Source of the DNA: Acidobacteriota bacterium | GTDB lineage: Bacteria; Acidobacteriota; Terriglobia; 20CM-2-55-15 | Reading direction: 5' to 3' | Assembly (NCBI GenBank): GCA_022821145.1 | Contig: JAJEEE010000013.1 | Coordinates: 1-64,000 of the forward strand | Length of the DNA stretch: 64,000 nucleotides | Part shown: piece after piece, positions 1 through 64,000 of the stretch | Numbering within the stretch: the stretch's first letter is position 1 | Layout of the letters: each line of letters starts with the position of its first letter | The notes under the pieces: generated by a model | Databases searched by the model: none | What the model saw: only the letters and a program-made list of their open reading frames with translations | What the model was told of the DNA's origin: nothing | Made by a program: the position numbers and the translations under genes

Positions 1-35
1 ACTTCATCCGGCAAGCGAAGGGCCACGGGCTTCAT
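1..35 (-). CDS. Ribbon-helix-helix antitoxin-like protein, 5' fragment
   Basis: Only the first 11-12 codons are in the window; the gene runs off the left edge. The peptide begins MKPVALRLPDEV, which resembles the N-terminal beta strand of CopG/RHH-type DNA-binding proteins that often act as antitoxins. An AGGAG ribosome binding site lies 8 nt before the ATG, so a real start here is well supported. The family call rests on a dozen residues and is an inference. The 216 nt between it and the next gene show nothing recognisable. Confidence 0.35.
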   Translation of the reverse strand, partial: MKPVALRLPDE

Positions 36-251
36 GGCGATTTCTCCTGGGCGCTCGGCTGAAATACAAGTATCTCACATGCTCGACCGCGCGCGCGAAA
101 ACGGACGCCGGGACCATGCGGACACCGGTTGATCTTCGGGACGATCACAGACATTCGAGTCCGACAGGAAGCTTCGGGGACACGGTACGCGCGGCTGGTC
201 GCATGTCCCGCCCAATCCGTTCCAGAAGATCAGCCGACGCCGTAGTACGTT

Positions 252-1190
252 TCACCGGCCTGGGACGGGCTCCGACATCGCGCTCTCGTTCCCGGACGCG
301 TCGACGGCCGAAACCGCGTACTCGAACGCCGCCGTGTATTCGGCGTCGGCATAGCCCGTCGTGGGCCATTCGGCGACCGCCGCGAACCCACCGCCGGGCT
401 CGGCTCTCCGGTACACGCGATAGCTCGCGACGTCGCTTTCCGGGCTCGGCGCCCAGCGCACGAAAGCTCCGCCGTCGAAAGGCTCTATGGTGACTCCGAC
501 CGGGGCCGAGGGGGGCGTCCGGTCCACGGCGACCAACTCGACTGCCGGGTAACGCACGCCTTCGATCCAGCCGGCCGCGCTGTTCCGAAGGGGAACCACG
601 ACATACTCGTACGCCTCGCCCTCGACGAAGTCCACGTCGTCGAAACCGGGCGCGGTGAGCGGTTCCGGGGTCAGGAGCGTACCGGAGCGGTAGATCCGGT
701 ACGCTTCCGCCAGATGGGTGTTCTCGTCGGGGGGGTCCCAATCCAGGCGCACGCGCGCCTGATCCAACCGCGCGCCGGGAGGCGCGCCGCCGCCGGGTAC
801 GTCCAGGACGGTGATGGCGACCGGCGCCGAGCTGTCCGACATCCGTCCCTCCGTCGTGCCGAAATAGAGGGCATACGCTCTTTCCACTCCGATCCGATCC
901 CGGACCGGCAGGACGAAAGTCTGCGGTTCGCCCGCGCCGGCGGCCTCCAGGTCCGCGATCACCGCGTCTCCGTCCGCGATCAGGACTCGGGCAAGGTCCG
1001 TCGAGGGCGACCCGTCCCGGTTGGTCGATGGATTCGTCCAGCGGAAGCGCAGCTCATACCCGGACTGTTCGACGGCGAAGTCGACCGCCGCGGCGGGTAT
1101 GGGTTCCAGAGGCGGCAGGGGCGCCCCGACCCGGCCGCACGCGGCGAACACCAGGACGGCCGGAAGGATCGGCATGCGACGCGCGGGCAT
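252..1190 (-). CDS. Secreted lipoprotein with fibronectin type III domains
   Basis: A 312-residue protein of unknown function, probably anchored in the cell envelope. It has a short basic N-terminus, a hydrophobic stretch and a lipobox-like VFAAC with the lipidated cysteine near residue 18, followed by proline-rich sequence. The rest contains two or three beta-rich modules with FN3 signatures: the WDPP/YRIYR pair near residues 165-185, and RWAPSPESDVASYRVYRR near 255-275 with DASGNES at its end. Such modules usually mediate adhesion or protein contacts. The start lies 8 nt after the hslU stop, so it is probably the last gene of the hslVU transcription unit. A second ATG five codons downstream is possible. 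Confidence 0.75.
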   Translation of the reverse strand: MPARRMPILPAVLVFAACGRVGAPLPPLEPIPAAAVDFAVEQSGYELRFRWTNPSTNRDGSPSTDLARVLIADGDAVIADLEAAGAGEPQTFVLPVRDRIGVERAYALYFGTTEGRMSDSSAPVAITVLDVPGGGAPPGARLDQARVRLDWDPPDENTHLAEAYRIYRSGTLLTPEPLTAPGFDDVDFVEGEAYEYVVVPLRNSAAGWIEGVRYPAVELVAVDRTPPSAPVGVTIEPFDGGAFVRWAPSPESDVASYRVYRRAEPGGGFAAVAEWPTTGYADAEYTAAFEYAVSAVDASGNESAMSEPVPGR

Positions 1191-1198
1191 GCCGCCTC

Positions 1199-2581
1199 TC
1201 AGAGAATGTAGCGGCTGAGGTCCTGGTCCTTCACGACGTCGCTGAGCCTCTTCTCGACGTAGGCGTCGTCGATCCGGATCTTCTTTTCCGCAAGATCCGG
1301 CCCTTCGAAGGACAGCTCGTCCAGGAGTTTCTCCATGATCGTGTGCAGCCGGCGCGCGCCGATGTTCTCCGTGTTCTCGTTCACCATCGCCGCGAACCGG
1401 GCAATCTCGAAGACAGCCTCGTCCGTGAAGGAAAGCTGGATGCCCTCGGTGTCCATCAAGGCCGTGTACTGCTTGATCAGCGCGTTTCGCGGTTCGGTCA
1501 GAATCCGCACGAAGTCTTCGACGGTCAAGGACTCCAGCTCGACACGGATCGGGAACCGGCCCTGCAGCTCCGGGATCAGATCGGAGGGCTTGCTCACGTG
1601 GAACGCTCCGGCCGCCACGAAGAGGATGTGATCGGTTCGGAGCATCCCGTAGCGGGTGTTCACGGTCGTTCCCTCGACGATCGGGAGGATGTCGCGCTGG
1701 ACGCCTTCGCGGCTGACATCGGGACCGTGACCGGATTCGCGCCCCGCAATCTTGTCGATCTCGTCCAGGAAGATAATCCCGCCGTTCTCGACGCGTTCCA
1801 CGGCGGTCCGCGTCACCTGCTCCATGTCGATCAGCTTCTGTTCCTCTTCCTGGATCAGGTACTCGACGGCTTCGACGACCTTCATCTTTCGCTTCTTGGT
1901 CTTCTGCCCGAAAAACCCCGGAAGGATATCCTTCAAATTGATATCCATGTCCTCGACGCCGGTGTTCGAAATGACCTCGAACGACGGGAAGTTGCGCTCC
2001 TTGACCTCCACCTCGACCGTGCGGTCGTCGAGCTTGCCGTCGCGCAACTGGGCCCGGAGTTTCTCGCGCGTCCGGTTCCACTGCTCGATGTGGCGTTCCT
2101 TCTGCTCGGCGTCGGCGTCGCGCAGGGTGGGCGCCGGGGGCAACAGCAGATCCAGGACGCGCTCCTCGGCGTTGAGTTCCGCTTTCTCGGCCACCTCTTC
2201 CAGCTTCTCGGTCCGGACCATGTCGATCGCGATCTCGACCAGATCGCGGATCATGGACTCCACGTCGCGGCCCACGTAGCCGACTTCCGTGAACTTGGAC
2301 GCCTCGACCTTGAGGAACGGCGAATTGGCCAACTTCGCCAGCCGACGCGCCACTTCGGTCTTCCCGACCCCGGTCGGACCGATCATGATGATGTTCTTGG
2401 GCATCACTTCATCAGCCATTTCCGGGGCGAGTTTCCGGCGGCGAATGCGGTTGCGCAGCGCGATGGCCACGGCCCGTTTCGCCGCGGCCTGGCCGACGAC
2501 GTACTTGTCCAACTCCCGCACGGTCTCGCGGGGCGTCAACTCGTCCAGGTGCGAGGACGGCAATGGATCGAACGCGAGCAT
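1199..2581 (-). CDS. hslU: HslU, ATPase subunit of the HslVU protease
   Basis: AAA+ unfoldase that feeds substrates into the HslV peptidase in the cytoplasm. At 460 residues the length is normal. Visible landmarks are the [18 protein letters not shown]-terminus, the Walker [10 protein letters not shown] near residue 63, the family-specific I-domain (residues about 110-240), Walker [13 protein letters not shown] near 267, the pore-loop region and the C-terminal LSRYIL tail that docks into HslV. It starts 6 nt after hslV, which implies co-transcription and translational coupling. Confidence 0.97.
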
Positions 2582-2587
2582 GGGTTC

Positions 2588-3121
2588 CTATAGTTCCTCG
2601 ATGGTCAGGTCGTCGTTCGTGTAGATACAGATGCCCGCGGCGATCGCCAGGGATCGCTCCGCGATCTCGCGGGCGCCCAGAGCCGAGTGACCCGACAGGG
2701 CGCGGGCGGCCGCGAGCGCGTACGGCCCGCCGGAACCGATCCCGATCAACCCGTCGTCGGGCTCGATCAGGTCGCCGGTGCCGGAGATGAGGAACGTGAC
2801 TCGCTCGTCGGCCACGATCATCATGGCCTCCAGGTGCCGCAGCGACTTGTCGGTCCTCCAATCCCGGGCCAACTCGACGGCGGCGCGGCTGAGATTGCCG
2901 TGAAACTGCTCGAGCTTGGATTCGAACCTGGAAAACAGGGCGAAGCTGTCGGCTGACGACCCCGCGAACGCCGCCAGGATCTTGTCGTTGTACAAACGGC
3001 GGATCTTCTTCGCGCCGCGCTTGATGACCGTATCCCCAAGCGTCACCTGCCCGTCGCCGGCCATCGCGACACGGCCGTCCTTCCGGACGCAGATTATCGT
3101 CGTGGAACGGGTTTGCGGCAT
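2588..3121 (-). CDS. hslV: HslV, peptidase subunit of the HslVU protease
   Basis: Threonine peptidase of the proteasome beta-subunit family; it forms the double hexamer that degrades proteins unfolded by HslU. The 177-residue product carries a short propeptide (MPQTRS) before the [10 protein letters not shown] block, so the catalytic Thr should be residue 7 after processing. AGDGQVTLG and the [14 protein letters not shown] block are typical. In many Firmicutes hslVU follows xerC; here xerC lies about 40 kb away in this window next to topA and trmFO. Confidence 0.97.
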
Positions 3122-3152
3122 TCAGTCGAGGCGCCGGCCACGGCTCGCCGGG

Positions 3153-3890
3153 CTAACGCCGAACCGGCTCGATGAACAGCCGGTCCGGGAACGCGTTGTT
3201 ATAGGAGACTTCCTCGAACCGGATTTCCATCGTCTTGAGTCCATCGGTGTAACGATCGATCAACAGGGGAGTCAGCACGTTCTGAATCTCGTGGAAGTTC
3301 GAGTAAACCTCGTCGTGAACGGCCGGGTCCTCGAGCCTCCGGACGGACTTTTTCACCACCAGACCGGTGTCCCGCTCAAGGTAGAGCGTGATGCGCGTGC
3401 GGTCGTCGTCGCGCATCTCCAGGATGTCCACACGCTTGAAGTCGAGCATGTCCCGCCCCAGGTACTGCAACGTCGTGCCGGGATTGTCCATGCCGAACCG
3501 CAACAGGTAATCCAGGCTGACCTTGAACTCTTCCCAGAACGTGTCGATCTGTTCGGGAAGCTGCTCCACGACATCGCCGTCGTCGACGTTCCAGCCCTGG
3601 ACGCCGTTGTTGATCCGGACGATCTCGCTCTCGTTTCCGAACTCCGTGCGCTCCTTGTCCGGGAACTGGATGTAGTCGATGAAGACCTCGCCGCCGATGA
3701 GTTGCCCTCGCTGGAACTGGAAGAAACGCCCCTCCAGTCGCATGTCCTGGACTTGGAGGTAGCTTTCCCCGCCGAGCGCTCGTATGGCGTTGTCCAGAAC
3801 CGCTCGAGGGTCGGTCGGCGACTGCGCCGAGGCCGCCGGCGACAACCACAGTGCTAGGCACAGGCCATGCAAGCCGCGCCTTGGAATCAT
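3153..3890 (-). CDS. Secreted LolA-like outer-membrane lipoprotein-sorting domain protein
   Basis: About 245 residues with a signal peptide ending near ASA-QS, then a beta-rich LolA/LolB-like body: DNAIRALGGESYLQ at the N-terminus, the LEGRF and IDYIQFPDKERTEF strands, and a C-terminal ETGL-like hinge (RDTGLVVKK). Proteins of this type are predicted to bind lipid or lipoprotein in the periplasm; the actual ligand is unknown. A TTG codon at 3917 would overlap folC, but the ATG at 3890 has a GAGG site 10 nt upstream and is preferred. A TATAAT-like box overlaps the end of folC. A paralogue lies at 60924-61754. Confidence 0.7.
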   Translation of the reverse strand: MIPRRGLHGLCLALWLSPAASAQSPTDPRAVLDNAIRALGGESYLQVQDMRLEGRFFQFQRGQLIGGEVFIDYIQFPDKERTEFGNESEIVRINNGVQGWNVDDGDVVEQLPEQIDTFWEEFKVSLDYLLRFGMDNPGTTLQYLGRDMLDFKRVDILEMRDDDRTRITLYLERDTGLVVKKSVRRLEDPAVHDEVYSNFHEIQNVLTPLLIDRYTDGLKTMEIRFEEVSYNNAFPDRLFIEPVRR

Positions 3891-3907
3891 GGCGCCCATA
3901 CCTCGAA

Positions 3908-5236
3908 TTATATCCAATTCCGGGAGCGCGTTCCGTATTCGTCGAGCCGGGGCGCCACAGCCCCGGCCCGGCTCAGGATGGCGCGCGCCTCTCCGGCCAG
4001 GTACAGCGACCCGGTGACCAGGATCGTATCGTCAGGGAAGCGCGTGCGGGCGTGCTCCATGGCGCCGGCCAACTTGTCCACGACGAGCGCGTCCGGCATC
4101 GACTCGCGGAGCGCTGCGGGGTCGACGGCGCGATCGTTCGAGGGACGTGTCAGAATCGCCCGCCGGACATGCGGCGCCAGGATTCGGAGCATCCCGCGGT
4201 AGTCCTTCTCCGACATGGCTCCGAAGACGAGCGTGACACCCGTCGGGTGGTACTCGGCCAGGTATGCGGCGACGGCCCGCATCGCGTCGACATTGTGCCC
4301 CCCGTCCAGGATGGCGGGAGGGTTTCCGTCGAAGAGCTCGAGGCGGCCCGGCCACCGGGCGGTGTCGACGGCCTGCTGGATCGAGCAGGCGTCGATCGGC
4401 CAACCCTCGTCCTCGAGGGCCTCGGCCGCAGAGAGCGCAACGGCGAGATTGTCGATCTGGTGCCGGCCTGCCAGACGCGGCGCCAACCGTGCATAGCGGC
4501 GCCGCTCAGTCGAGACGTCCACCTCGAAGAACCCGGCGCCCAGCGCGGTCAGCCGGGGCCGGAGCCGGCTGGCGTCGATCAGCCGGTCCGCGGCCCGGTC
4601 GATGATCGAGGCGTAGCGACACGCCGTTCCGATGACGACCGGCTCCCGGTCCTTGATGATTCCGGCCTTCTCGCCGGCGATCGCCTCGAGTGTGTTCCCC
4701 AGGTACTCCTGATGGTCCATCCCGATCGACGTGATCACCGAAACGTCCTGGTCCAGAACGTTGGTCGCATCCAGACGTCCGCCCAGGCCGACTTCGACGA
4801 CGGCATGGGTTACGCGTTCCCGGAAGTAGTGGAACGCCATCGCCGTGACCAGTTCGAAGTACGTCGGCGGATAGAGGAGTTCCGGCGCCGCGTCGCGCAC
4901 CGCCCGTTGAACGTCGTCATGTACGGCCTGCAGGCGGCGGTCGTCGATTTCGACGCCGCCGATGGATATGCGCTCGTTCAGGCGTGTCAAGTGCGGGGAC
5001 AGGTACAGGCCGGCGCCGGGAAGCATCGCCGCGATCCATTGCGCGACGGCGCCCTTCCCGTTCGTCCCGGCGATCAGGACCGAGCGGAAGGTCCGTTGCG
5101 GATCGCCCAGGGCGCGGCACAACGCCCGCGTGTTGGACAGGTCGTACCGGATGCTCCGGTATTCGTTCCTGCGGGAGAAGAGCCTCTGAATGTCTCTGTG
5201 CTTCAAAGGAGCAACGTGCGGCTCGCGGGAACTCAC
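3908..5236 (-). CDS. folC: Bifunctional folylpolyglutamate/dihydrofolate synthase
   Basis: Mur-ligase-family enzyme that adds glutamate to dihydropteroate and folates in the cytoplasm. The ATP-binding loop FRSVLIAGTNGKGAV is near residue 55, the THAVVEVGLGGRLDATN block near 135, ITSIGMDHQEYLG near 160, and the C-terminal domain has ILDGGHNVDA and the late ILVTGSLYLAGEAR. No ATG lies near the family's usual start. A GTG at 5236 overlaps the accD stop (GTGA) and gives 442 residues, close to the usual length. The accD-folC pair is common in bacteria. Confidence 0.92.
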   Translation of the reverse strand: MSSREPHVAPLKHRDIQRLFSRRNEYRSIRYDLSNTRALCRALGDPQRTFRSVLIAGTNGKGAVAQWIAAMLPGAGLYLSPHLTRLNERISIGGVEIDDRRLQAVHDDVQRAVRDAAPELLYPPTYFELVTAMAFHYFRERVTHAVVEVGLGGRLDATNVLDQDVSVITSIGMDHQEYLGNTLEAIAGEKAGIIKDREPVVIGTACRYASIIDRAADRLIDASRLRPRLTALGAGFFEVDVSTERRRYARLAPRLAGRHQIDNLAVALSAAEALEDEGWPIDACSIQQAVDTARWPGRLELFDGNPPAILDGGHNVDAMRAVAAYLAEYHPTGVTLVFGAMSEKDYRGMLRILAPHVRRAILTRPSNDRAVDPAALRESMPDALVVDKLAGAMEHARTRFPDDTILVTGSLYLAGEARAILSRAGAVAPRLDEYGTRSRNWI

Positions 5237-6072
5237 CCGAGAAAGAACTTGAGGGCGCGAACCAGATACGGTTTCATTTCCTTGCGCTCCACGATGGCGT
5301 CGACCATGCCGTGATCCCGCAGGAACTCGCTGCGTTGGAAGCCGTCCGGCAGCTTCTGCCGAATCGTCTGCTCGATGACGCGCGGGCCCGCGAAACCGAT
5401 CAACGCGCCGGGTTCGGCGATGTTCAGGTCGCCCAACATCGCGAAGCTCGCCAACACTCCGCCGGTCGTCGGGTGCGTCAACACGGAAATGTAGGGGAGC
5501 TTTTCGCGGTCGAGCCGGGCGAGCGCCGCCGAGACCTTGGCCATTTGCATGAGGCTGAGGACGCCCTCCTGCATGCGGGCGCCCCCCGAGCACGATACGA
5601 TCACCAAGGCCGCACGACGTTCGACGGCGCGCTCGACCGCGCGCGTGATCTTCTCTCCGACCACCGAGCCCATCGAACCGCCGATGAACCCGTACTCCAT
5701 CGCAGCCACCACCGCTTCGAAGCCGCCGATCCGGCCGGCGCCGCACACGACCGCCTCGCGCGGACCGGGCCCGCCGCCGATCCGGTCCAGGGTGTCGCTA
5801 TAGGACTTGGCCGCCACGAAACGCAGGGGATCCGTCGCGCGGAGGGCGCCGTCGAGTTCCTCCCAATCCCCGTCGAACAGGGAATCGAGCCGCTCCATGG
5901 CCCCGACCGTGTAGTGGTGCCCGCACTTGGGGCAGACGTGGTCGTTCTCCTCTATCTCCTGGCGCCAAACCGGCGCCTTGCATTCTTCACACTTCTGCCA
6001 CAGGCCCTCGGGGATCGTTTTCTTCTCTTCGCCAACGTCGATGGACTTGGTCTCACGCTTGAACCACGCCAT
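5233..6072 (-). CDS. accD: Acetyl-CoA carboxylase carboxyltransferase subunit beta
   Basis: Together with AccA it transfers the carboxyl group from carboxybiotin to acetyl-CoA, the first step of fatty acid synthesis. The 279-residue protein has the N-terminal C4 zinc ribbon (CEEC and CPKC pairs, residues about 27-50) and the crotonase-like carboxyltransferase core with GGSMGSVVGEKI, SGGARMQEG and the ISVLTHPTTGGVLASFA block. It is coupled to folC by a GTGA overlap. A TATAAT box sits 10 nt upstream of the start. accA is not in the window. Confidence 0.97.
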   Translation of the reverse strand: MAWFKRETKSIDVGEEKKTIPEGLWQKCEECKAPVWRQEIEENDHVCPKCGHHYTVGAMERLDSLFDGDWEELDGALRATDPLRFVAAKSYSDTLDRIGGGPGPREAVVCGAGRIGGFEAVVAAMEYGFIGGSMGSVVGEKITRAVERAVERRAALVIVSCSGGARMQEGVLSLMQMAKVSAALARLDREKLPYISVLTHPTTGGVLASFAMLGDLNIAEPGALIGFAGPRVIEQTIRQKLPDGFQRSEFLRDHGMVDAIVERKEMKPYLVRALKFFLG

Positions 6073-6081
6073 AGAGCACTG

Positions 6082-6087
6082 ATTATA
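6082..6087 (-). promoter_or_regulatory. Probable -10 box of the accD-folC promoter
   Basis: A perfect TATAAT lies in the gltX-accD gap on the minus strand, 9 nt from the accD ATG. No convincing -35 box is seen at 16-18 nt. If used, transcription would begin almost at the start codon, leaving a very short or absent leader. Confidence 0.4.
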
Positions 6088-6136
6088 CAGAGTTTTCGCC
6101 CCTCAGCCGCGTTCCGGCACGGAAAACGGGGCCGTG

Positions 6137-7573
6137 TCAGGACAGCGAGATCCGCGCGATCGACGCGCGAAGCCGCCGGACAGTCTTCTCTCGTCCCAGG
6201 ATGACCATGACGTCGAAGATGCCCGGCGCCACGGACTTGCCGGTCAGGGCCACGCGGGATGCGTTGATCAGCAGCCCGGCCCGGGTCCCGAGCTCTCCGG
6301 CCAACGTCCGCAGGGCGGACTCGGTGGACTCGAGGTCGAACCGTTCGATGTTTTCCAGGCGCTCGGCCAGCGCCGGCAGATACTCGGCCAAACTCGGGTC
6401 GTTGAAGAACTTCTCGACCGCGGCCTGCTCGTAGTCGATGTCCTCGCCCGCGTAGGTTCCCACCTCGGCCGCGAGCGCATCGAGAGACCGGAACCGGGGA
6501 CGGATCGTCGCGAGCAGTTGCTCCAACCAGCCCCGGTCGGCGGCCTCGAATCGGTCCTCCCACACCCCGGCGCCCCGCATGACGGGAGCGACTCGGACGG
6601 CGAGCTCGGCGGCCGGCAGCGAATGGATGTATCGGCCGTTGAACCAGGAAAGCTTGTCTCCGTCGAAGACGGCGTTCGAGCGGGAGACCCCGCCGAGCGA
6701 AAAAGCGTCGATCAGGGATGCCCGGTCGAAGATCTCACGGTCGGTGCCGTCCGACCAACCCAGCAGCGCCAGGAAGTTGACGAGCGCCTCGGGGAGGATT
6801 CCGGCGTCGCGATAGGCGAGGACGGCCGCTGCGCCGTGCCGTTTGCTCAGGCGGGTCCGGTCGGGACCCAGGATCAACGGCACGTGGGCGAACACCGGCG
6901 GGGTTCGTCCGAGCGCACGGTACAGGAGCAACTGCTTCGGCGTGTTGGAAATATGGTCGGCGCCGCGAACGACGTGAGAGACCGCCATGTCGAGGTCGTC
7001 GGCGACGACGCCCAGCAGGTACGTCGGCTCCCCCGTCGAACGGACGAGCACGAAGTCTTCCAACTCCTCGCCGCGTTTCCGGATCTGCCCGAAAACCGCG
7101 TCTTCGAATCCGACGGCCCCTTCCGGCACGCGAAAGCGAATCGCGGCGGGGCGGCCCGACGCCATCCGGGCCGCGACCGCATCCACGGACAGCGACAGGC
7201 ACCGGCGGTCGTACGTCCACTCGCCGGTCGTTCCGCTCCCGGCCCGCCTGCGCCGGGCCAGTTCCTCCGGGGAGCAGAAACAACGGTACGCGTGACCGGT
7301 TTCCAGGAGCGCGTCCGCCACGGCGCGATGCCGGTCGAGGCGCTCCGATTGCCGGATGGGACCCTCGTCCCAGTCCAGGCCCATCCATTCCAACGCCTCG
7401 ATGATGCCCCGGGTCATCGAATCGGCGGACCGCTCGCGATCGGTATCCTCGATGCGCAGGATCAGCGTTCCGCCGGCCTGTCGCGCCAGAAGCCAATTGA
7501 AGAGCGCCGTGCGGGCGCCGCCGACGTGCAGGTGACCCGTCGGCGACGGGGCGAAGCGGACGCGTACGCTCAT
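6137..7573 (-). CDS. gltX: Glutamyl-tRNA synthetase
   Basis: Class I aminoacyl-tRNA synthetase that charges tRNA-Glu. The 478-residue protein starts with VRFAPSPTGHLHVGG, containing the HIGH-type signature, followed by RIEDTDRERS. The KMSKS-type loop is LSKRHG near residue 245. An all-helical anticodon-binding domain occupies the last ~150 residues. Whether it also charges tRNA-Gln cannot be told from the sequence; that depends on whether glnS or gatCAB exist elsewhere. It lies between the HEAT-repeat gene and accD on the same strand. Confidence 0.97.
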   Translation of the reverse strand: MSVRVRFAPSPTGHLHVGGARTALFNWLLARQAGGTLILRIEDTDRERSADSMTRGIIEALEWMGLDWDEGPIRQSERLDRHRAVADALLETGHAYRCFCSPEELARRRRAGSGTTGEWTYDRRCLSLSVDAVAARMASGRPAAIRFRVPEGAVGFEDAVFGQIRKRGEELEDFVLVRSTGEPTYLLGVVADDLDMAVSHVVRGADHISNTPKQLLLYRALGRTPPVFAHVPLILGPDRTRLSKRHGAAAVLAYRDAGILPEALVNFLALLGWSDGTDREIFDRASLIDAFSLGGVSRSNAVFDGDKLSWFNGRYIHSLPAAELAVRVAPVMRGAGVWEDRFEAADRGWLEQLLATIRPRFRSLDALAAEVGTYAGEDIDYEQAAVEKFFNDPSLAEYLPALAERLENIERFDLESTESALRTLAGELGTRAGLLINASRVALTGKSVAPGIFDVMVILGREKTVRRLRASIARISLS

Positions 7574-7625
7574 GATCGTTCCGGCCGGTGTCGGAAGTCC
7601 GGCGAACGCGGCCCGGCCACACGCC

Positions 7626-8882
7626 TCAGCGGCTGACCAGTTGCCGGAGAGCGGCGACCGCGGCGGCGGCCACGTCGGCGTTCCGGTCCATCGTCAACGG
7701 CTCGACGTGCGGTCGGGACTCGGGGTTTCCGATGCGCCCCAGAACGCGCAGTAGCCGCTCGCGAACGTCGGCGTCGGGATTCCTCAGATGAAGGTGGATC
7801 AACTCGATCCGATCCTCGAACCGCCCCAACTCGTACAGATAGGCCTCCGCCTGGGGCCAACGGCGCGTGTCGAGCGCCTCCACCAGCAGATCGACGAAGG
7901 CCGACTGGCCGGACCGGACCAAGGCGAATGCCTGCGCCAGGCGCACGCCGTCGTCGTCCTCGCGATCGATGCGAATCGCGAAGCTCGACGGATCGTAATC
8001 CAGCCGAGCCAACCCCTCCGCGGCCAGCTCTCTTTCCTTCGCCTCGCGGCTGTCCAGCAGCGGCTCGAGGAAGGCTGTCGCATCCGGATGGCGCAACAGC
8101 GCGATCGACTGGAGCGCGCGTTCCCGGACCCCTCCGTCGGGGCTGGAGCGGAACAGGTTCGACAACTGCGGATAGGCCTCCCGATAACCGACGCGGCCGA
8201 TGGCGTCGATCGCCGCGTCGCCCACGCGCGAATCGCGAATCAAGAGCGTCAGGGCGGGTCCCGCCGCCGGATCCTCGAACTCCGCCAGGGTTTCGATCAA
8301 CGCCAGCCGGACCTCGCCGTATTCGCGGTGGCGCGGGCTCTCGAGCTCGGCGACCATCGCCGTCAACTGATCCGTCGCGGCCAGGGAACCGAGCGCGTGG
8401 ACGGCCTCGAGGCGGACTTCCGCGTCGAAGTCCTCCTGGAGCACGCGGACCAGCGCCGCCGGAACGTCGGCGTCGACCGTCACGTTGGGCGAGACGCGAG
8501 GCCGTTCCTCGTCGGAAAAGACACGCGCCACGCCGCCGAAGAAGGAGAAGAACCCCTCGTCGTCGGCGATCGGAATGTACAGGCGCAGCAACGAATCGAT
8601 GGCCTGCAGGCGGATATCCCGGACGAAGTCCGTCCGCATGGCGTCGATCAGGCCGGCGGCGGCCGAGCGGTCGCGAATGCGCCCGAGACCCGCCACGATC
8701 TCGCGGCGGATGTCGCCGAGGGGTTCGTTACGATAGGCCTCGACGAGACCCGGAACGGCGTCCCGGTTTCCGAGCACGGCCAGCGACCGGACCGCCTCGC
8801 GCCGCTCCTCGGGGCTCGGACTCTCCAGTGACGGCGCCTGCGCCGCCAGATACAGACCGACGAGGACAAGAACAGACTTCAT
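7626..8882 (-). CDS. Exported HEAT-repeat protein
   Basis: A 418-residue protein with a signal peptide (KSVLVLVGLYLAAQA) followed by a run of about 10-12 HEAT-like helical repeats, each with an RxxAVxxLxxL-type core, e.g. REAVRSLAVLG, RLEAVHALGSLA, RERALQSIALLR and VRERLLRVLGRIGN. Such solenoids serve as protein-interaction scaffolds; the partner is unknown. The ATG at 8882 has a strong GAGGAGGT site 8 nt upstream and marks the signal peptide, so an in-frame extension to 9026 is rejected. It lies 52 nt upstream of gltX on the same strand. A TATAGT box at 9034-9039 on this strand may be its promoter. Confidence 0.8.
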   Translation of the reverse strand: MKSVLVLVGLYLAAQAPSLESPSPEERREAVRSLAVLGNRDAVPGLVEAYRNEPLGDIRREIVAGLGRIRDRSAAAGLIDAMRTDFVRDIRLQAIDSLLRLYIPIADDEGFFSFFGGVARVFSDEERPRVSPNVTVDADVPAALVRVLQEDFDAEVRLEAVHALGSLAATDQLTAMVAELESPRHREYGEVRLALIETLAEFEDPAAGPALTLLIRDSRVGDAAIDAIGRVGYREAYPQLSNLFRSSPDGGVRERALQSIALLRHPDATAFLEPLLDSREAKERELAAEGLARLDYDPSSFAIRIDREDDDGVRLAQAFALVRSGQSAFVDLLVEALDTRRWPQAEAYLYELGRFEDRIELIHLHLRNPDADVRERLLRVLGRIGNPESRPHVEPLTMDRNADVAAAAVAALRQLVSR

Positions 8883-9078
8883 CGCGGTGACCTCCTCACC
8901 GTACGCGTGTCGCACACCGTCAGTGGGATCGAACGGTCCCCTCGGGACCCCGAAGTCGAATCGCGAGGGCGCGCCCGAACCCTCATCCCGCCGAGCCCCG
9001 CACCTGCCCGCGCGGGGACGCGTCATCGTCCACTATACATCATGCCGGAAGGCCGAAATCGCCCCGGCGCCGGGCTGA

Positions 9079-9084
9079 TATAAT
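9079..9084 (+). promoter_or_regulatory. Probable -10 box upstream of the acyl-CoA dehydrogenase gene
   Basis: A perfect TATAAT whose last bases run into an in-frame ATG at 9083. If it is the -10 box, RNA would start near 9091, so that ATG cannot be the translation start and the ATG at 9119 must be used. No clear -35 box is visible. Confidence 0.4.
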
Positions 9085-9118
9085 GCCCGTCTTTTCATCG
9101 GCCCGCGGGACAAGCGAC

Positions 9119-10294
9119 ATGGACCAGATGCAGAGCGACCCCGAAAGGACTGGCGTCCCGCTCACCGAGCTCTCCGAGGACGAAGACCTGTTTCGCCGGT
9201 CGTGCCGCGACTTCGCGAAAGAACGGATCGCTCCGCGAGTCCGCGAGATGGAGGACCGCGGGCGGCTGGACCCGGCTCTGATACGCGAAATTTTCGATCT
9301 CGGCTTGATGGGCGTCCACATCGCGGAGGCCCACGGCGGCGGCGGCGGGTCGTTCTTCATGTCGGTCCTGGCCATCGAGGAACTCTCCCGGATCGACGCG
9401 TCCGTGGGCGTCTTCGTCGACGTCCAGAACACGCTCGTCAACAACGCGATCATGCGGTGGGGGAGCCGGGAGCAACAGGAACGCTTCTTGCCGCGCCTGG
9501 CTCGGAGCACCGTCGGCGCCTACGCGCTGTCCGAAGCCGGCTCCGGCAGCGACGCATTCGCCATGGAGTGCCGGGCTCGCCCGGACGGCGGCGACTTCGT
9601 TCTGAACGGACGCAAGTTGTGGACCACCAACGCCCTGGAAGCGGACCTGTTCATCGTGTTCGCCAACGCGGCGCCGGAACGCGGTTACAAGGGAATCACC
9701 GCGTTCCTCGTCGAGAAGGAATTCCCCGGTTTCTCCGTCGGAGCCAAGGAGGACAAGCTCGGCATCCGCGCCTCGAGCACGTGCGAGCTTCTGCTCGAGG
9801 ACTGCCGTGTCCCCGGGGCGAACGTCCTCGGGGAAACGGGCCATGGATACAAGATCGCGATCGAAACGTTGAACGAGGGCCGGATCGGAATCGGGGCGCA
9901 GATGCTGGGCGTCGCCGAGGGAAGCTGGCGGTGCGGCGCCGACTACGCCAAGGAACGCCGGGCCTTCGGCCGGCCGATCGCGGACTTCCAGGCGGTGCAG
10001 TTCCAACTCGCCGAATCGGCCACGCGCATCGAGGCGGCGCGCCTGATGGTCTACAACGCGGCTCGGCTCAAGGACCGACGCCGCCCGTTCCTGACGGAAG
10101 CGGCCATGGCCAAGTACTACGCGTCGCAGGTCGCCGAGTCCGTAACGTCACTCATGATCGAGGTTTACGGCGGATACGGCTACACGCGCGACTACCCGGT
10201 GGAGAAGTACTTCCGGGATTCCAAGATCGGAAAGATCTACGAGGGCACGTCGAACATGCAGTTGCAGACGATCGCCAAGTACCTGCTACGATGA
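9119..10294 (+). CDS. Acyl-CoA dehydrogenase, short/branched-chain type
   Basis: Flavoenzyme that oxidises acyl-CoA to the 2-enoyl-CoA. The protein of about 391 residues has the full architecture: helical N-domain, the beta barrel with YALSEAGSGSDA and the WTTNA block (FAD contacts), and the C-terminal helical domain with RRAFGRPIADFQAVQ and YGGYGYTRDYPVEKYFRD. The catalytic glutamate is in KIYEGTSNMQLQTIAK; the NMQL/TIAK ending resembles short/branched-chain enzymes (ACADSB-like) acting on 2-methylbutyryl- or isobutyryl-CoA. Substrate assignment is inference. The start follows from the TATAAT box at 9079. It ends 10 nt before the DHH gene. Confidence 0.9.
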   Translation: MDQMQSDPERTGVPLTELSEDEDLFRRSCRDFAKERIAPRVREMEDRGRLDPALIREIFDLGLMGVHIAEAHGGGGGSFFMSVLAIEELSRIDASVGVFVDVQNTLVNNAIMRWGSREQQERFLPRLARSTVGAYALSEAGSGSDAFAMECRARPDGGDFVLNGRKLWTTNALEADLFIVFANAAPERGYKGITAFLVEKEFPGFSVGAKEDKLGIRASSTCELLLEDCRVPGANVLGETGHGYKIAIETLNEGRIGIGAQMLGVAEGSWRCGADYAKERRAFGRPIADFQAVQFQLAESATRIEAARLMVYNAARLKDRRRPFLTEAAMAKYYASQVAESVTSLMIEVYGGYGYTRDYPVEKYFRDSKIGKIYEGTSNMQLQTIAKYLLR

Positions 10295-10304
10295 CGGGTT
10301 CACC

Positions 10305-11279
10305 ATGGACTCAGACAGCGGCATCGTACGGATACTCCACCACGACAACTGCTTCGACGGCGTAGCCTCGGCGGCGGTCTTCTCCGAGTTCTATCGGCGG
10401 ACCGTGGATCCGCAAGCTCGTTTCGAGTACGACGGGTTGGCGCACCGGGCCGACGGCTACCGGCTCGAGGGCGTTCTGACCGCCCCGACGAACGTCATCC
10501 TCGATTTCAAGTACAGCGCTTCGGACCGCCTGACGTGGTGGTTCGATCACCACGAAAGCGCGTTCCTGTCACGCGAAGACGAGGCTCATTTTCGCAACGA
10601 TCGCAGCGGCAACAAGTTTCACGACCCGAATTACCGGTCCTGCACCAAGCTCATCGAGTCCATCAGCGACACCATATTCGGTTGCCGGCTCGACGATCTG
10701 CGCGAGCTCGTCCATTGGGCCGACATCATCGACGGCGCCCAGTTCGAGAGCGCGGAATCGGCGGTGGCGCTCAAGGAGCCGGCGCTGCAATTGATGATGG
10801 TGATCGAGTCGATTCGCGACCGCGGTCTCATGCGCCGCATCATCCGCGAACTCCGGACGCGGACGCTGGCCGAGGTCGCGTCCGACGCGGCCGTCAAGAT
10901 GAACTTCGACCCCCTCTACGAAGAACACCTTCGTGCCATCGGAGTGTTGACGCAAGCGATGCGCGCCCGGCAGGGGGTGGTCGAGTTCGACATCAGCGAC
11001 TCTCCGATCCACGTCTACAACAAGTTCATCCCCTACAAGGTGTTTCCGGACTCGGTGTACACGGTCGGCGTCAGCCTCGACCCGTCCCGCGCCAAGGTTT
11101 CGGTCGGGACGAACCCGTGGACCCGGATCGAGCCTCGCCACAACCTGGCGAGAATCTGCGAACGGTACGGCGGGGGCGGGCACGCCGTCGTCGCCGCGAT
11201 ATCGTTCGAGCCGGAAAAGATCGAGGAAGCCCGCCGGGCCGCGCGAGAAATCGGCGACACACTGCGCCGCGCTCCCTGA
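10305..11279 (+). CDS. DHH/DHHA1 family phosphoesterase-like protein
   Basis: A 324-residue cytoplasmic protein with the two-domain layout of DHH phosphoesterases. The N-terminal metal-site residues appear in ILHHDNCFDGVASA (near residue 12) and in WWFDHHESAF (near 75), the DHH motif proper. The C-terminal DHHA1 half has RYGGGGHAVVAAISF, matching the GGGH substrate loop. Family members hydrolyse c-di-AMP, nanoRNA, pAp or inorganic pyrophosphate, or act as RecJ. No CBS, GGDEF or OB domain is seen, so the substrate is not predicted. The start uses ATG 10 nt after the acyl-CoA dehydrogenase stop, suggesting co-transcription. Confidence 0.8.
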   Translation: MDSDSGIVRILHHDNCFDGVASAAVFSEFYRRTVDPQARFEYDGLAHRADGYRLEGVLTAPTNVILDFKYSASDRLTWWFDHHESAFLSREDEAHFRNDRSGNKFHDPNYRSCTKLIESISDTIFGCRLDDLRELVHWADIIDGAQFESAESAVALKEPALQLMMVIESIRDRGLMRRIIRELRTRTLAEVASDAAVKMNFDPLYEEHLRAIGVLTQAMRARQGVVEFDISDSPIHVYNKFIPYKVFPDSVYTVGVSLDPSRAKVSVGTNPWTRIEPRHNLARICERYGGGGHAVVAAISFEPEKIEEARRAAREIGDTLRRAP

Positions 11280-11405
11280 GCCGGGCGGTTGCCGGATGCT
11301 GTTGCTTCGGAGTCTCCGACTACTGCATACTTTCCTGGTTTTGCCCGGCCCGGCGGATCGCGCCTCGACCCGGAGGCCGAGCGGACAGGCGTCCGCGTGA
11401 GCGCT

Positions 11406-14303
11406 ATGATTTCCGAGATCACACGCAGAATCAACCAGGACACCGGCGTGTCCATCCAGCGAATCGAAGCGACGATTCGCCTGATCCAGGAAGGGGCCAC
11501 CATCCCCTTCATCGCGCGCTACCGGAAAGAGGCCACCGGCAACCTCGACGACGCGCGGCTGCGCCGGATCGCCGAGAGATACCTGGCATACGGACAACTC
11601 GTGCAGAAACGCACCGAGATCGTTTCCTCGGTCCGGGCTCAGGGAAAGTTGACGCCTCGGCTGCGCGAACGGATCGAAGCTTGCGAGACCGAGAACGAAC
11701 TCGAGGACCTGTATCTTGCGTATCGCCCGAAGCGGCAATCCAAGGCCGGCGTCGCTCGCCGGAGTGGACTGGAACCGCTTGCGGACTACATCCATCAACA
11801 ATCCGGCCCCGCGCCGGTGGCCGATGTCGCGGCGCGTTTCGTGGACGCGGAAACGCACGTGGACAACGTCGAACAGGCCGTGGAGGGCGCGCTTCGCATC
11901 ATCGCCGAGAGAATCGCCGAAGACGCCGGCTACCGGAAGTGGCTCCGGGATCTCATGGTCCGCACAGGCACGGTCCGATCCAAGGCCGTCAAGGGCAAGG
12001 AAGGCCAGAAGACGAAGTATTCCACCTACTACGACTTCGTGGAACCGGTCGCCCGGATTCCTTCGCATCGAATGCTGGCGATCCGGCGCGGGACCCGGGA
12101 GAAGGTGCTCGCCTACTCCATCGAGATCGACGCGGCCCGGGCCCGGGCCGAGCTGAAGTCGCGGGCGAGGATCGACGCCGGTCTACCGTCGGCCGCACTG
12201 GTCGAGAGAGCCGCCGACGACAGCTTCGACCGGCTCCTGGAGCCCGTGATCCAGAACGAAGTCCGCAACATGCTGCGCGAGCGCGCCGAGGAAGAGGCGA
12301 TCCGAGTCATCGAGGACAACCTGACCGCACTGCTCCTCGCGCCGCCGGCGGGGCCCATCCCCGTCTTGGGCATCGATCCGAACCCCAAGGGCGCTTCGCG
12401 GTTGGCCGTCTTGGGACACGACGGTCGGCTTGTGGAACACCACACGTTGCGTCTGCGCGAGAAGACGCCGGAAGCGGGACCATCCGAACCGGCTACGGAC
12501 TCGCGATCGGAAAAGGACGCGGCTGCGGCCGCTTCCCCGGACGGGGACCAGCCCGCGCCCCCCGACGGGGACCAGTCCACGCCCACCGCCGGGGACCAGT
12601 CCGCGTCCCCCGACGGGGACCAATCCGCGTCCCTCGCCGGGGACCAATCCGCGTCCCTCGCCAGGGACCAATCCGCGTCCCCCGACGGGGACCAATCCGC
12701 GTCCCCCGACGGGGACCAGTCCGCGTCCCTCGCCAGGGACCAATCCGCGTCCCTCGCCAGGGACCAATCCGCGTCCCTTGCCGGGGACCAGTCCGCGTCC
12801 CCCGACGGGGACCAGTCCGCGTCCCCCGACGGGGACCGGTCCACGCCCCCCGACAGGGACGCCACACCGAACGGAAAACCGGTTGGCGAGCCCGGGATCG
12901 CCGGGAAAGCGCCCGCCGCTTCCGAAGGGAAACCGGCCGCCGCCGGCAGTGAAGTTTCGGCGGAGACGCCCGCCGACGGCGCCACGGGCTCGGATGAGGC
13001 CGCGGCCCGACCCCAGGCGGATCCGGAACGGTTCCTCGTGGATCTCGTGAACCGCACGCGGATCCGCGGGATCGTCATCGGCCACGGCGCCGGTTCCCGA
13101 GAGATCGAGAATTTCGTGCGCTCGGTGACGCGGCAACCGGGCATGGACGTCTTCGTTCTCGTCGCGACCGAAGGGGGCGCCAGCGCGTATGCGTCCTCGT
13201 TCGCCGCGCGGGAGGAGTTCCCTCAACTCGACACCGCGACCCGGCGGGCCGTGTCCGTCGCCCGCCGGTTGCAGGATCCGCTGACGGAATTGGTCAAGAT
13301 CGATCCCAGGCAGATCGGAGTGGGCCAATATCCTCATGACGTCGACCAGGAAAAGCTCGCGTTCCATCTCGACGGCGTGGTCGGATCGGCCGTCAACCGG
13401 GTGGGCGTCGACGTGAACACGGCATCCCCGGACTTGCTTCGGCACGTGGCCGGCTTCTCCCCCGAATTGGCGCGGAACGTGGTCGACCGCCGGTCGGCCA
13501 ACGGATCTTTTTCCACGCTGGAGGACGTACGCGCCATTGACGGGGTCGATGAACGCGTATTCTCGCAGGCGGCGGGTTTTCTGAGAGTCAGGGACGGCGC
13601 CGAACCGATGGACGGGACCTTCATCCATCCGGAATCCTACGCTCTCGTCCGAAGAATGGCCGAGACCGTCGGCGTATCCGCGACCCAGCTCCTGGGCAAT
13701 GCCGAGAAGATCCGAGCGATCCGGTTCGAGGCGTTCGAACAGGAAACCGGACACCACACCCTCGCGGATCTCCGGAACGAGCTGTCCCGGCCCGGCCGCG
13801 ACCCGAGGAAGAAGTTCGCCGTGCCCCGGTTCCGGGACGATGTGCGCGAAATCTCCGATCTCGAGGACGGCATGGAGTTGGAGGGGATCATCACCAACGT
13901 CACCAACTTCGGGGCCTTCGTCGATGTCGGTGTGCGCCAGGACGGACTCGTCCACATCTCCGAGCTGTCCCATCGCTACGTTTCGGATGCGCGCCAGGCG
14001 GCGCGAATGGGTGACGTTGTCAAGGTGAAGGTCATCGGCGTCGACGCGGCCCTCAAACGGATCAGTCTCTCGGTCAAGGCCGCCATCGCCGCACCGAAGC
14101 CGAGGCCGAAACCCAGGAAGAGACCGGCGGACGGCCGCGGCCCGTCCAAACCCCGCCGCCCGGTCTCGAAAGAGGCCGCCGCCTCGACCCGGCGGAAACC
14201 GCGACGCGACGGTCGCGAGGCGGCCGCGGCGCCCGCGCGTCCGCTGTCGATGGAAGAAAAGATCCGGCTCCTCCAGGAGAAGTTCAAGGGCCCGGACGCG
14301 TAA
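11406..14303 (+). CDS. tex: Tex-family RNA-binding transcription accessory protein with long insertion
   Basis: Tex proteins bind RNA/ssDNA and influence transcription. Visible order: N-terminal helical region (FIARYRKEATGNLDD), YqgF/RNase H-like domain starting VLGIDPNPKG near residue 320 and resuming at RIRGIVIGHGAGSRE, helix-hairpin-helix region (VGVDVNTASPDLL, then GSFSTLEDVRAIDGV), S1 domain (LEGIITNVTNFGAFVDVGV, about 822-890) and a Lys/Arg/Pro-rich tail. The 965-residue length is about 200 above the usual 720-780; the excess is a low-complexity insertion within the YqgF domain (roughly residues 350-540) including 13 octapeptide repeats, plus the basic tail. The start is ATG 11406; a GTG at 11397 is possible. 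A weak hairpin follows the stop at 14303-14331. Confidence 0.92.
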   Translation: MISEITRRINQDTGVSIQRIEATIRLIQEGATIPFIARYRKEATGNLDDARLRRIAERYLAYGQLVQKRTEIVSSVRAQGKLTPRLRERIEACETENELEDLYLAYRPKRQSKAGVARRSGLEPLADYIHQQSGPAPVADVAARFVDAETHVDNVEQAVEGALRIIAERIAEDAGYRKWLRDLMVRTGTVRSKAVKGKEGQKTKYSTYYDFVEPVARIPSHRMLAIRRGTREKVLAYSIEIDAARARAELKSRARIDAGLPSAALVERAADDSFDRLLEPVIQNEVRNMLRERAEEEAIRVIEDNLTALLLAPPAGPIPVLGIDPNPKGASRLAVLGHDGRLVEHHTLRLREKTPEAGPSEPATDSRSEKDAAAAASPDGDQPAPPDGDQSTPTAGDQSASPDGDQSASLAGDQSASLARDQSASPDGDQSASPDGDQSASLARDQSASLARDQSASLAGDQSASPDGDQSASPDGDRSTPPDRDATPNGKPVGEPGIAGKAPAASEGKPAAAGSEVSAETPADGATGSDEAAARPQADPERFLVDLVNRTRIRGIVIGHGAGSREIENFVRSVTRQPGMDVFVLVATEGGASAYASSFAAREEFPQLDTATRRAVSVARRLQDPLTELVKIDPRQIGVGQYPHDVDQEKLAFHLDGVVGSAVNRVGVDVNTASPDLLRHVAGFSPELARNVVDRRSANGSFSTLEDVRAIDGVDERVFSQAAGFLRVRDGAEPMDGTFIHPESYALVRRMAETVGVSATQLLGNAEKIRAIRFEAFEQETGHHTLADLRNELSRPGRDPRKKFAVPRFRDDVREISDLEDGMELEGIITNVTNFGAFVDVGVRQDGLVHISELSHRYVSDARQAARMGDVVKVKVIGVDAALKRISLSVKAAIAAPKPRPKPRKRPADGRGPSKPRRPVSKEAAASTRRKPRRDGREAAAAPARPLSMEEKIRLLQEKFKGPDA
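12543..12854 (+). repeat. tex: 13-copy 24-nt tandem repeat coding for (G/R)DQSAS(P/L)(D/A)
   Basis: Thirteen in-frame 24-nt units encode octapeptides of form GDQSASPD, GDQSASLA or RDQSASLA; the first, second and last copies are more divergent (GDQPAPPD, GDQSTPTA, GDRSTPPD). Two variable positions alternate between PD and LA, and between G and R, so neighbouring copies look like products of unequal recombination or slippage. The peptide is acidic, Ser/Pro-rich and presumably disordered. It sits inside the YqgF domain of Tex, so copy number could vary without breaking the frame. Confidence 0.9.
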
Positions 14304-14374
14304 CCGGCCGCCGCGGAAACCCGCCGCCGGTGAACTTTTGCGGCGCCGTCTGCGTTACAGTCTAGGGACGGGCC

Positions 14375-15592
14375 ATGCAATTCCTCGAAGCCGTCAAGAT
14401 CGCCCTCGAATCACTCCGTGTCAACCGGCTCCGTTCCGTGCTGACCCTGCTGGGCGTGGTGATCGGCGTCACGACCGTCATCACCGTGGTCGCGTTCATT
14501 TCCGGGATGAACAACTACGTCGAAGGCGAGGTCCTGGACCTGGGAGTCGACGTCTTCTACATCACCCGGACCCCGGACATCATCCGGAGCGAGGACGAGT
14601 TGATCGCGGTGCGTCGGCGCAAGAACCTCACCAGAGACGACGCCGACGCCGTGCGGGACATTTGCTCGGCGTGCCAGGCCGTCGGCGTCCAGAGAAACGC
14701 CGGGGCACTCGTGAAGCACCGCGCGGACGAGATAAGCGCGACCCTCCGGGGGATTTCGCCCGAAATTCACACGGTCCTGGCCGAAGATCTGGAAGCGGGC
14801 CGCGAGATCACCGACTACGACGTGCGCCAGAGCCGGCGTGTCGCGGTCATCGGGGCCGACATCGTCGAGAACCTGTATCCGGTCGTGGACCCGTTGGGCC
14901 GGACGATCAGCGTCAACGGGAGGGAATTCGAGGTCGTCGGGATCGGAGCCGCGCGGGGCGCGATCCTGGGCATTTCCCGCGACAACTGGGTCGCCATCCC
15001 GATTACGGCGTTCGAGAAAATGTTCGGAGCCCGGGGCTCGGTGTCGATCAACGTGAAGAGCGGCGGAGAGGCCAACGTCGAGACGGCCCAGGACCAGGCG
15101 CGCATGGTGCTCCGAACGCGGCGCCAGGTCGGCTACGCCGATGACGACGATTTCACGATCCAGTCCAACGACACGTTCCTCGATCTCTGGAGCGAGATCA
15201 GCCGCGTCATTTTTGCCGTGACCGTATCCATCGCGTCCATTTCGCTGGTCGTGGGCGGGATCGTCGTCATGAACATCATGCTGGTGTCGGTCACGGAACG
15301 AACGAGGGAAATCGGCGTCCGCAAGGCCATCGGCGCCCGTCGGCGCGACATCCAGCTCCAGTTCCTGGTCGAGTCCGCCACGTTGACGCTGGTGGGCGGA
15401 CTGCTCGGCATCGGGTTGGCGGCCGTCGTGGCCGGCGCCGTATCCCGCCTGACCGGCTTCCCGGCGATCATCGAGCCCTGGGCGGTCGCCCTGGGCGTGA
15501 GCGTATCCACCGGAGTCGGCCTGTTCTTCGGAATCTGGCCCGCCCGAAAAGCCGCGTCGCTCGATCCGATCGCAGCCCTGAGGCAGGAGTAG
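14375..15592 (+). CDS. MacB-like ABC transporter permease (first of a pair)
   Basis: A 405-residue inner-membrane protein of the MacB/FtsX type: one N-terminal membrane helix (LRSVLTLLGVVIGVTTVITVVAF, about 20-42), a large periplasmic MacB_PCD domain (about 45-275), and three C-terminal helices with the VMNIMLVSVTERTREIGVRKAIGARRRDI cytoplasmic loop that contacts the ATPase. Such proteins move lipoproteins, peptides or antibiotics by mechanotransmission. No ATPase gene is adjacent, so the partner must be encoded elsewhere. The next gene starts 2 nt downstream and is a paralogue. Confidence 0.88.
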   Translation: MQFLEAVKIALESLRVNRLRSVLTLLGVVIGVTTVITVVAFISGMNNYVEGEVLDLGVDVFYITRTPDIIRSEDELIAVRRRKNLTRDDADAVRDICSACQAVGVQRNAGALVKHRADEISATLRGISPEIHTVLAEDLEAGREITDYDVRQSRRVAVIGADIVENLYPVVDPLGRTISVNGREFEVVGIGAARGAILGISRDNWVAIPITAFEKMFGARGSVSINVKSGGEANVETAQDQARMVLRTRRQVGYADDDDFTIQSNDTFLDLWSEISRVIFAVTVSIASISLVVGGIVVMNIMLVSVTERTREIGVRKAIGARRRDIQLQFLVESATLTLVGGLLGIGLAAVVAGAVSRLTGFPAIIEPWAVALGVSVSTGVGLFFGIWPARKAASLDPIAALRQE

Positions 15593-15594
15593 GC

Positions 15595-16830
15595 GTGCAC
15601 GACATCATCCAGATGGCGCTGGAATCGATCCGGGCCAACAAGGTCCAATCGGGCCTCACCGTGCTGGGTGTCGTGATCGGGGTCGCGACGGTCATCGGAA
15701 TGTCATCGGTCATCAGCGGCCTGGACTCGGCCGTCACCGATCAAGTGATGGGTATCGGCACCGACCTCATATTCGTGACGCGCATCGCGCCGACGGTCGG
15801 ACAACAAACGCAGGACGAACGCACGCGGCCCTTCCTGACGTTCGAGGACGCGGACGCGGTCCACGAGTTGTCGAGCGTGCGAAGCGCCGTCCCGATGGTC
15901 CGCAGGGGGGCCTTCGGCACCGGGGCCGTGCTTCGGTACCGGGATCGGACGGTGGCGGGCACGACGATCGAGGGCGCCCGGCCGGAACACGAGGACGTCT
16001 TCAACCTCGACGTTCGCGACGGCCGGTGGATCACGCGCGCCGACCAGATCCGCCGCACCGACGTCGTGGTCCTCGGCCACGATGCCGCGGAGACCCTGTT
16101 CCTGGATCCGGACCGCGCCGTGGGGCGCGAAGTCGATCTGGTCGGCCACGCGTTCGTCGTCGTCGGCGTCCTCGAGAAGCGGCCGACCAGCCTGACGCCG
16201 GGAGCCAACCCCGAGGACAACTACGCGGGGATACCGATCACGACGTTTCAACACATGTACCCGTCCGTCCGGGATATACAGATCGCTCTCCGGCCCGCCG
16301 CCGCCGAGGCCATGGACGAGACGCTGGACCAGGTCGAGGGTTTGTTGCGGAGGCGGCGGGGCGTGCGTTACGACGAGGCCAACAACTTCGCCGTCTTCAC
16401 GCAGGACGCGATCGTCGATCTTTGGAACCAGGTGTCGAGCGGCATCTTCGCGCTGATGTTGTCGATCTCGTCGGTCGGCCTGATCGTGGGCGGAGTCGGC
16501 GTCATGAACATCATGCTGGTATCGGTCACGGAACGGACGCGCGAGATCGGCGTTCGGAAAGCCATCGGAGCGACACGCCACAAGATCATGACGCAATTCC
16601 TCCTGGAAGCCATGGCGTTGACTTCGATCGGCGGGGTCCTCGGCATCCTGCTCGGCTTCGCCGTCGCCGCCGGGATACGGACCGTCGCCCCGTTTCTCCC
16701 CGCGGAGGTCTCGGCCTTCTGGGTCGCGGCCGGGTTTCTCACTTCGACCGCGACGGGCCTGATCTCCGGCGTCTATCCGGCCTACAAGGCCGCCCTCCTC
16801 GACCCGATCGAAGCGCTGCGCTACGAGTAG
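15595..16830 (+). CDS. MacB-like ABC transporter permease (second of a pair)
   Basis: A 411-residue paralogue of the preceding gene with the same plan: N-terminal helix (SGLTVLGVVIGVATVIGMSSVI), periplasmic domain, and three C-terminal helices with VMNIMLVSVTERTREIGVRKAIGAT. The near-identical coupling loop suggests both use the same ATPase and may form a heterodimeric transporter. It starts with GTG two bases after the upstream stop. The LIFVTRIAPT and EDVFNLDVRDGRWIT segments are typical of MacB_PCD. Cargo is not predictable. Confidence 0.88.
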   Translation: MHDIIQMALESIRANKVQSGLTVLGVVIGVATVIGMSSVISGLDSAVTDQVMGIGTDLIFVTRIAPTVGQQTQDERTRPFLTFEDADAVHELSSVRSAVPMVRRGAFGTGAVLRYRDRTVAGTTIEGARPEHEDVFNLDVRDGRWITRADQIRRTDVVVLGHDAAETLFLDPDRAVGREVDLVGHAFVVVGVLEKRPTSLTPGANPEDNYAGIPITTFQHMYPSVRDIQIALRPAAAEAMDETLDQVEGLLRRRRGVRYDEANNFAVFTQDAIVDLWNQVSSGIFALMLSISSVGLIVGGVGVMNIMLVSVTERTREIGVRKAIGATRHKIMTQFLLEAMALTSIGGVLGILLGFAVAAGIRTVAPFLPAEVSAFWVAAGFLTSTATGLISGVYPAYKAALLDPIEALRYE

Positions 16831-16890
16831 CGGCCGGCCATGGGCGCGTGCATGGCGATCCCCGGAAAACTCCCGTAGAATGAGTGGCCC

Positions 16891-17238
16891 ATGCCTGAAG
16901 ACCCGGAAGAAGCCAAGGAAGCGCTGTTCTTCGAAGCCGTCGACGCGTTCGGCGAGAACCGTCTTGCCGAGGCGATCGAGTTGTACCGGCAGGCCCTGGC
17001 CATCGACCCGCGTTACCAGGACGCCCTGCACGGCCTGGCGCGCGCCCAGTTCGACAACGGTCAGGTGGACGCGGCCATCGGGACGGCCAAGCGGTTGACC
17101 GAAATCGACGCCGACGACGTGCTGGCGCACACGAGCCTGTCGATGTTCTACCACGCGAAGGGCCTGATCGAAGAAGCCGAGAAAGAGGGCAATACCGCCC
17201 GCATCCTGGGCTGGAAACAGGACCTCAAGAACGGTTGA
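16891..17238 (+). CDS. Small TPR protein
   Basis: A 115-residue cytoplasmic protein made almost entirely of tetratricopeptide-like helix pairs: FFEAVDAFGENRLAEAIELYRQALAIDP (about 9-36), DALHGLARAQFDNGQVDAAIGTAKRLTEIDP-like repeat (about 40-70), then a third pair. Likely an interaction adaptor. It follows the permease pair by 60 nt, with a TAGAAT -10-like box in the gap, and converges with fbp. No partner can be assigned. Confidence 0.75.
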   Translation: MPEDPEEAKEALFFEAVDAFGENRLAEAIELYRQALAIDPRYQDALHGLARAQFDNGQVDAAIGTAKRLTEIDADDVLAHTSLSMFYHAKGLIEEAEKEGNTARILGWKQDLKNG

Positions 17239-17268
17239 GGCCTCCTCGTCGGGGCGTGGGGGCGTGAA

Positions 17269-18285
17269 TCAGGGCGCGGAGTCGGGGCGGGACGGCTTGT
17301 CGGCGGCGATGCATTCGAGGTACTCGTCGACATCGTCGCGGCTGCCGATGATCAAGGGCACGCGCATGTGAAGCGACGTCGGCTCCACGTCCATGATGGG
17401 CGTGGTCCCCGTCGTCGCCCGTCCGCCCGCCTGTTCGGCCACCATCGCGAGGGGGGCCGCCTCGTACAGCAACCGCAACTTGGGCTTCGGCCCCGGATAC
17501 AAGAATATCCCCCCCTTCATCAGGTTGCGGTGGAAATCGGCCACGAGGGACCCGATGTACCGCAGGGAGTAGGGTTTCCGTGTCCCGTCGCCGGCAGTTT
17601 TCAACCGATCGACATACTCGACGGTCGCCGCGTCCCATTGGCTCCGGTTGCCTTCGTTGATGCTGTAGATCCGACCCCGTTCGGGCGTCCGGATTATGTC
17701 GTGCGACAGAATGAACTCGCCCAGGCCCGGATCGAGCGTAAAGCCGGAGACCCCGCGCCCGGTCGTATAGACCATCATGGTGCTGGACCCGTAGATGAAG
17801 TAACCCGCCGCCACCTGCCTGCGCCCCGGCTGCAGGCAGTCGGCTTTCCCTCCGCCATCGCCGCCCGTCAACTTGCGGTGAATCGAGAAGATGGTCCCGA
17901 TGCTGACGTTCACGTCGATGTTCGACGACCCGTCGAGAGGGTCGTACATCATGGCGTAGTTCCCCCGCGCGCGTTCGTCGGCGATCGAGATGACATCCCG
18001 CGATTCCTCCGACGCCATGACGGCCAGCATGCCCGAGGACCCCATCACGCGCTGGATCGTGTCTTCGGCAAATTGGTCCAGCTTCATCACGGTCTCGCCA
18101 TGGACGTTGACGGTCTGGGTCTGGCCCAGCACGTTCGTCGTCAACCCGGCGCGCCGGACGTCCCGCGCGATGATCTTCGCGGCGACGGTCAGGCTGCCGA
18201 GCAGCGAGGTGAGCTCTCCGGTGGCCTCGGGGTGGAGCCGCTCCTGCTCCAAGATGTGTTGTTGTACGGTCTTGATCGTGCTCAT
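17269..18285 (-). CDS. fbp: Fructose-1,6-bisphosphatase, class I
   Basis: Gluconeogenic enzyme hydrolysing fructose-1,6-bisphosphate to fructose-6-phosphate. The 338-residue protein has the metal-site motif MYDPLDGSSNIDVNVSIGTIF near residues 113-131, the ASEESRD acidic motif near 90, GYFIYGSSTMMVYTT, and the RYIGSLVADFHRNLMKGGIFLYP block with C-terminal LLYEAAPLA. The start overlaps the lpxD stop (ATGA), indicating translational coupling at the end of the hemE-hemG-lpxD-fbp unit. That grouping of heme, lipid A and sugar metabolism is unusual. Confidence 0.96.
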   Translation of the reverse strand: MSTIKTVQQHILEQERLHPEATGELTSLLGSLTVAAKIIARDVRRAGLTTNVLGQTQTVNVHGETVMKLDQFAEDTIQRVMGSSGMLAVMASEESRDVISIADERARGNYAMMYDPLDGSSNIDVNVSIGTIFSIHRKLTGGDGGGKADCLQPGRRQVAAGYFIYGSSTMMVYTTGRGVSGFTLDPGLGEFILSHDIIRTPERGRIYSINEGNRSQWDAATVEYVDRLKTAGDGTRKPYSLRYIGSLVADFHRNLMKGGIFLYPGPKPKLRLLYEAAPLAMVAEQAGGRATTGTTPIMDVEPTSLHMRVPLIIGSRDDVDEYLECIAADKPSRPDSAP

Positions 18286-19322
18286 CCGCCCGTCTCGTCC
18301 CCTTGCTCGATCATTTGCTCGACGAGTCCCCTCAGGCGGGCAAGCTCGGCGGCCATCTTGGGCAGCCTCGATATGTGGGCCTGCTGGATCTTGATGTCGT
18401 CGAGCGGCCGCGCCGGAGTGCCCCAGAAGACGCGGCCCGCGCGAATCCGTTTACCGCTGGGAATGCCGCATTGAGCGCCCACGACGCCGCCCGCGTCGAT
18501 CCTGACGTGGTCGGCCACCCCGACCTGTCCGGCGATGACGGCGTCGTCCCCGATATCGCAACTGCCCGACACGCCCGTCTGTGCGGCAATCACCGTGCGC
18601 GCGCCGATGCGAACGTTATGGGCGACGTGCACCAGGTTGTCCAGCTTGGCGCCCCGCTCGATGCGCGTCGATCCGAGCGAGCCGCGATCGATCGTGCTGT
18701 TGGCGCCGATCTCGACGTCGTCCTCGATCCGGACCTGCCCCAACTGGGGGAATTGGACGTATTCGTCCCCGTCCCGCACATAGCCGAAACCGTCGGATCC
18801 GACGACGACGCCCGCATGCAGAACGACGCGGCGCCCGATCTCGACCCCCGGGTAAAGCACGACGTTGCTGCGAATCGTACAGTTCTCGCCGATTCGGCAG
18901 CCGGCGGCGATGTGGCATCCCGGATAGACGGCGGTCCCGCTCCCGATGACCGCGTCCGCCTCAACGACGACATGCGCGCCGATATGCACGCCGGTTCCGA
19001 GCCGCGCGCCTGGGCGAACCACGGCGGTCGGATCCACGCCGGGCTCGGGGCGGACGGCGGGCATGAGCCAGCCGGCCGCGCGGGCGAACGCCGCCTTGGG
19101 ATTCCGCACCGTGATCGTCGTCTTGCCCGGAAACGCCCCTTCGGACACGAGTACGCAGGATGCGCGGCTCGACGGCACCCGATTCGCGTAACGCGGTTCG
19201 GCATAGCTGAGATCACCCGGCCCGGCGGCTTCGAGCTCGGCCACGTTGTCGATGGACTCGCCGGGCTCCCCGTCGAGCGCGCCGCCGAGCAGCGCCGCCA
19301 ACTCTCCGGCTGTTCGTTTCAT
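18282..19322 (-). CDS. lpxD: UDP-3-O-acylglucosamine N-acyltransferase
   Basis: Third enzyme of lipid A synthesis; adds the N-linked 3-hydroxyacyl chain to UDP-3-O-acyl-glucosamine at the inner membrane face. The 346-residue protein has the N-terminal uridine-binding domain (LAALLGGALDGE through ITVRNPKAAFARA), a left-handed beta helix built of hexapeptide repeats (about 105-290), and the catalytic His in NLVHVAHNVRIG. A C-terminal helix follows PARPLDDIKI. The start overlaps hemG (ATGA) and the end overlaps fbp (ATGA). With lpxC in this window it supports an LPS-bearing outer membrane. Confidence 0.96.
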   Translation of the reverse strand: MKRTAGELAALLGGALDGEPGESIDNVAELEAAGPGDLSYAEPRYANRVPSSRASCVLVSEGAFPGKTTITVRNPKAAFARAAGWLMPAVRPEPGVDPTAVVRPGARLGTGVHIGAHVVVEADAVIGSGTAVYPGCHIAAGCRIGENCTIRSNVVLYPGVEIGRRVVLHAGVVVGSDGFGYVRDGDEYVQFPQLGQVRIEDDVEIGANSTIDRGSLGSTRIERGAKLDNLVHVAHNVRIGARTVIAAQTGVSGSCDIGDDAVIAGQVGVADHVRIDAGGVVGAQCGIPSGKRIRAGRVFWGTPARPLDDIKIQQAHISRLPKMAAELARLRGLVEQMIEQGDETGG

Positions 19323-20617
19323 GACGTCCTCCGAATGTACCGCGTCACCTCTTCGGCCGTTCGGGCCCCATGCTCCATTGCGGCGGGCACCGAAACGCCG
19401 TCCAGGTAGTTCCCCGTCAGAAACAGTCCGTTCACGCCGGCCAGGCCCGCCCGCAGCCGGGAACGCCACGCCGTGTGACCGACCCGGTACTGCGGAATCG
19501 CCCGGCGATACCGCATGAGCCGGATCGGCCGTCCGGACCCCGCCGCCAGTCCCAGGACGCGTTCGACGTCCGAACAGACGGCGCTCCAGAGCCGGTCGTC
19601 GGACTCGTCCAGGACTTCCGGCGAAAGGCGTCCGCCGAGAAAGCTCGTCAGTAGCGTCTGTCCCTCCGGCGCGCGGCCCGGAAAGAGCGCGCTGTTGAAC
19701 AATGTGCCCAAGACTTTCAGACCCGCGTCGCGGGGCGCGAGAAAACCGAAACCTGCCAACCGTTTCGGGAACTCCTCGGCCGCCACCGCGAGGCTCGCGA
19801 CCACGATCGGAGCATAGCAGACGGCGCCGAGATGATCCGACAGGTCCGAATCCACCGGGCGCAGCAGGCGGGCCGCCGCCGGGGCGGGCGTCGCCAGGAC
19901 GACGGCCGGCGCCTCGAAAGTCCCCGCGCCCGTTTGCAGACGCCATCCGGGCGCCAGAGCGTCGGCCGGGGTCTCGAAACGGATGTCGATTCCCCGGGCG
20001 AGTCCCCGGGCCAGGGTTCCCATGCCGTCGCGGAACGACGCGAGCCGATGCCGTTGGCGTTTTCCTCGGCCCCGCACCATGCCGGCGACGACGCTCCCGA
20101 AATCCGCCTCCATCCGGGCCAACCGGGGGAAGACCCCCTGAATCCCCAACTCCCGCGTATCCCCGGCGTAGATCCCCGTCACGAACGGAGCCGCGAGACG
20201 CGCGTGGGCCTCCCGTCCGAAACGCCGCTCGAAGAACGCAGCCAGGGATTCGTCCCCCGACTCCCGTCGCCGTCGAACGAACGGTTCGGCCAGCGCGCGC
20301 AGCGTTCCCGCCGGCGACAGGACCCACGGAACGCGACGGAGCCGTCCGCCCGCGTAGACGAACCGCGGGGCTCCCGGCGGCGCCGCGATCAACTGATCCT
20401 CGAGGCCCGCCGCGGCGATCATCGCGATGGATTCCGGCGTGGGCAGGATCGTGTTCGGCCCGGATTCGAGAAGATAACCGTCGACGCGCTCGCTCGAAAC
20501 GACGCCCCCGGGCCGCGTGTCGGTTTCGAGCACGAGCGCCTCGAGGCCGGCCCGCTGGAGCCCGCGCGCACAGGCCAGACCGGAAACGCCGGCCCCCACG
20601 ACGATGACGTCAGGCAC
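19319..20617 (-). CDS. hemG: Protoporphyrinogen/coproporphyrinogen oxidase (HemY type)
   Basis: FAD-dependent, oxygen-using oxidase of late heme synthesis. The 432-residue protein starts with the dinucleotide-binding fold VIVVGAGVSGLACARGLQ, then the RPGGVVSSERVDGYLLESGPNTIL block diagnostic of the HemY/PPOX family. The C-terminal FAD-contacting block is NGLFLTGNYLDGVSVPAAMEHG. Whether coproporphyrinogen III or protoporphyrinogen IX is the substrate cannot be told, and no ferrochelatase or HemQ gene is nearby. It starts with GTG, overlaps hemE by 8 nt, and its TGA overlaps the lpxD ATG. Confidence 0.93.
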   Translation of the reverse strand: MPDVIVVGAGVSGLACARGLQRAGLEALVLETDTRPGGVVSSERVDGYLLESGPNTILPTPESIAMIAAAGLEDQLIAAPPGAPRFVYAGGRLRRVPWVLSPAGTLRALAEPFVRRRRESGDESLAAFFERRFGREAHARLAAPFVTGIYAGDTRELGIQGVFPRLARMEADFGSVVAGMVRGRGKRQRHRLASFRDGMGTLARGLARGIDIRFETPADALAPGWRLQTGAGTFEAPAVVLATPAPAAARLLRPVDSDLSDHLGAVCYAPIVVASLAVAAEEFPKRLAGFGFLAPRDAGLKVLGTLFNSALFPGRAPEGQTLLTSFLGGRLSPEVLDESDDRLWSAVCSDVERVLGLAAGSGRPIRLMRYRRAIPQYRVGHTAWRSRLRAGLAGVNGLFLTGNYLDGVSVPAAMEHGARTAEEVTRYIRRTS

Positions 20618-21629
20618 GCGTGTAGGTCTTGGCCGCGTCGACGAAAGCGCGCGCGTTGTCCACCGGCGTGGCCGGCAGGATCCCGTGGCCCAGGTTCAGT
20701 ATGTGGCCCCGGGACGGTGCGGCGTCCAGGATTTCCGCGGTTCGGGAACGCAAGCGGTCCGGATCGCCCAACAACAAGCACGGATCCAGGTTGCCCTGCA
20801 GGGCGATCTCGTCCCCCACGCGCCGGTGCGCCTCTTCGATCGGAATTCGCCAGTCGATGCTCAGCACGTCGGCGCCCGAGCGGGCCATCGATTCCAGCAG
20901 CGCCGGCGTTCCGTTCAAGTAGAGAATCCGCGGCGCCCGGTCGCCGACAACCTCGAAGATCTTCCGGGTGTAGGGCAGTGCGAATTCTTCGTAGTCGCTT
21001 GGATGGAGCTCGCCGGCCCAGGTATCGAACAACTGTACGACCTGGGCGCCGGACTCGATCTGGTATACGAGGTAATCGCCGATCGTCCGCGCCAGCTTGT
21101 CCATAAGAGAATGAAAGCGTTGGGGATCGCTGAACGCCATCGCCTTGATTGCCGCAAAGTTCTTCGAACCGCCGCCCTCGACGAGATACGCGCCCAGTGT
21201 CCACGGCGCGCCTGCGAAGCCAATCAGCGGCGCCTGACCCGCCAGTTCGCGGCGAAGCAGCCCGAGCACCCGGCCGGTGAACGGGAACGCTCGATCGACG
21301 TCGGGCGAGGCGAGGCGGGCGATGTCGCTCGACGACCGCACCGGGTTCCCGATTTGCGGTCCGCGATCGGTGAGCGATACTTCGATGCCCATCGCTTCGA
21401 CCGGGATCAGGATGTCCGAAAAGAAAATGACCGCGTCGACCCCGAGGATCCGATACGGCTGCAGTGAGACCTCGGCCGCCAGTTCCGGCGTCTTGCACAA
21501 CTCCAGGAACGACACCTTTTCGCGAATGGCGCGGTATTCGGGAAGGTAGCGTCCGGCCTGCCGCATCATCCACACCGGGGCCCGGGGCACACTCTCGCGG
21601 CGGCACGCGCGCAACAGGAGATCGTTCAT
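20610..21629 (-). CDS. hemE: Uroporphyrinogen decarboxylase
   Basis: Converts uroporphyrinogen III to coproporphyrinogen III in the cytoplasm. The 339-residue protein has the RQAGRYLPEYR N-terminal signature (residues about 23-33) that binds substrate carboxylates, FFSDILIPVEAMG, FAGAPWTLGAYLVEG, the WAGELHPSDYEEFALPY block, and the late GHILNLGHGILPATPVDN. The ATG at 21629 gives the usual family length; the longer open frame upstream is non-coding. It is the first gene of the hemE-hemG-lpxD-fbp unit and diverges from the glycosyltransferase gene across a 70-nt gap. Confidence 0.96.
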   Translation of the reverse strand: MNDLLLRACRRESVPRAPVWMMRQAGRYLPEYRAIREKVSFLELCKTPELAAEVSLQPYRILGVDAVIFFSDILIPVEAMGIEVSLTDRGPQIGNPVRSSSDIARLASPDVDRAFPFTGRVLGLLRRELAGQAPLIGFAGAPWTLGAYLVEGGGSKNFAAIKAMAFSDPQRFHSLMDKLARTIGDYLVYQIESGAQVVQLFDTWAGELHPSDYEEFALPYTRKIFEVVGDRAPRILYLNGTPALLESMARSGADVLSIDWRIPIEEAHRRVGDEIALQGNLDPCLLLGDPDRLRSRTAEILDAAPSRGHILNLGHGILPATPVDNARAFVDAAKTYTRA

Positions 21630-21699
21630 CGTCGGGTCTTCCAGCGGCGCCGGTCGGCGGGTCGGCCCCGGCTGAACGGCATGATACAATACGCCGCCT

Positions 21700-22470
21700 A
21701 TGGAAACATCCGGAACCGGGCGCCAGCCGGCGCCCGATGCGGCTCCGGATTCCCAAGTTCCCACGGTTTCCGTCGTCATACCCGCGTACAACGAAGCTGG
21801 CCGAATAGGCCGAACGCTGGGACGTATTCTGGCGTTTCTCGACGACCGCCCCCTGGACGCGGAGATCATCGTGGTCGACGACGGATCCACCGACCGGACC
21901 GCGGAGATCGCTCGCTCGCACGACGCCTCGCGGGTTCGAATCGTGACCGGCGCCCACCAGGGCAAGGGATCGAGCGTACGCCGCGGAGTGGCCGAAGCCC
22001 GGGGGCGGTGGGTCCTGTTGACCGACGCCGATCTGTCGGCGCCGATCGAAGAGCTGGACCGGCTGATGGAAGCCGCCGTCGGCGGCGCCGACATCGCCAT
22101 CGGATCGCGGGCTGTCGACCGGTCGAGAATCGAAGTTCACCAGCCGCGGCCGCGGGAATGGGGCGGCATCGTCTACAACTGGGGGGTCCAAGCGATTCTG
22201 GGCCTGCGAATCCGGGACACCCAGTGCGGATTCAAGCTCTTCGACCGCCGTAGATGCGCTCCCCTGTTCCGCGTTCAGACCATCGCGGGCTTCGGTTTCG
22301 ATCCGGAGATCCTGTTTCTGGCCAAAAACCGCGGACTGGCGATCGCCGAGGTGCCGGTCCGTTGGAGCCACGACGCCGGAACGACGATCCGCGTGCTCGC
22401 CGACGGCGCCCGGATGTTCCTGGACCTCTTCAGGATTCGCTGGCGGTGGTGGAGGGGGCGTTACCGATAG
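21700..22470 (+). CDS. Family 2 glycosyltransferase, polyprenyl-phosphate type
   Basis: A 256-residue GT-A fold enzyme. It has TVSVVIPAYNEAGRIGRTL, the nucleotide-binding EIIVVDDGSTDRT (near 60), GAHQGKGSSVRRG, the metal-binding TDADLSAP (DxD, near 108), and DTQCGFKLFDR near 170, a block typical of dolichyl/undecaprenyl-phosphate glucosyl- or mannosyl-transferases (DPM1/ALG5-like). It probably charges a lipid carrier with one sugar at the inner membrane, though it lacks clear membrane helices. Its 3' end overlaps pdxJ convergently by 41 nt. A TACAAT box is 10 nt upstream of the ATG. Confidence 0.88.
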   Translation: METSGTGRQPAPDAAPDSQVPTVSVVIPAYNEAGRIGRTLGRILAFLDDRPLDAEIIVVDDGSTDRTAEIARSHDASRVRIVTGAHQGKGSSVRRGVAEARGRWVLLTDADLSAPIEELDRLMEAAVGGADIAIGSRAVDRSRIEVHQPRPREWGGIVYNWGVQAILGLRIRDTQCGFKLFDRRRCAPLFRVQTIAGFGFDPEILFLAKNRGLAIAEVPVRWSHDAGTTIRVLADGARMFLDLFRIRWRWWRGRYR

Positions 22471-23203
22471 CCGGCGACTGCCCCACGATCTCCAGATACC
22501 GGGCGAGCGTGCCCTCGAAGCCGTGGTCGAACGATTCGACGACGATAGCGTGGCCGATCGACACCTCGAGGATCCCGCCGATCTCCAGGAAGCGCGGCAG
22601 GTTGCGAAGATTGAGGTCGTGCCCCGCGTTGACGCCCAGACCGATCCGCCGGGCGTGGTCGGCCGCCGCGCGAAAGCGTCGCCACACCGTGTCCTGGCCC
22701 CCTGTGCCGAACGCGCGGGCATAGGACTCGGTGTAGAGCTCGATCCGATCCGCGCCGATGTCCCTCGCGCGATCGATCTGATGGGGCACGGGGTCCATGA
22801 ACAGGCTGACGCGGACGCCCCTCGCCCGCAGTTCGCCGATCACGTGCGCCACGCGGGTTCCGTCCTTCTCCAGGTCCCAGCCATGGTCCGAGGTCAACTG
22901 GCCCGGGTCGTCGGGCACCAACGTCACTTGGTCGGGAGCCGCGTCCGAGACGAGCGCGAGAAACTTCGGGGCCGGGTTCCCCTCGATGTTGAACTCCACG
23001 GCGTCATGCCGCGCCACGAGGCGGGACAGGACGGGAACGTCGTCGTAACGGATGTGCCTTTGGTCGGGACGCGGGTGGACGGTGATCCCGTGGACGCCCG
23101 CCGCGATCGCGCGGCCGGCCATCGTCTCGAGATTCGGGTAGTCGGCGCCGCGCGAGTTCCGGAGGAGCGCGAACTTGTTGACGTTGACGCTGAGCCTCGT
23201 CAT
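22430..23203 (-). CDS. pdxJ: Pyridoxine 5'-phosphate synthase
   Basis: Forms the pyridoxine ring from 1-deoxyxylulose-5-phosphate and aminoacetone phosphate in the DXP-dependent vitamin B6 route. The 257-residue TIM-barrel protein has LSVNVNKFALLRNSRG, ITVHPRPDQRHIRYDDV, FNIEGNPAPKF, TLVPDDPGQLTSDHGWD, RIELYTESYA and VNAGHDLNLRNLP, all family landmarks. It is the last gene of the purine/tyrS unit, its ATG overlapping the tyrS stop. The last 13 codons overlap the convergent glycosyltransferase gene. Confidence 0.95.
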   Translation of the reverse strand: MTRLSVNVNKFALLRNSRGADYPNLETMAGRAIAAGVHGITVHPRPDQRHIRYDDVPVLSRLVARHDAVEFNIEGNPAPKFLALVSDAAPDQVTLVPDDPGQLTSDHGWDLEKDGTRVAHVIGELRARGVRVSLFMDPVPHQIDRARDIGADRIELYTESYARAFGTGGQDTVWRRFRAAADHARRIGLGVNAGHDLNLRNLPRFLEIGGILEVSIGHAIVVESFDHGFEGTLARYLEIVGQSPAIGNAPSTTASES

Positions 23204-24438
23204 CGGACGACCAGCCGCATGAAGCGCCGCTTGCCGACCTTGAACAGGTACTCCCCCGCCGAGGCATGATCCACCGTCACGGTCGGATCCGTCACCCGTG
23301 CGCCGTTCAGCGTCACGGCGCCGGACTTGATCAGCCGGCTGGCCTCGGCGGCGGAAGCCGCCATGCCAAGCTCGGACAGCAGCTTCGGCAGCCGGGAACG
23401 GACAGCGGAGGCCGCCACCTCGCGCGTCTCGATGTCCTCGGGGAGACCGCCCCGGGCGAAAACTCTCTCGAACGCGTCCCTGGCCGAAGCCGCGGCCGCG
23501 ACGGAGTGGTAGTCCGTGACGATCGTCGCCGCCAGGTCCTTCTTCAGTTCCATCGGGTGCCGGCGGCCCGATGCCACGTCCTGCTTCCATTTCTCGATGG
23601 TCTGGACCGGGACGTCGGTCGCAAGCTCGTAGTACCGGTACATCAGCGCATCCGAGATCGACATCACCTTGCCGAACATGTCGGCCGGTTCGTCGTAGAT
23701 GCCGATGTAGTTGTCGAGAGACTTGCTCATCTTCTGTACGCCGTCGGTGCCCTCCAGGAGCGGCATCGTCATGACGATCTGCGGCGGTTGTCCGAAACTC
23801 CGCTGCAACTCGCGGCCGACCAGCAGGTTGAACTTCTGGTCGGTTCCGCCCAACTCGACGTCGGCCTCGAGCGCCACGGAGTCGTAGCCCTGGACGATGG
23901 GATACAACAACTCGTGCATGGCGATCGGTTGATTGTCGCGCAATCGCTTTTCGAAGTCGTCGCGTTCCAGGATCTGCCGCACCGTGTAGCGTGCGCAGAG
24001 CGTCACGAATCCGTCGGTCCCCAACTCGAGCATCCACCGGCTGTTGAAGTCGATGACGGTGGTCTCCGGGTCGAGTATCTTGAAGATCTGCTTCTTGTAG
24101 GTCTCGGCGTTGGCTTCGATCTCTTCGCGCGTCAACTGTTTTCGCGTGAGCGTGCGCCCCGACGGGTCGCCGATCAGGCCGGTGAAGTCGCCGATCAGGA
24201 AGATCACCGTGTGCCCGAGGTCCTGGAAGTGCCTCATCTTCCGGATCAGGACGGTGTGTCCGAGATGGATGTCGGGCGCCGTTGGATCGAAGCCCGCCTT
24301 GACGCGCAGTGGCCGACCCGTCGCTGCGCGGCGCCGCAACCGCTCTTCCAGCTCCTTCTCGTGAATGATCTCGACCGCCCCCTTGCGGAGGTAGGTCAAC
24401 TGCTCGTCGAACGTGAGCGAGTCGAGATCGCTATTCAT
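23200..24438 (-). CDS. tyrS: Tyrosyl-tRNA synthetase
   Basis: Class I synthetase charging tRNA-Tyr. The 412-residue protein has DPTAPDIHLGHTVLIRKM (HIGH-type), FLIGDFTGLIGDPSGR, the YPIVQGYDSVAL tyrosine-pocket block, the KMSKS loop in GVQKMSKSLDN (near 227), and a C-terminal S4 RNA-binding domain (about 345-412). The insertion pattern matches the TyrS type found in many Gram-negatives. The ATG at 24438 overlaps the end of purN by 8 nt; the longer open frame is rejected. Its stop overlaps the pdxJ start. Confidence 0.96.
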   Translation of the reverse strand: MNSDLDSLTFDEQLTYLRKGAVEIIHEKELEERLRRRAATGRPLRVKAGFDPTAPDIHLGHTVLIRKMRHFQDLGHTVIFLIGDFTGLIGDPSGRTLTRKQLTREEIEANAETYKKQIFKILDPETTVIDFNSRWMLELGTDGFVTLCARYTVRQILERDDFEKRLRDNQPIAMHELLYPIVQGYDSVALEADVELGGTDQKFNLLVGRELQRSFGQPPQIVMTMPLLEGTDGVQKMSKSLDNYIGIYDEPADMFGKVMSISDALMYRYYELATDVPVQTIEKWKQDVASGRRHPMELKKDLAATIVTDYHSVAAAASARDAFERVFARGGLPEDIETREVAASAVRSRLPKLLSELGMAASAAEASRLIKSGAVTLNGARVTDPTVTVDHASAGEYLFKVGKRRFMRLVVR

Positions 24439-25054
24439 TCGTGACCGCCACGCGGCGTCCATCGATTTCGCAACGCCGGTCCAGAACCAGACCGATGGCC
24501 TCGGAATAGATCCGATGTTCCGCGGCGAGGATTCGCGCCGACAGGTCGTCCACCGAGTCCCCGTCGAGGACCGGCACGACGGCTTGGCTGACGATCGGGC
24601 CGCCGTCGAGCGATTCATCGACGAAGTGAACCGTGCAACCGCCGAATCTTACCCCATGATCGAGCGCCTGTTTCTGCGCGTCGAGCCCGGGAAACGCCGG
24701 AAGCAGCGACGGATGGATGTTGAGGATGGCGTTGGGGAACGCTCGAACGAAGAACGGGCCGAGGATTCGCATGAAACCGGCCAGGCACACCAGCGACACT
24801 CCCCGCTGGCGCAAGCGCTCGACCGTCTCCCGATCGAAGGACTCGCGCGAACGGCCTGCAGCGGGAACGAACGCTGTTTCCAGACCGCGTCGGCGAGCCT
24901 CGGCGAGTCCCGCGGCCGACTCCTGGTCGCTGATGACCAGTGCGATCTCCGCATCGAGCGCGCCGGCGGCGATCCGATCGGCGATGGCCGCAAAGTTGGA
25001 ACCGCGTCCGGACAGCAGGATTCCAAGCTTCCGGTTCCCCACGACGATCTTCAT
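24431..25054 (-). CDS. purN: Phosphoribosylglycinamide formyltransferase
   Basis: Transfers formyl from 10-formyl-THF to GAR in purine synthesis. The 207-residue protein has LGILLSGRGSNFAAI (GAR phosphate site), ALVISDQESA, LVCLAGFMRILG (folate pocket), the catalytic ILNIHPSLLPAFPGL with Asn and His, and FGGCTVHFVDESLDGGPI with the catalytic Asp. The ATG overlaps the purM stop (ATGA) and the gene end overlaps tyrS by 8 nt, so all three should be translated from one message. Confidence 0.97.
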   Translation of the reverse strand: MKIVVGNRKLGILLSGRGSNFAAIADRIAAGALDAEIALVISDQESAAGLAEARRRGLETAFVPAAGRSRESFDRETVERLRQRGVSLVCLAGFMRILGPFFVRAFPNAILNIHPSLLPAFPGLDAQKQALDHGVRFGGCTVHFVDESLDGGPIVSQAVVPVLDGDSVDDLSARILAAEHRIYSEAIGLVLDRRCEIDGRRVAVTNE

Positions 25055-26085
25055 CGAACGTAGGCGACTCCGGGATCGCCTTCGACGATGCGTCCGACGA
25101 CGAAATGCTCCGAACGCACGACGGACGCGAACGCATCGAGCGCGTCCGGCCGCAGCACCGCGATCATGCCGATGCCCATGTTCGTCGCCCGCAACATCTC
25201 GTCCATGTCCACGGGTCCGAGCCGCGCCATGAGCTCGAACACGGACGGGACCGGCCAGGAACCGAGCCGCACCTCGGCACGGCATCGTTCGGGAAGGATC
25301 CGGGGCACGTTGTCCGTGATCCCGCCGCCCGTGATATGCGCCAGCCCGGCCACCAGGTTCTTCTCCAACGCCGGGCGAAGCAGCGGTTCGTAGTTCACGT
25401 GGGGCTTCAGCAGCTCGTCGCCGACGGTCGTTCCCAGTTCGGGGACATGCGTGTCCACGCTCCAGCCCGCAACCTCCAGGAAGAGTTTTCGCGCGAGCGA
25501 GTAGCCGTTCGTGTGCAGTCCGGCCGCGGGCAGGCCCACCAGGAGATCGCCCGGCCGGATTTCGCGCCCGGTGATCAGGCGCGATCGGTCGACGACCCCC
25601 ACGATGAAACCGGCGATGTCGTATTCCCCGTCACGGTAGAACCCGGGCATCTCCGCGGTCTCCCCGCCCAGCAGCGCGCATCCCGCCTCCCGGCAGGCCC
25701 GCGCCACGCCTTCAACCACCGACGCCACGACGTCCGGGTCGAGCTTCCCCGTCGCCACGTAGTCCATGAAGAAGAGCGGACGGGCGCCTTGGACGCCGAT
25801 GTCGTTGACGCAGTGTCGGACCAGGTCGCCGCCCACGGTGTCGTGACGCCCGGTCAGGAACGCGGCCCGGAGCTTGGTCCCGACCCCATCGGTGCTGGCA
25901 ACCAACACCGGCTCGGCCATGCCGGGAAACGCGCCGTCGAAGAGGCCGCCGAAACCGCCGATCTCGCCGAGAACGCCGGGGGTCCGGGTCTGCCCCGAAA
26001 ACGCCTTGATGCGCGAAGTCGCTCGCGCGGCGGCGTCGATGTCGACGCCCGAACTCCTGTAGGTCAGCGGCGGACGATGCGACAT
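25051..26085 (-). CDS. purM: Phosphoribosylformylglycinamidine cyclo-ligase
   Basis: ATP-dependent cyclisation of FGAM to AIR. The 344-residue protein has the substrate-binding VLVASTDGVGTKLRAAF (near 65), the HCVNDIGVQGARPLFFMDYVA block, CALLGGETAEMPGFY, and C-terminal HITGGGITDNVPRI with NMGIGM. The start overlaps the purF stop by one base (TGATG), and the end overlaps purN. Member of the PurM/PurL ATP-binding superfamily represented twice in this operon. Confidence 0.97.
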   Translation of the reverse strand: MSHRPPLTYRSSGVDIDAAARATSRIKAFSGQTRTPGVLGEIGGFGGLFDGAFPGMAEPVLVASTDGVGTKLRAAFLTGRHDTVGGDLVRHCVNDIGVQGARPLFFMDYVATGKLDPDVVASVVEGVARACREAGCALLGGETAEMPGFYRDGEYDIAGFIVGVVDRSRLITGREIRPGDLLVGLPAAGLHTNGYSLARKLFLEVAGWSVDTHVPELGTTVGDELLKPHVNYEPLLRPALEKNLVAGLAHITGGGITDNVPRILPERCRAEVRLGSWPVPSVFELMARLGPVDMDEMLRATNMGIGMIAVLRPDALDAFASVVRSEHFVVGRIVEGDPGVAYVR

Positions 26086-27536
26086 CAGCGGCGGCCGGTG
26101 CGCGCCGGGCTCAGAACCGGCAGATCCCGGATGTCGGGATCGGGCGCGCTCCAGAGATCCATCTGGCGGTCGTCGGCCTTGGCGTCCATCATGTCGCTTC
26201 CGAAATCCAGCGGATACCGGCCCGTGAAGCAGGCCGTGCAGAACTCGGCGCCGGACCCTTCCACGGCCTGGAGCAGGCCGGGAAGGCTCAAGTAGGCCAA
26301 CGAGTCGGCCTCGATGTATTTGCGGATCTCGTCGATCGTGTGGCTGGACGCGATCAGCTCTTTCCGATTCGGCGTGTCGATCCCGTAGAAACAGGGGGAA
26401 ACGGTCGGGGGGCAACTGATCCGGACGTGCACTTCGCGCGCGCCGGCCGCCCGCACCATCTTCACGATCTTCCGGCTCGTCGTGCCGCGGACGATGGAGT
26501 CGTCGATCAGGACGACGCGCTTGCCGCGCAGCAGTTCCTTCACGGAATTCAGCTTGACCTTGACCCCGAAGTGACGGATGGACTGCCGGGGCTCGATGAA
26601 GGTCCGGCCCACGTAATGGTTGCGGATCAGCCCCATCTGGAACGGAATTCCGGTCTGCTGCGCATAGCCGATCGCGGCCGTCACCCCGGAATCCGGAACG
26701 GGGACGACGAGATCGGCCTCGACCGGCGATTCCTGTGCCAGGATTCGCCCCATCCGGTCGCGGCTGGCCTGCACGGTCCGGCCGAACACGGTGCTGTCGG
26801 GCCGCGAAAAGTAGACGTGCTCGAACACGCACTTCCCCGAGTCCAGTCGCGGAAGCGCCTCCACGGAACGGAGCCGGCCGTCCTTGACGACGACGACTTC
26901 GCCGGACTGAACCTCCCTCAAGTAGGAAGCGTTGATCAGATCGAACGCACAGGACTCGGAGGCCACGGCGTAGGCGCCGTCGAAACGTCCGATGCAGAGC
27001 GGCCGGAAACCGAACGGGTCGCGGGCCGCGATGAGGGTTCCCTTGTTGAGCAGCACGATGCAGTAGGCGCCCTGGACGCGGCGCAGCGCGTGCACGAGGG
27101 CATCCTCCAGCGACGCGGCGCCGGACCGCGCGATCAGGTGGAGGAACACCTCGCTGTCGCTGGTCGATTGGAACACGGCGCCCGCCTCCTCCAGCTCGCG
27201 GCGGAGCGTGCTCGCGTTGATGAGGTTCCCGTTGTGACACAGCGCCACCTCGCCGTAAGCACTCTGGGCAACGATGGGCTGTGCGTTGTGTGTGGAGCTG
27301 TCGCCGGCGGTCGAATACCGCGTGTGTCCGATAGCGACCGTTCCCGGCAAGCTTTGCAGTTCCCTCTCGGTGTAGACGTCGGCGACATGGCCCATCGCCT
27401 TGAAAGTGGCCACACCCGCGTCGTCGCACGCGGAAATGCCGGCGCTTTCCTGCCCGCGGTGCTGCAACGCGTACAGCCCGAGGTAGGTCAGCCGGGAGGC
27501 GTCAGCGTGATTGGCGATCCCGAATATCCCACACAT
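26085..27536 (-). CDS. purF: Amidophosphoribosyltransferase
   Basis: First committed step of purine synthesis, moving glutamine nitrogen to PRPP. The 483-residue protein starts MCGIFGIA, so Cys2 is the catalytic nucleophile once Met is removed, with no propeptide seen. The Ntn glutaminase half contains LQHRGQESAGI and GHTRYST; the transferase half has the PRPP motif VVLIDDSIVRGTTSRKIV (near 352-369) and VHVRISCPPT. The C-terminal Cys-containing AEFCTACFTGRYP region is typical. It follows purL by 32 nt and overlaps purM by 1 nt. Confidence 0.97.
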   Translation of the reverse strand: MCGIFGIANHADASRLTYLGLYALQHRGQESAGISACDDAGVATFKAMGHVADVYTERELQSLPGTVAIGHTRYSTAGDSSTHNAQPIVAQSAYGEVALCHNGNLINASTLRRELEEAGAVFQSTSDSEVFLHLIARSGAASLEDALVHALRRVQGAYCIVLLNKGTLIAARDPFGFRPLCIGRFDGAYAVASESCAFDLINASYLREVQSGEVVVVKDGRLRSVEALPRLDSGKCVFEHVYFSRPDSTVFGRTVQASRDRMGRILAQESPVEADLVVPVPDSGVTAAIGYAQQTGIPFQMGLIRNHYVGRTFIEPRQSIRHFGVKVKLNSVKELLRGKRVVLIDDSIVRGTTSRKIVKMVRAAGAREVHVRISCPPTVSPCFYGIDTPNRKELIASSHTIDEIRKYIEADSLAYLSLPGLLQAVEGSGAEFCTACFTGRYPLDFGSDMMDAKADDRQMDLWSAPDPDIRDLPVLSPARTGRR

Positions 27537-27568
27537 GGAGGAAGCTCCCAGTTTACCAGCCCGCGCCT

Positions 27569-29824
27569 CTAATCGAACAGGGGGCGGCCATTCAGCGCGC
27601 CCGGCAACGCGTCCGCCCAGACGCGCTCGAGATCCGCGATGTCCAGATCGACGGCCCGGACCCCTTCGTATTCCAGCACCAGACGCTGCCCGCCCACCGC
27701 GCCGAGGCGGTGTCCCAGGAGCCCCGCGCGGGCGGCGCGCTCGATGAGGGCCCCCGGTTGGCGCGTGGACACCAGGACCCGAGTCGGGAACTCGCCGAAC
27801 AGGTCGCGGCACACCTCCAGTCGCGAGGGGACGTGGAGCCGCGCGCCGACCGGCCGGCGGTGAAGGGTCGAGAAGCAGCTCTCGGCGGCGGCCACAGCCA
27901 GACCGCCCTCGCTCAGGTCGTGCGCCGAACGGATCAGGCCATCGCGAATCAGCGTCGCCAACAGGTTCTGCAGCGCCCGCTCCTCTTCCAGGTCGATGTG
28001 TTCGACGCGCGAGCCGGGCTCGATCAGCACGACCGCGTCTCCCTCGTCGCGAAACGACGCGGTGGTGACGAGGGAAAGGTCCTCGATCAGTCCCACGAGA
28101 CCCAGTACCGGCGTCGGGTAGATGTCTTCCCTGAAGGTCTCGTTGTAAAAACTGACGTTGCCGCCGGTGATCGGCGTGCCGAACACGCTGCACGCCTCGG
28201 CGAGGCCGTCGACGACTTCGCCGAACTGCCACATCACCTCGGGGTGCTCGGGGTTCCCGAAGTTGAGACAGTTCGTGGCCGCAACCGGCCGGGCGCCCGA
28301 ACAGACCAGGTTCCGGCACGCCTCGGCGACGGCCTTCCGCGCCCCCTCGCGCGGATTTCGCGCCACGTGAACCGACGGACCGTCCAGGACCATCGCAAGC
28401 GCCTTGCCGGTCCCCTTGATCCGGACGACGGCGGCGTCCGAGCCGGGGCCGACGACGGTGCTCGACTGGACCATATGATCGTACTGCTCCCAGATCCATC
28501 GGCGGCTCGCCAGGTTCGGACTCGCCACGGCGCGCAACATCAGCGCGTCGTAGTCCGCCGCGCCCGGGTTCGCGTCCGCTTCGCGGAAGGATTCGTACGT
28601 GGAGCCGGGCGCGCCGTCGAGGAAGCTGTACAGGGGCAGCCACCCGTCGATGCGAGGTTTCGACGGCGGCACGGCGGGACGCTCGTAGAGCGGCGCCTCG
28701 TCGGCCAGCGGTCCGTTCGGCACCTCGGCGACCGACTCCCCGGACAGGCGGACCCGAAGCAGTCCGTCGCCGGTCACCTCGCCCACCTGCGCGGCGTCCA
28801 GGCCCCACTTGCGAAAAACGTCGAACAAAGCGTCCGCGCGCGAGGCGGATGCGACCAGCAACATGCGCTCCTGGGACTCGCTCAGCATGATCTCGTAGGG
28901 CGTCATCCCGGACTCCCGCTGCGGCACGGCGTCGAGTTCGAGCGTGATGCCGGTGCCGGCGCGGGCGCCCATTTCGCAACTCGAGCAGGTGAGCCCGGCC
29001 GCGCCCATGTCCTGGATGCCGACGACGAGGCCCTTCTCCATGGCGTCCAGGCAAGCCTCCAGGAGCAGCTTCTCCATGAACGGATCGCCGATCTGCACGT
29101 TCGGCCGCTTGGCCCCGGCGTCCTCGCCGAACCCGGCCGACGCCATGGTCGCGCCGTGAATGCCGTCCCGGCCGGTCTTGGCGCCCACGTAGATGACGGG
29201 ATTGCCCACCCCGGCGGCCTTTCCGAAAAAGATGCGGTCCTTTTCGAAAACTCCCAGTGCGAAGGCGTTGACCAGGGGGTTCTGCGAATAGCACTCGGCG
29301 AAACCCACCTCGCCGCCAACGGTCGGGACCCCGAAACAGTTGCCGTAGTGAGCGATGCCGCCCACCACGCCTTCCAGGATGCGCCGGTTCGGCCCTCCGA
29401 GGTCCCCATGGAGGGGACCGAAACGCAGGCTGTTCATCGCCGCGATGGGACGCGCGCCCATCGTGAAGATGTCGCGCAGGATGCCGCCCACGCCGGTGGC
29501 GGCGCCCTGGAACGGCTCGATGTAGGACGGATGGTTGTGCGACTCGATCTTGAACGCGACGGCCAACCCGTCGCCGATGTCGATGATCCCCGCGTTCTCG
29601 CCCGGACCCTGCAGCACGGCCGGGCCCTCGGTCGGCAGGCGCCGGAGGTGAACGCGCGAACTCTTGTAACTGCAGTGCTCGCTCCACATCACGCTGAAGA
29701 TTCCGAGCTCGGTCCGGTTCGGCTCGCGGCCGAGGATGCCCACGATGCGGGCGTACTCGTCGCGCGTGACGCCGTGCTGCTCGAGCTCGGCGTCGGTGAT
29801 GACGGCGTTCATGGTCTCAGACAC
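27569..29824 (-). CDS. purL: Phosphoribosylformylglycinamidine synthase II (small PurL)
   Basis: ATP-binding catalytic subunit of FGAM synthetase, acting with PurQ and PurS. At about 750 residues it is the short form without fused glutaminase. Landmarks: [11 protein letters not shown] (near 46), [26 protein letters not shown], the [19 protein letters not shown] block, [14 protein letters not shown], and in the second half [13 protein letters not shown] and [18 protein letters not shown] at 29824 overlaps purQ by 8 nt; an ATG four codons downstream (29812) is equally possible. The leader lacks a clear ribosome binding site. Confidence 0.97.
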
Positions 29825-30512
29825 GGGAAAGCGCGCCGATCATGGACTGAAAGACGAGCCGCCCGTCCTCGCTTCCGAGGATCCGGTCGAACGACCGGTC
29901 CGGATGCGGCATCATCCCCATCACGTTCCGCCCTTCGTTGACGATGCCCGCGATGTTGGAAACCGACCCGTTGGGGTTGGCCTCCGCCGTCGCCCGCCCG
30001 TCGCCGTCCACGTAGCGAAACGCGATACGGTCCGCGTCTTCGAGCCGCCCCAGCGTCTCGCGGTCCGCTTGGTAGTTGCCGTCCCCGTGCCCGATGGGCA
30101 TGTGAAGCAACCGCCCCTTCTCCATGGCGCACGTGAACGGAGTCTCCGAGCTTTCGGCCCGCAGGTGGAGGTAACGGCAGACGTATTTCGTCCCGGCGTT
30201 CTTCAAGAGGGCGCCCGGCAGCAGACCCGCTTCGGTCAGCATCTGGAAGCCGTTGCAGATGCCGATGACCAGACCCCCTCGCCGGGCGAACGCCCCGATG
30301 GCCGCCATGACGGGCGAGAACCGCGCGATCGCTCCCGGCCTCAGGTAGTCGCCGTAGGAGAAGCCACCGGGCAGCACGAGCGCGTCGAACCCCTCGACGG
30401 ATGTTTCCTGGTGCCAGATGAACTCGACGGGTTGTCCGGTCACCGCCGTGACGGCGTCACGGCAGTCGCGGTCGCAGTTGACGCCGGGAAAGACGACGAC
30501 TCCGAACTTCAT
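29817..30512 (-). CDS. purQ: Phosphoribosylformylglycinamidine synthase, glutaminase subunit
   Basis: Supplies ammonia from glutamine to PurL. Class I glutaminase of about 231 residues: [15 protein letters not shown] at the start, [16 protein letters not shown], the nucleophile-containing [20 protein letters not shown] (Cys near 87), and the C-terminal [11 protein letters not shown] with catalytic His. The ATG at 30512 overlaps the purS TGA (ATGA), in keeping with the rest of this operon; an in-frame ATG two codons upstream (30518) cannot be excluded. Confidence 0.97.
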
Positions 30513-30751
30513 TCCCATTCGATCCTGTAGCTTTCGATGACCGGGTTCGTCAGCACGTCGCGCGCCAACCGCTCGATCAGAACGCGGCGCTCGGACGCGC
30601 CCACCGCATCGCTGACCTCGACCTCGAAGTACTTTCCCTGCCGGACGTCGGTGACGCCGGAAATTCCCGCCGTTTCCAGGTTACGCTGGATCGCGTTGCC
30701 CTGCGGGTCCAGGACCGTCGGCTTGAGCGTGACGATGACGGTGACCTTCAT
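30509..30751 (-). CDS. purS: Phosphoribosylformylglycinamidine synthase subunit PurS
   Basis: An 80-residue dimeric scaffold that joins PurL and PurQ in the three-subunit FGAM synthetase and helps channel ammonia. The sequence [28 protein letters not shown] with the [11 protein letters not shown] strand is diagnostic. It is translationally coupled on both sides by ATGA overlaps, to purB upstream and purQ downstream. Its presence explains the short PurL. Confidence 0.96.
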
Positions 30752-32049
30752 TGCCGCCTTCCGAACACCCGCTCGAAAATGTGTTCGACGTTGTCGATCA
30801 GCCTGGCCGACTCGAAAACGGACTCGACGCTCGCGCGGTCCATGATCCGTCCGATGTCGGGATCGGCCATCACACCGTCCTTGAATTCGATCCCCGCGTC
30901 CCACACCTGCATGGCGTTGCGCTGGACCCAGCGGTAGGCGTCCTCGCGGCTGGCGCCCCGCTCGACGAGCTCCAGGAGCAACTGCCCGGAAAACACCAGG
31001 CCGTGCATCATGTCCAGGTTTTCCCGCATGCGCGCCGGATCCACGACCAGCCGGTCCAGCAGGCCCGCCGTCTTGTCCAGCAGATAGTCCAGCACGATGG
31101 TGGAATCCGGAAAGATGATGCGTTCGACCGACGAGTGCGAAATGTCGCGTTCGTGCCAGAGGGCGACGTTCTCGAAGGCCGCCATGGCGTTCGACCGCAG
31201 GACGCGCGCCAGACCCGACACCTGTTCCGAAACAATCGGATTCCGCTTGTGCGGCATGGCCGACGAGCCCTTCTGGCCCTTGGCGAAGTGCTCCTGCGCC
31301 TCGCGGACCTCGGTCCGCTGAAGGTGCCGCACCTCGACGGCGATCTTCTCGAGGCTGCCCCCGACCAGCGCGATCGTCGAAATGTAGCTGGCGTGCCGGT
31401 CCCGCTGGACGACCTGGGACGACGACGGCGCCGAGCGCAGTCCCAGACGGGCCATGACCCGGTCCTCGATCTCGGGCGACAGGTGGGCGAAGGTCCCCAC
31501 GGCGCCGGACAGCTTTCCGACCCGCATGTCGTCGGCGACCGCCTCCATCCGCGTCCGGTGCCTGCGGAATTCGTCGTACCAGATCGCCAGCTTGAACCCG
31601 AAGGTGATCGGCTCGGCATGGATGCCGTGGGTCCGCCCCACCATCACCGTCGACTTGAACTCGAACGCGCGTCGTTCTAGAACGTCCAGCAACCGGTCCA
31701 GGCCGTCGATCAGGATCCGGGACGCGTCGGCCACCTGCAGGGCCATGGCGGTGTCGACCACGTCGGACGACGTCAGGCCGTAATGGAAGTACCGCGAGGC
31801 CGGTCCCACGTGCTCGGCCACCGCCGTCGTGAACGCAATGACGTCGTGGCGCGTCTCGGCCTCGATCTCGAGTATGCGCTCGACCGAGAAGTCCGCCTTC
31901 TCCCGAATCTCGCGTGCGGCGTCCGAGGGGACGACGCCTTCGGTTTCGAGCTCCGCCGTCGACGCCAACTCCACGTCCAGCCACTTCCGGTACTTGTTCT
32001 CGTCGTCCCAGATGCGGCCCATCTCGGGCCGCGTATAGCGAGGAATCAA
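30748..32049 (-). CDS. purB: Adenylosuccinate lyase
   Basis: Cleaves SAICAR to AICAR and adenylosuccinate to AMP. The 433-residue protein of the fumarase/aspartase superfamily begins MIPRYTRPEMGRIWDDENKYRKW and contains HYGLTSSDVVDTAMALQ, the VGRTHGIHAEPITFG block with catalytic His, and the signature GSSAMPHKRNPIVSEQ carrying the mobile catalytic Ser loop (about 265-280). It is the first pur gene of the cluster, 40 nt after the MBL gene; no promoter is seen in that gap. Confidence 0.97.
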   Translation of the reverse strand: MIPRYTRPEMGRIWDDENKYRKWLDVELASTAELETEGVVPSDAAREIREKADFSVERILEIEAETRHDVIAFTTAVAEHVGPASRYFHYGLTSSDVVDTAMALQVADASRILIDGLDRLLDVLERRAFEFKSTVMVGRTHGIHAEPITFGFKLAIWYDEFRRHRTRMEAVADDMRVGKLSGAVGTFAHLSPEIEDRVMARLGLRSAPSSSQVVQRDRHASYISTIALVGGSLEKIAVEVRHLQRTEVREAQEHFAKGQKGSSAMPHKRNPIVSEQVSGLARVLRSNAMAAFENVALWHERDISHSSVERIIFPDSTIVLDYLLDKTAGLLDRLVVDPARMRENLDMMHGLVFSGQLLLELVERGASREDAYRWVQRNAMQVWDAGIEFKDGVMADPDIGRIMDRASVESVFESARLIDNVEHIFERVFGRRQ

Positions 32050-32089
32050 TGTAGGCGCCCCTTCGTGCCGCCCGCCGTTCGGAAAGTCA

Positions 32090-32887
32090 CTACCCGAGCT
32101 CGATTGGGTAAGTGGGCGCGTCCTGCGACGCCAGGGAAACGATCGATGCGTCGAGCCCCCGCGCCTCCAGCGCCTGCCGGGCTTCCTGGCGCGCGATTTC
32201 CGGGTGGTTGTTCTGCGAGCTCAGGTGAGCCAGTACCAGGTGCGAGGCCCGTCCGTCATACGGCCCGGCCAGAAACTGGGAAACGGCCGCGTTGGACAGG
32301 TGTCCGTGGCGGCTCATCAATCGTTCCTTGAGGCTCCACGGATAGCCGCCCATCCGGAGCATGTCGAGATCGTGGTTGGACTCCAGGATCAGGACATCGC
32401 TGCCGCGAATCGCATCGCAGACGCCGTCGGGAATCCATCCCAGGTCGGTCAACTGGGTCACCTTGACCCCGTTGTGCCGGAGGGCGAAGCCTAAGGGCTC
32501 CCGGGCGTCGTGAGGCACGGCGAACGGTTCGATCTCGACGTCGCCGACCGTGAAGCTGCAGCCCGAAGCGACCGGCACGATGGCGGATCCGTTCAGGGCG
32601 AAATCTCCAGCGCCGCTGCCCTCCATGGTGCCGCGCGTCATGTAGGCCTCGATCGGCGCCGAGGACCGGGACTTGAGCAGACCGCGCAGGCCACCGACAT
32701 GGTCGGCATGCTCATGGGTCACCAGCACGGCGTCCAGATGCGCGGCATCCTCGCCGATCGCGTCCAGACGCCGGCGGAGCACCCGTGGACCCAGGCCGCA
32801 GTCGATCAACAACCGCGCGCGGCCCGTGGCCACGAAAGTCGCGTTTCCGCGGCTTCCGCTGCCCAGGACCGATATTCGGAAAGACAT
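32090..32887 (-). CDS. YycJ/VicX-like metallo-beta-lactamase-fold hydrolase
   Basis: A 265-residue cytoplasmic hydrolase, probably a phosphodiesterase or nuclease. It has the FRISVLGSGSRGNATFV start typical of the YycJ branch, the metal-binding LVTHEHADHVGGL (HxHxDH, near 63), the second-site VPHDAREPLGFAL, TDLGWIPDG, LILESNHDLDML and a late LAHLSSQNNHPEIA histidine. The start at ATG 32887 matches the family; an ATG at 32992 overlaps a TATAAT box, which argues against it. It heads the long purine operon and is divergent from the redoxin gene. Confidence 0.88.
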   Translation of the reverse strand: MSFRISVLGSGSRGNATFVATGRARLLIDCGLGPRVLRRRLDAIGEDAAHLDAVLVTHEHADHVGGLRGLLKSRSSAPIEAYMTRGTMEGSGAGDFALNGSAIVPVASGCSFTVGDVEIEPFAVPHDAREPLGFALRHNGVKVTQLTDLGWIPDGVCDAIRGSDVLILESNHDLDMLRMGGYPWSLKERLMSRHGHLSNAAVSQFLAGPYDGRASHLVLAHLSSQNNHPEIARQEARQALEARGLDASIVSLASQDAPTYPIELG

Positions 32888-32990
32888 CGTGTCGAAAACG
32901 AAGGATCCCCTGAGGAACTGGCGCCATTTCCCGCTCCGAAGCGCCTTCAGTATCTCCACGAGCGGGGACAGGTCGGGGGAACGATCGGCC

Positions 32991-32996
32991 ATTATA
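32991..32996 (-). promoter_or_regulatory. Probable -10 box of the MBL-pur-tyrS-pdxJ operon
   Basis: A perfect TATAAT on the minus strand in the divergent gap between the MBL hydrolase and redoxin genes. It is the only good -10 candidate upstream of the whole ten-gene run, since the purB leader has none. No consensus -35 was found. On the plus strand a TACAAT at 33072-33077 may serve the redoxin gene. Confidence 0.4.
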
Positions 32997-33083
32997 TCGC
33001 CATATTTCCGGGACGGTGCAGGCCGGATTCCGGCCGGTGCATTAACCTGTCATTCGGATCGACGGGTCGGGTACAATTTCGGC

Positions 33084-33653
33084 ATGCGTCCGAAGACCCT
33101 GATCTTCTTCGCAGTCGTCGCCGGCCTGGCGGGCTTGGCGATCCATCAGGAGGTCAATGGGCCCGGGCCGACGCTGCAGGGGTCGGAAGCCCCGGACTTC
33201 GAGTTGAGGAACTACGAGGGCGAGACCGTGCGTCTGAGCGACTTCGAGGGCCGGCTGGTCTTCCTCAATTTCTGGGCCACCTGGTGCGGGCCGTGCATCG
33301 AGGAGCTGCCGGCCATGATGGAGATGAACGCGCACTTCGACGGGCGGCCTTTCACCATGCTCGGCATCAGCGTCGACACCAGTTGGGATATCGTCCATGG
33401 CTACCTGACCGAGAACGGTTTCGAGTTGGACACGGTTCTGGATCCCGGGCAACGCGTCAGATGGGACTACAATGTGCGGGGTTTCCCCGAAACGTTCCTG
33501 ATCGACGGCAACGGCATAGTGCTCGAGAAGTACACCGGGCCCTACCCGTGGGACGACGCCCGGATGATCGCCCGGGTGGAAGAGCATCTGCGGGCCGTCG
33601 AGAGTCCCGCCGCGACACAGGCCCCCGGGGACCACGACCTGTCCGGTGGGTGA
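33084..33653 (+). CDS. TlpA/ResA-like membrane-anchored thioredoxin-fold protein
   Basis: A 189-residue thiol-disulfide oxidoreductase facing the periplasm. A hydrophobic N-terminal segment (LIFFAVVAGLAGLAI) anchors or exports it. The AhpC/TSA-Redoxin domain has GSEAPDFELRNYEGETVRLSDF, the active site FLNFWATWCGPCIEELPAM (CGPC near 74-77), and the cis-Pro loop VRGFPETFLID. Typical roles are cytochrome c maturation or disulfide reduction; no ccm gene is adjacent. Its end overlaps the rlmN start by 8 nt. Confidence 0.88.
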   Translation: MRPKTLIFFAVVAGLAGLAIHQEVNGPGPTLQGSEAPDFELRNYEGETVRLSDFEGRLVFLNFWATWCGPCIEELPAMMEMNAHFDGRPFTMLGISVDTSWDIVHGYLTENGFELDTVLDPGQRVRWDYNVRGFPETFLIDGNGIVLEKYTGPYPWDDARMIARVEEHLRAVESPAATQAPGDHDLSGG

Positions 33654-34749
33654 AGACGCCGCGCCCCGGGCGCACTCGGGGCGTTCCTTCTTCGGGTACA
33701 CCCGCTCCGACCTTTCACCGATCGTCGATCCGGCGTACCGGGCCACGCAGCTCTTCGAAGCCGTCTACCGGCAGGGCATCCACGATTTCGAGCGCATCAC
33801 GAATCTTCCGAAAGCGCTGCGGGCCGATCTGAAGGCCCGCCTGGACGTCGGACTGCCCGACGTCCATCGAAGCTTCGACGCCGAGGACGGCGTCCGACGC
33901 CGCCTGATCCGTCTCTCGGACGGCGAGTTGGCCGAGACCGTCTACATCCCCGACGGCGGCCGGACCACGATCTGCGTGTCCACGCAAGTCGGCTGCGCCC
34001 TGGCGTGCGGGTTCTGCCTGACAGGCCAACTCGGCCTCACCCGGCATTTGACGGCCGCCGAGATCGTGGCCCAGGCGGTCCTGGTGCGGCATCTGGACAT
34101 CGCGAACCCAGAGCGAAAGGACGGCTTCAACATCGTCCTCATGGGCATGGGGGAGCCGCTTCACAACTACGACAACGTCATGCGGGCGTTGGCCATCCTG
34201 CACGACCCGGCCGGGCTGAACATGTCGATGTCGCGGATCACGCTGTCGACCGTCGGCCTGCTGCCGGAGCTGGAACGCCTGGCCGGCGAGCACCTGATCC
34301 CCAACGTCGCGGTCTCCCTGACCGGGGCGACCGACGAGAAGCGGAACCGATGGATGCCGATCAACCGCGCCTATCCGATCGCCGACCTGGTCGCGGCGCT
34401 CGGGCGGCTGCCCGTCCGGCCGCGCAAGAAGATCATGCTCGAATACGTTCTGATCCGGGGCGAGACCGACACGATGGACGACGCCCGGGCGCTGGGCCGC
34501 ATCGCGGCGTCGCTCGACACCAAGGTCAACCTGATCCCCCTGAACGAATCGCCCGACCTCGCGCTGGAGCGTCCGGACCGGGAAACGATTCTGCGCTTCC
34601 AGGCCGCCGTACGCGAGCACGGCGTACCGACCTTCATCCGGAAGAGCCGCGGCGACGACATTTCGGCGGCGTGCGGTCAGTTGAAAAAGACGTGGGCGGA
34701 CGGAAAGCCGGAGATAGACCTGCAGGCGCTCGGCGTGGGAGGTTCCTGA
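33646..34749 (+). CDS. rlmN: Dual-specificity 23S rRNA/tRNA adenine-C2 methyltransferase
   Basis: Radical-SAM enzyme that methylates C2 of A2503 in 23S rRNA and A37 in some tRNAs. The 367-residue protein has STQVGCALACGFCLTGQLG, holding the CxxxCxxC iron-sulfur motif (near 111-118), and the QGIHDFERITNLPKALRADL N-domain. GMGEPLHNYDNVM and the late catalytic Cys in DDISAACGQL are typical. It begins with GTG inside the 3' end of the redoxin gene (8-nt overlap), which implies coupling. Confidence 0.95.
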   Translation: MGEDAAPRAHSGRSFFGYTRSDLSPIVDPAYRATQLFEAVYRQGIHDFERITNLPKALRADLKARLDVGLPDVHRSFDAEDGVRRRLIRLSDGELAETVYIPDGGRTTICVSTQVGCALACGFCLTGQLGLTRHLTAAEIVAQAVLVRHLDIANPERKDGFNIVLMGMGEPLHNYDNVMRALAILHDPAGLNMSMSRITLSTVGLLPELERLAGEHLIPNVAVSLTGATDEKRNRWMPINRAYPIADLVAALGRLPVRPRKKIMLEYVLIRGETDTMDDARALGRIAASLDTKVNLIPLNESPDLALERPDRETILRFQAAVREHGVPTFIRKSRGDDISAACGQLKKTWADGKPEIDLQALGVGGS

Positions 34750-34825
34750 CTGATTCCGGCCGCGTCCGCCGGATCGCCGAAGGGAATCCTGGAACCGGGC
34801 CGCCGCGCCGCGCCGCGACCCTGGC

Positions 34826-35872
34826 TCAATAGGTATCGCGCAGCCAGCGGACGATCTCGTCCAGCGTGTCGTCGGTGGCCAGCCACACGGGCGTACCCCC
34901 CTCGGCGTCCACGGCCACGGTGACGCGCGACCCGCCGCTGACGGATTCGCGCACGGCGAGCCCGACCAGCGGATTGGATACGATGATGTGGACCATGCTG
35001 GGACTGAACTCCTGCCCGGCGCCGGCCAGCGCCTGCGCTTCCTGGACATCGGGATTGATCGCGATCGTCGTCGCCACCTCGGGATAGCGGCCGCTGGCCA
35101 CCAACGCCAGGTTGGCCCCGAGACCGGATCCGATCACCGCCAGCCGGGTGGAATCGAGGCGGGGCTGCGTCTTGAGCCAGTCCATCGCAGGTTCCAGGTC
35201 GAGCGGAAACTGCTGCGGATCCGACCGCCATGCTTCCGTCGGCTCGATCGGTTCGTTGTTCCGTATCGTGCTCGACCCGTGGCCGCGCAGATCCAGTGTC
35301 ATCACGGCCCAGCCGTCGGACAACAGCCGGCTCTCCAGGTCGGCCCAGACGGCACGGTCTTCGCCGTATCCATGGAGCAGGAGCGCCGTGGGGATCGGCG
35401 CTGGAATTCCCTCGGGCAGCGTGAACTCCGCGCGCAGTTGCACGCGGTCGAACGTTTCCAACGCGATCCCGCCCTCGTCCTCGCCGGAACCCGAGGCAAC
35501 GGCCGCCACCGGCAGCTCGAAGTTGACCACGTTGTCGGGCCGCTCGAAGAACGCGCTCACCAACCGGGTCTCGGATTCCGTGCCCTGGTACTCGACGCGC
35601 AACTCGTAGTCCACGTCCGCCGGGAGGCCGCGGACCGCGTACAGGCCCGAGGCATCGGTCGAGAGCGTGCGGGTGATGTTGGACTGGAGATCGCGAACGA
35701 AGACGCGAGCCTCCGGGACGGGCTCTCCACGCAGGTCGAGCACGACCCCGCGGATGGTCTTGACGGCCTCGTCGTTGGACTGCGCGTGGGCCGAATGAAC
35801 GCGGAACACCGGCGCCGCGAGTACGGCGCAGCCGGCCAGCACCAGGCCGAGACTTCGACGCCGGCGACGCAT
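34826..35872 (-). CDS. Secreted alpha/beta hydrolase-like protein with CnaB-type domain, altered nucleophile elbow
   Basis: A 348-residue exported protein: signal peptide ending near HAQS (about 30), a carboxypeptidase-regulatory/CnaB-like beta domain (IRGVVLDLRGEPVPEARVFV to about 100), then an alpha/beta hydrolase fold with ALLLHGYGEDRAVW and TLDLRGHGSST. The nucleophile elbow reads VIGSGLGANLAL, where the central Ser expected in GxSxG is Gly. Unless another residue acts, the protein may be catalytically dead or a binding protein. It overlaps the upstream TlpA-like gene by one base (TGATG) and converges with rlmN across a 76-nt gap. Confidence 0.78.
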   Translation of the reverse strand: MRRRRRSLGLVLAGCAVLAAPVFRVHSAHAQSNDEAVKTIRGVVLDLRGEPVPEARVFVRDLQSNITRTLSTDASGLYAVRGLPADVDYELRVEYQGTESETRLVSAFFERPDNVVNFELPVAAVASGSGEDEGGIALETFDRVQLRAEFTLPEGIPAPIPTALLLHGYGEDRAVWADLESRLLSDGWAVMTLDLRGHGSSTIRNNEPIEPTEAWRSDPQQFPLDLEPAMDWLKTQPRLDSTRLAVIGSGLGANLALVASGRYPEVATTIAINPDVQEAQALAGAGQEFSPSMVHIIVSNPLVGLAVRESVSGGSRVTVAVDAEGGTPVWLATDDTLDEIVRWLRDTY

Positions 35873-36402
35873 CACCGGCTCGCCAACAGCCGCTCGATGA
35901 TCTGCTCGGTTTCCTCGTAGCGGCCCGTGCCGGTGTGGCTCAACTGGATCACGCCCTCGGGGTCCACGACGAAGTGAGACGGCCACGCGTTGTTGAGGTA
36001 GTCCAGCCATGTCAGATAATCGTGATCCGTCGCCACGGCGTACCGAATATCCTTGGCCGCGATCGTCTCCCGGAGCCTTCCGACGTCCTTTTCGTATTCG
36101 GCGCGGGGCGTATGGACACCGATGATCACCAGGCCGTCGTCGGCATATCTCGAATGCCAGTCCCGCAGGTAGGGGATCGCCTGCGCGCACTCCGGGCAGT
36201 CCCAGGCCCAGAACTCGAGCAGGACGACTTGTCCGCGCAAGCCTTCCAGCGTCAGCGGCTCGGAGTTGAACCACTCGTCCACCTGCAACTCGGGGGCCAT
36301 CTGGCCGACGAACGCGTCGTCGGAATGTTGGGCGGACATCGTGGCGGGCGCGGCCGCCGACAGGCAGGCGACCACGGCTGTTTTCAGCGTTCTCTGAAGC
36401 AT
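35872..36402 (-). CDS. Exported TlpA-like redoxin with CPEC active site
   Basis: A 176-residue periplasmic thioredoxin-fold protein with a signal peptide ending near SAQ (about 25). The domain has GQMAPELQVDEWFNSEPLTLEGLRG, active site LLEFWAWDCPECAQAIPYL (CPEC near 69-72), and the cis-Pro loop AWPSHFVVDPEG. The ATG at 36402 has a GGAGG site 7 nt upstream; an ATG 12 nt earlier lacks one. The WxxCPEC variant differs from the CGPC redoxin at 33084. It sits in a minus-strand group with a methyltransferase and the hydrolase-like protein. Confidence 0.85.
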   Translation of the reverse strand: MLQRTLKTAVVACLSAAAPATMSAQHSDDAFVGQMAPELQVDEWFNSEPLTLEGLRGQVVLLEFWAWDCPECAQAIPYLRDWHSRYADDGLVIIGVHTPRAEYEKDVGRLRETIAAKDIRYAVATDHDYLTWLDYLNNAWPSHFVVDPEGVIQLSHTGTGRYEETEQIIERLLASR

Positions 36403-36434
36403 GGCTGCCTCCATGAACAGCGTTCCAGGGTTTC

Positions 36435-36983
36435 CTATTCTGTCATACCGGCCGGCCTGCGGGCCACCAAAGTGGCCATCGCCCGGCCATCGAGGATCGC
36501 TTCCTCGTAGTGTTCGACGACCAGGTCGGGGAACGCGGCGCGAAGCTCGCCCGGTTCGAGCAGAAATCGCCGGCCGGGACGGTCCTGGCCGAGCACGTCG
36601 GCATGGTCCGTCGTGAAGGTCCCGAAGAACAGGAGCCCGCCGGGACGCAGGGCCCGCTGATACTCTCCGAACAACGGTCGGTGCAGGAACAGGGTATTGA
36701 CGATGGCGTCGAACCGGGCCGGCAACAGCGACATCCGTTCCACGTCGGCCTCGACGGCCGCGATCGACAGTCCCTCGGCCACGGCCGCGCCGGCGAGGGA
36801 CGCCACGCGATCCGGGGATCGGTCCAGCGCCAGAACCCGGCACCCGGAACGCGCCAGCAGCATCGAGTGACGGCCCCCGCCGCACGCCACGTCCAGCACC
36901 TCCGCGCCGGCGGACAGGCGCGATGAATGACGCGCGACGAACGCTTCGGGTCTCACGATTGCCTCACGGCCCGGTTCGGACAT
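36435..36983 (-). CDS. Class I SAM-dependent methyltransferase
   Basis: A 182-residue cytoplasmic enzyme with motif I VLDVACGGGRHSMLLA (near 30-45), the acidic motif LALDRSPDRV after strand 2, and VEADVERMSLLPARFDAIVNTLFLHRPL, matching the methyltransferase-11/TehB-like fold. The substrate is not predictable; TehB-type proteins have been linked to tellurite or small-molecule methylation. Its 5' end is only 22 nt from the divergent dprA start. Confidence 0.82.
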   Translation of the reverse strand: MSEPGREAIVRPEAFVARHSSRLSAGAEVLDVACGGGRHSMLLARSGCRVLALDRSPDRVASLAGAAVAEGLSIAAVEADVERMSLLPARFDAIVNTLFLHRPLFGEYQRALRPGGLLFFGTFTTDHADVLGQDRPGRRFLLEPGELRAAFPDLVVEHYEEAILDGRAMATLVARRPAGMTE

Positions 36984-37004
36984 CCGATTGCATTACTCCG
37001 GAAC

Positions 37005-38123
37005 ATGAGCCCGCCCAAAACGGAAGAGTCCGCCGAGAGAACGCGAGCGTTCCTCCGAATGGTACTCGCGCCCGGACTGAGCCTGCGGTCGTGCCATCGT
37101 ATCCTGGATCGCGTTCACGATCCCCGGGCGCTGCGGACGCTCGGACAACGCGAACTCGAAGGATTGGGGGTGGAAGCCCGCGTCGCCGCCGATCTCTTGT
37201 CGCCGGCCGCGGACAGGCGCGCGGAGGAAGAATGGGATCGCGCCGAAGCGCTCGGCTCGACCGTCGTCGACATCCGCGATCCGCGTTATCCCCCTTTGCT
37301 CCTGGAGACTTACGATCCGCCGCTGGCGCTCTACATCCGTGGACGGGCCTGGGACCCGGCGCGCCCGCACGTGGCCGTGGTCGGGGCGCGCCGGGCCAGC
37401 GGGTACGGGATCAACTGCGCCGAGCGGTTCGCCGCCGACCTGGCGGCTCGCGGCGCGGTGATCGCCTCCGGCCTGGCCCGCGGCGTGGACACGGCCGCGC
37501 ACCGCGGCGCCTTGACGCGAGGTCGGACGATCGCGGTCCTCGGCACCGGGATCGACCGCGTCTACCCGCGAGAAAACGCGAAATTGGCGGACGCGATCGT
37601 CGCGAATGGCGCGATCTTGTCGGAGTTTCCCTTCGGCACTCCGCCGCTGCCCGACCACTTTCCGCGGCGAAACCGGATATTGGCCGGCATGACGCTGGGA
37701 ACGGTCGTGATCGAGGCCGCCCAACGGTCCGGATCGTTGATCACGGCGCGGATGGCGCTGGAAGCCAATCGTGAGGTGTTCGCCGTCCCGGGACCCGTGT
37801 TTTCGGCGGGGAGCTACGGTCCGCACCTTCTCATCCGCCAAGGCGCGTGCCTGGCCGCCCGGCCCGACGACATCGTCGACGAGTTGCCCGAACCCGACCG
37901 GCGGAAACTCTCGGATGCCCGCGACGCCCGATCCGAAGCTGCATTGTCGCCGATCGGACGGAGGCTGCGCGGCCTGTTGTCGACATCGGACGCCATTCCG
38001 ATCGACCTTCTGATCGTCAAGCTGGGAGCACCGGCGTCCGACGCCTACGCGGCCCTGCTCGAGCTGGAGCTCGCCGGGCTGATCCGGGCCATGCCCGGCG
38101 ACCGTTATCTGTTGAAGGCGTAA
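37005..38123 (+). CDS. dprA: DNA processing protein DprA
   Basis: Loads RecA on incoming single-stranded DNA during transformation; also present in many non-competent species. The 372-residue protein has an N-terminal SAM/HhH-like part (RMVLAPGLSLRSCHRILD), the Rossmann-type core with HVAVVGARRASGYG, VIASGLARGVDTAAHRGAL and FPRRNRILAGMTLGTVVIEAAQRSGSLITAR, and a C-terminal winged-helix-like domain. The ATG at 37005 gives the usual family length. With comF in this window it hints at a DNA-uptake capacity. It precedes topA as in Firmicutes. Confidence 0.95.
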   Translation: MSPPKTEESAERTRAFLRMVLAPGLSLRSCHRILDRVHDPRALRTLGQRELEGLGVEARVAADLLSPAADRRAEEEWDRAEALGSTVVDIRDPRYPPLLLETYDPPLALYIRGRAWDPARPHVAVVGARRASGYGINCAERFAADLAARGAVIASGLARGVDTAAHRGALTRGRTIAVLGTGIDRVYPRENAKLADAIVANGAILSEFPFGTPPLPDHFPRRNRILAGMTLGTVVIEAAQRSGSLITARMALEANREVFAVPGPVFSAGSYGPHLLIRQGACLAARPDDIVDELPEPDRRKLSDARDARSEAALSPIGRRLRGLLSTSDAIPIDLLIVKLGAPASDAYAALLELELAGLIRAMPGDRYLLKA

Positions 38124-38190
38124 GCTCGGCCAAGCGGCGCCCGGAGGACGCGGGCGGAGTCGGCGCCGGTCCGAATTCCGGAAGTCAAGG

Positions 38191-38219
38191 TTGATTTTTG
38201 GAAGGACACGACTTAATAA
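38191..38219 (+). promoter_or_regulatory. Candidate sigma-70-type promoter for topA
   Basis: TTGATT and TAATAA hexamers are separated by exactly 17 nt in the dprA-topA gap. They resemble -35 and -10 boxes with 5/6 and 4/6 matches. The in-frame TTG at 38198 lies inside this element, which supports the ATG at 38252 as the topA start. Confidence 0.4.
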
Positions 38220-38251
38220 CTTACGGAACCTGGAGGACCCAACGAGACATC

Positions 38252-40738
38252 ATGGCCGCGGCGACGACGAAGAAAAAGGGAAAGAAGAGGACGAAAAAGG
38301 CGTCCGGATCGGTGAGGGGCGGATCGTCGGCGAGCACGAGGAAGTCGCTCGTTATCGTCGAATCGCCCGCCAAGGCGAACACGATCCGAAAGTACCTGGG
38401 CCCGAGTTACGTGGTCAAAGCCTCGGTCGGGCATGTCGTGGACCTGCCGAAGAACCGGCTGGGAATCGACGTGGACCGCGCCTTCAAGCCGTCGTACGAG
38501 TTGATTCCGGGCAAGGAGAAGGTCGTCAAGGACTTGAAGGCGGCCGCGCGAACGGCCGGCCGGATCTTGCTGGCCACCGATCCGGACCGCGAAGGGGAGG
38601 CCATTTGCCAGCGCCTCAAGGAGCTGTTGACCGGCAGGAATCGCGAGATCTACCGGGTCTTGTTCAACGAGATCACCCCCAAGGCGATCCAGAGCGCTAT
38701 CGAGGCTCCGGGCGACATCAACTCGAATGTCGTGGACGCCCAGCAGGCGCGGCGACTGCTGGACAGGATCGTCGGCTACCAGGTCAGTCCGCTGCTCTGG
38801 GACAAGGTGCGCCGGGGAATCTCGGCCGGCCGCGTGCAGACCGTGGCGTTACGCCTGATCGTGGAGCGGGAGCGCGAAATCGAAGCGTTCCGTACCGAAG
38901 AGTACTGGCGCATCGCCGCAAAGCTGGAAGGGCATGCCCCGCCGGCGTTCGAGGCGCGCCTGGTGAAGTACCAGGGCGCGAATATCGCGATCCCGGACGA
39001 GTCCGAGGCCAACCGTGTCGTCGCCGCGGCCGGCGGCGGCGATTTTCGCGTGCAGTCGGTGGTCCAGGCCGAGCGGAAACGGCGCCCGGTGGCTCCGTTC
39101 ACGACCAGCAAGCTCCAGCAGGATGCCGCCCGGCGTTTCCGCTTCACCGTCAGGCAGACCATGACGGTCGCGCAGCGCCTCTACGAGGGAAAGGAGGTCG
39201 GAAGCTCCGGCAGCGTCGGGCTCATCACGTACATGCGGTCGGACTCGACGCGCGTATCGGATGACGCGATCGGGATGGTCCGCAACTACATCGGAGCGTC
39301 CTACGGGCGGGACTACCTGCCCGGAAGGCCGGTGCGTTACAAGAGCAAGAAGGACGCGCAGGACGCGCACGAGGCGATCCGACCGACGTTCGTCGAGCAT
39401 ACGCCCGACAGCATTCGGGCATACCTGACCCCGGAGGAGCACAAGCTCTACTGGTTGATCTGGACCCGCTTCGTTGCGTCCCAGATGAATCCGGCCGTAT
39501 ACGACCAGACGTCGGTGGAGATCGACTGTAACGGGTACCTGTTCCGCGCCAATGGGCGCGTCCAGAAGTTCGACGGCTTCCTCAAGGTGTACGAGGAAGC
39601 CTCCGACGAAGACGCCGCCGCGTCACCGGACGACCAGAACGTGACCTTGCCGCCGGTGGCCGAAGGCGAGTTGCTCCGCCTCCTACAACTCACGCCGACG
39701 CAACACTTCACCGAGCCCCCCCCGCGCTACACGGAGGCGCGGCTGGTCAAGACGCTCGAGGAAAAGGGCATCGGACGGCCGTCCACGTACGCCGCGATCC
39801 TGTCGACGATCCAGGAACGGGAATATACGCAGAAGAAGGACGGAAAATTCAGGCCGACCGAGTTGGGAACGGTCGTCACCGACCAGCTCGTCAAGCACTT
39901 CGCCGACATCTTCGACGTTCGGTACACCGCGCGGATGGAAGAAGAGCTCGACGAAATCGAAGAAGGCAAGATGACCTGGGTCGAGGCGCTCGAGGAGTTC
40001 TACGGGAAGTTCGCCAAGGACCTCGAGGAAGCCAAGGTCCACATGGAAAACGTCAAGCGCCAGGAGATTCCGACAGACGAGGCCTGCGAGAAGTGCGGGA
40101 AGCCGATGGCGATCAAGTGGGGTCAATTCGGCAGCTTCCTGGCCTGTACCGGATATCCGGAGTGCGCGAACACGAAGGAAATGGACCGGGAATCGGCGGG
40201 CGAGCAAGACGCCTCGGACGCCGACGTCGAACCGTGCCCGAGCTGCGGGCGTCCGATGACGCTGAAGCGGGGGCGATTCGGGCAGTTCTACGCCTGCACG
40301 GGATATCCGGATTGCAAGACCACGCGCAAGATCGGCGCCAAGGACAGCCCGCCACGGGGACCGGATGTTGCGACCGACGAACCATGCCCGAAGTGCGGTC
40401 ACAACCTGGTCATCAAGGACGGCCGGCACGGACCGTTCACCGCGTGCTCCAACTATCCCGACTGCCGGTACATCAAGCCGAAGACCATCGGCGTGCCGTG
40501 CCCGAGCCCCGGCTGCGGCGGGGAGCTGAGCGAGCGCCGGAGTCGGCGGGGACGGCCGTTCTACGGGTGCACGAACTACCCGTCCTGCGAGTTCGTCCTG
40601 TGGCAACGCCCGGTCCCGGAAGAGTGCCCGCGCTGCCACGCACCGTTCGTGCTGGAGAAAACGACCCGGAAGGATGGTACGTTCCGGTACTGCAACGAGA
40701 AGGATTGCGACTTCCGGGAACCCGTCGAAGCCGCCTGA
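38252..40738 (+). CDS. topA: DNA topoisomerase I
   Basis: Type IA enzyme that relaxes negative supercoils. The 828-residue protein has a Lys-rich N-tail (TKKKGKKRTKKA), the TOPRIM domain with LVIVESPAKANTIRKYLG and LLATDPDREGEAIC, and the active-site Tyr in GLITYMRSDSTR (about Tyr327). The C-terminus holds five Cys4 zinc-ribbon modules (about 610-820), beginning CEKCGKPMAIKWG, CPSCGRPMTLKRG, CPKCGHNLVIKDG, CPSPGCGGEL and CPRCHAPFVLEK; E. coli has three. It is followed 65 nt on by trmFO. Confidence 0.97.
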   Translation: MAAATTKKKGKKRTKKASGSVRGGSSASTRKSLVIVESPAKANTIRKYLGPSYVVKASVGHVVDLPKNRLGIDVDRAFKPSYELIPGKEKVVKDLKAAARTAGRILLATDPDREGEAICQRLKELLTGRNREIYRVLFNEITPKAIQSAIEAPGDINSNVVDAQQARRLLDRIVGYQVSPLLWDKVRRGISAGRVQTVALRLIVEREREIEAFRTEEYWRIAAKLEGHAPPAFEARLVKYQGANIAIPDESEANRVVAAAGGGDFRVQSVVQAERKRRPVAPFTTSKLQQDAARRFRFTVRQTMTVAQRLYEGKEVGSSGSVGLITYMRSDSTRVSDDAIGMVRNYIGASYGRDYLPGRPVRYKSKKDAQDAHEAIRPTFVEHTPDSIRAYLTPEEHKLYWLIWTRFVASQMNPAVYDQTSVEIDCNGYLFRANGRVQKFDGFLKVYEEASDEDAAASPDDQNVTLPPVAEGELLRLLQLTPTQHFTEPPPRYTEARLVKTLEEKGIGRPSTYAAILSTIQEREYTQKKDGKFRPTELGTVVTDQLVKHFADIFDVRYTARMEEELDEIEEGKMTWVEALEEFYGKFAKDLEEAKVHMENVKRQEIPTDEACEKCGKPMAIKWGQFGSFLACTGYPECANTKEMDRESAGEQDASDADVEPCPSCGRPMTLKRGRFGQFYACTGYPDCKTTRKIGAKDSPPRGPDVATDEPCPKCGHNLVIKDGRHGPFTACSNYPDCRYIKPKTIGVPCPSPGCGGELSERRSRRGRPFYGCTNYPSCEFVLWQRPVPEECPRCHAPFVLEKTTRKDGTFRYCNEKDCDFREPVEAA

Positions 40739-40788
40739 ACCGCGCTTTCCGCCGCCCACCGCGGCCCGCGGCCGTCCCGGGCCGTTGC

Positions 40789-40794
40789 TATAAT
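40789..40794 (+). promoter_or_regulatory. Probable -10 box upstream of trmFO
   Basis: A perfect TATAAT lies 9 nt before the trmFO ATG in the topA-trmFO gap. No consensus -35 is visible. It may drive trmFO, the aminotransferase and xerC, all of which overlap. Confidence 0.4.
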
Positions 40795-40803
40795 CGGGCC
40801 GCG

Positions 40804-42108
40804 ATGCGGCAAGTTACGGTGATCGGAGGCGGTCTGGCCGGGTCGGAAGCCGCTTGGCAGCTTGCGCGGCGGGATGTGGAGGCGCGCCTCTGCGAAATGC
40901 GGCCGGCGGCCGGCACGCCGGCACACAAGACCGACCGGCTGGCCGAGATCGTCTGCAGCAATTCCCTGAAATCCGATCAGCCGTATCATGCCTCGTGGCT
41001 TCTGAAGGAAGAGCTTCGGCTGTCGGGTTCGCTTCTGCTCGCCATCGCCGACCGCGAATCCGTGCCGGCCGGCGGCGCGCTGGCCGTCGACCGCGGACGG
41101 TTCGCCGACGCCGTAACACGCGCGATCGACGACGACCCGCGCATCACGCTGGTCCGTGAAGAGGTCCGGGCCATACCGCCGTCGGAAACGGTCATCGTCG
41201 CCAGCGGACCGCTCACCTCGCCGGCGCTGTCGGATTCCATTCGCGACTTCTGCGGCTCGGAACACCTGTATTTCTACGACGCGATCTCTCCCATTGTCGA
41301 TGCCGCGACCATCGACCGTTCGAAAGTGTTCGCGGCCTCCCGCTACGGCAAGGCCGACGGGGACTATTTGAACTGTCCGATGAACCGGGAAGAGTACGAG
41401 CGCTTCCATGACGCCGTCATGCAGGCGGAGACGGTCCCGCTGCACGCGTTCGAGGAAACGCGATTCTTCGAGGCCTGCCTCCCGATCGAGGAGATGGCCC
41501 GGCGCGGCAAGGACACGCTTCGATTCGGTCCGATGAAGCCGGTCGGCCTGGAAGACCCCCGCACCGGACGGCGATCTCACGCCGTCGTCCAGTTGCGCCA
41601 GGAAGACCGGATGCGGACCAGCTTCAACATGGTCGGATTCCAGAACCACATGACGTTCCCGGAACAGAGGAGAGTCCTGCGCCTGATCCCCGGCCTGGAG
41701 CGGGCCGAGTTCCTGCGCCTGGGACAGATTCACCGAAACACCTACATCAACGCCCCGGAAGTTCTGGCGCCGACCATGGCGGCCCGGCGCGAACCGAGGG
41801 TCTTCTTCGCCGGCCAGTTGGCCGGCACCGAAGGTTATATCGAGAACATCGCGACGGGCCTTGTCGCGGGCATCAACGCGGCTCGTTCGGTTCGCGGCGA
41901 AGGCGCCTGGATCCCTCCTCCCGAGTCGGCCGTCGGGTCCCTGTGCCGCTACGTGTCGACGCCCCGGAAGCACTTCGCTCCCATGAACGTCCACTTCGGC
42001 CTGCTGCCGCCGGTGGATGACGGCGCGCGGCGTCTCGGCCGGAAGGACCGGCAGGCGCGCGTGGCTCGGCGCGCCCTGGAAAGGCTGAACGCATGCCGGC
42101 CCGTGTAA
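40804..42108 (+). CDS. trmFO: Folate-dependent tRNA (uracil-54-C5)-methyltransferase
   Basis: Flavoenzyme that uses methylene-THF to form ribothymidine at U54 of tRNA. The 434-residue protein starts VTVIGGGLAGSEAAWQLA, followed by CEMRP and the TDRLAEIVCSNSLKSDQPYHASWLLKEEL block that is diagnostic for TrmFO (Gid). The FNMVGFQNHMTFPEQ and FFAGQLAGTEGYIENIATGL blocks complete the family profile. It overlaps the aminotransferase gene by 16 nt. The order dprA-topA-trmFO-...-xerC matches Firmicutes except for the inserted aminotransferase. Confidence 0.96.
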   Translation: MRQVTVIGGGLAGSEAAWQLARRDVEARLCEMRPAAGTPAHKTDRLAEIVCSNSLKSDQPYHASWLLKEELRLSGSLLLAIADRESVPAGGALAVDRGRFADAVTRAIDDDPRITLVREEVRAIPPSETVIVASGPLTSPALSDSIRDFCGSEHLYFYDAISPIVDAATIDRSKVFAASRYGKADGDYLNCPMNREEYERFHDAVMQAETVPLHAFEETRFFEACLPIEEMARRGKDTLRFGPMKPVGLEDPRTGRRSHAVVQLRQEDRMRTSFNMVGFQNHMTFPEQRRVLRLIPGLERAEFLRLGQIHRNTYINAPEVLAPTMAARREPRVFFAGQLAGTEGYIENIATGLVAGINAARSVRGEGAWIPPPESAVGSLCRYVSTPRKHFAPMNVHFGLLPPVDDGARRLGRKDRQARVARRALERLNACRPV

Positions 42109-42968
42109 ACCTCGACGGCAGGATCTCGTGCCCCGCAGACGCGCGAATACCGATCCTGGATCACGGGTTCCTGTACGGAGACTCGATCTACGAGTCGTTC
42201 CGCACATATCGCCGGGGTCCGATCCTGTTCGAGCGCAACTTCGCCAGGCTCAGCCGGGCCGCCGGCGACATCGGCCTGGAGCTGCCATGGACGGAGGCCG
42301 CTCTCAAGCGCGAAGTCCTGCGAACGCTGGACGACGCGGCCAACGCGGACGAGTCGCTCGTGCGCATTATCGTCACGCGCGGTGTCGGCGAGTTGGTTCC
42401 GGACCCCGCGACGTGCCCTCGTCCGAGCACGGCGATCATCGTGCTGCCACTCGCCGCCCCGGCCGAACATCTCTATCGGGACGGCGTCGCCGTCATCTTT
42501 TCCGAACTGAAACGCGATGCCCACATCGCGTCGATCAAGACGGGCAACCTCATTCACCAGGTGCTTGGCGCAAGGCAGGCGCGGAACGCGAACGCCATGG
42601 AGGCCATCTTTCTCACTCCCGACGGATTCGTCGCCGACGGAACACGGTCGAACATATATTTCGTCGAGGACGGCCGCGTCCTCACGCCGTCGACGGACGT
42701 GGGCATCGTCGCCGGCATCACGCGGTCGCTCGTCATGGAAGTGGCCGAGGCCGCCGGCATCCCGATCCGTGAGGCCCGGTTCACGCCGGCCGACATCGGG
42801 GACGCGGCCGAGTCCTTCATCACGAGCACGACGCGCGGAATACTGCCCGTGACGCGAATCGACGGCGCGCCGGTCGGCAACGGGAAGGTCGGCCCCGTCA
42901 CGGCGCGGTTGATGGAGGCGTTCCGGTCGGCCGTGGACGCGCTGGCGCGCAAGGAACCGAAGACGTGA
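42093..42968 (+). CDS. Class IV PLP-dependent aminotransferase
   Basis: A 291-residue enzyme of the fold-type IV group (branched-chain aminotransferase, D-amino acid aminotransferase, aminodeoxychorismate lyase). Visible are LDHGFLYGDSIYESFRTYRRGP, the R-containing LVRIIVTRG, the PLP lysine in HIASIKTGN (about Lys149), FLTPDGFVADGTRSNIYFV and GIVAGITRSLVMEVA. The sequence does not settle which of the three activities applies. It lies between trmFO (16-nt overlap) and xerC (GTGA overlap), so it is translationally tied to both. Confidence 0.85.
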   Translation: MPARVNLDGRISCPADARIPILDHGFLYGDSIYESFRTYRRGPILFERNFARLSRAAGDIGLELPWTEAALKREVLRTLDDAANADESLVRIIVTRGVGELVPDPATCPRPSTAIIVLPLAAPAEHLYRDGVAVIFSELKRDAHIASIKTGNLIHQVLGARQARNANAMEAIFLTPDGFVADGTRSNIYFVEDGRVLTPSTDVGIVAGITRSLVMEVAEAAGIPIREARFTPADIGDAAESFITSTTRGILPVTRIDGAPVGNGKVGPVTARLMEAFRSAVDALARKEPKT

Positions 42969-43867
42969 TCCGGGGGGAAATCGACGCGTTCCTGGGCGCC
43001 CTGGCTCGGCGCGCCGCGTCGGCCCATACCGTCGCCAACTACCGGCGGGACCTGGCCCGATTCGACGCGTTCCTCGAGATGCGGCAGGTTACGCTCGCCG
43101 CCGTCGACCACGTCGTCATCCGGGACTTCCTGAACTCCCTCTACCTGGAGAACCTCGCCCGGAGCTCGGTCGCGCGGATACTGTCCACCCTGAGAACCTT
43201 CTTCCGGTTCCTCATCCGCCGCCGCACGATCGAGAGGAACCCCGCGGAACTGGTATCCACGCCGCGGCTGCCGCGGAAACTGCCCGTAACGCTCCAACAG
43301 ACCGAAGTCCAGGACCTGCTCGAGATTCCCGGCGAACGGACCTTCAAGACGCTCCGGGACCGGGCCATCCTGGAATTGCTGTACGCCAGCGGGCTGCGCG
43401 TCAGCGAGCTGGTGGGCCTGGACGACACCGATGTCGAATGGACGGATGGTCTTGTGCGCGTCCTGGGCAAGGGCCGCAAGGAGCGGATCGTTCCGTTCGG
43501 GCAGTTCGCCCGGGAGGCCCTGGACGCCTACCGCGCGGAAAGGTCCCGACAAGGACTGACGCGCCCGGACGACACCGGCGGCCTGCCGCTCTTCGTCAAC
43601 GTCCGGGGCGGCCGCCTGACGGCCCGTTCCATCGAGCGGCTCGTCGCACACTATCGCGCCCACCTGCGTCCGGGCCGCCGGGTGACGCCCCACACGCTGC
43701 GCCACAGCTTCGCCACGCACCTGCTCGAGAACGGCGCCGACCTGCGCAGCATCCAGGAGCTGCTCGGCCACGCCAACCTGGGCACGACGCAGAAGTACAC
43801 CCACGCCAGCGTCGAGCACCTGCGCGCCGAGTACCGGAAGGCGCATCCGCGGGCGAAGGGGTCATGA
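42965..43867 (+). CDS. xerC: Tyrosine recombinase XerC/XerD
   Basis: Site-specific recombinase that resolves chromosome dimers at dif. The 300-residue protein has the SAM-like N-domain (FLGALARRAASAHTVANYRRDL) and a catalytic domain with all expected residues: Arg in YASGLRVSELVGL, Lys in VLGKGRKER, HTLRHSFATHLLENG, the His in LLGHANLG, and nucleophile Tyr in TTQKYTHAS. The GTG start overlaps the aminotransferase stop. XerC is chosen over XerD from its place next to trmFO; sequence alone does not separate them. Confidence 0.92.
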   Translation: MIRGEIDAFLGALARRAASAHTVANYRRDLARFDAFLEMRQVTLAAVDHVVIRDFLNSLYLENLARSSVARILSTLRTFFRFLIRRRTIERNPAELVSTPRLPRKLPVTLQQTEVQDLLEIPGERTFKTLRDRAILELLYASGLRVSELVGLDDTDVEWTDGLVRVLGKGRKERIVPFGQFAREALDAYRAERSRQGLTRPDDTGGLPLFVNVRGGRLTARSIERLVAHYRAHLRPGRRVTPHTLRHSFATHLLENGADLRSIQELLGHANLGTTQKYTHASVEHLRAEYRKAHPRAKGS

Positions 43868-43930
43868 GTACCGTTGCGGTCCGGTAAGCGGGACGTTGCA
43901 CGCACGACCTGCCAAGAGCGCCAGCAAGAG

Positions 43931-44045
43931 TCACAAATAAATCATTGATTACAACGACAAATATAACTATATAGTCTCTATATCTCATTGTCATTGGCCT
44001 AGCCGTATTTCAGATTTAGTCGTCCTTTGAATCTGTCTTGCAAGA
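43931..44045. other. AT-rich intergenic island
   Basis: The 276-nt gap between xerC and the hybrid kinase holds a stretch of strikingly low GC for this genome. It includes short palindromes AATCATTGATT (43940-43950) and ACTATATAGT (43966-43975). I see no match to a dif site. On the minus strand a coding-like open stretch ends at a TAG at 43999 and could be a gene remnant. The island may mark a recent insertion boundary or a regulatory region for the kinase gene. Confidence 0.5.
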
Positions 44046-44143
44046 AACCGCCATCGCGCGGCGTGTCGGGGCGGGCGAAAACCGAATAGCCCGCGAGCCC
44101 GGCCCCCGCGGCGTCGGCTTCGCAAATCGGCTGGGGGAATGCC

Positions 44144-46483
44144 TTGAGTGACTCTGACGACCTGCGGCGTGAAATCGCCCTGTTGCGTGACCGCACGTCC
44201 CGCCTGAGCGCGGCGAGCCTGCGCATCGCTGCAAGCCTGGACCTGGACACCGTGCTGCGCGAGGTCGTCGACGGCGCGCGCGCTCTGACCGGAGCCCGCT
44301 ACGGCGTGATCGCGACCGTCGACGCGGCGGGTGCGGAGGGGGACGTCGTGACTTCCGGCTTGACGCCCGAAGCCCATCGGCGACTCGTGAACTGGGCCGG
44401 CGGGCGGGGTCTATTCGAACATTTCCGGGATCTTCCGGGCGCGGTGCGGCTCCCTGACGGGCCCGCTTACGTCCGATCTCTGGGCTACACGACGGAACTG
44501 ATCCCCGGTGGCCCCCTACTGGGCACCCCCGTGCGGCATCAGGGAGTTGTGGTCGGCCTCTTCTGCCTCGTCACGAAAGAGGGCGGCGGCGAGTTCACCG
44601 ACGAGGACGAGAAAATCCTGGTGCTGTTCGGCTCGCAAGCGGCGACAGCCATCGCCAACGCCCGCGTCTACCGGAACGAGAGGAGGGCCCGGGCCGACCT
44701 GGAAGCCCTGATCGACACCTCGCCGGTCGGCGTCGTGGTGTTCGACGCCCAGACCGCGCAGCCGGTGTCGTTCAACCGGGAAGCTCGACGGATCGCCACG
44801 CGCCTCATCTCGGACGACCGTCCGGCGGAGCAGTTGCTGCGAGTCATCACCGTGCGGCGCGCTGACGGGCGCGAGTTCGCGCTCACGGACCTTCCGCTGG
44901 AGGAGTTGCTCCGGGAAGCAACGACCGTTCGCACCGAGGAGATCATGCTTTCGGTGCCAGACGGCCGGAGCGTCAAGACGCTGATCAACGCCACACCCAT
45001 CCGCAATGAAGACGGCGCCGTCGATACTGTGGTCGTGACCATGCAGGACATGACGCCTCTGGAAGCCCTGGAACGGTCGCGCACCGAGTTCATGAGCCTG
45101 GTCAGCCACGAGTTGCGCGCGCCGTTGGTGTCCATCAAGGGCGCCGCCGCCACCGCGCTGGGCGGTTCGCTGTCGCCAGACCCCGCCGAGTTGCGCGAGT
45201 TCTTCCGCATCATCGACGAGGAGGCGGATCACATGCGGGGCCTGATCGGCGACCTTCTCGACGCGGGCCGGATCGAAACGGGGACGTTGTCGGTCACACC
45301 CGAACCGGTCGACGTCGCGCGGCTGGTCGATCAGGCGCGGAACACCTTCCTGAGCGGCGGCGGTGGAAATACCGTGCTGATCGACCTGCCGCTGGACTTG
45401 CCCCGCGTGCTGGCCGACCGGCGACGTATCGTTCAAGTCCTCAACAATCTCTTCTCCAATGCAGCCCGAAACGCGCCCGAGTCCTCACCCATTCGCGTCT
45501 CGGCTCTACGCGACGGCGGGCACGTTGCGGTCTCGGTGGGCGACGAGGGCCGCGGCGTATCGCCCGAACAACTGCCGCACCTGTTCCGGAAACACGCCCG
45601 ACTCGGCGGCGACGCGGGCGGCATCGACGGAACCGGCCTGGGACTGGCCATCTGCAAAGGCCTGGTCGAAGCACATGGGGGCCGCATCTGGGCCGAGAGC
45701 GGCGGCGCCGGCGCGGGGACTCGAATCATCTTCACGGTCCTGGTCGCCGATCAGGCCGACGACAGCGTCGAGAGCGGGACTGACGAATCCGTCGGCTGGC
45801 CGAACCGTACGCGCATCCTTGTGGTGGATGATGACCCGCGGATGCTGGGTGACGTGCGGGACACGCTCTCGGCGGCCGGCTACGCCCCGCTCACGACGGG
45901 CGATCCGCGGGAAGTCCCGCACCTCCTTGAAAGCGAAAAACCCGCTCTGGTTTTGCTCGACCTGATTCTGCCAGGCGCAGACGGCATCGCGTTGATGGAA
46001 CACGTCCCAGGCTTGGCCGACCTGCCCGTCATCTTCATCTCCGCCTACGGCCGGGACGAGACCATCGCCCGCGCCCTGGAGATCGGCGCGGCCGACTATA
46101 TCGTCAAGCCGTTCTCGCCGACCGAATTGACCGCGAGGATCCGTGCAGTCCTGCGCCGGCGAAGCCAACCGGCGCCGTTCCGGCTCGGCGCCCTGGGCAT
46201 CGACTACGCGGCGCGGCGGGTGACGTTGGACGGCAACGCGGTGGAATTGACGGTTATCGAATACGAACTGCTCCGCGTGCTCGCATGGAACGCTGGAGAA
46301 GTCGTGAAACACGAGACCCTGCTGCGTCGCGCGCGGGATCTCGAGGACCGGGCCGACTCCAACCGGGTGCGCGCACTCGTCAAGAAACTACGCCAGAAGC
46401 TCGGCGATGACGCGGCCAGGCCCACCTACATCTTCACCGCGCGCCGCGTCGGCTACCGCATGGCTCGGCCGATGGAGCCGTGA
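44144..46483 (+). CDS. One-polypeptide sensor histidine kinase and OmpR-type response regulator
   Basis: A 779-residue cytoplasmic protein carrying a whole two-component pathway: N-terminal coiled coil, GAF domain (about 30-175), PAS-like domain (185-305), HisKA with phospho-acceptor His322 in SLVSHELRAPL, HATPase_c with N-box NNLFSNAARNA and DGTGLGLAICKGL (about 420-535), receiver domain (556-670; Asp606 in VLLDLILPG, Lys655), and an OmpR/PhoB winged helix (680-775; ALVKKLRQKLGDD). No membrane helices, so the signal is intracellular. It starts with TTG preceded by GGGGGAA. Its regulon is unknown. AT-rich sequence lies upstream and the rplU promoter downstream, so it stands alone. Confidence 0.9.
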   Translation: MSDSDDLRREIALLRDRTSRLSAASLRIAASLDLDTVLREVVDGARALTGARYGVIATVDAAGAEGDVVTSGLTPEAHRRLVNWAGGRGLFEHFRDLPGAVRLPDGPAYVRSLGYTTELIPGGPLLGTPVRHQGVVVGLFCLVTKEGGGEFTDEDEKILVLFGSQAATAIANARVYRNERRARADLEALIDTSPVGVVVFDAQTAQPVSFNREARRIATRLISDDRPAEQLLRVITVRRADGREFALTDLPLEELLREATTVRTEEIMLSVPDGRSVKTLINATPIRNEDGAVDTVVVTMQDMTPLEALERSRTEFMSLVSHELRAPLVSIKGAAATALGGSLSPDPAELREFFRIIDEEADHMRGLIGDLLDAGRIETGTLSVTPEPVDVARLVDQARNTFLSGGGGNTVLIDLPLDLPRVLADRRRIVQVLNNLFSNAARNAPESSPIRVSALRDGGHVAVSVGDEGRGVSPEQLPHLFRKHARLGGDAGGIDGTGLGLAICKGLVEAHGGRIWAESGGAGAGTRIIFTVLVADQADDSVESGTDESVGWPNRTRILVVDDDPRMLGDVRDTLSAAGYAPLTTGDPREVPHLLESEKPALVLLDLILPGADGIALMEHVPGLADLPVIFISAYGRDETIARALEIGAADYIVKPFSPTELTARIRAVLRRRSQPAPFRLGALGIDYAARRVTLDGNAVELTVIEYELLRVLAWNAGEVVKHETLLRRARDLEDRADSNRVRALVKKLRQKLGDDAARPTYIFTARRVGYRMARPMEP

Positions 46484-46633
46484 ACGACCGAGGCGCGGAA
46501 CGCCTGCTTTTCCGCCGCGGGCGTGGACCGTGCGCCGACGACGGCAAGTTGCTCCGCCAGTGTTGCCGGACGCGCGCGACGTAAACCCGTTCCCGGCATG
46601 GACGCCGGGCCACTCGCGAAACGGCCGCCCGCG

Positions 46634-46663
46634 TTGACACCGCTCCGCACGGCTCGGTAAGAT
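46634..46663 (+). promoter_or_regulatory. Strong sigma-70-type promoter of the rplU operon
   Basis: TTGACA (46634-46639, perfect -35) and TAAGAT (46658-46663, 5/6 -10) are 18 nt apart, 32 nt upstream of the rplU ATG. This is the best housekeeping promoter in the window and fits a ribosomal-protein operon. The rest of the 211-nt gap after the kinase gene holds nothing recognisable. Confidence 0.75.
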
Positions 46664-46694
46664 TGCGAATTGTGTCCACTGGAGGATCCCAGCC

Positions 46695-47006
46695 ATGTAC
46701 GCAGTGATCCGCTCGGGCGGCAAGCAGCACCGCGTGGCGCCGGGCGACACCGTGAAGGTCGAGCAACTGCCCGGCGCCGTCGGCGACGCGGTTGAGTTGG
46801 ACGAGGTCCTGATGGTCGCCGGCGACGACGCGGTGACCGTCGGCGCGCCGCTCGTACCCGAGGCGACGGTGAAAGCCACCGTCCTCGCCCAGGACCGTCA
46901 CCGGAAGATCATCGTCTTCAAGAAGAAGCGGAAGAAGCAGTACCGGCGGACGCGGGGTCACCGCCAGGCCTTCACCGAGCTCCGCGTGGACGAGATCAAG
47001 CTCTAG
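46695..47006 (+). CDS. rplU: 50S ribosomal protein L21
   Basis: A 103-residue large-subunit protein binding 23S rRNA domain I. It starts [23 protein letters not shown] and contains [14 protein letters not shown]-like strand VKATVLAQ, and the basic [16 protein letters not shown] loop with TELRV near the end, all family landmarks. A GGAGG site precedes the ATG by 9 nt. First gene of the operon with rpmA and obgE downstream. Confidence 0.98.
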
Positions 47007-47017
47007 GAGTTGGATTC

Positions 47018-47278
47018 ATGGCCCACAAGAAAGGCGCCGGAAGCTCCAGAAACGGGCGCGACAGCAACGCCCAGCGGCTGGGCGTGAAGCGTTTCGCCGG
47101 CCAGCACGTCACGGGAGGATCGATCCTGGTCCGGCAGCGGGGCGCGCGATTCAAGCCTGGCGAAAACGTCGGAAAGGGGAAGGACGATACACTGTTCGCC
47201 AAGGTTGCCGGCGTCGTCCGATTCCGGGACCGCGGGCGGCACGGCCGGTTCATCAGCATCGAAGCCGCCGGCAACTAG
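47018..47278 (+). CDS. rpmA: 50S ribosomal protein L27
   Basis: An 86-residue protein whose N-terminus reaches the peptidyl transferase centre. The start [26 protein letters not shown] and [15 protein letters not shown] are diagnostic. There is no N-terminal cleavable extension of the type processed in Firmicutes. It follows rplU by 11 nt and is followed by a terminator-like hairpin. Confidence 0.98.
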
Positions 47279-47297
47279 TCGTTCGAGTCAGGACATG

Positions 47298-47340
47298 GCC
47301 AGGCCGCGGCCCGCCGCCGCGCGCCTGGCTTTTCTGTTTT
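47298..47340 (+). terminator. Terminator or attenuator between rpmA and obgE
   Basis: GCCAGGC and GCCTGGC arms flank a GC-rich inner region that can pair further (CGCGGC with GCCGCG), followed by TTTTCTGTTTT. The structure ends 8 nt before the obgE start, so it probably terminates part of the transcripts and lowers obgE relative to the ribosomal proteins. Confidence 0.65.
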
Positions 47341-47347
47341 CCGCGCG

Positions 47348-48361
47348 ATGTTCATCGACGAAGCCAGGATCACGATCCGCGCCGGCGGCGGCGGACACGG
47401 GTGCATCGCCTTCCGGCGCGAGAAGTTCGTCCCCAAGGGCGGTCCCAGCGGCGGCGACGGCGGCAAGGGCGGCGACATCTACATGGTCGCGGACCGGCAC
47501 CAGAACACGCTGCTCCGGTTCCGCTACAACCGGCTCTTCCGGGCGGGCCGCGGGCGGCACGGCCAGGGCAGCGACAAGCACGGACGCGGCGCCGACGACC
47601 TCGACATCCCCGTCCCTGTCGGTACGCTGGTCTACGACGACGAATCCGGCGGCCTGCTGCACGACTTCGTCACTCCTGGGGAACGGTGGCTGGCCGCGGC
47701 CGGCGGACGGGGCGGCCGCGGCAACGCCCACTTCGCCTCGTCTGTGAACCGCGCTCCCATGAAGGCGCAGGACGGCCAGGCGGGAGAGGAAAAGAATCTC
47801 CGCCTCGTGTTGAAGCTGTTGGCGGACGTCGGGCTGGTCGGGTTTCCCAACGCCGGGAAGTCGACGCTGATCGCCTCCATGTCTGCGGCGCATCCCAAGA
47901 TCGCGGACTATCCGTTCACGACGCTCGAACCCAGCCTGGGCGTCGTGTCCGCCGACGAAGACTCGTCCTTCGTCATGGCCGACATCCCCGGTCTGATCGA
48001 GGGCGCGCACGCGGGCCTCGGCCTCGGCATTCAATTCCTGCGGCACATCGAACGCACGAGGCTGCTGCTGCTGCTCGTCGACGTTTCCGTCGGCAACACC
48101 GAAGACCCGGTGGCCCAGGTCGAGATACTGCGGTCGGAGTTGGCGGCCCACGACCCGCCGCTGTCCGGGCGCCCCACGATCGTGTTGGCGTCGAAGATGG
48201 ACTCGGCCGATGCGGGGCGCGTTCGCGAGTTGGGTCGTTGGTGTGGACAGCAAAATACGGAGTTCGCTAGAATTTCGTCGGTCACCGGGGCGGGTCTGGA
48301 CAGTTTGAAGCGGACCGTGACACGGAAACTGCGGTCACTGGAAATGGCCATGGATTCGTGA
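47348..48361 (+). CDS. obgE: Obg-family GTPase
   Basis: Essential GTPase in 50S assembly and stress response. The 337-residue protein has the glycine-rich Obg fold (FRREKFVPKGGPSGGDGGKGG, residues 1-155) and a G domain with P-loop GFPNAGKSTL (near 165), switch FTTLEPSLGVV, DIPGLIEGAHAG and the base-recognition ASKMD (NKxD variant). No OCT extension is present. It overlaps nadD by a GTGA start/stop, and lies downstream of the rpmA hairpin. Confidence 0.97.
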   Translation: MFIDEARITIRAGGGGHGCIAFRREKFVPKGGPSGGDGGKGGDIYMVADRHQNTLLRFRYNRLFRAGRGRHGQGSDKHGRGADDLDIPVPVGTLVYDDESGGLLHDFVTPGERWLAAAGGRGGRGNAHFASSVNRAPMKAQDGQAGEEKNLRLVLKLLADVGLVGFPNAGKSTLIASMSAAHPKIADYPFTTLEPSLGVVSADEDSSFVMADIPGLIEGAHAGLGLGIQFLRHIERTRLLLLLVDVSVGNTEDPVAQVEILRSELAAHDPPLSGRPTIVLASKMDSADAGRVRELGRWCGQQNTEFARISSVTGAGLDSLKRTVTRKLRSLEMAMDS

Positions 48362-48975
48362 AAATAGCGATCCTCGGCGGGACGTTCGATCCCATCCACA
48401 ACGGCCACATCCGCGCCGCCCGCACGGTCGCCCGAGCTTTCGCGGTCGATGAAGTCCATTTCGTTCCCGCGTTCACGCCTCCACACAAGTCACGGACCGG
48501 GTTGACATCCCCGTTTCACCGTTTCGCCATGGTCGCGCTGGCGATCATGGAATTCGACGGATTTCGTGTCTCGACGATCGAAGTCGATCGTCTGGAGTCG
48601 CGCTACACCGTCGACACTCTGGCGCTGATGCACGAACGTCACCCCGGCGCGGCGTTCCTGTTGATCACAGGCGCCGACCTGTACGCGGAAATCGAGGAAT
48701 GGAAGAGCCACGACCGCCTGTTCGATCTGGCCAGCGTCGCCGTCGTCCATCGTCCGGGGTTCTCCATGCGCGACGATGTCCGTTCCGTCGAAGTGGTCCG
48801 GGACCGGCCCGAACAACCGCTCTCGACCACGCCGCGCGTCTACTACCTGCCGGGCGTCGACGCGGACGTTTCGTCCACGGCCTTGAGACAACGGTTGCGC
48901 AACGGGACGGACGTCGAGGAGTGGATTCCCCCGGCCGTCCAGACCTATATCACCTCGAACCGGCTATACTCCTGA
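48358..48975 (+). CDS. nadD: Nicotinate-nucleotide adenylyltransferase
   Basis: Adenylates nicotinate mononucleotide in NAD synthesis. The 205-residue nucleotidyltransferase starts KIAILGGTFDPIHNGHIRAA, with HxGH-type catalytic motif HNGH, PPHK in the AFTPPHK loop, FLLITGADLYAEIEEW and the ISSTxxR-type VSSTALRQRL. It begins with GTG overlapping the obgE stop. Its TGA is the base of a strong AAGGAGG site that appears to serve rsfS. Confidence 0.96.
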   Translation: MKIAILGGTFDPIHNGHIRAARTVARAFAVDEVHFVPAFTPPHKSRTGLTSPFHRFAMVALAIMEFDGFRVSTIEVDRLESRYTVDTLALMHERHPGAAFLLITGADLYAEIEEWKSHDRLFDLASVAVVHRPGFSMRDDVRSVEVVRDRPEQPLSTTPRVYYLPGVDADVSSTALRQRLRNGTDVEEWIPPAVQTYITSNRLYS

Positions 48976-49035
48976 AGGAGGCCGCTTACGTCACGCACCC
49001 ACCGGGATTCGTTCGATCTCGCGCTCGACGCCGCA

Positions 49036-49356
49036 ATGGACAAGAAGGCGCGCAACGTGGTGGTCCTGGACATCGAAGGGCTGTGCTCGTTCTCCGATCG
49101 CTTCCTCATCTGCACGGGGACGTCGTCCCGCCAGACCCAATCCATTGCCGACAACGTCAACGAGAAGCTTCGGGACGCGGGGTTCCGGCCGTCGCATATC
49201 GAAGGCTACTCCGAAGGCGAATGGATCCTGATGGACTACCTCGACTTCGTCGTGCACATCTTCACCGAGCGGGCCCGGGAGTTCTACGACCTGGAACGCC
49301 TGTGGCGGGCCGGCAAGCGCCAGGCGGTGCCCGAACCCGCGCGGTCGGGGAACTGA
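49036..49356 (+). CDS. rsfS: Ribosomal silencing factor RsfS
   Basis: Binds L14 and blocks subunit joining under starvation. The conserved core is VVVLDIEGLCSFSDRFLICTGTSSRQTQSIADNV, then EGYSEGEWILMDYLDFVVHIF. The first in-frame ATG (49036) has no ribosome binding site and would cut the conserved N-terminal helix. Upstream, the frame remains open and encodes SFDLALDAA, matching the family. A strong AAGGAGG (48975-48981) lies 6 nt before an in-frame ACG at 48988, with no ATG, GTG or TTG between. The real start is probably that ACG, or the base differs from an original ATG. Confidence 0.9.
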   Translation: MDKKARNVVVLDIEGLCSFSDRFLICTGTSSRQTQSIADNVNEKLRDAGFRPSHIEGYSEGEWILMDYLDFVVHIFTERAREFYDLERLWRAGKRQAVPEPARSGN

Positions 49357-49393
49357 CGCCCGGGTCCGGACCGGGGCCTTGTTCCGTCGGCCA

Positions 49394-49855
49394 GTGAAGA
49401 TCCGCGTCGTTTGGGTCGGGCGGACGAAGAACGCCCCGCTGGCGAGCGTCTGCACGGACATGGCCCAGCGGTTGCGCCGTCTCGCCAACATCGAGATCAC
49501 GGAACTGCGGGAACCCAAGGTCCCGAACGACCGGACACGGGTCGAAGTCGAGGCGCAGCGGATCCTTGGCGCCGTGAACAGAGACGACTACGTCGTCGCG
49601 TTGGACGCCGGGGGGCGCGCTTTCAGTTCGACCGGTCTGGCGCGGTTCATCGGCCGGCACATGGCGGAGAGTCCCAGGAACCTGGTCTTCGTCGTCGGCG
49701 GTCCGGCCGGCCTGTCCGGCGGCGTCATGGATCGAGCCGACCTGGATTGGTCGCTGTCCGAGTTGACCTTCAGCCACGACCTCGCGCGCGCCGTTCTCAT
49801 GGAACAGCTTTTTCGTGCGATTTCGATCCTTCGCAATCACCCGTACGCGCGGTGA
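49394..49855 (+). CDS. rlmH: 23S rRNA (pseudouridine-1915-N3)-methyltransferase
   Basis: SPOUT-fold methyltransferase that modifies pseudouridine 1915 in helix 69. The 153-residue protein has KIRVVWVGRTKNAPL at the start, DYVVALDAGGRAFSSTGLARF, FVVGGPAGLSGGVMDRAD and LSLSELTFSHDLARAVLMEQLFRA-type knot residues near the end, ILRNHPYAR being the usual C-terminus. The GTG at 49394 fits the family start; a TTG at 49379 is in frame. It usually pairs with rsfS, as here. Confidence 0.95.
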   Translation: MKIRVVWVGRTKNAPLASVCTDMAQRLRRLANIEITELREPKVPNDRTRVEVEAQRILGAVNRDDYVVALDAGGRAFSSTGLARFIGRHMAESPRNLVFVVGGPAGLSGGVMDRADLDWSLSELTFSHDLARAVLMEQLFRAISILRNHPYAR

Positions 49856-49877
49856 CACGGGGCGCGTGATATAGTCG

Positions 49878-50606
49878 ATGGGCCCGTCCCGTCGAACTCG
49901 ACATCGCGTGCTCGATCCCATCCTCGACCTGCTCTTTCCCGTCGACTGCGTCCTCTGCGAACGGCGTGCATCCGGTTGGAGGCGGGGACCGCTCTGCGCG
50001 GCGTGCGAGACGGCGTCCCTGGCCGGCCCGGCATCCCCGGTCTGCGAGCGTTGCGGCTTGGCCGGCGTGGCCGCCGGGGGAATGTGCGCGGCGTGCCTGA
50101 CCGGAAGGACGCGGTACGACTTCGGGCGCGCGGCCCTGGCGTTCAACGACGCGGTCCGGCTACTCGTGCACGAGTTCAAGTACAACGACCGCGTGTCCCT
50201 GGCGCGGCCGCTCGGACGGCGCCTGAAGGCGTGCCTGGAACGGCACGCGTTCGGTTCCGACTGCGCCGTGCCCGTGCCGCTGCACCCGCGCCGCCAGCGC
50301 AGACGCGGCTACAACCAGGCCGAGTTGCTGGCCGCGCGGTTGGGGCTGCCCGTCGAACGCGGCGTTGTCAGAAGGCGGCGGGACACCGGAAGCCAGACAG
50401 GCATGACCCGCGCCCAACGCGTGGTCAACGTTCAGGGCGCGTTCGAATGCCGGGGACGCGTCGAGCGCTCGGTCGTGGTGGTCGACGACATCCAGACCAC
50501 GGGGGCCACGCTGAACGAGTTGACGCGCGTTCTGAAGCGCCACGGCGCCCGGAGAGTCGAGGTCTTGACCCTGGCGCGGGTCGGGGGCGATTCGAAGTCG
50601 GCCTGA
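49878..50606 (+). CDS. comF: ComF-family phosphoribosyltransferase-like protein
   Basis: A 242-residue protein of the ComF/GntX group, linked to DNA uptake in competent species. Four Cys pairs form an N-terminal zinc-binding part (CVLCERR, CAACET, CERCGLAG, CAACLTG; about 24-75). The body has LVHEFKYNDRVSLARPL, PVPLHPRRQRRRGYNQAELLA and the PRPP-type motif VVVVDDIQTTGATLNE (near 206-221). Its biochemical activity is not established. A TATAGT box at 49870 may give it its own promoter; it converges with lpxC. Confidence 0.9.
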   Translation: MGPSRRTRHRVLDPILDLLFPVDCVLCERRASGWRRGPLCAACETASLAGPASPVCERCGLAGVAAGGMCAACLTGRTRYDFGRAALAFNDAVRLLVHEFKYNDRVSLARPLGRRLKACLERHAFGSDCAVPVPLHPRRQRRRGYNQAELLAARLGLPVERGVVRRRRDTGSQTGMTRAQRVVNVQGAFECRGRVERSVVVVDDIQTTGATLNELTRVLKRHGARRVEVLTLARVGGDSKSA

Positions 50607-50616
50607 GCCGGCCCCG

Positions 50617-51492
50617 TCAGATGCCCGCCCGGAGCGCCGCCGGCTCGCGGGTCTCGATCGACCAGTGGGCCGTGCTCTCCAACAAGCCGGCGACGAACCG
50701 GGTGTGCAACGCGTGACCCGCGCGGTTTGCGACGAGCCGTCCCAGCACGAGCCTTCCGATCAAGGCGAAATCGCCGAGCAGATCGAGAATCTTGTGGCGG
50801 ACGAACTCGTCCCTGAATCGCAGCGGCTCCTCGTTGAGCATGCCGGCGGCGGTGAGCCCGATCGCGTTCTCGAGCGACGCTCCCTGGATCAGGCCGTTCT
50901 GCCGCAACGCCTCGACCTGGTCTTCGAACCCGAACGTACGCGCGGGCGCGATCGACGCCGCGTAGCCTTCGGGCGTGCAGTCCAGCGACAGTCGCTGGAG
51001 GCCGATGAACGGATGCTCGAAGTCGATGGTACAGTCGACCTGGAACGTCTCGGCCGGATAGATGGCCAGCGACTTTCCATCTTCCTCCACCACGAACTCG
51101 CGATCCACGCGCAGATATTCCCGAAGCCGGTTCTGCCGGACGAGCCCGACCCGGGCGATGGCTTCGGTGAACGGGCGAGCGCTCCCGTCCAGGATCGGAA
51201 CCTCGAGGTTGTCCATGTCGACGTAGGCGTTGTCGACGCCGATCCCGTAGAAGGCCGAGAGCAGGTGTTCGACCGTCGAGATCCAGACGCCCTTCGACAT
51301 CAAGGTCGTCGCGTAAGCCACCCTGGAAACCGACGCCACTCCCGCGCGGATTTCGAAGTTGTCGAGATCGACGCGGCGGAATACGATGCCTGTGCCCGCG
51401 GGCGCGGGACGTACGGCTATGGAAACCGAGACCCCCGTGTGCAACCCGACGCCGGAGAATTCGATCACGCCGGCCAGCGTTCGCTCATGCAT
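50617..51492 (-). CDS. lpxC: UDP-3-O-acyl-N-acetylglucosamine deacetylase
   Basis: Zinc-dependent deacetylase, the committed step of lipid A synthesis. The 291-residue protein has FSGVGLHTG at the start, the zinc-binding His in STVEHLLSAFYGIGVDN, LDGSARPF, and the second metal/catalytic block VRHKILDLLGDFALIG. The ATG at 51492 matches the family; an in-frame ATG at 51603 would add a tail lacking homology. It lies alone, convergent with comF and divergent from polA across 113 nt. Confidence 0.96.
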   Translation of the reverse strand: MHERTLAGVIEFSGVGLHTGVSVSIAVRPAPAGTGIVFRRVDLDNFEIRAGVASVSRVAYATTLMSKGVWISTVEHLLSAFYGIGVDNAYVDMDNLEVPILDGSARPFTEAIARVGLVRQNRLREYLRVDREFVVEEDGKSLAIYPAETFQVDCTIDFEHPFIGLQRLSLDCTPEGYAASIAPARTFGFEDQVEALRQNGLIQGASLENAIGLTAAGMLNEEPLRFRDEFVRHKILDLLGDFALIGRLVLGRLVANRAGHALHTRFVAGLLESTAHWSIETREPAALRAGI

Positions 51493-51605
51493 CGCGCCTT
51501 GTCCCGTGCAATCGGCGTGCCTAACGGCCGGATCAATGGAATGAATCACTTGAGACAGGGTCATCTCGACGGGGCGTGTCTCGCAGTGCACAGTTCTGCT
51601 CACCG

Positions 51606-54116
51606 ATGATCAAGCGTCCTTCACTGATGCTCGTCGACGCGATGTCCCAGGTGTTCCGCGCCTATTACGCCGTTCGCGGCCTGACCAACAGCCAGGGGCT
51701 GCCGACAAATGCGACGTACGGATTCGCGTTGATGCTGAACCGCGTTCTGGAGAAGTTCCCCCCGGACTACGTGGCCATGGTCTTCGATACAGCGGAGCCC
51801 ACCCACCGTCACGCGATGTTCCCCGACTACAAGGCCAACCGCGACAAGATGCCCCCGGACCTGGCCGAGCAGATCCCCTACATCAAGCGTTTCTGCGATG
51901 CCATGCGCGTTTCGATTCTGGAGGTCCCGGGCAAGGAAGCCGACGACGTGATCGGGACGCTGGCCCGCCGGGCGTCGGAAGACGGAATACATCCGTTCAT
52001 CGTCACGCTCGACAAGGACATGATGCAGTTGGTGACCGACGACACGCGCGTGCTGAACACGTCGAAGGACGACCGGTTGATCGGTCCCGACGACGTGGAG
52101 GAACTCTTCGGCGTGAGGCCGGACCGGATCGTCGACCTGCTGGGCCTATGGGGCGACGCCTCCGACAACGTGCCCGGCGCCCCGGGGATCGGCGAAAAAG
52201 GGGCGCGGTCGTTGATCCAACGCTTCGGCTCGCTCGATGCCTGCCTCGACGGCGCCGCGGAAGTCCGAGCGAAGCGGCAACGCGAGTCGTTGATCGAACA
52301 CCGCGAACAGATTCTCCTGAGCAAGGAATTGGTCACGATCGACACGGACGTCGCCGTCGAGGTCGAGTGGGACGCACTCCGGTACCGATCCCCGGATGCC
52401 GACACGCTGACACCGCTGCTTCGGGAGCTGGACTTCACCACCCTGCTGAAGGCGCAACCGGAAGACGAAGACACGGGGCCGGAGTCCGTTTGCGAAATCG
52501 TCCGCACGGACCACCCGCCCGATCCCGGCCCCGCGTTCGCGCTGTGGCTCGACGGCGATCGGGTCCTTCTGTGGCCGGGGGACGGCCCGGTCCACGACGC
52601 GCCGGTCGCCGCCGCCGCGTCCCTCCTCTCCGACCCCGCCCGGCGCAAGATCGTCCACGACGCCAAGGCGGCGATTCTGGCGCTGCGCGCCCCAGGCCTG
52701 GCCCTGGCGCCGCCTTACGACGACGTGATGCTGATGGCCTACCTGCTGGATCCCAACGGCGGCCGGTACGGCGTGGCCGATCTGACGCGCGCCTGTTTCG
52801 GACGGGCCGTCGACGCGGAGCTCGACGACGCGGTCGTCTGGGTGCATCGGCTTCACGCGTTCCTCGGACCCAAGATCGAGCAGGAAGCCGGGAACGTCTA
52901 CGCCGGCATCGAGCGGCCGCTTGTGCCCGTGCTCGCCGACATCGAGGAGAACGGCATCATGCTGGCCCCGGGCGTGCTGGAGACGATGTCCGGCGCGATG
53001 GCCCGCGAGCTCGACGGCCTGACCTCGCGCATCCACGCGCTGGCGGGCGAGGAGTTCAACATCAACTCGCCCAAGCAGCTCGGCGTCATTCTCTTCGAAC
53101 GGCTCAACCTGCCGCCGCCGCGCAAGCTCAAGAAGTCCGGCCAGTACTCGACCGCGGTCGAGGTCCTGGAGCACCTGGCCGAAACGTACGAGTTGCCGCG
53201 ACGCATCCTGGATTACCGGCAACGCGCCAAGTTCAAGTCGACGTACGTGGACGTGCTGCCCCGGATGATCGACGGGGCGGGACGGCTGCACACGTCGTTC
53301 AACCAGACCGCCGCGGCGACCGGACGGCTGTCCTCGCACGACCCGAACCTGCAGAACATCCCGATCCGAACGGCGCTCGGACGCGAAATCCGGGCGGCGT
53401 TCGTCGCACGGGAAGGATCGAGCCTGCTGTCGGCCGACTACTCGCAGGTGGAACTGCGGATCCTGGCGCACCTTTCCGGCGATGAGCGCATGATCGACGC
53501 GTTCCTGCAGAACGCCGACATCCATCGGTCGACCGCGGCGGAAGTGCTGGGCGTGCCGCCCGAGGAAGTGACCAGCGAGCAGCGCAGCCGAGCGAAGGCC
53601 GTGAACTTCGGCATCGTCTACGGCCAGACGCCGTTCGGTCTCGCCAAGCAACTCGGAATCGGCCGGCAGGAGGCCGAGTCGTTCATCGAGCGATACTTCG
53701 ACCGGTATCCGCGCGTGCGCGGCTACATCCGGGACGCGCTGGACGAGGCCCGCCGCGACGGGCGGACGCGCACGCTGTTCGGCCGCATCCGCCCGATTCC
53801 GGAGCTCAACTCCCGGAACGGCATGCGGCGCAGCATGGCCGAGCGGATGGCCATCAACGCGCCGATTCAGGGCGCCGCCGCCGACATCATCAAGTTGGCC
53901 ATGATCCGGATCGCCGAGGAGTTCCGCCGCCGCAAGGTCCGGACGGTGATGGTGCTCCAGGTGCACGACGAACTGATCTTCGAGGTGCCCCAGGGCGAGG
54001 AGAGCATCGTCGAAGACATCCGGGAATGGATGTCGGGCGTGGCCGACCTAAAGGTCCCTCTGGTCGTCGACGCCAAAATGGGACCCAACTGGAGGGACCT
54101 GGAACCGGTGCGATAA
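51606..54116 (+). CDS. polA: DNA polymerase I
   Basis: Repair and Okazaki-fragment polymerase. The 836-residue protein has an intact 5'-nuclease domain (LMLVDAMSQVFRAYYA, FDTAEPTHRHAMFPDYKANR, TLDKDMMQLV, GLWGDASDNVPGAPGIG), a middle domain without the DxE motif of a 3'-5' exonuclease (it reads FALWLDGDRVLL), and the polymerase domain with TGRLSSHDPNLQNIP, LLSADYSQVELRILAHLSGD, RSRAKAVNFGIVYG and VLQVHDELIFEVP. Proofreading is probably absent, as in Taq and Bacillus enzymes. The ATG at 51606 is chosen over an in-frame start 30 nt earlier. Confidence 0.97.
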   Translation: MIKRPSLMLVDAMSQVFRAYYAVRGLTNSQGLPTNATYGFALMLNRVLEKFPPDYVAMVFDTAEPTHRHAMFPDYKANRDKMPPDLAEQIPYIKRFCDAMRVSILEVPGKEADDVIGTLARRASEDGIHPFIVTLDKDMMQLVTDDTRVLNTSKDDRLIGPDDVEELFGVRPDRIVDLLGLWGDASDNVPGAPGIGEKGARSLIQRFGSLDACLDGAAEVRAKRQRESLIEHREQILLSKELVTIDTDVAVEVEWDALRYRSPDADTLTPLLRELDFTTLLKAQPEDEDTGPESVCEIVRTDHPPDPGPAFALWLDGDRVLLWPGDGPVHDAPVAAAASLLSDPARRKIVHDAKAAILALRAPGLALAPPYDDVMLMAYLLDPNGGRYGVADLTRACFGRAVDAELDDAVVWVHRLHAFLGPKIEQEAGNVYAGIERPLVPVLADIEENGIMLAPGVLETMSGAMARELDGLTSRIHALAGEEFNINSPKQLGVILFERLNLPPPRKLKKSGQYSTAVEVLEHLAETYELPRRILDYRQRAKFKSTYVDVLPRMIDGAGRLHTSFNQTAAATGRLSSHDPNLQNIPIRTALGREIRAAFVAREGSSLLSADYSQVELRILAHLSGDERMIDAFLQNADIHRSTAAEVLGVPPEEVTSEQRSRAKAVNFGIVYGQTPFGLAKQLGIGRQEAESFIERYFDRYPRVRGYIRDALDEARRDGRTRTLFGRIRPIPELNSRNGMRRSMAERMAINAPIQGAAADIIKLAMIRIAEEFRRRKVRTVMVLQVHDELIFEVPQGEESIVEDIREWMSGVADLKVPLVVDAKMGPNWRDLEPVR

Positions 54117-54201
54117 CCGCGGACGCGCCACGGTCCGGGCCGGCGAGCCCGAGTTGACGGCGGTTGCGGCCGGCCTTAGAATTCCGGAAGACGCAGCCTC
54201 G

Positions 54202-54275
54202 GGGCACGTAGCTCAGTTGGAACGAGCGCTACCTTGACACGGTAGAGGTCATCGGTTCGATCCCGGTCGTGCCCA
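54202..54275 (+). tRNA. tRNA-Val (GAC anticodon)
   Basis: A cloverleaf can be drawn: acceptor GGGCACG pairs CGTGCCC, the D-arm has GCTCAGTTGG, the anticodon stem CTACC/GGTAG encloses the loop TTGACAC with anticodon GAC (valine), and the T-arm carries GGTTCGATCCC. The discriminator is A and CCA is not encoded. It follows polA by 85 nt. This is the only tRNA found in the window. Confidence 0.92.
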
Positions 54276-54458
54276 TTCGTTTAGCCGATTCCCCATCTAT
54301 AGCGTATCTGCATATCGCGTCTTCCTGGCCGCTTGTCTCACCGGAGCCGCCTGAGCCCCCAGGAGCCGCCAGAGACGCCGGTCGTTCCACGGACGTCTGG
54401 CCGCTCAACGACGCGTCCCGGGCGCCGTGGTATTCTGCATTTTTTGGGAGGAAGTCTC

Positions 54459-54824
54459 ATGTCCGAAGTGGAATCGATCACGAAAACGACGCTGCAGGAA
54501 ATCGAACGGCTGCTGAACACGAAGACCGTGGTGGGCGAACCGATCACCCTGGAGGGGGCCACGCTCATCCCGCTGGTCAGCTTCGGCTTCGGCTTCGGTG
54601 TGGCCGGCGCCGGCGGCAAGGACGACACGGGCGAAGAGGACAAGAACGTCACCGGCGGGGCGGGCGGCATCAAGCCCGTCGCGGTCATCGTCATCGATCA
54701 GGACGGAGTCAAGGTCGAGCCCGTCAAGCGCGGCAGCGGCCGGGTGCTGGAGAGAATCGTGGAAACGGTCACCAAAGGCGTCGAAAACGTGACGATCGGC
54801 AAACCCAAGGACAGCCAGGAATAG
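54459..54824 (+). CDS. GerW/YtfJ-family protein
   Basis: A 121-residue cytoplasmic protein. It has an N-terminal helix (ITKTTLQEIERLLNTKTVVGEPI), TLIPLVSFGFGFGVAGAGG glycine-rich core, and GGIKPVAVIVIDQDGVKVEPV, the GerW signature; E and K-rich linker between. In Bacillus, GerW is needed for spore germination, but homologues occur in non-spore-formers where the role is unknown. The ATG has a GGGAGGA site 9 nt upstream. It leads a three-gene group and is 12 nt from the DUF2953 gene. Confidence 0.88.
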   Translation: MSEVESITKTTLQEIERLLNTKTVVGEPITLEGATLIPLVSFGFGFGVAGAGGKDDTGEEDKNVTGGAGGIKPVAVIVIDQDGVKVEPVKRGSGRVLERIVETVTKGVENVTIGKPKDSQE

Positions 54825-54836
54825 CGGGATCCCGCG

Positions 54837-55418
54837 ATGCTCCTGGCCGTTCTCGTCACGGTGTCGGTCCTGACGGCCTTGCTCCTGGCGCCCGTCGACC
54901 TCGTCTTCAAGATCGGCAGGCGCGACTCGATTCGAGCCGACGTTTCCGTGCGATGGATGTTCGGTCTGGTCGAGTTCGATCCCAGGGCGGTGCGAGGACG
55001 CGGCCGGCGTATCCGGCGCCGAGCGCTTCGCCGGGGCGGGATGGCGCTCCGCTTCTCTCAAGCGTTGCTTTCCGCGGCGCGCCGCCGCGCCGCGTTCCGG
55101 CGCCGTCTGCTGCGATTCTTCCGGGCCGCCGCGGCCGCCGTTCGGCCGCGCGACTTCCACCTGCGCCTCCGGTTGGGGTTCGACGACCCCGCGGACACGG
55201 GAATGGTATGGGCGTGCCTGGGCCCGGCCATCGCGGTGCTCGGCGCCCGCTCGGGACCCGGACTGGACGTCGGGGCCGACTTCGAACGGGAAAGGCTCGA
55301 GTTCGAAGTCGCGGGCAAGCTCCGCGTCGTGCCGGCCCGCCTGATTGCCGCCGCCGGCGCCTTCGCGCTGTCGCCGGTGACGTTGCGGGCGATGTGGACC
55401 GCATGGAGGCGGGCGTGA
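54837..55418 (+). CDS. DUF2953 (YtfI-like) membrane-anchored protein
   Basis: A 193-residue protein with an N-terminal membrane helix (LLAVLVTVSVLTALLLAPVDLVF), an Arg-rich middle (RGRGRRIRRRALRRGG, about 52-95), and a conserved C-part with DFHLRLRLGFDDPADTGMVWACLGPAI that is the DUF2953 core. In Bacillus, ytfI (DUF2953) lies next to ytfJ/gerW, so synteny supports the family call. Function is unknown. The stop overlaps the following gene by GTGA. Confidence 0.75.
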   Translation: MLLAVLVTVSVLTALLLAPVDLVFKIGRRDSIRADVSVRWMFGLVEFDPRAVRGRGRRIRRRALRRGGMALRFSQALLSAARRRAAFRRRLLRFFRAAAAAVRPRDFHLRLRLGFDDPADTGMVWACLGPAIAVLGARSGPGLDVGADFERERLEFEVAGKLRVVPARLIAAAGAFALSPVTLRAMWTAWRRA

Positions 55419-55669
55419 GCCTCTTGCGCGCCGGGACGCCTCTCGATGGCGGCTCGTGCACGATCGTTCCGATCGAGGAGGTCGGCGTCGACAGTTACCC
55501 GGCGCCCGGCGGCGCGTGGGCCTACGGGTACAAGGCGCCGGCCGCCGTGATCGTGTGCCGTCCGCCCGACATCCGGGCCGTCGGCATGCGCGGCGAGGAC
55601 ATCGACGTGGACGAGCTGGCCGGTCGGGTCCCCGGACTCGGCGCCCTGCTCGACGCCTACCGCTCGTAA
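55415..55669 (+). CDS. Short GerW-like paralogue
   Basis: An 84-residue product starting from GTG that overlaps the DUF2953 stop; an ATG 12 nt upstream is also in frame. The pattern GTPLDGGSCTIVPIEEVGVD...GAWAYGYKAPAAVIV mirrors GEPITLEGATLIPLVSFGFG...GGIKPVAVIV of the GerW protein two genes upstream, so I read it as a shortened, divergent GerW fold lacking the N-terminal helix and most glycines. This is an inference from side-by-side reading, not an alignment. Function unknown. Confidence 0.6.
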   Translation: MSLLRAGTPLDGGSCTIVPIEEVGVDSYPAPGGAWAYGYKAPAAVIVCRPPDIRAVGMRGEDIDVDELAGRVPGLGALLDAYRS

Positions 55670-55732
55670 CGGTTTGGCGGCTCTCCGACCGCAAAACAAC
55701 AAGAAGATCGGGCACAGGGTCGCCCGCGCGAT

Positions 55733-56035
55733 TCAGGTGTCCGCCTTTACCAATTCGACGGTCAGGCGCGTGCCGGTCGCTTCGGCGTAACGCCGCAACG
55801 TGGCGAACGTCGGCGACACTCCCCCGCCCTCGAGCCGCGCGATCGCGGACCGGGTCGTGCCCAGGCGCCGGGCGAGTTCCGCCTGCGTCAGCTTGGCCGC
55901 CGCTCGCGCGTGAACCAGCGCCTCGATCAGCGTGAACTCGTCGTTGGCGCGGACATACTTCTCTCGGAATTCCGGGTCTTCCATCAGGTGCTTCTTCAGG
56001 TCCTGCAGCTTCGTCACGACGTCACCTGTTTTCAC
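55733..56035 (-). CDS. HigA-like XRE-family regulator, orphan antitoxin
   Basis: A 100-residue cytoplasmic DNA-binding protein. Residues about 50-90 form an HTH_3 domain (AKLTQAELARRLGTTRSAIARLEGGGVSPTFATLRRYAEATG), and the preceding FTLIEALVHARAAA is typical of HigA-type antitoxins. No HigB or RelE-like toxin is found on either side (66 nt to the GerW-like gene, 15 nt to the BtuF gene). The GTG at 56035 is one start; a GTG at 56017 preceded by AGGTGA is another. Confidence 0.8.
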   Translation of the reverse strand: MKTGDVVTKLQDLKKHLMEDPEFREKYVRANDEFTLIEALVHARAAAKLTQAELARRLGTTRSAIARLEGGGVSPTFATLRRYAEATGTRLTVELVKADT

Positions 56036-56050
56036 GGCGCCTGCGCCCAG

Positions 56051-56983
56051 CTACCCCTGCCGGGGCGTCCACGGCCGCCAGCCCCGACCGCGGTGGCCGA
56101 AGTCGAAGCGCTCCGGGTGGAGGCATTCCGCCAGGATCTCGGCCGATTCCACGACGCGCGGCCCGGGACGGTTGAAGTACTGGTTTCCGTCCGTGATGAC
56201 CACGCGGCCTTCGCGAACGGCGGACAACTCCGCCCACGCCGGGTGCGCCACCAGCGGCCGCATCTCGCCCCACGCGCGGTCGATGTCGAACCCGCAGGGC
56301 ATGATGGCGATGACGTCCGGGTCGGCCGCCGCAAGGTCTTCGAACGGGAAGTACCCGGAATGCTTTCCGGCTTCCCCAAACAGGTTGTCGCCGCCCGCCG
56401 CGTCGACCAGCTCCGGCATCCAGTTGCCAGCGTTCATGAGCGGGTCTATCCACTCGATGCACGCGATGGAAGGACGGGCGGCAACGGTCCGCGTTTGGCC
56501 GCGGAGCGCCTCGAGCCGGGCCTGGAGGCCCGCTACGAGAGCGTCGCCGCGCTCCGCGTCGCCAAGCGCCGACGCCACGGCCCGGATGTCGGTCCACACG
56601 TCGTCCAGCGACATCGGCTCCAGCGACACGACGGCCGGCCGGGAGCCGACCAGCTCGCACACGGCCGCCTCGACGTCCTTGAGGCTGACGGCGCACACCT
56701 CGCACTGCGTCTGCGTGATGACGACCGTGGGAGCCAGACGGTCCAGCAGCTCGGGATCCACGCGGTACACGGACAGGCCCTCGGAGACGATCGCCCGGAC
56801 CTCGGCGTCGATATCGGCGCCCGACGCTCCGACCTCGACCTTGGAGCTCGAGCAGGCCGGCAGGCGCGTCACCGAAGGCGGGTAGTCGCACTCGTGCGAG
56901 CGGCCGACCAGCTCGGACTCGAACCCCAGCGCGCAGACGATCTCGGTCGCGCTGGCGATCAGGGACACCACGCGTTGCGCCAT
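56051..56983 (-). CDS. BtuF-like cobalamin-binding protein without signal peptide
   Basis: A 310-residue periplasmic-binding-protein fold of the class III (helical backbone) type. It starts MAQRVVSLIASATEIVCALGFESELVGRSHECDYP, the BtuF-like signature, and has ITQTQCEVCAVSLKDVE, CIEWIDPLMNAGNWMPELV and the late TDGNQYFNRPGPRVVES. No export signal precedes the fold, so it may be cytoplasmic or exported by an unusual route. It follows a small membrane protein by 9 nt, both downstream of a cobalamin riboswitch, which supports B12 as the ligand. btuC and btuD are absent. Confidence 0.85.
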   Translation of the reverse strand: MAQRVVSLIASATEIVCALGFESELVGRSHECDYPPSVTRLPACSSSKVEVGASGADIDAEVRAIVSEGLSVYRVDPELLDRLAPTVVITQTQCEVCAVSLKDVEAAVCELVGSRPAVVSLEPMSLDDVWTDIRAVASALGDAERGDALVAGLQARLEALRGQTRTVAARPSIACIEWIDPLMNAGNWMPELVDAAGGDNLFGEAGKHSGYFPFEDLAAADPDVIAIMPCGFDIDRAWGEMRPLVAHPAWAELSAVREGRVVITDGNQYFNRPGPRVVESAEILAECLHPERFDFGHRGRGWRPWTPRQG

Positions 56984-56992
56984 GGCGGCGCG

Positions 56993-57598
56993 TTACGTAC
57001 CGGTCGCGGCCAGCGGGGTGCGCGCGGCGGCCACCGTCGCCTTCAGGCCGACGCGGCTGAACAGGATGGGCAGGAAGACGGCCATGCTGACCAGCGTGTT
57101 TCGCAGGAACGGGATCGCCAGGACGTAGCACTCGCCGAGGCCCGCCAGCGTATGCGGATAGACCGCACCGCCGCCGAACGCCCAGACGCCGAAGTTGGTC
57201 ACGAGGAAGAAGCCGATCGAGGAGCCGAGCCCCACCGCCGCGACGCGCGGCCACGTGCGCTCGCGGCGCAGTGCGAACCCGGCCGCGGCCACCATGGCGA
57301 CCGAGAGGTAGACCACCGGTTGATCCGCGTAGAACGCCCAATCGGGCCGGCCGGTCAGCATCCAGATGCCCACGTCGCCGAGCAGGTACACGGCCAGCGG
57401 GATGGCGAAGACCCACTCGCGGCGCGCGTAGACCGCCCCGCCGAACAGGCAGATCGGGAGGATCGGCGAGAAGTTCCACGGATAGGCCGTGGATTCGGGA
57501 TCGATCGGTACGCCGAGGCGCGCCAGCGCGTACGGAACGAGCCGGACGGCCACGCTCAGTGCGAAGAGCAGAACGATCAACGAGCGTCGAGGGGTCAT
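56993..57598 (-). CDS. Six-helix membrane protein (DUF6580-like), riboswitch-linked
   Basis: A 201-residue integral membrane protein with about six hydrophobic helices (roughly 7-25, 42-60, 62-82, 92-110, 118-140, 155-180) separated by short loops; NFSPILPICLFGGAVY and FFLVTNFGVWAFG are the most conserved-looking parts. Size and helix count resemble ECF-transporter S components. The riboswitch upstream and the BtuF-like gene downstream suggest a role in cobalamin uptake, but that is inference. A strong AGGAGG site precedes the ATG. Confidence 0.75.
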   Translation of the reverse strand: MTPRRSLIVLLFALSVAVRLVPYALARLGVPIDPESTAYPWNFSPILPICLFGGAVYARREWVFAIPLAVYLLGDVGIWMLTGRPDWAFYADQPVVYLSVAMVAAAGFALRRERTWPRVAAVGLGSSIGFFLVTNFGVWAFGGGAVYPHTLAGLGECYVLAIPFLRNTLVSMAVFLPILFSRVGLKATVAAARTPLAATGT

Positions 57599-57717
57599 CG
57601 ATGCCTCCTGATGAATGGTCCAGCACATCGGGACCGAATGCCGGCCGCGGGTGGAACAGGGGAAGCCGTCAGGGCGGGGCCCCCGTGCCTCCCCGCGGAG
57701 GTCCAGGTCCGTCGTCA

Positions 57718-57900
57718 CGTCGCCGGCAGGTCTTCGGGCTTACGGGCGTTCGGCTGTCGCCGCGATCCTAATGGCCGTCGCTTCCCGGCTCCGTCGAGCC
57801 AGTGCGATTGACGGCGGTCGTTCCCGTTCACCGCTGCGGGGCAGCCCCGGAATCGCACCGGGTTCCCTCTTGCCGCTCCGGAGATCCGGAGCACCGACGC
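57718..57900 (-). promoter_or_regulatory. Cobalamin riboswitch
   Basis: Read on the minus strand, the RNA has the family landmarks in order: GGTGCTC, GAGGGAACCCGGTG, TCCGGGGCTGCCCCGCAGC, and the B12-box-like AGCCCGAAGACCTGCC near the 3' end; CGTCG and CGACG at the ends can form P1. It lies 119 nt upstream of the six-helix membrane gene and should control it and the BtuF-like gene. The rest of the 348-nt gap includes a CCTCC/GGAGG hairpin that may act as the expression platform. Confidence 0.93.
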
Positions 57901-57946
57901 GAAGCCATATTAGCAGCCGGCCGCGAAAGTGTACACGGCCGCGGCG

Positions 57947-59089
57947 TCAACGCGTCCCGGCCGCGGCGATGCGCTCGTTTTCGCGCCAGACGCGCAGCAG
58001 GTTGCCGCCCCAGAGCTTGGCGATGGCGTCCTCGGAGTAACCTCGCCGGACCAGCTCGAGCGTCACGTTGAACGTCTCGCTGGCGTCGCGCCATCCATCG
58101 ATGCCGCCGCCCCCGTCGAAGTCCGAGCTGATTCCCACGTGGTCGATGCCGATCAGGCCGACGGCATGGTCGATGTGGTCGACCAGGTCCGCCACGCCCG
58201 CCGGCGAGCGCTCTTCCGGCACGAGGTAGGCGTCGAAGGCCACGGTCTGTATGACGCCCCCGTTGTCCCGCAGCGCGAGCAATTGCTCGTCGTCCATGTT
58301 CCGCGCGTGCGCGTGGACCCCGGACATGGCCGAGTGGGATGCGATGACGGGCGCCCGGGACAACCGGACCGCATCCAACATGGCGTCCTTCGAGATGTGC
58401 GAAACGTCGACCATCATTCCCACGCGGTTCATTTCCTCGATCACCGCTTCGCCGAAGCCGCTGACGCCGCCGTGTTCCGACGGGGGGTCGCCCAGACGTG
58501 GCTGCGGCTGGGCCGAATCGCTGATGTCGTTGTGGCCGTTGTGCGCCAGCGTCATGTAGCGCGCCCCCAAGGCGTGGTAAGCGTCCACGAGTCGCAGGTC
58601 CCGGCCGATCACCCAGCCGTTCTCGATGCCGATCGCGGCGGCCCGCTTCCCGGACTCGACGATCCGCCCGACATCGTCGGCCGCGTACGCCAGCTCGATC
58701 CGGTCCGGATACATGTCGCCGGTCATGCGATGGATCGCCGCGAACTTGGTCAGCGCGCGGGAATGGGCGAACGCGTAACCCTCCGGATCACGCGCGCCCT
58801 GGCCGACGTAGACGATGAAGAACTCGGCGTCCAGGCCCCCCTCGACCATCTTCGGCAGGTCGACCTGACGCGGACCGCGGACGCCCGGGTCGACGTCTTC
58901 CGTCGCGAAATCGAACGGGATGTCGTCGTGCGTGTCGATGGTGAGCACGCGTTCGTGAATTCCGCGGGCGCGCTCAAGGAGCGCGGGAGCGTCGTCCTGG
59001 CCCATCGCCCGGCCCGGAACGCCCGCCAGCAGCAGCGCGACCGCAGCCGCGCTCAGGAGCCGCCTCGAAGACTTCCAGGTTTCCGTCAC
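57947..59089 (-). CDS. Exported membrane-dipeptidase-like enzyme (peptidase M19)
   Basis: A 380-residue secreted zinc dipeptidase of the renal dipeptidase family. The signal peptide (RRLLSAAAVALLLAGVPGRAMG) is followed by LTIDTHDDIPFDF (metal ligand HxD), GIENGWVIGRDLRLVDAYHALGARYMTLAHNGHND, MMVDVSHISKDAMLDAVRLSRAPVIASHSAM and DHVGISSDFDGGGG. The GTG at 59089 with GGAGG 9 nt upstream marks the start. It may turn over dipeptides containing D-residues. It ends 47 nt before the riboswitch but is not under its control, being upstream of it. Confidence 0.92.
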   Translation of the reverse strand: MTETWKSSRRLLSAAAVALLLAGVPGRAMGQDDAPALLERARGIHERVLTIDTHDDIPFDFATEDVDPGVRGPRQVDLPKMVEGGLDAEFFIVYVGQGARDPEGYAFAHSRALTKFAAIHRMTGDMYPDRIELAYAADDVGRIVESGKRAAAIGIENGWVIGRDLRLVDAYHALGARYMTLAHNGHNDISDSAQPQPRLGDPPSEHGGVSGFGEAVIEEMNRVGMMVDVSHISKDAMLDAVRLSRAPVIASHSAMSGVHAHARNMDDEQLLALRDNGGVIQTVAFDAYLVPEERSPAGVADLVDHIDHAVGLIGIDHVGISSDFDGGGGIDGWRDASETFNVTLELVRRGYSEDAIAKLWGGNLLRVWRENERIAAAGTR

Positions 59090-59284
59090 TGACAATACCT
59101 CCGTACCGGCAGCGGTTCGTTTCGCGCCGGATTCTACAATGATCTCCCGGCAAGAACGCGTCCCATCGACGCGCAGGGCGATCGTGGCCGCTCCTTGACC
59201 GAGGCGCATCCGTCGCCTCGATCCCGCGTCGCGGGGACGGTCCGGGCATCGGCGGTCCGCGTTCGCATCTGCTAATCTTGTGGC

Positions 59285-60052
59285 GTGCGGATGCGAGTCC
59301 CGGCTCTGTTCCTGCTTCCCCTGGCGGTGGCGGCCCCCGCGCAGGCTGAGGACGTGTTCGTGGCCGCCGCCGCGTCCATGAACCATCCCCTCGAGGAGAT
59401 CATCGCCGTCTTCGAGCGCGAGTCGGGGCACACGGTCCGGCTCACGCTCGGGTCCTCGGGCAACTTCTACGGGCAGATCGCGAACGGCGCGCCGTTCGAC
59501 GTGTTCCTCTCCGCCGACCGCGAATACGTCGAGGCGCTCGATCGGCGGAACCTGGTCGAACCCGGATCGGTCGAGATCTACGCCGTGGGGCGGCTGGCGG
59601 TCTGGGTCCGGGCCGACTCGAGCCTGGAACCGGAAACCGAGGGAATGGCGACGCTCGACGATCCCTCGGTGAACCGCATCGCGATCGCGAACCCGCGCCT
59701 GGCGCCGTATGGTCGGGCCGCAATCGAAGCCATGCGGCGTTTCGGCGTCCACGACCGTGTCGCCGACAAGCTGGTTCACGGCGACAATGTCTCTCAGGCC
59801 GCGCAGTTCGCCATGACCGGCGGCGCCGACGTCGGAATCCTGGCCCTGTCGCTGGCGCGGGCCGACGTGATGCGGGAGGGCCGATACTGGCTCATCCCCG
59901 CCGACGCGCACGCGCCGATCGAGCAGGGCATGGCCATTCTCCGGCGGGAGCGTTCGAGCGCGCGTCAGGACGCCGCCGTTACGTTCCGAAACATGGTGCG
60001 GGGACCCGTCGGACGATCCGTTCTCGAGAGGTACGGATTCACCGTCCCCTGA
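59285..60052 (+). CDS. modA: Molybdate-binding protein ModA-like
   Basis: A 255-residue periplasmic oxyanion-binding protein: signal peptide to APAQA (about 21), then VFVAAAASMNHPLEEI, LTLGSSGNFYGQIANGAPFDVFLSADREYVEAL, the ANPRLAPYGRAAIEAM block and GGADVGILALS, all ModA landmarks. It starts with GTG (ATG two codons later). No modB or modC gene is nearby, so the transporter is elsewhere or the protein works alone. Its TGA overlaps the pirin ATG by one base. Confidence 0.9.
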   Translation: MRMRVPALFLLPLAVAAPAQAEDVFVAAAASMNHPLEEIIAVFERESGHTVRLTLGSSGNFYGQIANGAPFDVFLSADREYVEALDRRNLVEPGSVEIYAVGRLAVWVRADSSLEPETEGMATLDDPSVNRIAIANPRLAPYGRAAIEAMRRFGVHDRVADKLVHGDNVSQAAQFAMTGGADVGILALSLARADVMREGRYWLIPADAHAPIEQGMAILRRERSSARQDAAVTFRNMVRGPVGRSVLERYGFTVP

Positions 60053-60951
60053 TGCCCCATCCTCCCGCCACCCCCATCTCGGCGCGAGTCAGGCAACTGG
60101 GACGTCACTCCGTACGCCGGCTGCTCCCGGCGCGACGTCACCGGATGGTCGGCCCGTTCATCTATTTCGACCATCTCGGGCCGGAGTTGCTGCGCGCCGG
60201 CGAGGCGATTGACGTCCCGCCGCACCCTCACATCCACTTGGCCACGGTGACCTACCTGTTCGAAGGATCGCTCGTGCACCGAGACAGCCTCGGTTCGGTC
60301 GCGACGATCCGTCCCGGCGACATCAACTGGATGCATGCCGGGCGCGGCATCGTCCACTCCGAACGCAGCGATGCCCGGTCCAGGGCGCGGGAGTCGACGA
60401 TTCACGGCGTTCAGCTATGGGTGGCGCTGCCGCGCGATGTCGAAGACACCGAGCCGGAGTTCGCCCACTATCCGAAGGCGTCGCTTCCGTCGTGGAAGCA
60501 TGAAGGAATCCAGGGACGGCTCCTGGTGGGCCGGGTCTTCGATCACGAGTCTCCGGTCCGTACACGGTGCCCGACGCTGTGCCTCGACCTGCGGATGAAC
60601 ACCGGTTCCACGGTCCGGGTTCCCGGACAGGCAGGCGGGCTGTGCGCTTACGTGGTATCGGGCGCCCTGGGCGCCGCATCGCTCGATGCGGGACCGTTCG
60701 GGGCCGTCGTCTTCGGACCCGGAACGGACGCGTCGTTGACGGCCTCCGCGCCGTCGCGCGTGCTGGTCATCGGAGGCGATCCCGTCGACGGCGAACGGCA
60801 CATCTGGTGGAACTTCGTCTCCAGCTCCCGGCGCCGCATCGAGGAAGCGGCGCGGGACTGGGTCGAAGGACGGTTCCCCCGTGTGCCCGGCGACTACGGG
60901 GAACCGATGGCGGCGCCCGCGGCTCAGTCCGAAGCCGGAGCGGGCGTGTAA
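60052..60951 (+). CDS. Pirin-family cupin protein
   Basis: A 299-residue bicupin. The N-terminal cupin holds the metal-binding PPHPHIHLATVTYLFEGSLVHRDSLG and INWMHAGRGIVHSER (His/His/His/Glu set), as in iron-binding pirins and quercetinase-like members. The C-terminal cupin has GGLCAYVVSGALG and IGGDPVDGERHIWWNFV. Function is uncertain: transcription cofactor or dioxygenase. It is tied to modA by a TGATG overlap and converges over 28 nt with the next gene. Confidence 0.9.
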   Translation: MPHPPATPISARVRQLGRHSVRRLLPARRHRMVGPFIYFDHLGPELLRAGEAIDVPPHPHIHLATVTYLFEGSLVHRDSLGSVATIRPGDINWMHAGRGIVHSERSDARSRARESTIHGVQLWVALPRDVEDTEPEFAHYPKASLPSWKHEGIQGRLLVGRVFDHESPVRTRCPTLCLDLRMNTGSTVRVPGQAGGLCAYVVSGALGAASLDAGPFGAVVFGPGTDASLTASAPSRVLVIGGDPVDGERHIWWNFVSSSRRRIEEAARDWVEGRFPRVPGDYGEPMAAPAAQSEAGAGV

Positions 60952-61754
60952 TCCTCCCACGCGCGCACGATGCGGCGGCGTTGGCTGCGGAACAGGACGC
61001 GTTGGTCGGTGGTGATGTCGACGACGGTCGGCAACCACACGCCGTCGGTCACCCGCTCGAAGTCGAGACGGCCCCGGGTATTGCGCAAGGTTCCGAGCAG
61101 ACCCAGCCAGAACCGGACCGAACGCGCCATTTCGAACTGCACGCGGACCAGGCCGTAGTCGTCCATGCTGATCCACAAGTGCCCGGTGGAGTTGTTCAGG
61201 GCGTTGTCGATGCCCCGTCGGACCGGAAGGTCGCCGTCGCGCGGCGAGAGGTAGATGACCCAGCAGCGGTGGCCGTTGACCACGTCTTCCCCGACCAGGG
61301 CGTAGTCGTAACGGTTCGCGAACTCCTCGTCGAAATCCACGCGGTTCTCGTCGCGCGGCCGCGGGTCTTCCCCGTCCTCGATCCGTTCCCGGACGTCCTC
61401 GGCGAATTCCTCCTTCCTTCGGGCTTCGTCCCGAGCATCGTCCATGTCGAGCGGTTCGCCGTTCCGGGCGATCAACTCGTCGAAGAGCACGCCCTCGAAC
61501 GCGTATTGACGGTACGTGGAGGTTTCCTCCTGCTCGACGTCGCCGTCGCCGTCGAGACGCTGGTTGATGGCGCGGATGGTGGCGGAGTAAGCGAGGTCGG
61601 ACCGGGCCTCGCGCTGGAGTTCGGCGCGCGCCACGGCCCGCCCGACGATATCGGCGGCCGTCGTGACGGTTTCCTGGGCGGCCCGGCCGGCCGTGGCCCC
61701 CATCGCCAGGAAGGCGAGGGCCCCCAGCACTACCCGTTGTGTCGTCGACGGCAT
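60924..61754 (-). CDS. Secreted LolA-like protein
   Basis: A 276-residue exported protein with a signal peptide (QRVVLGALAFLAMGATAGRAA). The mature part has an acidic, charged stretch (DDARDEARRKEEFAEDVRERIEDGEDP, about 110-135) and beta strands such as YDYALVGEDVVNGHRCWVIYLSP, GHLWISMDDYGLVRVQFEM and WLPTVVDITTDQRVLF, consistent with an outer-membrane lipoprotein-sorting-like fold. It shares this plan with the protein at 3153-3890. Ligand and role are unknown. It overlaps the convergent pirin gene by 28 nt and lies 10 nt downstream of the dehydrogenase. Confidence 0.7.
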   Translation of the reverse strand: MPSTTQRVVLGALAFLAMGATAGRAAQETVTTAADIVGRAVARAELQREARSDLAYSATIRAINQRLDGDGDVEQEETSTYRQYAFEGVLFDELIARNGEPLDMDDARDEARRKEEFAEDVRERIEDGEDPRPRDENRVDFDEEFANRYDYALVGEDVVNGHRCWVIYLSPRDGDLPVRRGIDNALNNSTGHLWISMDDYGLVRVQFEMARSVRFWLGLLGTLRNTRGRLDFERVTDGVWLPTVVDITTDQRVLFRSQRRRIVRAWEDYTPAPASD

Positions 61755-61764
61755 CCCGGGTCGG

Positions 61765-62883
61765 CTAGAAGATCGACCAGCGGCGCGTGCGCATCGCCTC
61801 GCGGACGCGTTCCGTCGCCATGGCCAAGGCCGCCTCCCGCGGCGGCACGCCGTCCGCCCGCGCGCGTTGGAGGACATCGCGTGTGTTCCGGCCGACCTTC
61901 GCCTCGATGGCGGCGATGGCGGCGCCCTCGGTGGCGCCCGCATACTCCATCGCCCCGCAAATGACTCCACCCGCGTTGGCGATGAAGTCGGGGACCGACA
62001 CGACGCCCCGCCGGTGGAGAACCTGCTCGGCGCCCGGCGTGATCGGTATGTTGGCCCCCTGCAGAATCAACGAAGTCGACAGGCGTTCGACGTTGGCCTC
62101 GGTGATGACGTCGGGTCGGGCCGCCGGCACCCAGATCTCGCATTCGGCGTCGATGACGTCGTCGGGCGCCCCCGCCCGCGGCGGGTCGTAGTCGATGACG
62201 CGGCCGCCGTCGTCCTTGATGCGGATCAGCCGGTCCACGTCCAGGCCGTCGGGCCCGACAACGCTCCCCGTGGAGTCGGCAACGCCGACGAGGACGGCGC
62301 CTTCGCCGGCCAGGAAGCGCGCCGCGTAGCGGCCGACCGAACCGAACCCTTGAACCACGACGCGCGCACCGCGGATCGTGAACCCGCAATACTCTTCGGC
62401 CGCCTTCGCGGCGGCCTTCAGGCCGAGCGCGGTGGCCCCGATCTCGTCGAGCGGTATGCCGCCGATCGCCCGCGGGAGTCCGACCGCGCGCCCGATTTCG
62501 TCCTTGACCCAGGCCATGCACTGCTCGTTCGTGCCCATGTCCGGACCGACGATGTAGCTTCGCTCGTTCCGCAACGCCGCCGCGAACGCCCGGATTCGCG
62601 GTTCCTTTTCGTGGAGCGGCGCGCCGGCGTCTCCCATCATCACCGACTTGCCCCCGCCGTGGGGCAGGCCGGCGGCGGCGTTCTTGAGCGTCATGGCGCG
62701 CGCCAGGCGGGCGCACTCGGCGACGGAAACGTCCGGCGCCATGCGGAGTCCGCCGATGGCGGGCCCGGCCGCAACGTTGTCCACGACGGCCACGGCGTGC
62801 AACCCCACGCTCGGTTCATGGACCTGTACGACCTTGAACGGCCCCAAGTCGTCCGAAAAGGGCAGGTTGTCCGCAAGAGTCAT
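61765..62883 (-). CDS. Glu/Leu/Phe/Val-type amino acid dehydrogenase
   Basis: A 372-residue NAD(P)-dependent oxidative deaminase. The N-terminal domain has GLRMAPDVSVAECARLARAMTLKNAAAGLPHGGGKSV with the catalytic Lys in the PxGGGK region, and GPDMGTNEQCMAWV with its Asp. The Rossmann domain starts RVVVQGFGSVGRYAARFL (near 185), then ANAGGV (near 300). The substrate, glutamate or a branched/aromatic amino acid, cannot be settled by eye. The ATG at 62883 has an AGAGG site upstream; a TTG two codons earlier is unlikely. Confidence 0.9.
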   Translation of the reverse strand: MTLADNLPFSDDLGPFKVVQVHEPSVGLHAVAVVDNVAAGPAIGGLRMAPDVSVAECARLARAMTLKNAAAGLPHGGGKSVMMGDAGAPLHEKEPRIRAFAAALRNERSYIVGPDMGTNEQCMAWVKDEIGRAVGLPRAIGGIPLDEIGATALGLKAAAKAAEEYCGFTIRGARVVVQGFGSVGRYAARFLAGEGAVLVGVADSTGSVVGPDGLDVDRLIRIKDDGGRVIDYDPPRAGAPDDVIDAECEIWVPAARPDVITEANVERLSTSLILQGANIPITPGAEQVLHRRGVVSVPDFIANAGGVICGAMEYAGATEGAAIAAIEAKVGRNTRDVLQRARADGVPPREAALAMATERVREAMRTRRWSIF

Positions 62884-63345
62884 TCCCAACCTCTGATGCC
62901 TCAGCCCTCGGTCCCCGAGTCGGTTCGCGCCGACGCGCCCTCTCTCGATGATAGACAGCCCCGTCGCCGGTTTCGAGTCAAAACTCGGATACGCCCGCGC
63001 GGACCGCCTTCCGGCCCGTATTCGCGGGCCAGGGCGATTTCACGCCAAGCCGGCAGGCAACGGCCCGGCGTCGGGTACGTTCGTGCGGAGTGAACTGAAG
63101 AGATCTTTCTCTTGGACTGACGCCTCGGCTCCGCCTCGGCAACTGCGAAGGCAATTGCCGCGTTGTCCAGTCGCGGCGCCGGACCGGGTGGTACAGACTG
63201 CACTCGTATCTTCGGCCTCTGGTGTGGGAGTTTCGTCGCTCCCGGGCCATGATGATTTATGCGCGCGCGGGGAACCAATCGACTGACACGGCCTGGATGG
63301 CCAGCGGCGTTCTCGGCATCGCCCCGCGCCGGTCCGACCGGTTCG
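62884..63345. other. Gene-free stretch flanking the IS110 remnant
   Basis: About 460 nt with no credible coding sequence: open frames here have no family features. It may include the right flank of the IS110-type element beyond the transposase stop. IS110-family elements encode a bridge RNA in a non-coding end, but I cannot define element ends or an RNA fold here. Confidence 0.4.
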
Positions 63346-63933
63346 TCATCGATCGAACCGTCTGCGCAGCCCGCGGTGGAAACCTGTGAGGCGGAGGACG
63401 CTGCGGGCGCCATGAATCAGCAGGGTCCGCAGGTAGACGCCCCCCTTCTTGGAGATCCGGCCCAGGTAGCGGCGCATACCGCTGGAGTACTCCCGCGGGG
63501 TCAGGCCCAGATAGGAGGCGAAGTGCCGGCCCGAGGCGAACCGTTCGACGTCGCCCACGAAGGCGACCAGCGCCGTGGCGGTCAGCACCCCCACGCCTGG
63601 AATCGTCCGTAGCCGGACCACCACCGGGTTCTGCCGAGCCAGGGCGTCGATCTCCCGTTCGACCTTCCCGATCCGGGCTTCCAGGTCACGGATCTCTTCG
63701 CACAGGTCGTGGAACATCTCCCGCGACACGGCGGGAATCTCCGTCTCCGCGTCCACGATCAGCGCCTGAGTTTGCGGAACCACGTGGCGGGCGCCCACGG
63801 GGATCGCGTAGCCCAGCTCCCGCAGCAGCCCGCGCACGGCGTTGATCCGCGCCACCCGTGTGTGCATCCATCCGGCCCGCACCCGGTGCAGCGTCGTCAT
63901 CTGTTGCTGCTCCAGCGTCTTCACCGGCACCGG
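63346..63933 (-). pseudogene. IS110-family transposase, 5' truncated
   Basis: The remaining ~195 codons contain the middle and C-terminal Transposase_20 part: VPVKTLEQQQMTTLHRVR, RINAVRGLLRELGYAIP, then LRTIPGVGVLTATALVAF, YLGLTPREYSSG and RISKKGGVYLRTLLIHGARS. The N-terminal RuvC-like DEDD catalytic domain (about 100 residues) is missing; the frame is replaced at 63934 by repeats of another element. The protein is therefore inactive in cis. The SSGMRRYLGRISKKGG block matches IS1111/IS110-type transposases. Confidence 0.85.
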
Positions 63934-64000
63934 TGTCAATGACAAACGAAAACTGCACACTTTTGACAAACGAAAACCGCACACTTCCATGACGATCCGG
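63934..64000 (+). mobile_element. Left terminus of an IS21-like element interrupting IS110
   Basis: Begins TGTCAATGACAAACG and contains two 24-nt direct repeats, TGACAAACGAAAAC(T/C)GCACACTT, at 63940 and 63964. Multiple terminal repeats with GCACAC and TGACA are typical of IS21-family ends. An ATG at 63989 (MTIR...) could be the start of an IstA-like transposase that runs off the edge. The element lies exactly where the IS110 reading frame ends, so it appears to be inserted in it. Confidence 0.6.

Follow-up and report, generated by a model that had tools for sequence, protein, structure and literature searches.

GerW (YtfJ) of Bacillus is a soluble protein whose expression is specific to the forespore; a role in germination was proposed for it and later withdrawn, and the same source gives the function as unknown (PMC4366231). 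Among the uncharacterised inner-membrane proteins of Bacillus cereus spores, a membrane proteome recorded one of the DUF2953 family (PMC8624511). The initial annotation of the locus described here held that the two genes are neighbours in spore formers, and this was the case in all 14 Firmicute loci that we collected, where the genes adjoin in the order DUF2953-GerW and a third gene is absent. Our locus lies in a stretch of 64,000 nucleotides from an Acidobacteriota genome (the whole stretch is called the window hereafter), where a GerW gene and a DUF2953 gene are followed by a short third gene, whose product we call mini-GerW.

Layout of the three-gene locus

The examination of positions 54459-55669 confirmed the annotated GerW gene, DUF2953 gene and overlapping 84-aa gene (PF09579, PF11167 and an overlap of 4 nt), all on the + strand, with polA and a gene for tRNA-Val(GAC) (54202..54275, +, predicted by ARAGORN) upstream. 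The first gene (54459..54824, +) is preceded by GGAGG at 54447-54451 and encodes a protein of 121 aa with an N-terminal helix, a KTVVGEPI motif, a glycine-rich β-hairpin and a C-terminal helix. The product matches PF09579 (Spore_YtfJ) at E 1.2e-14 over model positions 5-78 of 81; its score is 54.7 bits, where 25 is the cut-off. With TIGR02874 it scores 53.4 bits, far under the equivalog cut-off of 116.3. Judged by these profiles, it is a member of the GerW family and not the sporulation equivalog. Its identity is 44-56% to GerW proteins of the triplet type and 23-34% to those of the DUF2953-GerW types found in Firmicutes and in the same class. The structural model of this protein is poor (pLDDT 62.5, pTM 0.38), and a Foldseek search with it gave no credible match, the model being too poor for a claim on the fold; such a poor single-chain model would be compatible with an obligate oligomer, though it is no proof of one.

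The second gene (54837..55418, +) encodes 193 aa. Its match to PF11167 (DUF2953) covers model positions 2-53 of 53 and passes narrowly, with 22.9 bits against a cut-off of 22, and an iterated profile built from it reaches the Firmicute DUF2953 proteins that adjoin GerW. The AlphaFold2 model has a mean pLDDT of 91.5 and shows a single N-terminal membrane helix at about residues 1-20, a strongly basic helical hairpin at residues 49-101, and an α/β domain bearing a conserved GLGDPADTG segment; Foldseek and VIA-align searches with this model gave no credible match. Across the family, the N-terminal helix has a mean hydropathy of 2.84 and the helix at 49-83 a mean net charge of +7.1. Since the only membrane helix is N-terminal and is followed by a very basic segment, application of the positive-inside rule to the sequence and model predicts that the α/β domain faces the cytosol. 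The gap that separates the first two genes is occupied by a 12-nt perfect palindrome (GCGGGATCCCGC, 54824-54835), and no clear Shine-Dalgarno sequence was seen there.

The third gene (55415..55669, +) encodes 84 aa corresponding to the GerW core without the N-terminal helix and the glycine-rich hairpin. Its GTG start at 55415 overlaps the DUF2953 stop (TGA, 55416-55418) by 4 nt (55415-55418) in the form GTGA, and a GGAGG at 55405-55409, within the DUF2953 gene, stands before it with a spacer of 5 nt, so that 55405..55418 (+) forms a putative site of translational coupling. An alternative ATG at 55403 would give a product of 88 aa. Because of the GGAGG five nucleotides upstream and the overlap with the stop of the second gene, the GTG is, as read from the sequence, most likely the start.

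Downstream, a gene for an HTH_3 (XRE-type) regulator of 100 aa (55733-56035, -) is convergent to the triplet and adjoins a Peripla_BP_2 gene (56051-56983). The regulator resembles a HigA-type antitoxin, and a toxin gene beside it is absent. We also considered the tRNA-Val gene as an integration site and rejected this reading: a short blastn search revealed neither a duplicated tRNA end nor an att-like repeat, and among triplet loci the adjacency to this tRNA is confined to the genus of the window.

Coding status and kinship of the third gene

The reading frame of the third gene is also open far upstream, which is a common effect in DNA of 67-70% GC, and the openness of the frame alone therefore proves nothing. 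The GC contents at the three codon positions form a coding-like pattern only beyond the end of the DUF2953 gene, with 0.76/0.55/0.91; further upstream, where the frame runs through the GerW and DUF2953 genes, the values are 0.82/0.70/0.51. In addition, dozens of homologues occupy the same position in other loci.

The initial annotation read the third gene as a shortened paralogue of GerW and proposed a profile comparison of the two, and the kinship was indeed found by profile methods. The window's third product on its own matched nothing in Pfam (at E 10) or NCBIfam and is not filed under PF09579, and BLASTP of the window's GerW against it gave a non-significant E of 0.51. Such a pairwise comparison is uninformative, since single sequences are too weak and the homology becomes visible only through family profiles. 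When we searched the open reading frames of 106 fetched loci with the window's third product in one phmmer round, about 45 matches fell below E 1e-3, each of them following a DUF2953 gene as the third gene of its locus; GerW proteins were not among them. An iterated HMM started from the third gene draws in GerW proteins, and this result was set aside as possibly circular. We then relied on a third-only profile rebuilt from the first-round matches and tested against reversed decoys; its GerW matches were numerous and reached E 6.4e-9, and at E 10 none of the reversed sequences was hit. Comparison by hhalign of a profile from 43 third products with one from 54 GerWs gave a probability of 97.1% (E 6.3e-11, 75 columns), compared with 0.1-0.5% for reversed or column-shuffled GerW alignments and 0.2% for the DUF2953 alignment. 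When the third products were scanned singly, 19 of the 43 matched PF09579, the best at 3.8e-6, and no other family matched more than one of them. Based on these sequence comparisons, we conclude that the third product is a true homologue of GerW and not a coincidence of motifs.

The alignments show what was kept and what was lost. The window's third product retains five of the seven invariant positions of GerW, namely G26, P28, P38, P73 and A75, which correspond to G11, P13, P23, P46 and A48 in the 88-aa form of mini-GerW. The β core is kept in the third products, the N-terminal helix and the glycine-rich hairpin are absent, and the mean glycine content falls from 17% in GerW to 7%. Outside the genus of the window, homologues are 20-38% identical to the third gene.

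The shorter length of the third product and the few residues that it has in common with GerW in a pairwise view might suggest that it arose recently by tandem duplication of this genome's own gerW and is perhaps decaying. However, the third genes of several phyla fall into one clade with 100/99 support in a tree built on few columns, which refutes a local origin and places the duplication far back; the gene is moreover intact in both the window and a sister genome, with coding-like GC at its codon positions. We regard a recent copy as hardly credible. The window and the sister genome differ at 5-7 sites per gene, too few for dN/dS. As far as the tree and alignments can tell, mini-GerW is an old GerW subfamily of single origin, so that the homology in the original reading stands and the paralogue is an ancient one rather than a recent local duplicate.

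Distribution, inheritance and the sporulation question

A profile scan of genome contigs yielded 80 loci, 66 from outside the Firmicutes and the 14 Firmicute loci mentioned above. The order GerW-DUF2953-third gene on one strand was found in 55 of the 66 (31 in Pseudomonadota, 21 in Chloroflexota and one each in Acidobacteriota, Myxococcota and Nitrospinota), and in each of the 54 loci measured the third gene shares the strand of DUF2953 and starts at -25 to +22 nt relative to the stop of that gene. Among the other 11 loci, four break off close to the site (L054, L067, L072 and L087), the third gene of one is diverged (L069, i-Evalue 2.4e-6 in a single-sequence test), and six carry GerW-DUF2953 without a third gene at the site (L029, L031, L037, L064, L073 and L081). 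No third gene was found elsewhere in the genomes of these six, which shows that mini-GerW is not always needed and is dispensable in some genomes. In one of the 55 triplet loci (L071), part of the sequence from DUF2953 to the third gene is masked, and an apparent fusion of the two was rejected as an artefact of a scaffold gap (a run of N).

The host itself bears on whether these genes have to do with spores. The initial annotation had taken lpxC and lpxD as signs of a diderm, and both are present in the window, LpxC at 50617-51603 and an LpxD match at 19074-19253 (-). The latter lies in an open frame of 775 aa and is one of two LpxD matches in the genome, the other being on a different contig, at G000:C3:128543-128740. 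One idea is that the genes are left over from a sporulation programme now lost, or mark a spore-like stage; it draws on the forespore-specific expression of GerW in Bacillus (PMC4366231) and on the Pfam name, which denotes a sporulation protein. Against it, neither Spo0A nor SpoIVA was found in the window's genome, which is 99.33% complete, and Spo0A was not found in ten other triplet genomes, Pseudomonadota included; the score of GerW far under the TIGR02874 cut-off and the grouping of the triplet with those of non-spore-formers rather than with Firmicute pairs, described below, speak against it as well. The idea is thus largely refuted, and we hold it to be very improbable. The likeliest reading is that the triplet is a conserved unit unconnected with sporulation, as had been suggested at the outset, with a host lacking both markers and with triplets in non-spore-formers of distant phyla.

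The expected conservation of the triplet held among non-spore-formers, though it did not extend to the nearest relatives outside the genus. With this qualification, neither of the two outcomes that would have counted against the initial annotation, a third product with no profile similarity to GerW or a triplet missing from related genomes, was observed. Among the relatives of the window, the triplet was found only in the window's genus. PF09579 was not found in nine genomes of the same family belonging to other genera, and in a sample of 396 genomes of the phylum the third gene was detected only in the window's own genome and in none of the other 395. When GerW and DUF2953 were concatenated for a tree (quick method, midpoint root), the DUF2953-GerW loci of the Firmicutes and of eight genomes of the window's class made up one side of a branch with 99% support, and the window nested among triplets of Nitrospinota and Pseudomonadota with 99% SH-aLRT, away from the DUF2953-GerW loci of its own class. 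Since the triplet is absent from the nearest relatives outside the genus and present in distant phyla, the sequence data make it most likely that the genus of the window acquired the whole operon horizontally.

The distance matrices of the three proteins correlate with r values of 0.81, 0.63 (GerW/third product) and 0.72 (DUF2953/third product), the maximum with shuffled data being 0.18. No conserved flanking genes were found across the phyla. Based on this agreement of distances and the differing neighbours, we suggest that the three genes move and evolve as one unit.

The triplet was also found on complete plasmids of Sulfitobacter and Leisingera (L107 and L108), annotated there as 'GerW family protein', 'DUF2953 domain-containing protein' and 'hypothetical protein', the third products having been recognised by eye; as these are cultured isolates, the matches argue against a binning artefact. 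The plasmid neighbours comprise a universal stress protein, ppsA, acsA, pdhA and cytochrome c, together with a Na/Pi symporter, a formate/nitrite transporter and ATP synthase genes, and they possibly hint at a context of energy stress. The patchy, horizontally acquired distribution with changing neighbours, and the residence on roseobacter plasmids beside universal stress protein, cytochrome c, ppsA, acsA and ATP synthase genes, would suit an accessory system that spreads by horizontal transfer and serves in stress, in defence or as a toxin-antitoxin system. We consider such a system improbable, because the triplet gave no match in PADLOC or in phages, contains no toxin-like domain, and does not cluster with defence genes, as judged from 111 neighbour proteins.

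Proposed assembly and comparison with known systems

We put at about even the chance that the three genes form one translationally coupled operon for a small membrane-associated assembly unrelated to endospores. GerW would self-associate through its glycine-rich hairpin, and mini-GerW, which lacks the hairpin surface, might bind GerW as a heteromeric partner and so cap, limit or adapt the assembly. DUF2953 would anchor this assembly on the cytosolic side of the cytoplasmic membrane. The model is favoured by the core common to GerW and mini-GerW, by the strict coupling and by the co-inheritance, and the genomes without a third gene weaken it.

It may also be that the genes are co-transcribed and co-inherited while their products act separately in a common pathway, DUF2953 and mini-GerW as a membrane unit and GerW alone in the cytosol. 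The distances of DUF2953 and the third product agree somewhat better than those of GerW and the third product (r 0.72 against 0.63), and the third gene overlaps DUF2953 at its start in most loci, with GerW and DUF2953 usually a few nucleotides apart. However, the difference in correlation is also explained if DUF2953 and the third gene evolve faster, and the link between GerW and DUF2953 is older and more constant, as seen in the six genomes without a third gene and in the pairs of the Firmicutes and of the window's class. We find separate action rather unlikely.

The assembly model can be taken further, and we do so tentatively, with more doubt than confidence: GerW, DUF2953 and mini-GerW may constitute a widespread cytosolic membrane machine of non-sporulators, in which a paralogous pair works as a hetero-oligomer on a membrane anchor. 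If this is true, the 'spore' GerW-DUF2953 pair of the Firmicutes is one specialised branch of a general system, and the task of GerW is open to study without spores. The occurrence of the triplet in at least five phyla of non-spore-formers suggests that the role of GerW is not spore-specific, and it makes GerW an unsafe marker gene for sporulation in metagenomes. Cultured triplet hosts (Saccharospirillum, Leisingera and Sulfitobacter), together with the partner protein, offer a tractable route to the function of GerW.

Neither the triplet nor the third family was found described in the open-access literature searched, a coverage that leaves most subscription journals outside. PDB sequence searches returned no relative, and neither solved structures nor the libraries scanned offered a hint of the biochemistry. 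The closest described system is the Firmicute GerW/YtfJ with DUF2953. The same homologous genes adjoin, the core TKTVVGEPI ... P ... G-rich ... P.A is common to both, and in both GerW is soluble and DUF2953 a membrane protein. In contrast, the gene order there is DUF2953-GerW without a third gene, while the window has GerW-DUF2953-third gene; the aligned Firmicute GerWs are 28-34% identical to that of the window, and the forespore-specific expression of Bacillus GerW (PMC4366231) is impossible in the window's host.

Within the window's own class, pairs (L004-L010 and L013) and solo GerW genes (L014-L026) are likewise members of PF09579, and the pairs include DUF2953. The pairs differ from the window in their reverse order, the lack of a third gene and a GerW only 23-25% identical to the window's, and they lie beyond the 99% branch. 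The solo genes of L014-L024, without DUF2953, come from many genomes of the class; their PF09579 match extends only to about position 59-69 of 81, and they represent a third type of GerW. One genome of the class (G047; L025/L026) has two tandem GerW-domain genes of 135 aa and 267 aa without DUF2953, which are a separate duplication of GerW. The triplets of Dehalococcoidia, Pseudomonadota and Nitrospinota, on the other hand, share with the window the gene order, strand, spacing and third-gene subfamily and differ from it only in sequence divergence and neighbours, and it is with these that the window belongs by the tree.
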